DNA from: Cristatella mucedo
Lineage: Eukaryota > Bryozoa > Phylactolaemata > Cristatellidae
Assembly (NCBI GenBank): GCA_009760855.2
Contig: WPIO01000062.1
Location: 840,001-904,000 of the forward strand
DNA: 64,000 bases
Direction: 5' to 3'
The first letter of the stretch is position 1. Every line of letters begins with the position of its first letter. A program made the position numbers and the translations under genes. Of this stretch, positions 1 through 64,000 are shown piece after piece. The notes under the pieces are model-generated. The model did not search any database. It saw only the letters and a program-made list of their open reading frames with translations, and was not told the origin of the DNA.

Positions 1-1265
1 TGTGCATGATGAAACTATGTTCACAATACATGCTCCTAACCCTCATGCCGATGTAATCGCAATGCAAAATCTAGGCTTTTGCTTCCACGCCGATGACACG
101 CGAGCACATCTGTGCAGCTTTCATCCTCTTCCCGCCTAAAATCACTCAAAACTCTTCCAAAAACACTGCCGCGTTGTTTGCTGATTCTTCGGTGAATGTA
201 TCGCTGACATACGCACTCGAGTGGCAGCAAGATTTCTCTAATGAAACGATCAGTTCGCTAGTTATGGGAAAACCTAGTGTTACTCAGACATTGGTAAAAC
301 CTTTCCCCCCAAATGAGCTCTGCCAGCATATCTCCTGTAGCATCTGCGCGAAATCTGGGGGCCAGTTCCAAAGTGGCCTTTCACTAGATGACTACATCAG
401 CTCCGCCGTCAAGTCCTTCAACGTTCAGCTACGTAACATTGTAAAAATTTGGGCCTGCTTAGACAGGCTCGGGCCGGCTTAGACAGGGACAAAACACCTA
501 AGAACTTATTATATCCAGTCTCGAATTCACTAATTGCAAGTGTTTCGACCTATGCAAATAGGCGCTTGCAGTTGGTACAAAACGACGTCAAAATTGTTGC
601 GTTAGTCCATTTTCATCAAACAACAACTGCCTTCGCATCATTAGGAGGATTTGAAGGTTCTGTGTATCACTTTTAAGTCCCTTCATTCTCTTGCTTCCGA
701 TTGCCTATCAGAACTGCTCCTTAATAATAATAATAATAATAATAATGTACTTGATAAAGCGCCCTCAGAGAACTTAATCTCTTTCTCGGCGCTTTACATT
801 TGCTGCAAAGGTAAATGCAATTAAATGGTAAGTAAAATCATGCTTGAAAAACAAACAAACTGAATAACATAGTTAGGGATGACATGCACAGGGGCAGCAT
901 GCAATCCTTGAATCAGGTGAGGCATCAAACCTTTGGATTTTCTGATTTAAGTTTTTTAGCTGTGCACCGTAGCAACCTCAAAACCTTGGAAGATCGAGCC
1001 TTTATTTCGTAGGTTCCCAGAGGCTGGAACTCACTTCCGAATGACATCGTGGTATACTCTGACTTATCGACATTTAAACAGAAGCTAAAACGCACTTGCT
1101 GGTGACAACAATTGCTGGGTCAGTGTGCATTGTCCTTTGCGTGCTTATGCTAGCTGACTGTATGCATGCTATCCCTAACCATGTTGACGTTTTACAGTAA
1201 ATATAAGGTATCTAGCAAGAGATTTAGTTCTCTGAGGCGCTATGAAATGTCTTATTTGTATTATT
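1..1265 (+). mobile_element. Degenerate L2-like LINE 3' region, interrupted
   Basis: Plus-strand remnants of the L2 C-terminal domain (LVMGKPSVTQ, SGLSLDDYISSAVKS) run to about 720. They resume at about 908 with NLKTLEDRAF and WNSLPND, then a 3' tail (agagatttagttctctgaggcgctat) near 1215-1260. Between 721 and about 907 an antisense L2 family B tail is inserted. Confidence 0.7.
721..907 (-). mobile_element. L2 family B 3' tail inserted in another L2 copy
   Basis: The (AAT)n run and the antisense tail (gataaagcgccctcagagaacttaatctc) match the 3' end of family B copies at 38.1, 25.1 and 12.0 kb. The surrounding plus-strand L2 frame is broken at both edges. Confidence 0.7.
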
Positions 1266-1339
1266 CCTTGTTGTTAATATCATTATAATTATCACGAACT
1301 AATTTTGAAGGTGTGATATTTCAACTCTAGGGTCACACT

Positions 1340-1860
1340 TGATTGACCATCTTGATTTATTAGGTTTTTCTTTGTATCGATAAGTTTCAGGAAGTTGGTG
1401 GCCGAACAAGAGTAATTATCGCCGATGCCGGCTACAACGGGGGTAAGTGAGTCAGACGCAGAGCAGGACTGAGAAAAGTCCAAAACTACGTAAAGTTGGT
1501 TGTCGTCGTCTAAGAAATTAATCCCACGACTACTTCTGGTTTGACATTAAAGGGAGAGAGCATAGACAGCGGAAAAGAGGGGGCATAAGACGGAACGTGG
1601 AGGTACTCCGAAATTTAAGCGCTCCCCGATGACCAAAAGCTATTTAAATCTGCACCCGCCACTCTCATCTGTCGATGTCTCTCTCACTGAGGTAGGACCT
1701 AACAACGTGTAGCACTGTGCCATTCTTAATTCCGAGAGGCATTTCAAAAGGATCGGGTGGTCAATTGTAACGAACGCTTCTGAGAGAACTATGGGAACTA
1801 CCATTGGGGCCCACGCCTGATCAGCGTTGATCACGTCATTGTAAACCCGTAGACGCCAGT
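1340..1860 (-). mobile_element. Antisense L2-like LINE fragment (RT domain)
   Basis: The minus strand encodes LSEAFVTIDHPILLKCLS, the degenerate L2 reverse transcriptase block usually read as LSAAFDTIDH. Right of 1340, sequence near 1450 resembles that near 7020, so both are probably from a third, older L2 family. Confidence 0.5.
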
Positions 1861-2004
1861 TTCTTCTGTATGATTAGTTGAAAATCTGTACTGTAACTTT
1901 CAATTAAGATTCGATGAGCTTGAGTAAGCGTTCAGTTGTTGAGCTTCCACACATTCAAGTGTATTGGATTAGAACATAGGTATCTCTGCTGTTTTTGCTC
2001 GACT

Positions 2005-2725
2005 TTTTTAGCAGCTTCTGATATTATCGATCACCACGTCCTTCTTGAGCGCCTCCCATCTCGCCTGGGCATCACTGGCATCGCTCTGCAATGGGTCAGG
2101 TCCTGTCTTAGTGGGAGACTCCAGAGTGTTTATGTGAACCGACAAAGATCATCCGAGGAACCCCTGAAATATGGGGTACCCAGGGCTCCATGCTTAGTCC
2201 AGTTCTGTTCACAGTTTAAACTCTCCCTCTTGCCGATGTGATTGTCAAGAACAATCTAGGCTGTCACTTTTATGCAGACGACACTCATTTGTACCTTTGC
2301 TTTGATCCCTCCTTACCCTCGAGCACGTCAAATTCTCTACACACCCTTCCTGCATGCATTGATGACATCCGCACATGAATGGTAAAACATTTTCTTAAAT
2401 TGAATAATAATAAAACCAACTTATTAGTTATAAGCAAACCAAGTATGATTCAGAAATTGGAAAGGCTAACGCTCAAAATCGGCTGAGCTAGCATATCTAT
2501 TATTGAATCTGCAAAAGATCTAGGTGTGATGTTCCAAATAAACCTTTCGTTAGACTACCAAATCAGCTCCACAATCAAGTCTGCTTACTTTCTGCTACAT
2601 ATGACATTTCTAAAATTCAGGTTTGTTTAGACAGTGATACCACATCTACATTGGTCTATGCATTTGTGAAATCCAGCCTTGACTTCTGTAACTCACTGTT
2701 TGCTGGCCTACCGGCCTAAGCACTT
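2005..2725 (+). mobile_element. L2 LINE fragment (RT to C-terminal domain), degenerate
   Basis: Plus-strand remnants include SDIIDHHVLLERLPSRLGIT, LSGRLQSVYVNRQ, the catalytic YADDTHLYL near 2270-2300, and a C-terminal piece resembling SSTIKSAYF. Several stops and frameshifts are present. Confidence 0.75.
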
Positions 2726-2729
2726 GGGC

Positions 2730-5700
2730 GCCATAGCTGGCGGACAGCGAGTCCCGAAATTTTCGTGGCATTTTCAAGCCTGCATTCAGTATTCGTTGCT
2801 TACTTTTATGTCGGCAGTAACTAAAGGACATCTGGCGGTAACGGACCTGTCTTTTGTCAGAGATTAAAACTCATCTATTATGTTAGCTAATGTTCTGCAG
2901 CTGTATTTGATTAATGTGCGGAGGTCATTAATGGTGTCAAGAACAAGGGAAAACAAGGCGTGTGCAGCCGATGGCACTAATGTCACGACACTTAAGGTTC
3001 ATTGAATCGCGTGTGATTTTTTATGTCAAAACAGAAACACATTCCAGAGTGAAGTAAATGTGCATTTGATCGTACGTGTGGAAAGAGTTGTAGATGGGGT
3101 TGCTAAAGTAAAATTGTTTCAGAAAATGTTGGATTTAATCATGCTTACGGCCTATTCTGTGTACATGAGCTTGAAATTGAGCACGTAGGCTGGAAGACTC
3201 AAACTGTGCAAACGTATTGGATTGCATTTGATCTAATCAGCTATCAAAATTGATGTTAATTTAAATATCCCAGAATTATAGGATGGTGATTCCATGTGCA
3301 AATAACTGAAATAAAGTCAGATAAGCCAGAAATGATGCAAATACTGCATCATGGTGGGCGATAAATGACTGCTACCATTGCTTCCTATTCTTTAGTTGTA
3401 CAAAAAGTTACAGAGATTTAAATAATTGTAATAATCCTTTACTAGGGGCTGAGGAAGGCTAGAAATTGAAAGTAATGCTGGCGACAACGGCTGCTACTTC
3501 ATCCATTGGTTTCAACGATTCATCTTCTGGTTTCAACTATCACCTAGTAGTAAAATAGTTTAAAACTTCCTAGAGATCGTCGATGGTGAGCAGTTCATAT
3601 ATCCATGGACTAACTGGGTTGTGCTGAAGTTGACGAAGCCCGCCAGAGTTTTATCACGTAGCTGAATTTAGGCAAACTTGAAAGTGGTGCTGTTGTGGTC
3701 ATCTGATGAACGTGTTTTTAGGAACAGGACCCTGAAATTAGATTGGGTTGTCAAAAAGACTACAGCTAACAAGCTAATTTTGAGTGAAAGGGTCTCCAGG
3801 TTCTGAGTGATACTAGGTTTCCCCTTACTAGGTTGTTCTTACCGTAACTAAATTTGAAAGACTTATCTGCCACGAATCTCTGATGGATTTTGAGAATCTG
3901 ATGCTATGGAATGCAAAATATTGAATGCTAAAAGAACAGCCAAAATTTGTTGTCCGCTTTACCAGGAGGAACTGCTTTAGCCAGGTCATCTAGCCTGCCC
4001 TTGTGCACTCGCATGATGATACTTACTTGCGCGCACGTAGTGGATGTCCTTCTCTTTGGTTTAAATACTTCCGGCAACCGCTCCTTGTGCTCTATCCGCT
4101 CCACGATTTTTTCACGATGGTCGTGCATAACTATCTACCGCATCTTTCATTGTGTTCTATGAACTCAATTGCGCTCAAATTACACCAACACTGGGCAGCT
4201 TTGTCCACTAGGCCTCTTAGTTATTCGAATTTCCTCATATTTCGACATTATTCTCACTTTCTTTATTTGCATGATTTGTTGGTGCAAATTTTCGTAGCAA
4301 CTCGTTGCAGTCCGAAAACTGCTAAGATGCTTAGTGCACAGATAACGCGACAGCTACGAGCGGCCTGACAGTTTAACGAAGTTGACAACGATACTCGCAC
4401 CGATTTTGTTGAATCCGGTCTTAGCTTACTAACAAGTTCTCTCATAAGCACTATGTACTCGTTACTGCCAAAGCCTCTGCGTGACCGATTCTTTGTGATT
4501 GTGATGACAGACGAAGTCGGCTGACAGCAGCAAAAGTGAGAACAGTCATGGCAGCAGTTATAATCTCTGATATTTTGTAATTTGTTTGACCGTGGTCTAT
4601 TTAGGACACCAAGCGTTCTACTAATTATTAAATAACCTCAGGCTACGCAGTCCAAAGTTGAAAAGGGTCCCTTCGTGATACTAGATTATTTTATTGTTTT
4701 TTATTTGAAGATATATTCGTAATGACGATGTGAATTGATTCACGGAGTATTTCTAAGAAGTCCTTGAGGACTCGCAGGCTTGCGTATTGAAGAGCCCAAA
4801 CTTCGGGGTTGTTGCCCACCTACGCGAGGAATCCGGAGACTTCGGATGCATTCGGCTGCTATTCAGCTTTGAGCGAATGAAAAAATGGGTTCATTGGATG
4901 CGGCACTTCTTAAGTGCATCAGAAAAGGGGCAGGTAGAAGCATTTTCACGATGTAGCTTTTCGAGGTGGGCTTTTTTTAAGCAGACTGTCCCTTAAGGCA
5001 CTTGCTCCTCCGAATTCGGCTTCCCCCTTCGAGAGCCGGAACAACCTGGCCAGGCTGCGGCCGGAAGGCAGTTTCGAAACGCGATTAGAGAACGACGTGC
5101 TTATGTGACGCCATCGACTGGCGGCGAAAGACGGCGCATGACTAACGAAGTCCTCTCACTCCTGCTGGGGACTTTTTTTCAAGTGAGCGCACACTTAGCC
5201 CTGAGAGCGCTTTTCACTTGTGGCTCGCTCCAGAGCTCCGGCTTCTAGATAGGAGCCCTCCCACGCCGCCTTTCCGCCCCCGCCCGCCCGCCCGCCCGCT
5301 CGTCCCCGAAGTGAATGTCTGTCCCTAGAATAAAAGGAAGCCTTTCATCTTATCGGGAGCACTTCAGCAGGGAAAATTATTTTGGGGAAACCCCTTCTTG
5401 AAGGACCAATCGCCAGTGCATTCATCTTGCGAAAGCAACCGGATGTGTTGTGCTGCCTCAGCCTGGTATAGACTATGCGTTCCACGCCTGCTGCTCGTTC
5501 GCAGTGATCAGCCCCTGCATCACTTTAGCGCTTCCAACATGCTCCTCTTCTTAAATCGAGTGACAGCCACCAATCACCGCGCGGAGGTGAGGGCAGTCAA
5601 AGCTAGTCTACTAAAAGAGAGACGCTAGTGTGCGGCGCAATAGTCCATAGCGACAGCCGCTGTCCTAGTCCGTCGCTTGCTTTCGCGGTTGCTCAGATTT

Positions 5701-6650
5701 TAAGCGGACCAGGAGCAACCGTGGTACCATCTGCGCCTACTTGGCGGGCACAGCCACACGTGCGGGAGTTCTCAAAGTCCGTATTTGCCAGTCTCAATGC
5801 AAATGTTAGAAACATATCGATCAAAAGTCGGAGCCTTAATCCTTATCCGCTCCTTACAGCAGCAAACAGCATTCTTTCTTGCGAAGCTTTCTTGATGATT
5901 ATAATAATAATAATAATAAGAAGAAGAAGAAGAGTCCTTATAAAAATAATTTTTTAATATCACCCTGGGAGAAATCAATCTATATTCAAGGGTTTTAAGA
6001 ATTCGCTCAAAGAAAAGCAATAACTAAGAGGATGACAGGCATGCGAACATGAAGGCGCTCAGTTTTGCTGGTCATTGGGACCCCTGGCAATTAACTTGCT
6101 GCGAAACGTCCAAAGCCAATATCTCAAGCCACGCAAAAAAAAAGAAAGGTACGCTGAGGCTCAGCGAAAGCTTGGCGGGACACATTCTTCGTCGTCAACT
6201 GAGACTTAAATTAAGCACAGTCAATGCATGTGGTGGCAAAAGCGGGAAGCGAGTGTCATACTTTTGCTGCACACGAGCTAAAGGCCCGAAAACCGTAAAT
6301 ATTTCAATTTAGTGCGAGATACGGCAAGCCGACTGAAACCCAAGGAGTGGCTGGTTTGAGGGCAGAGTTGAGGAGCATGGCGGTCGGATAGGCATGCTGG
6401 CGCGAAGGTGCGGAGCGACCTTTAGGCCAGAGAGATCGTCTGGAATTTGGTTCAGTGTTTAGTGCTGCGCCAGTGAAGCTCACAGACAGATCTGGTGGGA
6501 TATGCCAATGATGACAGACTGGAAGAGTCGCTTGAATTGATCACCCAGTGAAGCTCACAGACAGATCTGGTGGGATATGCCAATGATGACAGACTGGAAG
6601 AGTCGCTTGAATTGATCACCAATTGCAGACGATTAAGTTTACGTAACCCA
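2730..6650. other. Intergenic sequence, no gene recognised
   Basis: No splice-compatible coding pattern or known repeat family was recognised. GC rises at 5000-5300, with a short CCCG-repeat tract at 5273-5300. A plain (AAT)/(AAG) run sits at 5903-5930, and a 75-base tandem duplication near 6.5 kb is listed separately. Short open frames near 4.0 kb on both strands have no recognisable domains. Confidence 0.4.
6471..6620. repeat. 75-base perfect tandem duplication
   Basis: The unit beginning cagtgaagctcacagacaga occupies 6471-6545 and again 6546-6620 with no difference. Identity implies a recent duplication. Confidence 0.95.
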
Positions 6651-6659
6651 AGTCCTGAA

Positions 6660-7080
6660 TAAAGGTAATTACAGTGATCTAGACGCCATATTGAAAACGC
6701 TTTAACTATTTTGGCCGCTGTACTCTTGCCTAAGCAGACCGTAATTTTATCAGTGTTCTTTTTTACTGAAAGTAGGCCAACTTGTCCGTGGAGACAATAT
6801 GCTCATCGACTGACAAATCATTTTGGAACAGCACATACAGATTACGGGAAGACGTCGCGGGAGTGAGGCTAGATGAATCTGTGTTGATGAGATTGTCCAA
6901 CTCCAGGCTGACAATAAGCTTAGCCGTAGCTCTTAGGTCAGTCTTACTGTCATTAGGCTTCAGGGAGTTAATGGCTAGCCAAGTGCGAATTTCGTCGATG
7001 CAATGGAGGGAGACAACTGAGTCGGAGGCAGAGCAAGGCTGGGAAAGTTTAAAACCTAGGTGGGTCTCTGTATAATCGGC
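6660..7080 (-). mobile_element. Antisense L2-like LINE fragment
   Basis: Minus-strand sequence matches the L2 C-terminal layout: the stretch equivalent to SAYFQLHNI...ACL, with spacing as in family B copies, but much diverged. It probably belongs to the same older family as 1340-1860. Confidence 0.5.
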
Positions 7081-7129
7081 ATAGACATTACAGCAAGCAT
7101 TTTCCGTGGAGCTGAGATATAATCCTTAG

Positions 7130-7300
7130 GTCTTAACTCGGAGTTTAGGTGCTCGCACTTCCCAGCCCAGGTCGTGGGTTCGAGTCCTTCAGTGGGCAAT
7201 CCTCTACTGCCCCACTGAAAGTGGGTGCGATAGCTAGCTAATTAAGCTCCGCTGCCACAATATTAATGAGGCTATTAAATCAGGCGACCTTTTATGACTA
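7130..7300 (+). mobile_element. tRNA-derived SINE (SINE1)
   Basis: A box-B-like element (ggtcgtgggttcgagtcc) is followed by the SINE1 body (cagtgggcaatcctctactg) and the 3' block ending gaggctattaaatcag. It matches the copies at 26.9, 30.7, 37.3 and 60.4 kb. Confidence 0.7.
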
Positions 7301-7329
7301 AGAAAGGCTGAAAATGAAGCTGCTTGGAA

Positions 7330-7620
7330 TCTGTGGGTTTTAGCATCGTTAAATTAATTGTTTGCAACGCTACTCAGAATGAAGCCGACAGACTTGACTT
7401 CGTAGCTGTAGTCATCTAGATAAAGGTCATTTTTGGAGACGACGCCGAAATTTCGGGCAGAGACTGCAGGAAATATGCTGGTCGAGCCCATTTCAAGGCC
7501 CAGTTTTTAAAATTCTGAACAAAAATTTGCTTATTCGCCAATAATAAGCTAGCTTTATCGGACTTAATTTGAGAGGGTTGGATACCATTCAAGTGCAAAT
7601 GTCAGAAATGCATGCAGGAA
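7330..7620 (-). mobile_element. Antisense L2-like LINE fragment
   Basis: The minus strand holds a decayed RT C-terminal region (IKSDKASLLLANKQ, compare LNDDKTxLLL in intact copies). A SINE1 copy separates it from the fragment at 6660-7080, so both may be one older element. Confidence 0.45.
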
Positions 7621-9865
7621 GGGATCTAAGAGAGTTTCGCAAATTTCAGTAATACCTGTAAGAAGAGATGTAAGAGAGTTTCGTGGTGCTTGAAAGCAAG
7701 GAATATTCAAAGCATGAATATAGCTATTTGTAATCTGAATAGAAATGAAAGATTAAGATGAACCTGGCAATCACATTGGCATGAGGAACAGTATAAATGA
7801 ATTTTGGACAGTAGGGGGCCCCCAAAATGGACTACTGGTGCAATATATTCTCCTTCGACTGTTCGCTGCATGACTGTTGCTGACACCTATGGCGTAGCTG
7901 CCGCATCATTCTCCTTCTGTCAGAGATTAACTCGCTACCTATCGAGCGTGGAATCGACTGCAAGATCCTCCCTCTGGCTGACTGGTTCCGTACCTAGTTT
8001 CCACCTAGTTCCGTACCTAGTTTCCACCTAGTTCCGTACCTAGTTTCCGTCTCGCCGACCTTCTTGCTCCTCCTGTGTACTCTCGCACCGCCCGCTCCTC
8101 GGCTGCTGCCAGCCCCTCTCGCGCTTGCTCAGCTCGCACTGAGTTGACTTTGGGTGATCGGGCCTCCAGTTTTCTTGCAAAGATAGTCTCAGAGCTCGCT
8201 CCTGGCTTCTATTGCAGCGCGCAGTGCGTTTGAATGATGCCGCCAATCTCGGCATCTCTTTCGCCTTCCCTGCGCTCCAGTGAACCAATTTTGTATTCCA
8301 GTGTACCTCTCGTGCTTACTCGTGCACGGCTCCAATGGATCTTTCAAGCCAGGCGCTACAATAACCAGCGACCCTAATTAATTTCTCGTGCTCCGTCGTG
8401 CTTCTCTTTCATGCATAGAGTCAATCCATCTCTCGGAGCGAGTTTCAAAGCGTCTGGATTGAGATTGTAACCTCGTAAGGCACTGTACATTCGAACCAGT
8501 GCCAATGGTATTATTAGATTATTATGAGATCCTCAGGCATCAATGGCTGAGCGAGTTAAGCCACTAGCTTCTTCAAGAAAGTGTCGGGCTTCAAAATGAA
8601 CGCGCAGGAGCGTGAAGGAAATCCCCTGGAGCTCGATGGTGAGCGAGTGCTGCTTCTTCATGTGAGCATATTCTTGACTCGGCTCCAATTGATTCGTCTG
8701 GCCATTTGCGTTTCGCTAGCTGAGGTTCTTTAATGTCTCAAAGTAAGTGTGAAAATAAGGCTGGACGATTGATGAGCGAACAACCCAGTGGAAATTGGCG
8801 CTTCGTAGCTGCTGATCTCGAATCTTCGCACGGAGACAAACGAGGAAGAGAAGGAGCTGAACAGAACAATAAGAGGTGTGCCATTCGGCAGTGGAGATGG
8901 ATAAGATAATGGCCAGCAAATATCACCCAATCTACCTCACGGTGGCGCAGAGCTCGAGCCGCTCGTCGGCCATTGCGTCACAGCTGGAACTCTTCCAAAG
9001 GAAACGCATGCCTCATCTGACTTCCCCCCGTGTCTCTCTCTCTCTCTCATTAAAATCAGTGTTTAGAATTTTTTGCGACTATATCCTGCAGTACCTACTC
9101 ATTTACTCGTACTAGTCACAGTCACTAGTGCCACACGCAAGCTGCGCTCAGAATCACGCTCACAGAGAACGCACGAGCAGGCCCACTCTTGGGCACACGA
9201 GTGGGCAGCGGACGAACATAAGAGCCTCTTTGCCGTTGCGAGCCCAGAATCGGCGGGGCGGCTCCTTCGGGTAAGCTGCTTGGCCCCCCTCCTCCGGGCC
9301 GTTTACTTCCTTGTCCTTTCATCTTCCTTGTCATGTTCCATTCATTTTTTTCTTGTCCTTTCGTATCTCAAGAGTTGAACAACAGACACAGAACTCTTTG
9401 CTCGGCTAAATTGCAGGAGCTTTTTGCACTTTTTTTGTCAGCTCCCGAACACGTGCGTGTTCACTTCCTTACACATTTTAACTCTTCATGAATTCTCACC
9501 AACTTTGTTATAGCCAATGTTTTACGGTTTTCATTGTTTTTTCTCACGGTCAATATAGGAGTTGCGAATAGCGGCAAAGCAGCGTGGTTCAAAGAACTGA
9601 CTTTTTCTCGGCATATCGGCAATTTATTGACCTAAGTATTCAAAAACCTACGTCATATGTAGACAGATTTTCTACATATTCAAGCCTCACTCTATTGGAG
9701 CGGCTATTTCGTTCATACAAATTCAGAGTTATTGAATCTGACCATGGAACATAGATTGATTTTGTTGCTTCTTCTTCTGTAAATATTAGTGTTCAGCGTA
9801 GTTTTTCTCTAGCCAGGACAAACGGGTTGTATTAGCTGCTAAGTTCTCAACGGAAATAATTCGAT
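7621..9865. other. Intergenic sequence, no gene recognised
   Basis: No exon pattern or repeat family was recognised apart from a 22-25-base tandem repeat at 7984 and a short (TC)n run near 9031-9048. The overlapping antisense frames at 8716-8930 look like chance frames. Confidence 0.35.
7984..8048. repeat. Short tandem repeat, about 2.5 copies of a 22-25 base unit
   Basis: The unit ttccgtacctagtttccacc repeats in tandem across this stretch. No coding frame is maintained. Confidence 0.85.
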
Positions 9866-9869
9866 GAAC

Positions 9870-10315
9870 TTGGCCTGTCAGCATATCTCCTGTTGAATCT
9901 GCAGAAAATCTACATATCATGTTCCAAATAGACCTATCGTTAGACGACTAAATCAGCTCCACAATCAAGTCTGCTTACTTTCAGCTACATAGCATTTCTA
10001 AAATTCTGGCTTGTTAAGACACGGGTACCACATCTACATTGCTCTATGCATTTGTGACATCCAACCTTGACTTCTGTAACTCACCGTGTGCTGGCGTACC
10101 GGCCTAAGCACTCGGGCGCTATAGCTGGTGCATATCTCTGCAGCTAGGCTTAACAGTCGTGAGTGTTGCAGTTGCCAAATCACATTACTTCTCACCGACC
10201 TGCACTGGCTCAAAGTCAGGCAACGCATCGACTTCAACGTTTCGTCACTCACTTTTAGGTCTCTTTATTTTTTGGCTCCAGCCTACCTATCAGATGTATT
10301 TAATGCAATGTATCT
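9870..10315 (+). mobile_element. L2 family B C-terminal fragment, degenerate
   Basis: Plus-strand remnants parallel the intact family B copy at 51 kb: CQHISCxIC-like segment, SLDD equivalent, then LLTDLHWLKVRQRIDFN and RSLYFLAPAYLSDVF. Stops interrupt it repeatedly. Confidence 0.75.
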
Positions 10316-10349
10316 CCGTCTGTAACTCCACAAAGCCATAAAGACTACT

Positions 10350-11115
10350 TGGATGTTACATAGGAGAATTTTGTATAGCGAACTCACAGTCTAAGCGGCT
10401 TTCGGTACGCATTCGGTTGCCAACAGACTTCGTCTCACGCACCAATGAGAAAGTGAGAAGCATAGCAGAGTCAGGAGAGCAGTTGAGGTAGTGAGTAACA
10501 TGGAAGTAGCAGCTCAGGACTGCTGAAAAACGATGAGCCATAGTCGGCAGTAGGAGAGTAGTTGTCGTTGCGTAAGAGTTGTAGAAACGAGTTCCACAGT
10601 CTAGGACCTGCAGAGTTAAAGCTTCTGTCACCAACGGTCTTTAAGCGGAGGAATGGAGCAGCTAATTTATTGTCCATACAGGACCTGAGGATGCGAAAAG
10701 GCTGAAACTGGTGAGCAGTTCAGCTAGGTACGAAGGAGCCAAGCCGTGGCGGGCCTTGTGGGTCAGAGTAAGAACTTTACTCTGTATCCGTTGCTCAACC
10801 GGCATTCGCCCTAGCTCTTTTAGCAAAGGAGACACGTGCTCGAACCTCTGGGACTTGAAGACTAGCCTTGCAGCAATATTCATAGTCAGTTGCAGTGGCC
10901 TGGTTGCTTTCTTTGGTAGCCCAGCCAAACGGGAATTACAATAATCAAGCCGAGACAGAACTAAGGAGCTAGATAAATTTTTGCAAGCCACTGTGGAAGA
11001 CAGCTCCTAATCTTGGATAGGGATCGGATGTGATGGCTAGCTGTAGAAATAGTCTTCTTAATGAAGCTTTTAAAATTGTGGCAGCTGTCGAAAACGACAC
11101 CTAAATTGTGACAGC
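10350..11115 (-). mobile_element. L2 family A 3' half, antisense
   Basis: The minus strand encodes recognisable family A blocks: NLGVVFDSCHNF, STASHHIRSLSKIRSCLPQW, SSSLVLSRLDYCNSRLAGLP, HKARHGLAPSYLAELL and RETKSVGNRMRTESRL. Compared with the copy at 22-24.5 kb it is interrupted by several frameshifts. Confidence 0.9.
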
Positions 11116-11343
11116 TGTCTAAAACGTCTATAGAGCGTTCGTTCTCCTGGAATGCCATACAATTTGTATTACTAATTCTATTAACATAATTATCATTGCA
11201 TTTAATCCACACAAAAATAGACCAGTCCAAGCACATTTTTGGGATAGATATTAATACAGACAACTCATTTTGACCATAATTCTCACATGTAACCATAATA
11301 TGTCTTTTACAAAGCTACCTCTACTTCCAAGTGATAATCACAA

Positions 11344-11430
11344 TAACTTTTAGAATATAAAAATTATTTCTCCAGCATTACGCAAACAAAAATATAAAAG
11401 TTATTTCTCCAGCATTACGCAAACAAACTA
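11344..11430. repeat. Tandem duplication, about 37-base unit
   Basis: The unit containing ttatttctccagcattacgc and ending caaacaaa occurs twice in a row with one difference near the start. Confidence 0.85.
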
Positions 11431-11578
11431 TTAAGTGAGCCACATTTCATGAAGCAATGTCAATCCGGTGCTCAATCTTACTGGTTGTTAGTGAATGCTG
11501 AAGCGTCACGAATGTGAAGTGAACTACGTTTTTCATTCAGCTGAGACCATGAGCGAAAACTGATCGTTCAAGACGAGC

Positions 11579-11725
11579 TGGGTTGGTCCAGCGGTTAAGG
11601 TGCTCGCCCCGACTAAGGTCTGGCTGAGGTCGTGGGCTCGAGCCCTGAGGCATATGTGAAGCGCCTGAATAGAGATTTAGTTCTCTTTGGGCGCTATACA
11701 AATGAATCATATATATATATAAGAC
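11579..11725 (+). mobile_element. tRNA-derived SINE with an L2-type 3' tail (SINE2)
   Basis: Box-A-like (tggtccagcggttaaggtgc) and box-B-like (ggtcgtgggctcgagccc) sequences are followed by a 3' end that mirrors the L2 family B terminus: gcgcctgaatagagatttag, ttctctttgggcgctataca. It ends in an (AT)n run. This is the arrangement of SINEs that use a partner LINE's reverse transcriptase. Confidence 0.75.
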
Positions 11726-11974
11726 AGCAACAATTTTTGAATACGCTTTTCACCACTAACGGAAGAAAAATGTGGGTTTATGCACATCCGTAAAATGCAT
11801 GCCCTTCGTTTGTTAGCAAATGTGTTCTGTTTTTGTTTTAATCAAATGTAAGTCCTTTTGATGGTATGTAAACGAGAATTAATGTACTGAATGCATTTTT
11901 CCACACGTGCCGGCATTAACTTAATGTCCTAAAGCTTGGATAAAGTATGTTACCTTTGATCTGATGATTTTAAT

Positions 11975-12404
11975 AACTATAATACACTTGATAAAGCGCC
12001 CTCAGAGAACTCAATCTCTTTCTAGGCGCTTTACATTTACTGCAAAGGAAACGCGACCGAATGGTGAGTGGTATCATGCTTGATAAACAACACGAATAAC
12101 ATTGTTAGGGGTGACATACGCAGGGTCAGCATGTAAGTATGGTTAGTGGCAGCATGCACAGTGTCAGCACGCATAAGCACATAAATGAAGAATCCCTGGA
12201 ACGCACTAAATGCTGTCATAAATAGGTGCGTTTGAAAGTTCTTTTTTAATGTGGTCAAGTCAGGGGATGTTGTGACGCAAGTCGGAAGTGAGCTCCAGGC
12301 TTTGGGACCATACAAACTAAATGAACCGTCTCCAAAGGATTTGAAGTACGTAAGAGGTATTGGTAAACAGCTGGATTCCGAAAAGCGGGTGGTACTATGC
12401 TTGG
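11975..12404 (-). mobile_element. L2 family B 3' end, antisense, left part of a split copy
   Basis: The antisense tail (cgccctcagagaactcaatc) and C-terminal domain (minus-strand APKAWSSLPTCVTTSPDLTT) match the copy at 38 kb up to about 12404, where the MULE begins. The remainder of the same LINE resumes at 14477. Confidence 0.9.
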
Positions 12405-14476
12405 TCGGTTGGGTGACTATTGAACCTACGACTACTGACCCTGCAAAAATTTGCCTTTACCAACCGGCCTATACGACAATTGATCTATATATCATCTGTA
12501 TCATCTGATCTGCGACTATTGGACCTACGACAACTGGCCCATACTAACTGGCCTATACGAAAATTGATCTATATGTCAATTTCTAAGAATAATACACAGT
12601 TTTCAATTTACACAATTGATACAAACAATTAAGAATGAATTCATGACGTCTGAATTTTATAATTTATTTTTGAAAAAGGATTATTAGTAAAGCAGTTTTT
12701 TCTCTTAAAAGTGTCAAAAATGTTCATTATATTCTAGATAAAAATCGATCCTAATGTTACAGTAGTTTCTCAACTAACTATGCGAAAAATATGCAATGGC
12801 GCGAAGAAAAGTTAGAACATCTGTACGACCGTAACCTTCAAACAGCCCGTCGAACTTAATCGGCAAACTCGCGGTATCTCTTTGCTTGGACAACAAGAAT
12901 GCTAGTGATGCCTTGCAAGAACAAGGCAGTCTGCTTACTGTGGTCCATGAGAAACCCTTTCAGAAATGTCTACATCGTTGGATGATGGCACTGAAACAAT
13001 GCTTGGACCCCGTAATGCCACCTCTCTACTGCATTAGTTGTACGAGCTACACCATCTACTGACGCCCCATTCTGATTCCGAATCCCACAGAGAAGAGCGC
13101 ACTGCCGTAGTTATCACCTCGGCCTCAAAGACGTCTGTTTCGGATGTAGGTATGTTCGAAGTATGAGATCAGTTCATTCATACGCTCATGTGATGGCATA
13201 GAGTCGGACAGCAGCTCAAATGCTTCGATGACGACTGTCTCCGGTACATGTCCCAGTGCTAGTAGACATCGAACTGCATTGCGAATAGCATCATCAGTTT
13301 TATACTCCTCTTTCATTCCTAACTCGTTGACCTTTCTTACAACGCTCTGAGTGAAATGGAAGTAACAGCCCGTATTTGTAGCTGTCGAGTACAAGGCAGA
13401 GAAAGCATTAATAGCTGATGCTTCGAAATCGATGAGAATAATTTGAGGGTTTGCAGCAGGTATGAGACGCTTGAGTTCGGCGAGAAGGCGATCATATGTT
13501 TCGCGAGTCTTGTTTGGAACTAGGCAGTCCAGTCCAACAGGGATAAGTCCTGGGACAAATTGAAAATGAATGGTGTACAGTTGAAAGAAAATCAAGGGAA
13601 CTACTTGAAACGCACCGTCAGCTAGCCACACGTCTCTTCGAGAGCCAAGCAGTCAAGCAAGGTGCTATTTCCGAGGATAATCAGCCCCGATCCTGTCCTG
13701 GTCCTGAGTCAGACAGTACAAAATCAATGAACTTCTGAGGGATGTCAAATAACAGATCTGTGGGTATCGGTGGTGAAGTTGCGTCAGCCTCGGACAAGTC
13801 CTTCTTTCTCTGCCACTGCAGTGCTCGATTCAAGGTTGACTTCTTCGGTAAAGCCATTAGCACGTCATCCGATAAGTTCCTAGCCACAGAACCTTGCACT
13901 GCACTCGGAGTCGCAGAAACTTCCGACATCTTAGCCTTCATGTCACCAACAGCCTTTCTTGCCCGGGCTATTGCTATGTTTCCTTCGTGGCAGTGTTCTG
14001 GAGCGCGATTTCCAACTACTGTAGTGCCATTCGTTATAAGAAAAGCCTTGCAACTAAGCTGACGGTATTTGAAGCATCACCAATTTGTAGTGCCGCTTGC
14101 ATTTACGATTACTTTCCAGTATTCCAAGTTTCTATATATCGCAGTACCATTTCCACGCTCGGAAATTCCGTACTGTATCACTGACTCCATGATTTATAAA
14201 TATTTTTATGCTCAACAATTACTAGCCTCACAAATTATCAATTATATTTATTGATACAAGCTGATATCCAATCCTTATAATAGTCTATAACCTAGTTTGT
14301 ATATATATCCTAATTTGATCAAATAAAACTGACCTGCACCAGTTTTATTTATATTGCCTATTTCTGATCTTAGGGCCACGTGTCAAAGATCCGTTGTCAT
14401 ATAGATCAATTGTCGTATAGGCCGGTTGGTTCACGCCAATAATCGTAAGGCGAGTAGTCACAAGCTTAATTGTCGG
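12405..14476 (-). mobile_element. MULE DNA transposon inserted in an L2 copy
   Basis: The element lies between two parts of one antisense L2. Near-duplicate 12-mers flank it (12393-12404 and 14477-14488, 9 of 12 identical, shared core gcttgg), fitting the 9-11 base target duplications of MULEs. A perfect 31-base inverted repeat lies just inside the ends (12460-12490 against 14399-14429), and a weaker copy of the left repeat sits at 12541-12575. The minus strand encodes a broken FLYWCH/MULE transposase. Confidence 0.85.
12820..14130 (-). pseudogene. MULE transposase with FLYWCH zinc finger, broken
   Basis: Read on the minus strand, the order is: a FLYWCH-type finger (CFKYRQLSCKA then EHCHEG; C-x7-C...HxH) preceded by an in-frame TGA near 14085; a helical linker (MKAKMSEV...LPKKSTLNRALQWQR); the MULE catalytic domain with WLADGAFQVVP (first Asp), LIDFEASAINAF (second Asp) and CYFHFTQSVVRKV; then a frameshifted end with TTNAVERWHYGVQALF, the usual region of the catalytic Glu. 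The longest intact piece is 13125-13631 (168 residues). The protein would cut and paste the element between its inverted repeats. Stops and frameshifts make this copy inactive. Confidence 0.85.
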
Positions 14477-15080
14477 TACACAGCTTGGCCTGGTGGGGGA
14501 GTAGATCTGATAGGTAGGCTGAAGCCAAAGAATTGAGGGAACTGAAAATGAGTGACAAAAACTTGAAGTTGATCAGTTGCTTTACTGGTAGCCAGTGAAA
14601 GTCTGCGAGAAGTGTCGTGATGTGGCAACTGCGACGCTCACGACAGACAAGCCTAGCTGCAGAGTTTTGCACCAGCTGTAAGCGCCTGATTGCACATGCC
14701 GGTAGGCCAGCAAGCAGTGAGTTACAGAAGTCAAGACGGCATGTCACAAATGCATGGACCAACTTAGATGTGGTATCCCTTTCTAAGCAAGCCCTAATTT
14801 TAGCAATGTTATGTAGCTGAAAGTAGGCAGACTTGATTGTGGAGCTGACGTGGTCGTCTAACGAAAGGTCACTTTGGAACAGAACACCTAGATTTAGTGC
14901 AGATTCAACGAGAGATATGCTGGCAGAGCCGATTTTTTGCGTCAGCCTTTCCAATTTCTGAATCGTGCTTGGTTTTCCATTTAACTAATAAGTTAGTTTT
15001 ATCATCATTTAATTTAAGAAAATGTGCTGCCATCCATGTGCGGATGTCATCAATACATGCAGTAAGGGAGTTGAGATAAA
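14477..15080 (-). mobile_element. L2 family B, right part of the copy split by the MULE
   Basis: The minus strand at 14466-14954 encodes a largely intact C-terminal domain: SLVESALNLGVLFQSDLSLD, KLVHAFVTCRLDFCNSLLAG, RRSCHITTLLADFHWLPVKQ. It continues to the LNDDKTNL region near 15000 and stops near 15080, so the LINE is 5' truncated. Confidence 0.92.
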
Positions 15081-15084
15081 TTTG

Positions 15085-15895
15085 AGGTGCTCGAAGACTG
15101 GTAGGGATAAAAGCAAAGGTACAACTGAGTAAGGAAACTTTTCAATTAAAAAGCAGAGAGCACAAAATATTTTCATCTGAAAACACGGGAAGCCTATCAA
15201 GCGTTATATCAATTCCTATTTCACTTTGAATATTCTGAAGTCTTCAGCTAAGAGATTGCCAATTGACGATATTGTTGTTCTCATGTCTCCTCTTCGTGTG
15301 TCGTGTGGAAAAGAAAAAAGTATGTTGTCGATCTGGAATTATACTGAATTAGTACATTTATCCAGCTTAATCAAGTTGAGTCATATCGTCATTGAAATTC
15401 ACACACTGACAGCCATATCAAGATTTAGTTTAATTTATTTGAAGCTCTTCATACGAGTTGGGGTGAACCTTTCTCTCACTTGAAATGGGTGGATTGCATG
15501 CCTCTGTTAATCGAATGTAACTAAGGTTTAATGCCTCAAGCACGAGAGTGAATGGTAATTGAATAATTTTCTTACCATCTGACTGGTCATTCAGCTCGGA
15601 TGCGAGAACTTTAAAAGAGCGATCCAACCGCATAAGTAAATTGAGCAGGATCTCTACCAATTCTTACTCTTGTAAGCGCTTGGAGTGGAGAGCCAATATA
15701 CGTACTTACTGTATGTCTATTGCAAACAAAACCGTATGTATACGGTAATCATGCTATATTTCCACTATACGTAATCATAATATTAATGAGACATGTATGC
15801 AGCAACCTCAGAGAACTGAATCTTTCTCTACATACATTGCATACGTCTATTGTTAACACATCTTTTATCTCCAGTAAACCTTCCGAATACGTAAC
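15085..15895. other. AT-rich intergenic sequence, nothing recognised
   Basis: Only short frames without domains are present. An antisense L2-like tail motif (cctcagagaactgaatctttc) appears near 15808. Confidence 0.3.
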
Positions 15896-15897
15896 AA

Positions 15898-16012
15898 AAG
15901 TCGCTTAGGCTGTGAGTTCACCAGGCAAAACTCTCCTGCGTAACTCTCCCATAATCTTTTTGGCTTTGTGGAGGTACAAACGGAGATACATTACATAACA
16001 TTAAACCTGTTC
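15898..16012 (+). mobile_element. L2 family A 3' tail fragment
   Basis: cgcttaggctgtgagttc..., then the ggctttgtggaggtac block and an end in acattacataacatt match the 3' terminus of the family A copy ending at 24555. Confidence 0.85.
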
Positions 16013-16845
16013 TATGACAACCAGGAGTGCTTTAGCGTGCCCAGCAAAAGGCCACCTAGACACAAGTAGATGGATTTTCCTATAATATAATGATTTAAAT
16101 TAATGCTTGAAAAGATCAACGGTAATAGCATATATCTATTATTAGCCTTAAGAGCCCCAGTACAATTCTTGTTGTTGATCGTGAGCAAGTACCCTGCTAG
16201 AAACTAACCGATAGTTTTGTATTCCACTTTTAAGCCGGACCAACTTCATTTTTTCGGTAAATTGCATTTTTGTCGATATATGCTTGTAATTTTATAAGTT
16301 TAAATCTTCAGTTACGTGCACGCTCAGATATCAATCTATCTGGTGGGAGGCTAAATTTAGTGTATATATACCCCTTCGCGCTACTATGCCGGCACCACTG
16401 TGACGCTGCGTCGGTAGCATTCCTGCAATGATTATCTCAAGGTTCTCATTATGCGTTCACAGCTTGCCGACGATTATTACTTGTTCAATACAATATATTA
16501 GTAATACTTCAAGCCCGTCAATCATTCTAAGTGATTCATTTTCCGCTCGGTAAATAAGTAAGGAAGCTGCATCTTGTAATACCTTCCTGCTCTGGAGTTG
16601 TTTTCCATTGAGGGTATGGAAGCTGCCTCTGCCGCGCCATGTATTGCTCGTTCTTATACAAAGTATTAGCGTGTACTCACAAAAAATCACCAGCAAATGA
16701 TAATCAATTTGAAACTTAAATACCAGGCACATACATGCTTATTCATACTCAAAGGCTCAGCCACAATTAACCGCCAGCCGGCAGACCTTCACTGAGACTG
16801 ACAGTCCCTATTTCGAGCCAATACAATTTACAAGTGTGTGTGTGT
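16013..16845. other. AT-rich sequence, no feature recognised
   Basis: No exon or repeat family recognised. The 91-codon minus-strand frame at 16457-16732 has no identifiable domain. Confidence 0.3.
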
Positions 16846-16849
16846 GTGC

Positions 16850-17028
16850 TGAGATGGCACACTAGATAAGGCGGTTGTTTTTCCCAAACTCGTGGCCGAG
16901 GTTGTGGGTTCTAATCTTGCAACGGGTGATTCTTTATTGCCAACCGCAGGCGATATTATATTAATGATAGCCTTAAAGGCTCTTCTGCCGCTATACAAAT
17001 GAGGCTGTTGAATCAGCTCATATTTGTT
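16850..17028 (+). mobile_element. SINE1 copy
   Basis: ggttgtgggttctaatcttg (box-B-like), then attctttattgcc, agccttaaaggctcttctgc and cgctatacaaatgaggctgt. It contains a short internal insertion (gatattatattaat) absent from other copies. Confidence 0.8.
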
Positions 17029-17224
17029 AATGGCCAAAGACTGGCTCAAAAGATGAATTCCTGCTTGATCGAATGACGCTAGCGAAAACACAAACTCACA
17101 CACATAAACGGCTAGTGGGTAAGCGAGCGTAATAAAAAAATTAGGTATAGACAATGTGTAAAAATTGTGAGCAATTTATTTTGACAAATAAACGTAAACG
17201 TACTAATGTATGCTGTGAAGCAGC

Positions 17225-17402
17225 TTAAAAAAATACAAGCTAATTTAGCAGCCTCTTTTGTGCAGCAACAGAAGAGCCTTTACGGCTGTCACCACCGTTT
17301 GCAGCGGCAATAAAGGATCGCCTACCACAGGATTCGAAACCACGACTTCGGGACCGAGATCGTGAAAAGCAACCGGCTTACCTACGCGACCCATCGAGGC
17401 TT
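17225..17402 (-). mobile_element. SINE1 copy, antisense
   Basis: Reverse complement of the SINE1 consensus: agaagagcctttacggctgt, caataaaggatcgcc, ggattcgaaaccacgacttc. It lies 200 bases from the plus-strand copy at 16850, forming an imperfect inverted pair. Confidence 0.8.
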
Positions 17403-17404
17403 AA

Positions 17405-20050
17405 GAGTAAATTGTATACCATGCGCACTAAGAACCGGTAATAAAGAAAGAAATTACAGACCCTTAACATTAATAACGAATGGCTAGCCAGACGATAGTA
17501 TTGAATGGGTAGCTTTCTCGCCTCTTTCCTGCTCGGACTTGCCTCGCTGATAGAAGCAAAAAAATCCCGGTGATGATTTCATCTCGCAGTTCTGACCAGC
17601 CGAGTGACCTCGGTCAGCCATTTTATCCCGAGTTAACTTAAATGACGGAGACGCGGTCTACCCACAAGACATCATGGGAAATTCAATTTCAAAGCTATAC
17701 CGAGTGTTTAAGCGTATAGCTCACAGACTGGCTGACCGTTGCTGAGACTGGCTGTCCCGGTCAGACTCTCCAATTGTATTTTTCCACTGAAATAATTTCC
17801 AGACATTTGCATGTGTTTAGATAAGTAATTTAACAACGCACAAATAAAGCACCTGCTCATTAATTTTTTGCACGATTTAACTACAATCAAATTTCATAGT
17901 TCATGTTCAACGGTGAGAGCTTATGCGTAGCATGCAAATGGATAAACGATGTCACTTGATATTTTTGACATGAAAAACATCATAGCTGTACTATCGTAGC
18001 AGTACTCTAAATATCCCAAAGAGCCCAACCTAGCGCGCTGTTGGCGACTTTCCTTTATGGACGGAACGGGCTCACTCCCCCAGCTCCCTCGCAGTCTAAA
18101 TTATAGTTGTTTATATTTTGTGTGCGTAATAGAGATTCATTCCTCTTATCACGCTATGCAAACGAATTTTATTTTCTTATAATACTGTTTATGATCAGCC
18201 TGTGCTGGCAGTCAGTTTATGAGGTCAAGCTGTTTTTGGGCCACTGAAAGGAGTGTTCTGAAAAAGATCCCTATAAGTATGCAAAAATCTAGTGACGCTT
18301 GTACTAGCCCCAAAAGTTGGAGTTCTTCCTACCTCATTAGTGAATAAAACTTTACGTGTATCTTTTCGGATATGTATTCCGAAAAGATATAAGTTAAGTT
18401 TATTCATATTTTGTTTCATATTTAATTCATATTTTAAGGATTTTCTAAGCACTATAAGACTCTAACTAAATCTGCCTGAATTCAAAACTGAAAAACCAGA
18501 TTGACGTGTGCAGTCAAGGCATAGAGTAATAGGTGACCTACTTTAGGTCATGAACCCTTTAAAAACGAAACTATAAACTGTAAATATTGGTGCTCTCTAC
18601 TTACCACACCTGGCTTCCTTGACTGCGTGTTTCTGCAGACTCAGTGTTGAGCAGCAGAGATACTTTTCCGTCTCACATTAGTTACTTCAAAGGAGCGGGC
18701 ATTATTGACTCTTCTTCTCCGTCGCGTGGTGTGTAGTGCGTTGAGGAAGAATCTGCGAAGAAGTAAACCTAATATGTTCCAATGTATGCACATCCCGAAT
18801 GTAGGTTGCATAAATGTAAGTTACCGCTGATTTGGTAACCGGCGCAGGCCAATGGGGAACGAACCCACACGATTTGTGCATGAAAATGCGAATTAAAGTA
18901 TTTACTCTGGAATTAAAATAGAAAGTTTAATTAAAAATTAAAATTAATTTTAATGTACATGCCATAAATAAACGTCGCTGTCAGTACTGATTCCTTAGCA
19001 AGCACGCACTGACCTATAGAAAGAGTTCCCGCGAAAAGATAAATGCGAATGACAAAATGTACTCTCAAAGCTAAAATTATATTTCATGGAAAACAAAGGT
19101 AAACAATGAGAGATTGCCAAAAGTAGGAAATAACAAAGAATTCTCTTTGTTGTAGTTCAATAAACCTTTCTGCGTTGAGAAAGAACTGCAAGGTTGCCCG
19201 TCAGTAGGGTAGCTTGCTCAGCGGATACTAAGTTCCGCCTTCCAAAGCAAATTTGGAGCTTTCGTGATTTTTACACAAACAGGCTAATTGCTCATTATAT
19301 GTACGTGGCGAACTGTAAGTCATCATGCGCGCCACTGCTTGGTGAGAACCTACAAGCCGAGCCGGAAGCGTGTGCATTTAACCTACTCAACTGCTATCCC
19401 AATCGTGAAATTTTAAGCCGGAATATTTTTTTTAATTCCACAACGTTAACTGCTTTGACATGCATTCACTGTAGCAATAAAACGACTTTAGTATAAATGT
19501 ACAAAGGTTTCATATAGCGTCATAATAACCACGACAGTTAAGGTGTCAGTCTCATAGCATGCAACATCTGCGGATGTCAACAATGGCCGCATTCCTAAAT
19601 CCCTACTAATTAAAGCGAGAATTTCCGTCCGTCACGCGGCAAGATGGCGACCAGTACTTTCAGGAGTAGCTTGCAATTCCACTACGACTCAGCGGAGCTA
19701 GTCCATAGGCTGTGAGCTCTAGTATAGACTGAGAGCTAATTTTCCCACTTAGATTCATGTTAAAAGTGACAAAATCATCGGAGTTTGAGGCTCTCCTATT
19801 GATGCCTGAATTGACTGCCGAAAGCACAATTTGGGCCCACCCTATATTTTCTAAACCTGAATGCGTCCGCTTGCATGCATTTGCGTACTGCATGCGTCTT
19901 TAAATGCAAGCATGCATGCCTGTACGTAGGCCAATAGGTATGCAATTATTTCAAAATTCTGAGCAGCCGGAGGCCACCAGCCGTGGAGCTGAGCGCCGAA
20001 CGATGCAGCACTGCCTCGAGCGAGGCGAACCAAGCTTAGAACTTCCGCTA
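17405..20050. other. AT-rich intergenic sequence, no gene recognised
   Basis: No coding pattern was recognised. A 12-bp-arm hairpin sits at 18359-18389. The 100-codon frame at 19194-19496 has no domain I know. Confidence 0.35.
18359..18389. repeat. Perfect hairpin, 12-bp arms
   Basis: tatcttttcgga (18359-18370) pairs with tccgaaaagata (18378-18389) around a 7-base loop. Confidence 0.9.
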
Positions 20051-20059
20051 GTTACCACT

Positions 20060-20152
20060 CCCATGCTCTAGCTAGTAAGCTCCCGAGGCTGCCTCCCTTT
20101 CGGAAATCTGTGCAAGGGTTTGAAACCTCTGCCATGGCAAGCTGAACCACTA
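20060..20152 (-). mobile_element. tRNA-like SINE fragment, antisense
   Basis: Reverse complement shows a box-A-like cttagtggttcagcttgcc and a box-B-like gaggtttcaaacccttgc. It is unlike SINE1 in its body. Immediately right is a long AT tract. Weakly supported. Confidence 0.35.
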
Positions 20153-20153
20153 A

Positions 20154-20166
20154 GATATATATATAT

Positions 20167-20198
<32 letters not shown>

Positions 20199-20254
20199 AT
20201 ACATATATTATATATATATATTATATAACGACTATTATATATATATATATATAA
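20154..20254. repeat. (AT)n tract with palindromic end
   Basis: About 100 bases of nearly pure AT with a few interruptions. The stretch aacgactattata near 20228 is the inverse of tataatagtcgtt near 20252, framing the last 35 bases as a hairpin. Confidence 0.9.
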
Positions 20255-20917
20255 TAGTCGTTCCTCGCCACTTCGCGCTTCGACTTTCGTGGCTTCACTC
20301 TATCGTGGTTTTTTCAAATACAGTACACGCAAACTCATAAAGAGTTTGTCGTGATGGAACGATATAGCGCGCTCTTGGCTGTCTGAGTCAATTACACGCC
20401 CCTGTATTGCAATAAAAAGTAAAACTAATATACGTTCGGTCTGTAGGTTCATTTATTCGAGCACCCCACATACCGTTCGATGCCAGGTGCGGCCGCTCAA
20501 CCACTCCTTGAGTGTGGGCAAGACCTCTTTTCCAAAAAATATGTTGGTGTGAAACCAAGCCAATCTGAGCGTGCTGTTTTACTGTTTTACTATCCTCGTG
20601 TAAGACCTTTATGTGAGCGTGTAATTAAAGGTACGATAATACTATGATATTTGTAACGTCTGTAATGTTTAATTTTCTCTTATTCAGATTGATATATTGG
20701 TAAATACAAGTTAATGGTGACTATTCTGGTGCTATTTCATATCCAGAGGGCTCAAATAGTGCTAAAACCCGTATTTAGAGAGTCGTCAACAGGTTTGTTT
20801 TCAATGCTCCAGCTGTGAAAATACTCGACTTATGAACAGAATCCTACTTCACGGAAATTCGCTTATCGCGTTAGAGGCTGGAACGGATTAACCACGATAA
20901 ACGAGGGTCGACTGTAT
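20255..20917. mobile_element. pogo/Tigger-like DNA element, non-autonomous
   Basis: Left end reads agtcgttcctcgccacttcg; right end, reverse-complemented, reads cagtcgaccctcgtttatcg. These are diverged terminal inverted repeats of the cagt...cctcg type known from pogo/Tigger elements. Sequence near 20295-20315 (tatcgtggttttttc) mirrors ataaccacgataaa near 20890. No transposase frame is visible in the 660 bases between. Confidence 0.55.
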
Positions 20918-20981
20918 ATGTGTGTGTGCGGGCGTGCATGAGTGCGTGCGTGCGTAAATGCGTGCGTGCGTGCGCGCGTGC

Positions 20982-21012
<31 letters not shown>

Positions 21013-21018
21013 TGTGTG
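20918..21018. repeat. (TG)n / (TGCG)n tract
   Basis: Alternating purine-pyrimidine sequence starting tgtgtgtgcgggcgtgcatg and continuing in gtgcgtgc units. It has Z-DNA-forming composition and abuts the right end of the pogo-like element. Confidence 0.95.
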
Positions 21019-21387
21019 CCTATCCGGCACCGTTCGAGCTAGAAATAAAAGGCTCACCTTTTCTATATCTGAACTGGCGGAATTCAGCTTTCCATTACTT
21101 AATTTAAGCGCACTGGAGCTGTGGACCTGCTAAAAGGCCTGACGATGGGAAAGCATAACTACGACGGAACACGAACCGCAGTCTTTGACTTTTCGAACCA
21201 GTGCTCTAGATAGTGAGATATCTCTTTTTAGCGCTTCTTTTGCCCTCAGCCTCTCTGTCATGCTTTGCTAAGCTCCTTGCCTTCGCAGCCGGGACCCGAA
21301 CTCAGCTATCGATACCGAGAAGACGAGTCCCACGAAAGCTCGAAAGGGGCGCGGTGAGGAAACCGTTAGGTTAGCTGATGTAACCGC

Positions 21388-21514
21388 ACCATTTGCACAG
21401 CGGCAGAAGAGCCTTAACGGCTATCACTGCCGCTTGCATATGACAATAAAGGATCGCCCACCGCAGCATCCGTGCCCGCGAGCTGGGTCGTGAAGAGCGA
21501 TTGCCTCACTTCCT
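21388..21514 (-). mobile_element. SINE1 copy, antisense, partial
   Basis: gcggcagaagagccttaacg, atgacaataaaggatcgccc and ggtcgtgaagagc are reverse-complement SINE1 blocks. The box-B region is damaged. Confidence 0.75.
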
Positions 21515-22130
21515 GATCTGAGGGAATTTCTGCTCTCCTCCCCCTGCGCGACCATACCCGAACGGGGCGCTGGCGTGCGCGCATCCTGGTCGGGCTGCAG
21601 AGCGGCCAGCCGAGATGCGAAGAAAAGTGGGAAGAGCGCGAGTTTCCATGGGCACCGGCGCCTGACCTGTGACCTGGCAGTCTTGCGTGTAAGCAGCTTC
21701 CGAGCGTACGAATGGAAAACTCGCGGCTAGGAAAGGATGGGCACAAATTATGTCTCCGCCACGCGACGGGTGCCGGCGGAGTTAAGGCAATATTCCATAA
21801 GGCGAAAGCCACGTTTGATGACCTCTCTTCGTAAATTTGCCTCGGACAGAATGACGGGCTGTACGTCTTCTCCGAACTGTTGGTTTTTAGCTTTTATCTT
21901 AAATTCAAGGCGAACAATTTTGTACGCCGCTTGACGACGACGCGTATTTACGCGCGCCAGTGCCAACGAGCGCGCTGGCACCGGTCGTAGCCGAGCAAAG
22001 ATTCGCTTGAGAACAAAATTTACTTTAAGTTCGTTTTTCTTTTTTTTTATGAACTATTTGTACCTGAACTTTCCTCACTTTACGATATGCATTCGTTATG
22101 CGGCACCGATCAAGCGAGTAAGCGGGTTTA
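21515..22130. other. GC-rich unassigned sequence
   Basis: Overlapping open frames on both strands (21414-21981) lack domains. GC-driven frame openness explains them. No splice-compatible exon was preferred. Confidence 0.3.
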
Positions 22131-22204
22131 ATTTTTTTCGTCGAAAGCACCTCAGCGTTAGAGCCGACCTCTGCTACAACGAAACAGTGAGTTGGATTTA
22201 CGTT

Positions 22205-24555
22205 TTTTGCCAAACGACGTAACTTACAAAGCATTGACATAGACAAGTTTTTGAAATCTGTTTGTGATGCAGGCCTTCTTGATCTGCATTCAGACTCGAC
22301 CGGCAGCCTCGATACCCTCACTGATGCGATGAACATGACACTCAGGAGTGCTCTTGACAAGCATGCTCCCGTTCATTCTATCCGTGTTCAAAGTCGTCGA
22401 GATCCCTTTCAATTTACAAAAAAACTCCTTAAGATGCGCCGTGTTAAGCGCAGGCTGGAACGTCGTTTCAAGAAATCGGGGTCTGAGGCAGACCTAGTCA
22501 ATTTTAGAGACTACCTTCGAGTTTACACCCGAAAGCTTAAAAAAGCCAGGGCTTCTTTTTTCATTAGAAAACTAAATTCCTGCCAGTCGGACACTAAACA
22601 AATTTATAAGACAGTAAACCATTTACTGGCCAATGCTGTCAGGTTTGACTCCCCAGATATTAAGGGCTCAGCCGAAAAGTTTTCAGCCTTCTTTACTGAA
22701 AAAATTGTGCACATTCGTGCCTCCATTAAGCCCTCTCCGACCAAAGCAATTGCCGTTCTTCAACCTGTGACCTTTCTTAAAAGGTTCTCCGATGTTTCTG
22801 CCTGTGATGTGGCTGCCTTAATAAGGTCTAGCAAAAAGAGTTCGTCTCCTGAAGACCCTATACCTTCATCTCTGTGGTCTTCACTTGCAGACCAACTTAG
22901 CCCTGCCATAACCAAGATTTTTAATGCTTCTTTGGGAAAAGGGGTCGTCCCCAAGTCCTTCAAATCGGCAATCGTTAGACCTATTCTTAAAAAGCCTGGA
23001 TTAGACACAGAGGTCCTAGCAAACTATCGTCCAGTTTCCGTTCTTATCAAAAATTCTTGAAAAAATTGTTGCTAAGCAGCTAGTTGAACATATTGAAAAT
23101 AATGGAATGTCAGAAACATTTCAATCAGGTTTCAAGAGGCAGCACTCTACTGAAACTGCTCTCCTCCGTGTTAACAATGACATTCTAAGGGGCAACGACG
23201 ACGGGAATATCACTGCCCTAGCTCTGCTAGATCTGTCTGCTGCCTTCGACACTATTGATCACGAAGTTCTGCTTGAATGATTGAGAACAACGATTGGTCT
23301 GGCAGACGAAGCACTGGCGTTGTTTAAATCATACTTGTCTGATCGTGTTCAATCCGTGTCGTGTGGGGGTCAGGTCTCAGACATGAGAAGGGTCACCTGT
23401 GGAGTTCCTCAAGGGTCTGTACTTGGTCCCTTGCTGTTCTCCATTTATACGCAACCTCTGGGAAAAGTGATTAAGGCCCATGGAATAGGATATCACTTCT
23501 ATGCTGACGATACTCGGTTGTATTTGTCATTTAAACCGTCGGAATCTGCTGCAGCAACTGAGAAACTGAATGCTTGCCTTGCCGATATTCGATCCTGGAT
23601 GTCGGAAAACTTCCTGAAATTAAATGATGATAAAACCAAACTGGTGCTCATAGGACACCCTAAGCGTGTAGCTGGAATAAAAGGCTTTACTCTTCTAATA
23701 GGTGATGCTATTGTGCGACCTTCACCACGTGCTCGTAATCTAGGTGTCGTGTTCGACAGCTGCCTCAATTTCAAAAGCTTCATTCAGAAGACTGCCTCTA
23801 CAGCTAGCCATCACATCCGATCCCTATCCAAGATTAGAAGCTGTCTCCCACAATGGCTTGTAACAAATTTAACTAGCTCTTTAGTTCTGTCTCGGCTTGA
23901 TTATTGTAATTCCCTTTTGGCTGGGCTACCAAAGAAAGCTATTATGCCACTACAGCGGATTATGAATATGGCTGCAAGGCTAGTCTTCAAGTCCCAGCGG
24001 TTTGAGCACGTGTCACCTTTGCTGAAAGAGCTAGGATGGTTGCCTGTTGAGCAAAGGATACAGAGCAAAGTTCTTACACTGACCCACAAGGCCCGCCACG
24101 GCTTGGCTCCTTCGTACCTAGCTGAACTGCTGCATCAGTTTCAGCCTGCTCGCACCCTCAGGTCCTGTGTGGACAATAAATTAGCTGTCCCATTCCTCCG
24201 CTTAAAGACAGTTGGCGACAGAAGCTTTAGCTCTGCAGGTCCTAGACTGTGGAACTCGCTTCCACAATTCTTACGCAACGACATCTACTCTCCAACTGCC
24301 GACTATGGCACATCTTTTTCAGCGGTCCTGAACTGCTACTTCTATGCTACTCACTACCTCAACTGCTCTCCTAACTCTGATATGCTTCCCACTTTCTCTT
24401 TGTTGCGTGAGACGAAGTCTGTTGGCTACCGAATGCGTACCGAAAGCCGCTTAGGCTGTGAGTTCGCTATAGAAAACTCTCATGCGTAACACCCACATGG
24501 TCTTTATGACTTTGTGGAGTTACTGACGGAGATACATTACATTACATTTTAATTA
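22205..24555 (+). mobile_element. L2-clade LINE, family A, 5' truncated
   Basis: The best-preserved LINE here. It starts inside the endonuclease-to-RT linker, covers the whole RT and C-terminal domain, then a 3' UTR (cacccacatggtctttatga, ctttgtggagttactgacgg) and a short (ACATT)n tail near 24535-24550. Partial copies of the same family lie at 10.4, 15.9, 29.3, 53.9 and 58.8 kb. Confidence 0.93.
22251..24489 (+). pseudogene. LINE ORF2 (reverse transcriptase), one frameshift and one stop
   Basis: 22251-23060 encodes the linker (basic helix KMRRVKRRLERRFKK) and the RT start (PIPSSLWSSL, FKSAIVRPILKKPGLD, NYRPVS). A frameshift near 23040 moves reading to FLSKILEKIVAKQLVEHI, QSGFKRQHSTETALL and LDLSAAFDTIDHEVLLE; TGA at 23278 follows. 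23281-24489 continues with CGVPQGSVLGPLLFSIYTQP, the catalytic YADD (about 23501-23512), WMSENFLKLNDDKTKLVLIG, and the long C-terminal domain (LSRLDYCNSLLAGLP, HKARHGLAPSYLAELL, PRLWNSLPQFLRND). The enzyme would reverse-transcribe its own RNA at a nicked target. Two lesions only suggest a fairly young copy. Confidence 0.92.
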
Positions 24556-24569
24556 CAGAGCGACTCACG

Positions 24570-24670
24570 ACTGTCTGCCGTGAGAGTTGGTAGGAAAAAA
24601 AAGAATTTCGCCTCTAGCGGGAACGAGCCTGCCACCTCTGGGTTACCTACCGTTCCAGTCATCTAGCGAT
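24570..24670 (-). mobile_element. tRNA-like SINE fragment, antisense
   Basis: Reverse complement shows ctagatgactggaacggtag (box-A-like) and ggcaggctcgttcccgc (box-B-like). It lies directly after the LINE tail. Family unknown. Confidence 0.35.
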
Positions 24671-25085
24671 TGAGAGAGATCCAGACTGAAGCCGTTCTTT
24701 CGGTACTCAACCAATGCGGGGCTACAAAGTTTCGGCTTCTTTGAGTTTATACTTACAAACTTTAATGGATTTCCGGTAAACAGCGTGAACGAATATGTAC
24801 GTTTATAACTGTGCACATGGGCAGACGCCAAGCGGCCAGCATTACGCTGCTGGGCATACATCCACTGGCGCCGACGGAGAGAAAGCAAACTTGTTTGGCG
24901 ATGACGGATGTCATTTTGAGATTAGAGATACGGAGCTCTAGAACATTCGTAACCTGAGCACGGACCGCTGGCGAGCCCATTGCGAGCCATTCAGACTGGA
25001 TTGAAAACTCACCTCAACAGGGCTTACAGTGGTCCCCATGCCATGGCAATGCACGGCTTAATTGCGGACAGACTGACCCACACAA
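24671..25085. other. Unassigned sequence
   Basis: Short frames on the minus strand (24643-24980) have no recognised domain. Confidence 0.25.
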
Positions 25086-25087
25086 GG

Positions 25088-25712
25088 CAATAATAATAAT
25101 TATAATTATAATAATACATTTGATATAGCGCCCTCAGAGAACTCAATCTCTTTCTAGGCGCTTTACGTTTGCTGAAAAGGAAGCACGATTGAATGGTTAG
25201 TGGTAGCATGCTCGATAAACAACAAGAATAACATGGTTAGGGGTGACATGCAAAGGGTCAGCATGCAAGTGTGGTTAGTGGCAGCATGCACAGTGTCAAC
25301 ACGCATAGACACATAAAGGTTGAATCACAGGGACCCACTAAATGCTGTGAAAAATAGGTGCGTTTTTAGTTTCTTTTTAAATGCGGTCTGAGTCAGGAGA
25401 TGACGTGATGCAACTTGGGAGGGATTTCCAGACTTTGGAAGCATGCGAACTAAAGGCACCGTTCTCCAAAGGATTTGAGGCTAGTGTGAGGTATAGGTAA
25501 ACAGTTGGATTCCGAAAAGCGGGTGGTACGATGCTTGGCCTGCTGGGGTAGTATATCTGAGAGATAGGCTGAAGCCAAAGAATGAAGAGACCTAAAAGTG
25601 AGTGACAAAACCTTGAAGTCGACGCGTTGCTTGACTGGGAGCGAGCGAAGGTCGGCGAGAAGTGGTGTGACGTGGCAACTGCGCCGCTCACGACAGACAA
25701 GGCAATCCTATC
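25088..25712 (-). mobile_element. L2 family B, antisense 3' part
   Basis: Begins with (ATT)n and the antisense tail (gcgccctcagagaactcaat), then the minus-strand C-terminal domain including HASKVWKSLPSCITSSPDSD. It ends near the RERRSCH region at about 25700. Confidence 0.9.
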
Positions 25713-26835
25713 ATATAGAAGTATAGCTAATATTCAAACAAAAATCCCAAAAACTTGAACGTGCGCAACGAGACGAGAAATGAAAAAGTAAAATAAAATA
25801 GTAAAATAGTAAACGAGACGAAGAAAGAAAAGCTCTGCAAAAAGTCAGAAGCAAAGCAGCTTAGCTGCTCAACCGAAGCCCCGTGTACACCGTGACCCGA
25901 GCTGTCTCGGAAATCTTCACCGCCAAAAGTCAAAACCTTGGGGCCTCGACGGGCTCGTCCATTTTGGTGCCCTGGAAGTCTACTTTTAGTCGTACGATGT
26001 TTTACGTACGAGCTTCAAGCAGTCGGCAGCAGCATCGACTCGACTCGAGCGCTCCACCACCACCACCCCCCCCCCCCCACCCACCCCCTCCCCTGCGCGC
26101 CCAAAAAGCCGACGGCGGCGGGCTGAGCGACAGGTTCCAAAGTAGTAACCTGAAATCGTCCAGCGAGCGTCAGTCCTTGAATGAGCTGGAGCTCAGTCTC
26201 GTATCGCGAGACCGACCGGAGAGAGGCTGCGTCAACCGTCTCGCGGCCGCGTTTTGCACCGCGCCAAGCGACGCCGCGCCGCCTCGCTGAAAGCTCAGCT
26301 TGCGTCATTTTCGCGACAACCTTCCGGCCCCCGGCGAGGAAGCAATTAAACTCGCTCCCGGCGGCCGCGTCTACTTGACTCTAGAGAGCAACCGCACGGC
26401 GCGGGCCGCAGCCCGCGGGCCAGTTCTAACGCTAAGCGAAACTGCAGCTTCGTCACCTCTCTCCCGCCAAGTGACGTCGAATAAAATAAGAAAAAATCTT
26501 TCGTCAGAGTGCGCGATTTCGCTCCGACGGAAACCCCCGCTGTCGCAATAGCAGCAACTTGGCCGCCGAGCACTGAATGATCCGCCGCTTAGGCCCCATG
26601 TCAGTCGCCAGCCATCTGAGGAGGCCATAAACGTCGCACCGAGCTCGCCAATCGCCGCTCGCGGCGAGAGCAGCGATTGCCAGCAGATTGTCGCGACTCT
26701 TTCCGGCCGGCCCCGCCCCCTGAACGGGCAGCCGGGGCGCGTGGAGATGCGGCCGAGGAGGCAGCCTCGTTCCGAGCTCGAGATCCGCGGGATCTCGCAC
26801 TCCCGGTCGCACCGTCGCGCCGGATGGCGCCCCGT
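25713..26835. other. GC-rich block, possible CpG island, no gene assigned
   Basis: AT-rich at first, then strongly CpG-rich from about 26000, with a poly-C tract at 26068-26079. Long frames exist on both strands, as expected at this composition. No clear exon with matching splice sites was found. Confidence 0.35.
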
Positions 26836-26840
26836 CGGTA

Positions 26841-26880
26841 CTCCGAGTCGTCGGCGCAAAGCTGTGCCGACGACTCGGAG
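26841..26880. repeat. Perfect hairpin, 15-bp arms
   Basis: ctccgagtcgtcggc (26841-26855) and gccgacgactcggag (26866-26880) are exact reverse complements. Three further weak pairs can form inside the 10-base spacer. It lies eight bases before a SINE1 copy. Confidence 0.95.
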
Positions 26881-26887
26881 CGCTTCC

Positions 26888-27035
26888 TAAGGCGGTTGCT
26901 TTCACGACCTCGGTCCCGAGGTCGTGGGTTCAATTCCTGCGGTGGGCGATTCTGTATCGCCACTGCAAGCGGTGGTGATAGCCGTAAAGGCTCTTCTGTC
27001 GCTATACAAAAAGAGGCTGTTTAATCAGCTAGGAT
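26888..27035 (+). mobile_element. SINE1 copy, well preserved
   Basis: aaggcggttgctttcacgac, cccgaggtcgtgggttcaat (box B), tgtatcgccactgcaagcgg, tagccgtaaaggctcttctg and an end in gaggctgtttaatcagct. This and 60437-60593 define the family best. Confidence 0.88.
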
Positions 27036-27595
27036 TTTTTTTCCTGTCAGGCAGCAGACCGCTCGCCTCAGCTCTAAGCGGCCGAAAAGCTCGCCCGCGC
27101 GCTCTCCTTACTCGCGTGCACCTCTTTGCCGCAGCCGAGCGGCCCACTCTTCCCCTGCGCGCTCTTCGCCAAAAGCCACCATTTCTACAGTTTACATCAC
27201 CATTATCGACTCGACCGCGCTCGCGGGCGCCTGCCGTCGTTCGCGTAGTGCGAGCGGCGAAAATTGCGGGCGCGAGGCCGGCCGGCATCGCGCGTCAATT
27301 CTTCTGCCACGGATTGTGGACGGACAGTATGGCAACGTTACGTGCCTTCTCCGCCCGAATGGATTGCTACCAAGGGCGCACGCCAATGCCGCACCCCTCC
27401 CCATCCTACGATAAACTCGTGCTAGTAACAGCAGGTTCGTATAGAATCCGCCAACATCGGCGTGACTTAAAATATAAAGGTACGACACTGTAACGTAACC
27501 CAAAGTAGAGGAAATACCTTAGGGCAAGTGACTAGGAAGTGCTCGGAAGTGTGCGAGCCAAAAAAGGCCGCCTCCGTGCTTTGACAGTTGCTGAA
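27036..27595. other. GC-rich unassigned sequence
   Basis: Long open frames on both strands (for example + 26924-27493) lack domains and overlap the SINE, so they are not called genes. Confidence 0.3.
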
Positions 27596-27597
27596 GA

Positions 27598-28540
<943 letters not shown>

Positions 28541-28596
28541 CTGCGGCGTCCGTTAGCAGTGATGTGCTTGCACATCACTGCTAACGGACGCCGCAG
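28541..28596. repeat. Perfect palindrome, 26-bp arms and 4-base loop
   Basis: 28541-28566 (starts ctgcggcgtccgttagcagt) and 28571-28596 are exact reverse complements separated by cttg. Identity stops abruptly at both outer edges. Confidence 0.97.
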
Positions 28597-28893
28597 ACGC
28601 AGCCGTGGCTGCATAACTGGGATAAATTTGCAGCTGACAGCTGCAATAAGCTACAAAGGTAAATATTCATGGAGAACGAATGAGAGCACTATGCCGAGTC
28701 ACAGGCGCCTCGTATCATTCTGAGGCGTTCTCTAACGTTTGCTCCCTTCAAGAATTGGAGAAATCCAAATAGGGTCCGATAACCCCAGGTTAGACTACCG
28801 ATAATTCTTTAGAATGTTTCTGCATTGACTTCGGCTTCACTTTCCTTTGATATTTAAGCTTAAAGGTATCTCTTTTTACGACTTATCTTGCAG

Positions 28894-29053
28894 GGAACGC
28901 CACATAGAGCCATGCGCCAAGGTTAAAGATGGCTACTGGCGGGTTTGTGTAGCAGTCACTGTGAACGCAATTATGGACCTTAAAAGTATGCCTAACTGCG
29001 TTTACAATGCTGCGGTTACTCATTCTTCTCTATATGATGGAATTTCCCGCTGA
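28894..29053 (+). CDS. Candidate terminal exon of unknown gene
   Basis: A strong polypyrimidine acceptor (tacgacttatcttgcag) is followed by an open frame to TGA. It reads RERHIEPCAKVKDGYWRVCV and then NAIMDLKSMPNCV, with three cysteines. I do not recognise it and see no upstream exon. Confidence 0.18.
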
Positions 29054-29327
29054 ATACGAGAACCTGCTGAGATTTCCGACCAAGCTTTTTAGAGTTAATG
29101 TAAATTAGTTGCAAGGCATAGAATTCGAGCGGTAATGGTCAAGATGTTAAGGCATATTTGTAAAGTGCGCAACACAATTACTGCAAATCAACTGCATGTA
29201 ATTGATTTTAATGTAAGCAGCTTGTTCTGCTGGATCTCAGCGGCTTGTAATAAATTTATAACATTTACTATTATCTACCAAGTGCTCCTTTGGTGCCTAT
29301 AATTTTGCCCGAGTATTACTTGTATCG

Positions 29328-30492
29328 CCCTGCGGTAGTGGAGTTCCTCACCTTCCGGAGTCCCGGAAGAGTCCGTCCTCGGTCCCTTGCTGCTCTCCAT
29401 TTTTACACACCTGTGGCAAAATTGGTTATTGGCCCATGGACGAGGATGTCACTGTTATGCTGACGATACGCAGCTGTGTTTGTCATTTGAACCGTCAACA
29501 TCTGCTGCAGCAACTGATAAACTGAATGCTTGCCTTGCCAACATTCGATCCTGGATGTCGGCAACTTTCGTTAAACTAAACGACGATAAAACAGAACTGC
29601 TGCTCATAAGACACCCTAAGCGTGTGGCTGAACTTGTAGGCTTTGCTCTTCTAATAGTTGATGCTTTTGTGCGACCATCACCATCTGCTCGGAATTTAGG
29701 TGTCGTCTTCGACAGCTACCTAAATTTCAAAGCTTCGTTAAGAAGATTGCTTCCGAAGCCAGCTATCACGTCTGATCTCTATTCAAGATTATGAACTGTC
29801 TTTCGCGGTGGCTTGCAAACAACTCAACTAGCTCCTTAGGTCTGTCTCGGCTAGATTATAGTTCCCTTTTGGCTGGGCTACCGAAAAGAAAGCAACTAGG
29901 CCACTGCAGCTGGCTATGAATATGGCTGCAAGACTAGTCTGCGAATCCCGGAGGTTTGACCATGTGTCTCACTTTCTAGACGAGCTAGGATGGCTGCCGG
30001 TTGATCAGCGGATACGGAGTAAACGTTTTTACGCTGACCCACAAGGCCCGCCCTGGCTCGGCTCCTTCACACCTGGCTGAGCTGCTCACCAGTTTTAGCC
30101 TCCTCGTGCCCTCAGGTCCAGTATGGACAATAAATTAGCTGCTCCATTCCTTCGGTTAAAAGACTGTTGGCGACAGAAGCTTTAGCTCTGCGGCTCCTAG
30201 ACTGTGGAACTCGCTCCCACGATTCTTACGCAACGACAACTACTCTCCTGGGTGCTGACTATGGCTCATCTTTTTCAGCGGTCCTGAGCTGCTACTGCCA
30301 TGCTACTCACTACCTCAACTGCTCCCTTGACTCTGCCATGTTTCTCACTTTCTCTTTGCTGCGTGAGACGAAGTCTGTTGGCTACCGAATGCGTACCGAA
30401 AGCCGCTCAGGCTGTGAGTGCGCTATGTAAAACTCTCCAGCGTAACACCTACGTGGTCTTTGTGGAGTTGCAGACGGAGAAACGGAGTATAG
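29328..30492 (+). mobile_element. L2 family A, 5' truncated, degenerate
   Basis: Starts in the RT palm block (equivalent to CGVPQGSVLGPLL) and continues with HCYADDTQLCLSFEPS, WMSATFVKLNDDKTELLLI, NLGVVFDSYLNFK and RETKSVGYRMRTESRSGCE. The 3' tail ends at gagttgcagacggagaa without the (ACATT)n run. The C-terminal half has many frameshifts. Confidence 0.9.
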
Positions 30493-30721
30493 GCAAAGCA
30501 AAATCTTTCTCGGAGTGGCTGCATGCGACTTCTTTCGGTGCGGCGATGGCGTCGGCAGAAGCTTAGCGCGCGCCCGTCGGGCGATTCATTGGCCGCCCAA
30601 GCTTTTTCGGAAGGTCGGAAAGATTGCTGAGCATTTCCTACTTCGACGAGTTTAGTGCTCAGCAGGTGTGCGTCCTCGCTCAGCGAGCCCTGTCGCGCGA
30701 GCGCGCTCGTCGTAAGTATCT

Positions 30722-30880
30722 CCTGGTAAGGAGTCCACGGGTAAGGCGCTCGAAGCTCCCAGGTCATGGGTTCGAGTCCTGCAGCGGTGGCTAATCCATT
30801 ACTTTCCACTGCGAGCCGTAGCTATTAACGCTCTTCGGCCACTATATAAATAAGGCTATTAAATCAGCTAACCTTTATTT
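30722..30880 (+). mobile_element. SINE1 copy
   Basis: Box-B region aggtcatgggttcgagtcct, then gcagcggtggctaatcc, ttaacgctcttcggccacta and an end in taaggctattaaatcagct. Confidence 0.75.
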
Positions 30881-31089
30881 TACTTCTATCTCAAGCAGCG
30901 CAGTTGCCAGGATTTCAGCACGGGAGGCAAACCTTGACCTTGATCGAGGCAGCTAGTCATACGATGGCTGGAGAGGCAGTCGGGTAGCGATCCTGCAGGA
31001 GCGTCTCTTTCAATTTTTCGCGGGGCCATATTCTCCATCAACGGACTCCCAGCGGTCTTGATCTCAAAGGTTGTTTTAATAACGAGACG

Positions 31090-31475
31090 TTGTGGCATCA
31101 CAACCGAAAACCTACCGCAATTCAGAAAATGAACCTATGGAAAATGCCTAACCCTTATAAAAGCCCTTGGCAAGAATATTCTCTGCGGGTTCTCTATTCT
31201 AGAACAATTTTTCGCTAGATAACCCTGTCAGCTCCGCATAAAATAATAAATAAATAATAATAAATAACAATAAGAATAAATAAATATAAAAAATAATGTA
31301 TATATATATATATATATTCAAATCTACTTACTTCTAGCCACGTACCAGTGAAAAATTTACGGCGTGCTTGGATAAGAGTGTCACAGCCAAGCTATGTGCG
31401 AGGTACTGAAATACGCTTCTGAGACTCACTTCTTGCAGGTCTCTCTGTTCGCGAAACAGCAAGCTTAAAGCGTAC
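31090..31475. other. AT-rich sequence with (AATA)n and (TA)n runs
   Basis: 31240-31318 holds aataaataata-type repeats and (TA)n. Nothing coding is recognised. Confidence 0.4.
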
Positions 31476-31479
31476 GCAA

Positions 31480-31745
31480 ACTTGGCGGCTAGGCTATTCT
31501 AGGATATTCTGAACGCAGCTACTGCCATAAAATATTGTTTCTTAACGACCTGCATTGGCTCTCCATCGCGGATCGGCTTCACTTCATCGTGTCACTCCAC
31601 ATCATTCTCCATTCGCCTGGCCCGGCCTAATAACTTAGTCCTAAGGCTCCCAGTCCAGGCCTTTCGCTCCTCTAATTCCATTATTTTAGCTGCCACTCAA
31701 AATCACAGTTCCTGTGCTCCCAAAGCCTGAATCTCGCTACCGACA
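31480..31745 (+). mobile_element. L2-like C-terminal fragment, very degenerate
   Basis: Plus-strand blocks parallel LLNDLHWLSI (31535-31565) and CAPKA*ISLP (31715-31745) of the L2 C-terminal domain. A 16-base tandem duplication (ccgacatatgtacgtc) follows at 31740-31772. Confidence 0.5.
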
Positions 31746-32127
31746 TATGTACGTCTCCGACATATGTACGTCATTTTTTTATCGCTTGCGAAAGAGGCGG
31801 GGACATTGCGTCTCTTATGACGACGGAGCTCTCAGACTGCGCGAGCACACTCCCTACCCTTGTTGAGTCTGTCATATCCGTCAGCCGATGGCTGCTCATT
31901 ACAGGGGAGTGCCAGAGAAGCCCCGGTCATAAAAACCAAAATTTCCCCAAACTCGCCATGCCCGACAGCGGCGGAACGTTCGGCTAGTCGGTAGCGGCCT
32001 TGCACGCGTAACTGAAGATTACTCGACCGGGCGTTATTATTACTACACCCAGTACTCAGCCATTATTAGACCGCGCTTACTTCCTCCGGTGTCTTATCAA
32101 GTGGCCAAGCACTCAAGCCGACGGCCC

Positions 32128-32135
32128 ATATTTAA
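32128..32135 (+). promoter_or_regulatory. TATA-like box upstream of the cytokine-like gene
   Basis: The octamer atatttaa stands out in otherwise GC-rich sequence, about 75 bases before the ATG at 32206. A start site about 30 bases downstream would give a short GC-rich 5' UTR. Position and composition are the only evidence. Confidence 0.35.
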
Positions 32136-32205
32136 CTCCCGCTAGTTGGCAGGCGGGCGCAGCGACAATCCGCTGAGCCCGCGAAGCGAGCAGCTGACAG
32201 AGACC

Positions 32206-32382
32206 ATGCCCTTCGACAAGTCGTGCACTCGCGAATTCGTTCTGCTGTCACTGGCGGTCGTCGCGACGACGACGTCGCCGGCCGGCCGCTGCAGACACGA
32301 GCCGTCGGCGAACGTGCGCACGTACCTTCGCGAAGAGCTGCGACTGGCGGCAGGCATGGCGTTCGCCATCGCGGACGTCATA
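32206..32382 (+). CDS. Cytokine-like gene exon 1: signal peptide and first part of helix A
   Basis: 59 codons ending exactly at ATA|gtaagt (phase 0). It encodes the leader, a probable cleavage zone near residues 24-28 (SPAGR), Cys29, and the first two thirds of helix A (about residues 36-59). It lies in a CpG-rich stretch, as expected of a 5' exon near a promoter. Confidence 0.68.
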
Positions 32383-35248
32383 GTAAGTCATAATAAGCCG
32401 CCGCCTCGAACCGGCGCCGAGCTCGCTCGCTCGCTTCCGTCGACCGCGAGCGGGCGGCGGCGGCACCACTTCCTTCTCGAGCTCGGCGCGGGATCGCGCC
32501 GCCCGACCGCGGGATCGCGCCTCACGCCTCGCCGCATGCTCGCTCGCTTAGCCGCACGTTGTCGCCACGCACGCACGCACACGCCGCCGCCGCCGCTCGA
32601 ACGCGCAGTACGTCCCGGCGTGTGCCTTAACGTAGGTAACCTACGGCCCGCGTAGGGCGTGCCGCCGAACGCTCGCAATCCTCGCGGTTGCTAAAAGTCG
32701 CAGAGTCGCAGCGACGGAGCTCCGCAAGTTCGGGAAGCGGGAGCCGTTGCCATTTCTCCATCTCTCCGCTCTGCTCCGTCCCGCTTCTCGCCGTGCGGAC
32801 TGATCAGCGGCTCCGAATGACCAGCCGCTCTCCTCCGAAAAGCAAGCCGGCCAGCGCTCCCTCCTTACCTCCCCCCCCCCGGCGCCGGCGGCATCCCGCT
32901 TCCGTCTTAACGTCTGGCGCCTCCACGCGCGCCACGAGTCGAGAGCGAGCCGAGCGCCGAGAGTGAGTCGCGCCAGCTGGCTCCGTCGCCGTCTCGGCCG
33001 CTCGGCGGCGGTAGGATCGAGGCGGGAGAAGACCGCTAGGCCGCTGCTACCGAAGTAGGCCGTCTGCGGTAATTGCCACAGCTCAAGATGGACTCGCTGA
33101 GAGAAAAGAGTCTCGCACGGCTATCTCCCGCTTCGATTGAAACGACGCGCGCCGAGAAGCTGGGCGGGCTTTGAAGTGCTAGCGCTGTCAAGCATCAAAT
33201 CGTAGGGTGAGCGAAGTGAACGGCCCGCAGTTCGAACAGCAAATGGACAGTGCCTGGAGCGAATGATATGGGCGCTTCGTTATTATACTGGGCAGGCCAT
33301 TACTTAACCTCCGGCCATTTGCGACGAGCACTTTGCCGGTCAGCGCCAAGCACGGAGCGGCGACGTCTGCTTGTTGCCACGGGCGCTGGTGGAATCAAAA
33401 AGACTCCTGCCGTAAAACTGCTAGAATCATGAGGACTGTGTGGCCGTTGAGTTGGACAGCATTCTACAGAGCCCGCCCACCCGCCCCCTACCAAAAAGTC
33501 TTGGCTGCTTTCGGTGAGCAATAAGTAGCTAACTGTTACTACTTATATCAATCTGTGGCAATATTAAAAGAAAAGCAAGGCGCATCACAGAATTCGGAGA
33601 GTCGGCGAAGTAAGCAGCCATGACGTACAAGCGTAGAATTCTGAGTCGGCGAGCGGTTCGTTAGCTGCAGTCGGCTCGACGCTGCTTAACCTGCGACGCT
33701 CCTTAGCCCGTTCGTCCGCAAGTAACAACAGGAAACCTTGTCAGCTTCGATGACTCGCAAACCATTCTCATTCAGAGCTCACCTCTCTCCTCACGAGCCC
33801 TACCTCGATGCCATAGGCTTGAGCAGTGTAGCTAATAATAATCATAGGTTGTTGTACAGCGCAGTAGAAAAAAGTAAACCGAGATCTGGGTGCTTTATAA
33901 TTCACTGTAAGCGGGGGGGCCCCCGAAGCCAGGAGTGGAGCTGGGGGGGTGGGGTAACGGTTTTGGGGCGTCCCCCAGCGCCAGGAGCAAGCGAAAACTG
34001 GCCTAAATGATGCCAAGCACCCAGGGGCCAGCCGCCCCACTGGTTGCCAGACTCGGCTTTCACCTACCAGACCAGGGGGTGGCAGGTGCAACTCCGGCCA
34101 CCGATGGCTTCGCCTCTTACTGTAAGGGAATCGGTAGCCGGAGGTTAATGACATTAATGGCACCAACGCTACGACGCTGAGGCGGCAGGCCATCACCGTA
34201 CGCATGGCCTGACCGATGAAGTTCAAGGCTGAACTTCGATTAGCTAATGAGCTTGAACTTGTGATCTTTGACGGGTCGAGCTGATGCGATAGAGGCCAGC
34301 CGCCAATGCTCCACTTAGCCGGCCTAGCCCCGCCCTCTGCTCACCAGCCCGATCGCTGCATTACGATTATTCTGGTGGATGAGTAAAAATATAAGAAATG
34401 CTAGCAGATCTAGACAAGTTTGGCAGTAGAGAAAAACTAGTGCATGAATGTATGAGAAAAGAAGCATTCGAAAATGACACGCCGAGGCATATAACGGGGC
34501 GGGGGCGAACTTCGTACAGCCAATTCTTGAGCAGCACAGATAACTCGGCGGCTCGCCGAGTTTCTCTGGCAGCTTGCACACGACCCACTTTAGATTAGTT
34601 CATTGAAGCCTCTTCGAAGCTCGTAGGGCATACGGTCACTCTTGCACATTTTCCGCATACGACACTTTTATGTTCTCTTTCTTCTGGAAAATCGGGTGTC
34701 AATGCGCTGCAGCTTGCTGGCGTCGTATTTTTAGAGTCGCGAGTGGCTACGAGAGGCAAGCGGCTTCACCGGAAGATCCATGTTCCTAATACCCGAACCT
34801 TCAACGACTGCAGCCCTGGTAAGTAGCCAGGAGCCGAGCGGAGCCCGGTCGTGTCAAGGTCGTGCGTGCGTGCGTGCCGGCCAGCGAGCCAGCGTGGGGC
34901 TCTCTGTCGGAGCGGAGCGACTTTTCGCTACAGGATCTCTCTGCTCATCACGACGTGCAATCGCTACTACGAAACGTGAGCTCAGTGGCAGCGACCGTCG
35001 ATCACTACGCGCGGCACGTGCAGGGCCATCACGGCTGCAGACTAAATAGTACGGACTTACGAAAGCAGACGGCCGACCTCCTGAAGGCGGTCGACAATAT
35101 TGTCGTCTACCTTCATGTCCTCGCCGGCGCGTCGTCGCTGCCGTGTCCGACGAATGCCGCCGTTCAGCAGCAGCTGGTAGAGTGCAAGGTGGGAAGTTAC
35201 TGGCTCTTCAAAGGCATCCATCGACTGCTCTCGGCGAGGCTTTTGTAG
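32206..35248 (+). CDS. Predicted secreted four-helix cytokine (LIF/CNTF/IL-6-like), three exons
   Basis: Exons 32206-32382, 34735-34818 and 34934-35248 join in phase 0 at both introns to give 191 residues and a TAG stop. Seen: a hydrophobic leader at about residues 11-23; cysteines in the predicted mature part at 29, 122, 158 and 171; N-glycosylation sequons at N101 and N125; four stretches of amphipathic-helix character at about 36-68, 88-118, 127-153 and 160-190. Long-chain class I cytokines have this size, this up-up-down-down helix order and phase-0 introns. The fourth helix, with Cys171 followed by an aromatic/basic segment (YWLFK), resembles helix D of LIF, oncostatin M and CNTF. The FxxK receptor motif of that family reads VQQQ here. 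Inferred role: extracellular ligand for a gp130/Domeless-type receptor acting through JAK/STAT. The start has a usable context (gagaccATGc) and a TATA-like box lies about 75 bases upstream. Introns are 2352 and 115 bases. The gene structure is well supported; the family call is inference, and EPO/G-CSF-like or a non-cytokine helical protein remain possible. Confidence 0.68.
32383..34734 (+). other. Intron 1 of the cytokine-like gene, unassigned content
   Basis: GC-rich at the start (32400-33200, with a poly-C run near 32870), then mixed. At 33900-34230 there is a block with G and C homopolymers and an open minus-strand frame (33768-34226) of unknown nature. No other exon recognised. Confidence 0.45.
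34735..34818 (+). CDS. Cytokine-like gene exon 2: end of helix A and AB loop
   Basis: 28 codons between an acceptor (cgtatttttag) and the donor CTG|gtaagt, phase 0 on both sides. Residues 60-68 continue helix A (SREWLREAS). Residues 69-87 are proline- and glycine-containing and fit the long AB crossover loop of long-chain cytokines. A second acceptor at 34712 would open another frame with the wrong exit phase for exon 3, so it was not used. Confidence 0.6.
34934..35248 (+). CDS. Cytokine-like gene exon 3: helices B, C and D, stop
   Basis: Begins after tttcgctacag in phase 0 and ends at TAG (35246-35248). It encodes residues 88-191, with both N-glycosylation sequons (NVS at 101, NST at 125) and cysteines 122, 158 and 171. 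Having helices B to D in one terminal exon matches the known layout of LIF, CT-1 and CLCF1. Codon use is GC-rich like exon 1. Confidence 0.68.
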   Translation, partial: DLSAHHDVQSLLRNVSSVAATVDHYARHVQGHHGCRLNSTDLRKQTADLLKAVDNIVVYLHVLAGASSLPCPTNAAVQQQLVECKVGSYWLFKGIHRLLSARLL

Positions 35249-37330
35249 ACTCGTTACGGGTCGCGAACCTGCCCGCCTTCACTTATTCCGCAAGATAACG
35301 GACTCTGCGCGATACTGCCAGCGCCGTTTCCACGAAGGCTATCTCGCGCTCAGCCATCTCAGTCGCCGATCCAGGGTCGAAGAGGCGCCGACTCCCAGGG
35401 CACCAAGGGTCCGGTCTGACCCCTTCTCCTCACTAAGCCCGTCGTTTCGTCTCAACCGGCAGCCACGTGGCGAGCTCGTGACCTACGATGCTCGCCGCGA
35501 TCTTCAGCTTCCGTCACTGAGGCAAGCAACTCATAGATAAAATGGGTATTTCAGTAAACCCCACGAAGCGTACTGGCGAGAAGGAGCTTTCGCCGATATG
35601 AAAGTCTGATTATATGCTATCTCGAGTAAGAAGATGGTATTATAGACACGCATGCATCTTTCGACCACCGGTCGAGCTACTTAACCGGTCGCCCGCCGGC
35701 TCGTCCTTCAGAATGCGACTCGTGACTACGGACATTTCTCACTGTGCTTTGTCGACTTGAGTCCCGCTGAAGACGACGCTTTGACTCTGCATTTTCAAAA
35801 TATATATGCATGTGTACTGAGCTATGTCTGTTAGAGTTCTTTCTCAGCAGTCACTAGCAGTAAAGCTATTGGCAAAAGATGAATAGATGGACTGGGTAGG
35901 GAACGAATCGCTCGCAGCGCTAGTAATTACAGAACCAAGAATAAGACACTTCTACAGTGCCCTGAAAGAATTAAACCTCTTTTCTATGTACTTTGCAATT
36001 TCTGGGAATGAAGTATGTCAATTGGTCAGTACTAACATGCAGTGTCACCACGCGTAAGGAAACAAATGGCGATTGACACTGACAGAGCGACGGTGACATG
36101 AACAGGTGGGAATTCAGCTTCTGGCGCAAGAAATTCCATCGTACTCAAAATCAAACCTTTGCGAGAGATAACTAGCCAGCGTGTACCTGCGCTTTCCGGG
36201 CTATAATCGTCTTTTCACGACTGGCACAGCAGTTTTCTAGTAGCCCCTATCTCACCTGCTAATACAAGGCTACTGCGCTAATACGCCAATGCTCTTTTTG
36301 GTAAATATCCTATATAACCCAATGAGTCACTGTAGTGTGGCAGACTCTCATTGCTTCACAAGGCTCACCGATTCAAAACGAAGCTATTTGCGTTAGGTGG
36401 CAACGAATAACGCGCGCCCTAATACAAATGGGAAGTGAAGCGGTTGCAAAATGGTATTTCTTCTAACCCTAATCGTTCAAGCTCAGCCTCCCAAATTAAT
36501 TAATTCCCGGTTTCAATCATTTAGCACAAAGTTACGAAAAAACCCTATTCCGAGTCCAATGAATACGGAATAACGAAACCCGAATAAAGTCACAAACGAA
36601 TAACGGTCTTGTGGCGGGGTACCATTGTGAGTGACCAAGGCCGCCGAGGCGCTGCTGTGATGAAAGTAAGAACTTGGTCAGTGCGAGTGGATGAACAATA
36701 GGCTTTTACCTTTTTCTTTTGCTTGTCTTTTGGCTGTGTAGTTTCCCTTGTTGAATACGCTTATCGCACTGTGACAACTTCTTCTTTCAGCTGCAGCCTT
36801 GCAGACTTAGACTCTGCACACTCGCCACCAGAAATGTGGCCTGTGCAGTGGTCACCGAGGCCGTGCTTATAACAGCAATCAACCACAGAGGCTCGAACAT
36901 CCGGTACTGAGGGCAAAGCCAGTGCCTGAAATCCTGAGGCTTCAGAAGACGACGCGCTTGCGCCATTCATACAGCTCACTCCCTAGTCACCCTAGTCACC
37001 ACTACACGTGTCGCTCGCAGCCTTTAGGCTGCGTGGTCGTAGCAGCCACTACTGAGGGAAGCACCAAATACTTTGGTGCAGACACGCGAGATGGCAAATA
37101 ATGTGTGGTCTTAATAAATTCAGCATTGAATCTTTTTTTAGTGATTCGGCGTTTGCCAGAATCTCCTCTAAATATGTAAAACAGATCGGACAGAGAAACA
37201 GCGGTAGCCGAAAAAAATCTTTTTTACAAGTGCAACAATATCCTGTAAACTAAGGTCCACCGGTTTTGCATGGGTCTACCTTCATCTTAAGAATTGATTT
37301 CGAAAGTTTTGAGTAAACTCCGAAAATGCA
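35249..37330. other. Sequence downstream of the cytokine-like gene
   Basis: Should include its 3' UTR, but no early poly(A) signal is obvious: candidates are attaaa near 35970 and aataaa near 36585. Apart from a weak minus-strand exon candidate at 36761-36908, nothing is recognised. Confidence 0.35.
36761..36908 (-). CDS. Candidate terminal exon with a DB-module-like Cys-Cys motif
   Basis: On the minus strand the frame after ttctgaagcctcag reads GFQALALPSVPDVR...VVDCCYKHGLGDHCTGH and runs to TAA at the left. VxxCCxxxGxxxxC is reminiscent of the DB module found at the C-terminus of some Ig/FN3 surface proteins of invertebrates. Only one module half is visible, and a plus-strand acceptor (cttctttcag) overlaps, so orientation is uncertain. 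Confidence 0.15.
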
Positions 37331-37332
37331 CC

Positions 37333-37490
37333 GAGGGAGTCCTACAGGGGGTAAGGTGCTCGCTCTTGATGACTGAGGTTGTGGGTTCAAATTCTGCAGT
37401 GGGCGATCCTTTATTGTCAACTGCAAGCGTTGGCAGTATCCTTTAAGGCTGCTTTACCGCCATAAAAACGAAGCTGTTAAATCAGCCAAT
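37333..37490 (+). mobile_element. SINE1 copy
   Basis: aaggtgctcgctcttgatga, ggttgtgggttcaaattctg, gtgggcgatcctttattgtc and an end in gaagctgttaaatcagcc. Confidence 0.8.
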
Positions 37491-38125
37491 ATTTTTTTTA
37501 AGTGGTGATATATGGACAGTTGAAAGTCGCTTGTATTTGCCATCAGTTGAAGCCAACTTATGAGCATGAGTTGCATTTTATCCTCATACAGTTTGCCAAG
37601 ATCTGATAACATCCAGAAATGCACCATCCAAAATGTAGAAAAGTACCGTTGAATTGCAGTGCGAGCTTCCTTTTAATGAACAGGGAGATGTGGATGCATG
37701 TCCTCGACAGAAAATGGTGTCGCGTGTCATAGCTTCAAACAATCTTTCCCAAAAGGGTAGACTAAATTTATAGCAGAAATTTTCAACGGCGGACCTACGG
37801 GGAATAATACGTGTCATCAACTGCAGGAGTCCTTGACCACGTCAGAAATCCAGTGAGTTTGCTCGGCGAGGTCTGACTTGGACCGGTTTAGAACGGGCCA
37901 CGGAGTCCACCGGCGAGAGCTAGCCTCCAAGGTCAAGGTCTAATCATGTACCACGTAGGAGTGGCATCTCGAAGAGAGATGTAGGACGATAACTGAAAGA
38001 GTTCACACACATGGACCAGGCTTTGTAAGAATAGTTCGGGCGATTACTCATTCTTTGAGTGCAATCTGAAAGAAACTCTATTTCAATGACTGGTTTAAGA
38101 ATTTCTGCTACAGTGGGAGATAAAA
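37491..38125. other. Unassigned sequence
   Basis: The minus-strand frame at 37584-37820 has no recognised domain. Confidence 0.25.
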
Positions 38126-38127
38126 AG

Positions 38128-39130
38128 TCAATAATAATAATAATAATGTACTTGATAAAGCGCCCTCAGAGAACTTAATCTCTTTCTAGGCACTTTACAT
38201 TTGCTGCAAAGGGAAATGCAATTAAATGGTAAGTAAAATCATGCTTGAAAAGCAAACAAAATGAATAACATGGTTAGTGGCAGCATGCACAGTGTCAACA
38301 CGCATAAGCACGTGATGGACGAATCATAGGGACCCACTAAATGCTGTCCTAAATAGGTGTGTTTTTAAGTTCCTTTTAAATGTGGTCAGGTCAGGGGATG
38401 TTCTGACGCAGGTCGGGAGGGAAGTCCAGGCTTTGGGAGCATACGAACTAAATGCACGGTCTCCAAAGGATTTGAGGTTTGTACGACGTATTTCTAGACT
38501 GCTGGATTCCGAAAAGCGAGTGGTACGATGCTTGGCCTGATGGGGTAGTATATCTAAGAGATAGGCTGGAGCCATAGAATGAAGGGACCTAAAAGTGAAC
38601 GACAAAACCTTGAAGTCAATCCGTTGCTTGACTGGTAGCCAGTGCAGGTCGGCGAGAAGTGGAGTAATGTGGCAACTGCGACGCTCACGACAGACAAGCC
38701 TAGCTGCCGAGTTTTGCACCAGCTGCAATCGCCTGATCGCACATGCTGGTAGGCCAGTAAGCAGTGAGTTACAGAAGTCGAGACGAGATGTCACGAATGC
38801 ATGGACCAACTTAGACGTGGTATCCTTATCTAAACAAGCCCGAATTTTAGCAATATTGTGAAGCTGAAAATAGGCAGATTTGACTGTGGAGCTGATATCG
38901 TTGTCTAACGAGAGGTCGCTTTGGAATATGACACCTAGATTTTGAGCTGATTCGACAGGAGATATTCTGGCAGAGCCAATTTTGAGAGTTAGCCTTTCCA
39001 ATTTGTGAATCACACTGGGTTTGCCCATAACTAGTAAGTTAATTTTGTCATCGTTTAGTTTTAGAAAATTTGCTGCCATCCATGTGCGGATGTCATCAAT
39101 GCATGCAGCAAGTGAGTTGGAGGCGGCGAG
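38128..39130 (-). mobile_element. L2 family B, antisense, intact C-terminal domain
   Basis: (AAT)n and the antisense tail are followed by a minus-strand frame (38324-39133, 269 residues) without lesions: WMAANFLKLNDDKINLLVMG, NLGVIFQSDLSLDNDISS, LVHAFVTSRLDFCNSLLTG, RRSCHITPLLADLHWLPVKQ and NLKSFGDRAFSSYAPKAWTS. This is the C-terminal part of LINE ORF2 only; the RT core is missing because of 5' truncation. It is almost identical to the copy at 51.0-51.7 kb. Confidence 0.95.
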
Positions 39131-39910
39131 CAACCGAGGGAGCGGAGGCGGTGCAGTTTTTTTTACAGAATGTGTGAGCAGATGGTCACGTGATAGTTTC
39201 CTTTTAAAAACAGATTAAAACGATAGGACTAATGTGCTAGTGCTTGTAGCTTTCGTTTTTGTCCAGCGGAGGAGCGGGCTGTAGCCATTTTCCAGCGAAA
39301 GATTTGGTAAAGATATTTTCACCTTCAGCCGTCTCGGGATGGGTGGACAGATCGGAGAAGTCGAGGGATCCATCAAGAGCTGGAGAAAAGGCGCCCAAGG
39401 ATCGGTAGTAGCTGGGGTCAGGGTCAGAGGTCAAAGCTCAGGTAGAGTCTAGACTAAAATAAGGATGCCTTCGAAGCCCCGGTTTTGGTTTTTACTCTAC
39501 ATAGCCAGCTTATAGTAAGAAGCGGTGACAGGCAGACCTCGATTGCCTCCCAAGCACCTCTCTAGAAAGCACTCCGGATTTTTCAGGGCTACTAGCGCTG
39601 CATTTGAGGCCATTTTAACCCCGCCTCCCAGTTGTCCTACGGGCTCTCACCGCATGAACTTAACACCGCTGTCTCTATGCCAGACTTCTTTATTCTTGTC
39701 AAGGGACAGTAAACAATGACTTTCCATTCACACTTTCGTTCAACGAGTCCAGTATATGTCATCAGAGACCAGATGCAGTCATACTTGTGGATATTTCTGA
39801 GATCTCACCGAAGCACCTGGGTATGCAAAGCACCGCACAGATAAATGGATTTGCCGACGAATTTATAGCAGAAAGCCGTTAGAGACTAACACTGCAGTCA
39901 TTGCCAAGTC
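39131..39910. other. Unassigned sequence
   Basis: Short frames without domains; no repeat recognised. Confidence 0.25.
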
Positions 39911-39914
39911 TTGC

Positions 39915-40405
39915 CAAGAGTACTCGTGTGCTTATGCGTGCTGACACTGTGCATGCTGCCACTAACCACACTTGCATGCTGACCCTGTGCATGTCACCCC
40001 TAACCATGTTATTCATGTTGTTTATCAAGCATGGTACCACTCACCATTCGATCGTGTTTCCTTTGTAGCAAATGCAAAGCGCCTAGTGTGTTTTTTTTAA
40101 TTGGGGACAGTGCCCCTGATCGTTGTACGAGTGGGTTGTGACACTCGATGTGGTATGCGGGCGGGACGTGCTATTGGCGATTGTTGTGACAAGGGAGCCA
40201 TGGGACTCCGCTGGGCGAGAGGGGCGAAGAGAGTCGTGCTTCGCCATGCTCTGCGAGTGGTGAAATAAACTGGCGGCGTTGCTCGTCGGCTAGCGTTCTG
40301 CGCTGTTCGCTAAGATAACTCAAGCTACACCTAGAAAGAGATTGAGCTTTCTGCGGGCGCTTTATCAAGTATATTAAGAGTATTAATATTATTATTATTA
40401 TTACT
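39915..40405 (+). mobile_element. L2 family B 3' UTR and tail, split by a solo LTR
   Basis: 39920-40086 matches the family B 3' UTR (ctgacactgtgcatgctgcc, accctgtgcatgtcacccct). The terminal hairpin block resumes at 40330 (cctagaaagagattgagctt, ggcgctttatcaagtat) and ends in (ATT)n. Confidence 0.92.
40087..40329 (+). mobile_element. Solo LTR with 5-base target duplication
   Basis: The 243-base insert starts TGTG and ends TACA, and is flanked by cctag on both sides (40082-40086 and 40330-40334). It contains an aataaa signal near 40264. Removing it restores a continuous L2 tail. This is the structure left when two LTRs of a retrotransposon recombine. The orientation follows from the poly(A) signal. 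Confidence 0.88.
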
Positions 40406-43238
40406 TGCTTAATAGCAACGCAGTCACCGGTGTGACCGTTAACGTGAGTGACCCTTTCACATGCTGGTTTATAGAGAAGAAGGGACTCGGAATCTTCGAA
40501 AAAGCAATTTCACGACCGTCCGAAGGCGAGCTAACATTGATATATTAAAGTCGCCGATAATTCTGAATGGGTGAACGCTCGCAAACTCCTTCAACAAGAG
40601 GTTTTTAAAGACCAAAAACGATATAAAACCTTCCTTCAGTGGAAATTACGGTCTGTAGTTAGAGTGGGAAAGACGCTCAGTATTATACGTCCACCGGCCA
40701 GGTCGAGCGCGCGGCTGCGAGTTTTAGCGACTCTCGGCGAAGAGCTTTATCTACACGTGTCTGTCCGTCATCTGCTCTTTAAAGGGTCAGCTGCTTGATC
40801 TCTACTCGATAATAGATAGCAGATAGTGGACAGCTAATAATAGTTGGTCGTCAATGGATGGCGGAGAGCATGCGCGAGCGAGCGAAGCAGGCGGCGTCGA
40901 ACGGCGTTGAACCTTCGACCACAGTGACCTCTAGCGGGCAGTTGTCGGTGCAGAAGCCGGACCCGCGTTTTCATGTCCAGGCTCTACATTTTGTATTTAC
41001 GGACGGTAATGCGTACAATATCTCCTCGCCTTGTTTATGGAATGAGCTTAGACACTCTGACATGCGTCTAAGTTACTGTTCCGAATGCGTATCTCGAGTT
41101 TAATCGGGCGTAATAAGTTCCTGCGTGGAATTGTCAAGGGTCATTTTCTTTAGGATCTGTCTTAGCTTCTTTCCTGGATTATCGCGAAGAGAATCAGCTA
41201 AAAAAACAACTTATTTGACAACTACCCTATGACTTAATGGAAGCGCTAAAATATCGCAGCAATTAGCTGAATGTCGCAATACTGCTGTAAAGACAATTTC
41301 TTCTCTGCAACATTGATTGCGCACAGTTCCCTTATGATCTTGGAGGTGCACGGTTAATTGTGTGCAATCATTCGGAGATCAGGAGCTCCTCGTATCCACC
41401 TACTCTGTCCGCGTGCTACTGTGGCTCTTAACCACCTTACGCGGGCAGTTCTCTGCTTCCTAAAAGGTTTATACAGACATAAATACATTTATGCACAGCC
41501 AGTGTCACGAATCCGAAGCCTTGGCTAGTGTTTCTGTCACGGAAATAGTGTTTCGTTTTGCTTGACGACTGAAACTGTGGACAGAGTGTGGAAGCATGGA
41601 AAGATTCAGCAGAAGGGGCGCCGTATCCACATGATGAGTGAGGGCAAAGCCAGCACTCGACTAGATCTCCAGACTCGAACCCTGTAGCCACCAGCTTCTC
41701 ACAGTCGTCGCCGTTTTTCGATTTAAAACGTGGCCCTTACGGCGAGCGCAGTCGGTACCAGAACAGAACATCGAGATCTCGAGGTTGTTTTACCATCAGC
41801 GATTGGTTTTCACTTTTTGAATACCACCACTCCTCCGAAGAGTGATTATTTTGTCACTATTAGAGAGACGCTTTTTTTAGTTTGAGAAACCTCAAGCTGA
41901 AGAAGATTGAAGCAGTCGTTATGCTTAAGCGGAAAATCCGCAAAAAAATGGGCCTCCTGGTAAGTGAGTGCTACTGCAGCTTCGTAGAGTTTGGACAATG
42001 AGCGCCGAATTTGAGGCTGAAAAGCAGAATCTTAGCCAATTACTTGGTCCACAATACATAGTCGCGTCCGCGCGGATGGCTTCATGCGTGTCTTTCTGCC
42101 GTATTGACCTGTCGATCTGCGAGCGATTGTCATCCCATCGCTTTTAAGTACGACAGCACGGCTCCGAAGAAATTCCTCTTACCACAAAGAAGCAAAAACG
42201 CTTCGCTCGACGGGTTGACCCTCGCCAGTAACGAAGTGGGGCCAGCGTGTCACTCACTCGCTCTCCGCGCGTCCGTTGGCGGGCAGCTATGCGAAATCTG
42301 AGTCTATTTCGCCAAAGCCCTCGAAAGATATGCGCCGTCATTGGACAACCTTGCCCAGAAAATGGGGTTAACAATCTGCTTGGACATCGGGAAGAGACGG
42401 TGATCCTTCTCCAAGGACGCTTGCGCTTACCGTAGTACGAAAAACGTGGGGCATCGTAGGGCTCGAAGTAGGAACGTGGAACAGTGAACGCTCGCTACAA
42501 TATCGTGGCTAAAGGAGCGCTGTATCGCAGGAATGTAATGCTACATCGTCGAGAGAAGTTTTGGCGCTGCGAACGAGACGGCCGAGCGACCGTCGCGCAG
42601 GTGCGAGACCTTCACCTTCGTCTTCGTGCAGTCCGAGCTAATGGCTTCAGTAAAGGCACTACATAAACGTGCACTATGGAGAATTTATGGTAGCAGCTTC
42701 CGGTATCGAAGACTTTCCTATGCCTGTATGTATGCGTATGTATCGAGTGTCTGTTCTGCGCTTCAATGCATCAATTCAGACGAAGTTTTACTGTTCAGTT
42801 GAGGAATAGCAAGCTCTGCTAGCTCTTTGATAGCAAGACGTAAGCATTACATTGCAATGTCACGCCGCAATACCAGAATCAATACTTCCTAAGAACTGTA
42901 CGAAAAAGTCGGTTGAAATTGCAACTTTAGCATGAAAAACAAGTATAGAAATACATTTAAAACCCGAAATGAAGTCAGTGACATTCGCAATTGGGAAAAC
43001 CCCAAGAAAAATTAGGCCTTTTCTCAATAATCTTTGTCCAACGTAAAATTAGAAACGCTCTAGAAAAGTGAGGATTCTCTAAATCAATTGTTGCAGCTAC
43101 ACCTACTGTCGATTTTCGAATACTGGCACGTAGTAATTGTCAGCAGCAGCTTGCCATATCCATTTGAGTACCTCTCATTGCTGATTTCGGCTAGTCATCA
43201 TAATTTTCATGGATCACTTCAGCGAGTCAAGGTTATCT
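40406..43238. other. Unassigned sequence, no gene recognised
   Basis: Contains modest frames (40571-40798, 40858-41103, 42104-42301, 42484-42666 on +; 41437-41691 on -) without recognised domains or clear splice partners. Confidence 0.3.
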
Positions 43239-43239
43239 A

Positions 43240-44250
43240 TACTGTGCTACCTTGACTTTACGAGTGTCCAGGCTAACGAAGGGATTTTTGAGATACGAGC
43301 TGAGTCTCGAGAAACGAGCAGTCTCTCGGCCGACTGTTTGCTTTGAGTCGAAAGCTAAAATGCGGATTACGTGCCAGCTTCAGCTACCCTACCGCTAGAT
43401 GACGCAGCGAATGCCACAGTTAACGCCGCAACATCCGCCCAGCATCCCGTGTCACACTCGTGTCTCACTTTAAGTGCTTAGCTAGCAGTGGAAGCGTCGG
43501 TGTTGTTCTCGCACTTGTGCTTGCAGCTATTTTTCTCGTTTATCATTCGGAATTAAAGGAATTAAACTATGTTTTCCCCGGAGCCTTTAAGGTACACAAG
43601 ATCCTGACAGAAAACTGCACGTTGTGTGGAGGATAAACCCGAGGCAATGGTGGGTCAGCAGGCAGTTCTTTGTGGACTGGGTGAATTAGGCCTTTGGTTA
43701 TGACGGTAAGAAATATCTTCAGGAAAATAACCTACCCCTGCAAGCCCTTCTTGTCCTAGACGAAGCACCTGCTCACCCACGTAATCTCGAAGATGACATA
43801 ATCAAAGAGTGCAAGTTTATAAAGGTTCTCCTCCTTACGGTTTTCCTTCCTAAAGGTTTTCCTTTATAAAGATTTGCCTCCTCTCCTCCTCCAGCACAGC
43901 CCCTATCCTGCAACTCTAGAACCAGCAAGTTTTTCTCATCTTAAAAAGCCCCTTTCTCATCCAACGCCGTCAGCATCTTAGTCATCTGGTGTCCACCGTA
44001 AATACTCTACATTATACTTAATAAAACCCGTTTATTTCAGTTAATTCTATTGGATTGTGTTTTGTAAAAATTTTTATTTATAAGTACATTTTTTATTTAA
44101 AAACAAAAATTGCGGAATTGTTTGGGGGCCGAAACGGATCAATGGCATTTCAATTCATTTTAATGGAAAAACTTGATTTGAAATGCGATTAGTTTGAGCT
44201 ACGAGCTCCTTCACGGAACGAATTAAGCTCGTAAGTCAAAGGCACCACTG
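43240..44250 (+). mobile_element. Tigger/pogo element with decayed transposase
   Basis: Left end actgtgctaccttgacttta and right end (reverse complement) cagtggtgcctttgacttac are the inverted termini; TA follows at 44251. The ends match the element at 49862-50718. Between them, 43640-43830 encodes a remnant of the DDE_1 transposase: ENNLPLQALLVLDEAPAHP and KFIKVLL, where DDE_1 Tigger proteins normally read LDNAPAHP. The frame is interrupted. Confidence 0.82.
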
Positions 44251-44517
44251 TATTTCTCGCCTCGGGTAACGATTACGAGCAACGGACGCGCGAAGCTCTA
44301 CTGGAGCTGAAGGCCGTCAATGCACCGACGTACTTGAGAGGTTGAGGATTGAGGCAGTACGGTTTTACCAAGTAGCTTATTTTTTCTTATATGTATAGAT
44401 TTCTTTTAGTTTCGGTTGACAGACTTTTGCTTTGTTTGTCGGTGACACTTGCGCGAACACATTTGTTTAACACCAGTTGCCCTTGTCTAGTGTTGGCTCG
44501 CTTGTGGTTCGACGCAG

Positions 44518-44622
44518 GCGTACACGACCAAGTACCAGACTCCGTGATAACAAACTCTGAAGGGGCTCTAAATGTTCAAGTTGGATTGCACCTGCGTGAG
44601 ATTTCTCGCCGCACGTGCTCAG
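44518..44622 (+). CDS. Exon-like segment A, unknown product
   Basis: Open frame between acceptor gttcgacgcag and donor CTCAG|gtgaaa, phase 1 in and phase 1 out. It reads VHDQVPDSVITNSEG then a segment ending RRTCS. I do not recognise the family. Its exit phase fits the two candidate exons downstream. No homology or start exon supports it. Confidence 0.22.
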
Positions 44623-45381
44623 GTGAAATACATACTCGAGAGTATAGCCGCCCGATGGCCGAACGACCACTCCACTTCCGGTCGCGGCGAGCCGGCCGAC
44701 CGGAACGTTTCGTCAGCCTATGGATCCGAGCAGCAGCAGTCTCGTGTGCCCGGGAGAAGCTGGTTTGCGGAAAGAGGGAGCTCGACCCAATGCGACTTTT
44801 ACGGACCACTGGTAGCGCATTGCACGCAGAAGTCGCCGCTCAGCGAGAAGCCAGAGAAGGTCGTGCGTCGACTTCGCGGCTGCGGCGAAAAAAGAGCGCA
44901 CCTCGCGAAATCATTTCCTGACAGTGAGGTCTCTAAAGACTGGGGGCTTCCTTGAGGCTTGGCAAAGTGACCGGCGCCGCTGCGGTGGCGTCGTCGGACG
45001 GAAAGCTAGGAGAGTAGGCAAGCGAGGTAGGCAAGCGGGAGCGAGTGCACTCCTCCGCAGCCACAGTCTGGATGCCGCTTGTAGAGGCTTCGGAGGCTGA
45101 AAAGAGTTTATTGGGGATTCGTCGTCGCGACGGGATGTTTCTGCCGCGGTTGAGCAAGAGTTCCCTAAAAACTTCGGACGCCGTCGAGAGCCAGCGAATG
45201 GGCTCGCTCGCCGATTCAGCGACGAGGACGCTGCCGCGCGTCGGGTTGCGGACCCGATTCAGCAGCCGGATTGTGCGCGGTGCGTAAAGCATCAGAGATA
45301 GAGCGCTCCTCTTAATCTTATCTCAGCACAAATTGGCGCGCAAACTAACAACCCGAGTTCTCGGCCTTTCGGCCTCGACAG

Positions 45382-45523
45382 CCACGGTCGCCAAGTGCAA
45401 TTGCCATTGCCATAGATATAAAACAGACATTGTACAGCTACTGCACCGCTGCGGCGGCTGCAAGCTAGCTGCGTACTTCCGCTGGGATGGCTGGAGCGCG
45501 CTAACTGACACGTGCTCCTCCCG
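45382..45523 (+). CDS. Exon-like segment B, cysteine-rich, unknown product
   Basis: Acceptor ggcctcgacag and donor CCCG|gtaagc enclose an open frame with seven cysteines: KCNCHCH near the start, RCGGCK in the middle, TCSS at the end. Entry phase 1 matches the exit of segment A. The cysteine spacing suggests an extracellular disulfide-rich domain, but it fits no family I can name. The opposite strand is also open here, so chance in GC-rich DNA is a real alternative. Confidence 0.22.
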
Positions 45524-46099
45524 GTAAGCGTAGCGCCGAGTCCACCTCACCAATCGCGGAGTATCGCGGTCGTGGTCAATCGCGGTCGTGCTGAAAGTGG
45601 GAAATTGTATCCTTAACAATACGCCTGCGCGTAGGTGCGCTCCGTGGGGCGGTTTAACGCATTCGATTTGCGCCCCCAATCATAAGTGAGGGGAGGGGAG
45701 GCGAGCTTCTAAAACGCGTATAGGAAGTTCCCCACGATCAGGCTAATGTCTTTCACTAACTTTCCGCTAGCTGCTGTGACGTCCGTTTGTGAATATTTGG
45801 CTTTTCCGCAGGCAACCTACGGGCTGACTGAAAGAGGTGGCTATTAGTGCTGGATGATGAATAAGTGTAGGAACGCGGACTTGCTTTGCATGGTTAGGTC
45901 GGGACGCTATGCACGCACGAACTCGCGTCTTGTTTCCGTTTTATTCGCTACGCTTCTAGTCTACGGCTCTGGTTACCTTATTGTAAAAGCGTCTCGCCTC
46001 TCTGCTTTGAATGTTGTGTGTGATTGATCTCGGCAAGGCGGCACATCTCGGCTCTGTGTATGAAGTGTTACTGACGTGTTTCTTCTTTTCGCAAGTCAG

Positions 46100-46183
46100 G
46101 CATCAAGCCCGCAGTCGCCGTGCACGGTGTGGGGTGCGCGCGCACGCGGACGGTGCTTCTGGAGCCGGGCCGCGGCTTCGTTG
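46100..46183 (+). CDS. Exon-like segment C, unknown product
   Basis: Acceptor tcttttcgcaagtcag and donor TTCGTT|gtaagt. In the frame that ends in phase 0 it reads IKPAVAVHGVGCARTRTVLL then EPGRGFV. That frame needs a phase-1 upstream exon, which segment A supplies but segment B does not. Not recognised. Confidence 0.22.
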
Positions 46184-46391
46184 TAAGTTGCTTGCCAGAT
46201 TTGTGTACCTCTAAATTTCGGGCTGTCACGAGCTGGAATTCACCTCCCCCTGCCAGCTTTAACGAGCCATCACCAGCCGAGCATGGCAGGCCACTCCCCG
46301 CCTGCCTTTTTTTAGGCGTTGTCCGTCAGTCAGCTGGCTATTCTTTGGGTGCACTTCTGCTGGTCGGCCTCGCTTGTGGCTTTCTTATAAT

Positions 46392-47197
46392 AATGATGAT
46401 AATGTATTGGTATAGCGCCATCAGAGACTTTAATCTCTTTCTAGCCACTTTGCATGTGCTGTAAAGGAAGCATAATCGAATGGTTAGTGGTAGCATGCTC
46501 AATATCAACAAGCATAACACGGTTAGAGGGGACGTGCACAGAGTCACCATGCAAATAAGATTAGTGACAGTATGCAAGCAGAAGTCCCGAAATCCCCCTG
46601 CTCGCCGAGAGGTGGCGCTGACTGAGGCAGCGCTGCAGCAGCAGCAGCACTCGAGCAGCGCACTTCGCTCCCGTTTCTCCCCAACACGTGGTGGCGCTGA
46701 CACTCAAGCCCTTGGCTTCACGTGCCTTTGGCAGGTCAGACTCTGACTCAACATCAGATCTACCATCAACATCAACTGACTCAACATCAGATCTGAGATG
46801 AACATCAAATCAACATCAGAACTCACTAGATTATCAGAACTCACTCAGGTGATCATCTGAGTTCATCTGAGTTGAGAGAAAAAGACAGATTTAGAGAATA
46901 CACTCGAAGCACACAAAAGACGAATCACATGGACCCACTAAATGCCGTGATAAATAGGTGCGTTTTAGATTAATTTTAAATGTGGTCAAATAAGAGAATG
47001 TTGTGACCATCAGTCGGGAGTGGGTTCCAGGCTTTGGGCGCATACGAAATAAAGGCACGGTCTCCAAAGTATGTGAGGTTCGTACGAGGTGTAGCTAGAA
47101 GATTTGATTCAGTAAAGCATGTGGTACAATGCTTAGCGCAGTGCTGGAGTAGATCTGATAGGTAGGCTGAAGCCAAAGAATGAAAGGACCTAAAGTG
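46392..47197 (-). mobile_element. L2 family B, antisense, with an internal insertion
   Basis: The antisense tail at 46395-46580 and the C-terminal part at 46905-47197 (minus-strand SYAPKAWNPLPTD, AYLSDLLQH) belong to one copy. About 320 bases between them, including catcaacatcagatc-type repeats at 46743-46850, are foreign. The copy ends just before the putative 5' UTR of the carrier gene. Confidence 0.8.
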
Positions 47198-47209
47198 AGT
47201 TGCCGAATC

Positions 47210-47380
47210 TTACTGCTACCGTAGGTTGTGCTTGCGCTGGCTGCATCGTGTGTGTGCAAACGGTTTTGTGAACAAGCGTGGCTCACTTCTCGAGGTAAGC
47301 CTTGAACCCTAAAATCAATAGGACCCTTAACACCTTGGTGTCTACGGTTCTCTTTGCAGTCACCGCTGATCATCATTCAG
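47210..47380 (+). promoter_or_regulatory. Possible 5' UTR of the carrier gene with a 65-base intron
   Basis: A donor-like site ctcgag|gtaagc at 47295 and a strong acceptor ttctctttgcag ending at 47359 would remove 65 bases and leave 21 bases of 5' UTR before the ATG. The stretch is the only non-repeat sequence between an antisense L2 fragment and exon 1. Transcription here is inferred. Confidence 0.3.
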
Positions 47381-63768
<16,388 letters not shown>

Positions 63769-64000
63769 GTGAGTCACCATCTGCGCGTGTCACCTTCAAG
63801 CTGCCTCTCCCATCCTCTGCATGCTGAAGGCTTTCGTCCGTTGTCTGTGGCAAGCCAGTACTTAATGCAGCAATAACGTACGAGTTTCCCTTCCGGTCAC
63901 ACACGACCCCACAGCAGCGGCTGCAGCAAAGGGGCCGTGAGGCTCTGCTCAGCTCGCTGCCATCGAACACAGCCGAACACCAGCGAGTAGCAGACACGCC
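63769..64000 (+). other. Start of carrier intron 7
   Basis: Begins gtgagtcacc. No further carrier exon is visible before the window ends. Confidence 0.6.

Follow-up and report, generated by a model that had tools for sequence, protein, structure and literature searches.

A tandem pair of genes for predicted secreted helical proteins of cytokine-like build

The candidate gene on the + strand of the window (the whole stretch of 64,000 nucleotides that was analysed, bases 840001-904000 of contig C581) is, judged from sequence, a real-looking gene and one of a tandem pair, and the two products are best read as a lineage-specific pair of secreted helical proteins with a cytokine-like build. The gene was modelled as three exons joined at phase-0 junctions into one 191-residue frame with a TAG stop, and its sister lies ~55 kb upstream.

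Window 32206..32382, + strand: candidate exon 1, 177 nt; putative leader, Cys29 and predicted helix A; phase-0 end at donor GTAAGT
Window 34735..34818, + strand: candidate exon 2, 84 nt, 28 residues; phase 0 at either end; would encode the A-B loop; the least secure element of the model
Window 34934..35248, + strand: candidate exon 3, 315 nt including TAG; predicted helices B, C and D; Cys122, Cys158 and Cys171; sequons N101 and N125
C581:815891-816061, 816854-816931, 817076-817489, same strand as the candidate: sister gene, three exons, 220 aa

Gene model and sister gene

On re-reading of the sequence, the coordinates, phase-0 junctions, 191-residue length, cysteines (Cys7 in the leader, and Cys29, 122, 158 and 171 in the mature protein) and sequons (N101, N125) given in the earlier note were all reproduced, as were its clean splice sites: both introns are GT-AG, with donors ATA/GTAAGT (exon 1) and CTG/GTAAGT (exon 2) and acceptors ...TTTTTAG/A and ...GCTACAG/G, and GTAAGT occurs twice in the interval separating exons 1 and 3, both times as a donor used in the model. 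The putative signal peptide has a core, FVLLSLAVVA from residue 11, that is the most hydrophobic 10-residue stretch in residues 1-35.

Since the window holds 50 open reading frames of at least 100 aa (program-made list), an open frame alone is little evidence for a gene; this one rests on more because of the homologous sister, which is its strongest support. Searching the genome (572 Mb, 688 contigs) with the candidate gave one clear non-self match, at 38% identity and E 9.1e-4, which lies on the contig and strand of the candidate itself, and the reverse search with the sister protein returned candidate exon 3 at E 0.008. By tblastn within a 194-kb stretch, with composition correction off, sister exon 3 was found at E 2e-7 and sister exon 1 at E 0.079 only. 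The phase-0 borders of sister exons 1 and 3 are identical to those of the candidate, with the donor of exon 1 at the same place, and no shuffle in 1000 was as good as either the exon 1 pair or the exon 3 pair. The whole mature proteins aligned with a score of 131 vs 31.4 +/- 5.1 for shuffled sequence (0/500 as good), and in both leaders a hydrophobic core is followed by a cysteine. Exons 1 and 3 are thus taken as established, by homology and common borders, and exon 2 of either gene is defined by its splice sites only.

Three-base periodicity was confined to the exons, reaching 16.6 bits over the 59 codons of exon 1 (vs 10.8 bits when the full open frame of 169 codons is taken), 18.1 bits in exon 3, and only 4.9 bits in exon 2. 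Among 115 stop-to-stop frames of at least 90 codons, the exon 3 frame (17.3 bits) ranked fifth, one of the four frames above it being the antisense of the same exon. A chance open frame or pseudogene, for which the abundance of long open frames in the window would speak, is very improbable: a homologous sister with the same exon borders already makes it unlikely, and the periodicity inside the exons and the lack of a stop codon in any of them add to this.

Exon 2 is the weak point of the model. Its similarity to the exon 2 proposed for the sister was matched or beaten in 760/1000 shuffles, and among 36 possible exon pairs the proposed one ranked 27th by similarity; by our criteria, nine possible phase-0 internal exons exist in candidate intron 1 and four in that of the sister, and the frame stays open, at 163 aa, when exon 2 is skipped. 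That the gene is real and the model partly wrong, with exon 2 unused or another internal exon used in its place, is on balance unlikely but carries appreciable weight, and it would be compatible with a cytokine as with another kind of protein. Against it, both splice sites of exon 2 are clean, its donor is one of only two GTAAGT in the interval, and variation is expected in a loop between helices A and B.

A diverged tandem copy fits fast evolution. By sequence similarity the family appears to have no clear member in the genome beyond these two; further matches, at E 0.058 to 3, were weaker and were left unassigned or put down to chance. Among these are L032 (E 0.058; no tblastn match at E 1), L033 (E 0.076), L025 (E 0.365) and L034 (E 3.05). 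L033 (reverse strand, ~1480-1740) resembles the candidate leader, helix A and loop, scoring 95 vs 30.3 +/- 4.8 (0/500 shuffles as good) in a test that is biased, the piece itself having been picked by the whole-genome search; it is intronless, has a stop upstream, lacks the helix B-D part, and gave no match to the sister gene (69/500 shuffles as good). A relative of exon 3 sought in viral contigs came down to a single 15-residue match (L001), which was judged chance, and a reverse transcriptase query against the same contigs found no relatives. The promoters of the two genes have in common a GATA-type site, at -112 and -104; a TATA box was seen in that of the sister only, and our patterns for STAT- or NF-kB-type sites matched nowhere within 800 bp.

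Other features were noted around the gene. Window 52459-56378 (+) holds exons of a mitochondrial carrier gene, by eye of SLC25A14/30 type, with Mito_carr over the Pfam cut-off in three of the four pieces scanned and no match in piece 63691-63873; a MULE transposase domain fragment lies at 13128-13652 (-) (PF10551, E 3.5e-7), and repeated non-LTR retroelement fragments, at most 96% alike, at 22191-24486, 29357-30461, 38271-39040 and 50998-51770, with a reverse transcriptase domain at 23281-24486. Coiled-coil open frames further along the contig (L014-L018, ~945-963 kb, -) are, by eye, presumably exons of a CCDC39-like cilia gene. Rfam and tRNA scans of the window returned nothing. GC content of the sequence analysed is ~45%, with CpG observed/expected of 0.90.

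Predicted fold, cysteines and kinship with the LIF group

Exon 3 is predicted to be helical at low confidence. AlphaFold2 run on candidate exon 3 alone placed helices at exon residues 3-31, 39-68 and 75-102 (mean pLDDT 53); with sister exon 3 added, mean pLDDT was 57 and helices B and C had block means of 60-74, and helix D was not formed in this run, whose two-sequence input alignment opens a gap within helix D. Amphipathicity at 100 degrees is weak in candidate helix D (0.15) and sister helix B (0.20). The candidate C-D loop is short (~11 residues), which is tight for a long overhand connection and argues against an up-up-down-down bundle; the sister loop at this place is longer and Ala/Pro-rich.

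In both mature proteins a cysteine precedes helix A and another falls in the stretch joining helices C and D. In an excerpt of PMC10022904, LIF (C34-C156, C40-C153) and OSM (C31-C152) have disulfides that tie the N-terminal extension before helix A to helix C, and CLCF1 is without such an N-terminal tether. Cys29 and Cys158 of the candidate are placed to suit a tether of this kind, and the mature cysteines of the sister are Cys27 and Cys179. The idea requires that Cys179 match Cys158, as it does in the hand alignment only (17 and 16 residues, respectively, before the YW pair); in MAFFT and global alignments Cys179 pairs with Cys171, and with that match the tether idea fails.

Searches of Pfam, NCBIfam and PDB sequences with both proteins, and of PDB with a two-row profile of the pair, found no cytokine. 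A hit to PF20393 (putative carbonic anhydrase, E 0.011) fell below the cut-off of that profile and was judged chance, as were PDB matches at E 0.045 to 1. Against human LIF, CLCF1, CNTF, CTF1 and OSM, the candidate gave shuffle z scores of 0.67 to 3.4, OSM being the best (6/500 as good); the OSM signal was not repeated by the sister (z 0.50), the best partner of which was CTF1 (z 3.0, 7/500 as good), in an Ala/Pro-rich stretch. In local hhalign comparisons, the hand-aligned pair matched groups of the five at P 0.077 to 0.36, vs 0.057 to 0.46 for reversed controls. Five of seven vertebrate pairings run as positive controls reached P < 0.01, among them LIF to CLCF1/CTF1/CNTF (P 1.8e-5) and CNTF to CLCF1/CTF1 (P 1.8e-6), so the test has some power, and its outcome is negative; OSM vs CLCF1/CTF1/CNTF (0.024) and CNTF vs LIF/OSM (P 0.28) were missed, and since the latter is a true pairing, a miss is not disproof. 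The PRF profile (PF06875) had no match in the genome at E 10 and was silent in the control genomes too.

What the candidate has in common with LIF and OSM is that it would be a small, secreted-looking helical protein with a leader, with cysteines before helix A and after helix C, that ends soon after helix D; it differs in having no significant sequence or profile similarity, no FxxK, and a long loop encoded by a separate exon. The likeness to CLCF1, CTF1 and CNTF, seen by eye, lies in the helix-A pattern YL..(Q/E)LR..AG, where YLREELRLAAG of the candidate aligns with YLEHQLRSLAG of CLCF1, and in an aromatic pair in helix D (FW / YW), but hhalign put CLCF1 at P 0.14 only and the group no better than reversed controls. 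Unpaired (Upd1-3, the insect Domeless ligands) can be likened by role alone, which would be the same if the candidate is an invertebrate JAK/STAT ligand; Upd proteins are larger.

The FxxK site (site 3), common to LIF, OSM, CNTF and CLCF1 in the same excerpt of PMC10022904, is absent from the start of helix D in both proteins, the candidate having VQQQ at residues 164-167, just as had been described, and the sister no FxxK before YWFF. The proposed tie to LIF/OSM/CNTF was not supported by the Pfam, PDB and profile tests, nor was the OSM signal repeated in the sister. The wider proposal of a secreted four-helix cytokine stood in part: the gene is real-looking, the product secreted-looking and helix-rich with a cytokine-like build, and the specific tie to LIF/OSM/CNTF is the part that found no support.

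Placement of the genome and a possible JAK-STAT setting

The earlier note had made its idea of a hard-to-detect JAK/STAT ligand conditional on the genome being that of an invertebrate or a jawless vertebrate. On the mitochondrial contig (C688; 21,008 bases, with a ~2.1 kb tandem repeat seen as repeated open frames, L029-L031), readthrough of COX1 (AGR = Ser, ATA = Met, AAA = Lys, TGA = Trp) gave code 5, which rules out the vertebrate code, so the jawless-vertebrate option falls and the invertebrate one is kept. In open frames read by eye, nad1-nad6-cob-nad4L-nad4-nad5 run on one strand, which we take to be a lophotrochozoan-type order; together with code 5, this places the animal among the lophotrochozoans. 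Mollusc-type haemocyanin (PF14830) had no match in the genome, with a profile that is silent in control genomes too.

STAT_bind was over its cut-off at two places in the genome (STAT exons). The receptor and JAK profiles PF09240 and PF17887 had no match here and were also silent in all control genomes, so absence is not implied. According to a portion of PMC13203501 (2026), IL6R, JAK and STAT occur together in Mollusca, where a canonical IL6 ligand is lacking; IL-6 family ligands are there placed in vertebrates only, insects having Upd and shrimp a C-type lectin ligand, and the existence of further ligands is expressly not excluded. A literature search, with subscription journals mostly uncovered, returned no named lophotrochozoan or molluscan helical ligand, nor a ligand of the invertebrate gp130/Domeless-JAK-STAT module outside arthropods.

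Against this background, the pair is plausibly a ligand for an invertebrate gp130/Domeless-JAK-STAT module. The leader would be cut off and the protein secreted; exon 1 would supply helix A, exon 2 a long loop, and exon 3 helices B, C and D; a disulfide kept in both copies would probably link the cysteine immediately ahead of helix A to one immediately past helix C, so that the N-terminal extension is fastened where that helix ends; and the ligand would act through a cell-surface receptor feeding the STAT of this genome.

Weighing of the readings

The sequence shows the gene model without exon 2, the sister gene, the hydrophobic leader and the STAT exons of the genome; secretion, disulfide, bundle fold, receptor and signalling are inferred. 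That the pair would be a helical-cytokine-like secreted ligand is a serious but tentative proposition, somewhat short of an even chance. Close to even stands the alternative that the gene, though real, encodes a secreted helical protein of some other lineage-specific sort, such as an effector or carrier, or a reproductive or matrix protein, with no link to a cytokine receptor: neither protein has detectable kinship to named families in Pfam, NCBIfam or PDB, the fold was predicted at mean pLDDT of 53 and 57 only, and two-gene lineage-specific families are common, whereas the size of the protein, its leader, the helix-loop-helix layout, introns in phase 0 and a possible disulfide from the N-terminus to helix C may jointly suit a cytokine better than they do most other secreted helical proteins.

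The bolder form of the cytokine reading, that these would be the first helical cytokine genes in a lophotrochozoan, a tandem pair of four-helix ligands whose N-terminus is tied to helix C as in LIF and OSM and which serve the receptor-JAK-STAT module that Mollusca are reported to have with no ligand known for it, is doubtful. Contained within it, with no share of its own, is the improbable case that these are genuine LIF/OSM/CNTF/CLCF1 family members of an invertebrate, a reading which could draw on the helix-A alignment to CLCF1 (though at P 0.14), on the OSM score of the candidate (z 3.4, 6/500 shuffles) and on a possible LIF/OSM-like tether (excerpt of PMC10022904), and is opposed by profile tests no better than reversed controls, by an OSM signal missing from the sister and by VQQQ in place of FxxK. 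The candidate introns fall after helix A and before helix B, which also tells against family membership, being unlike the layout of LIF.

The preferred reading, a lineage-specific pair of secreted helical proteins with a cytokine-like build, bears on the missing-ligand gap: with two candidate ligand genes whose exon borders are given exactly, this gap can be probed through expression, predicted structures and binding to receptors. Should the pair prove to be something other than a ligand, it would remain a protein family to which the searches made here gave no name.
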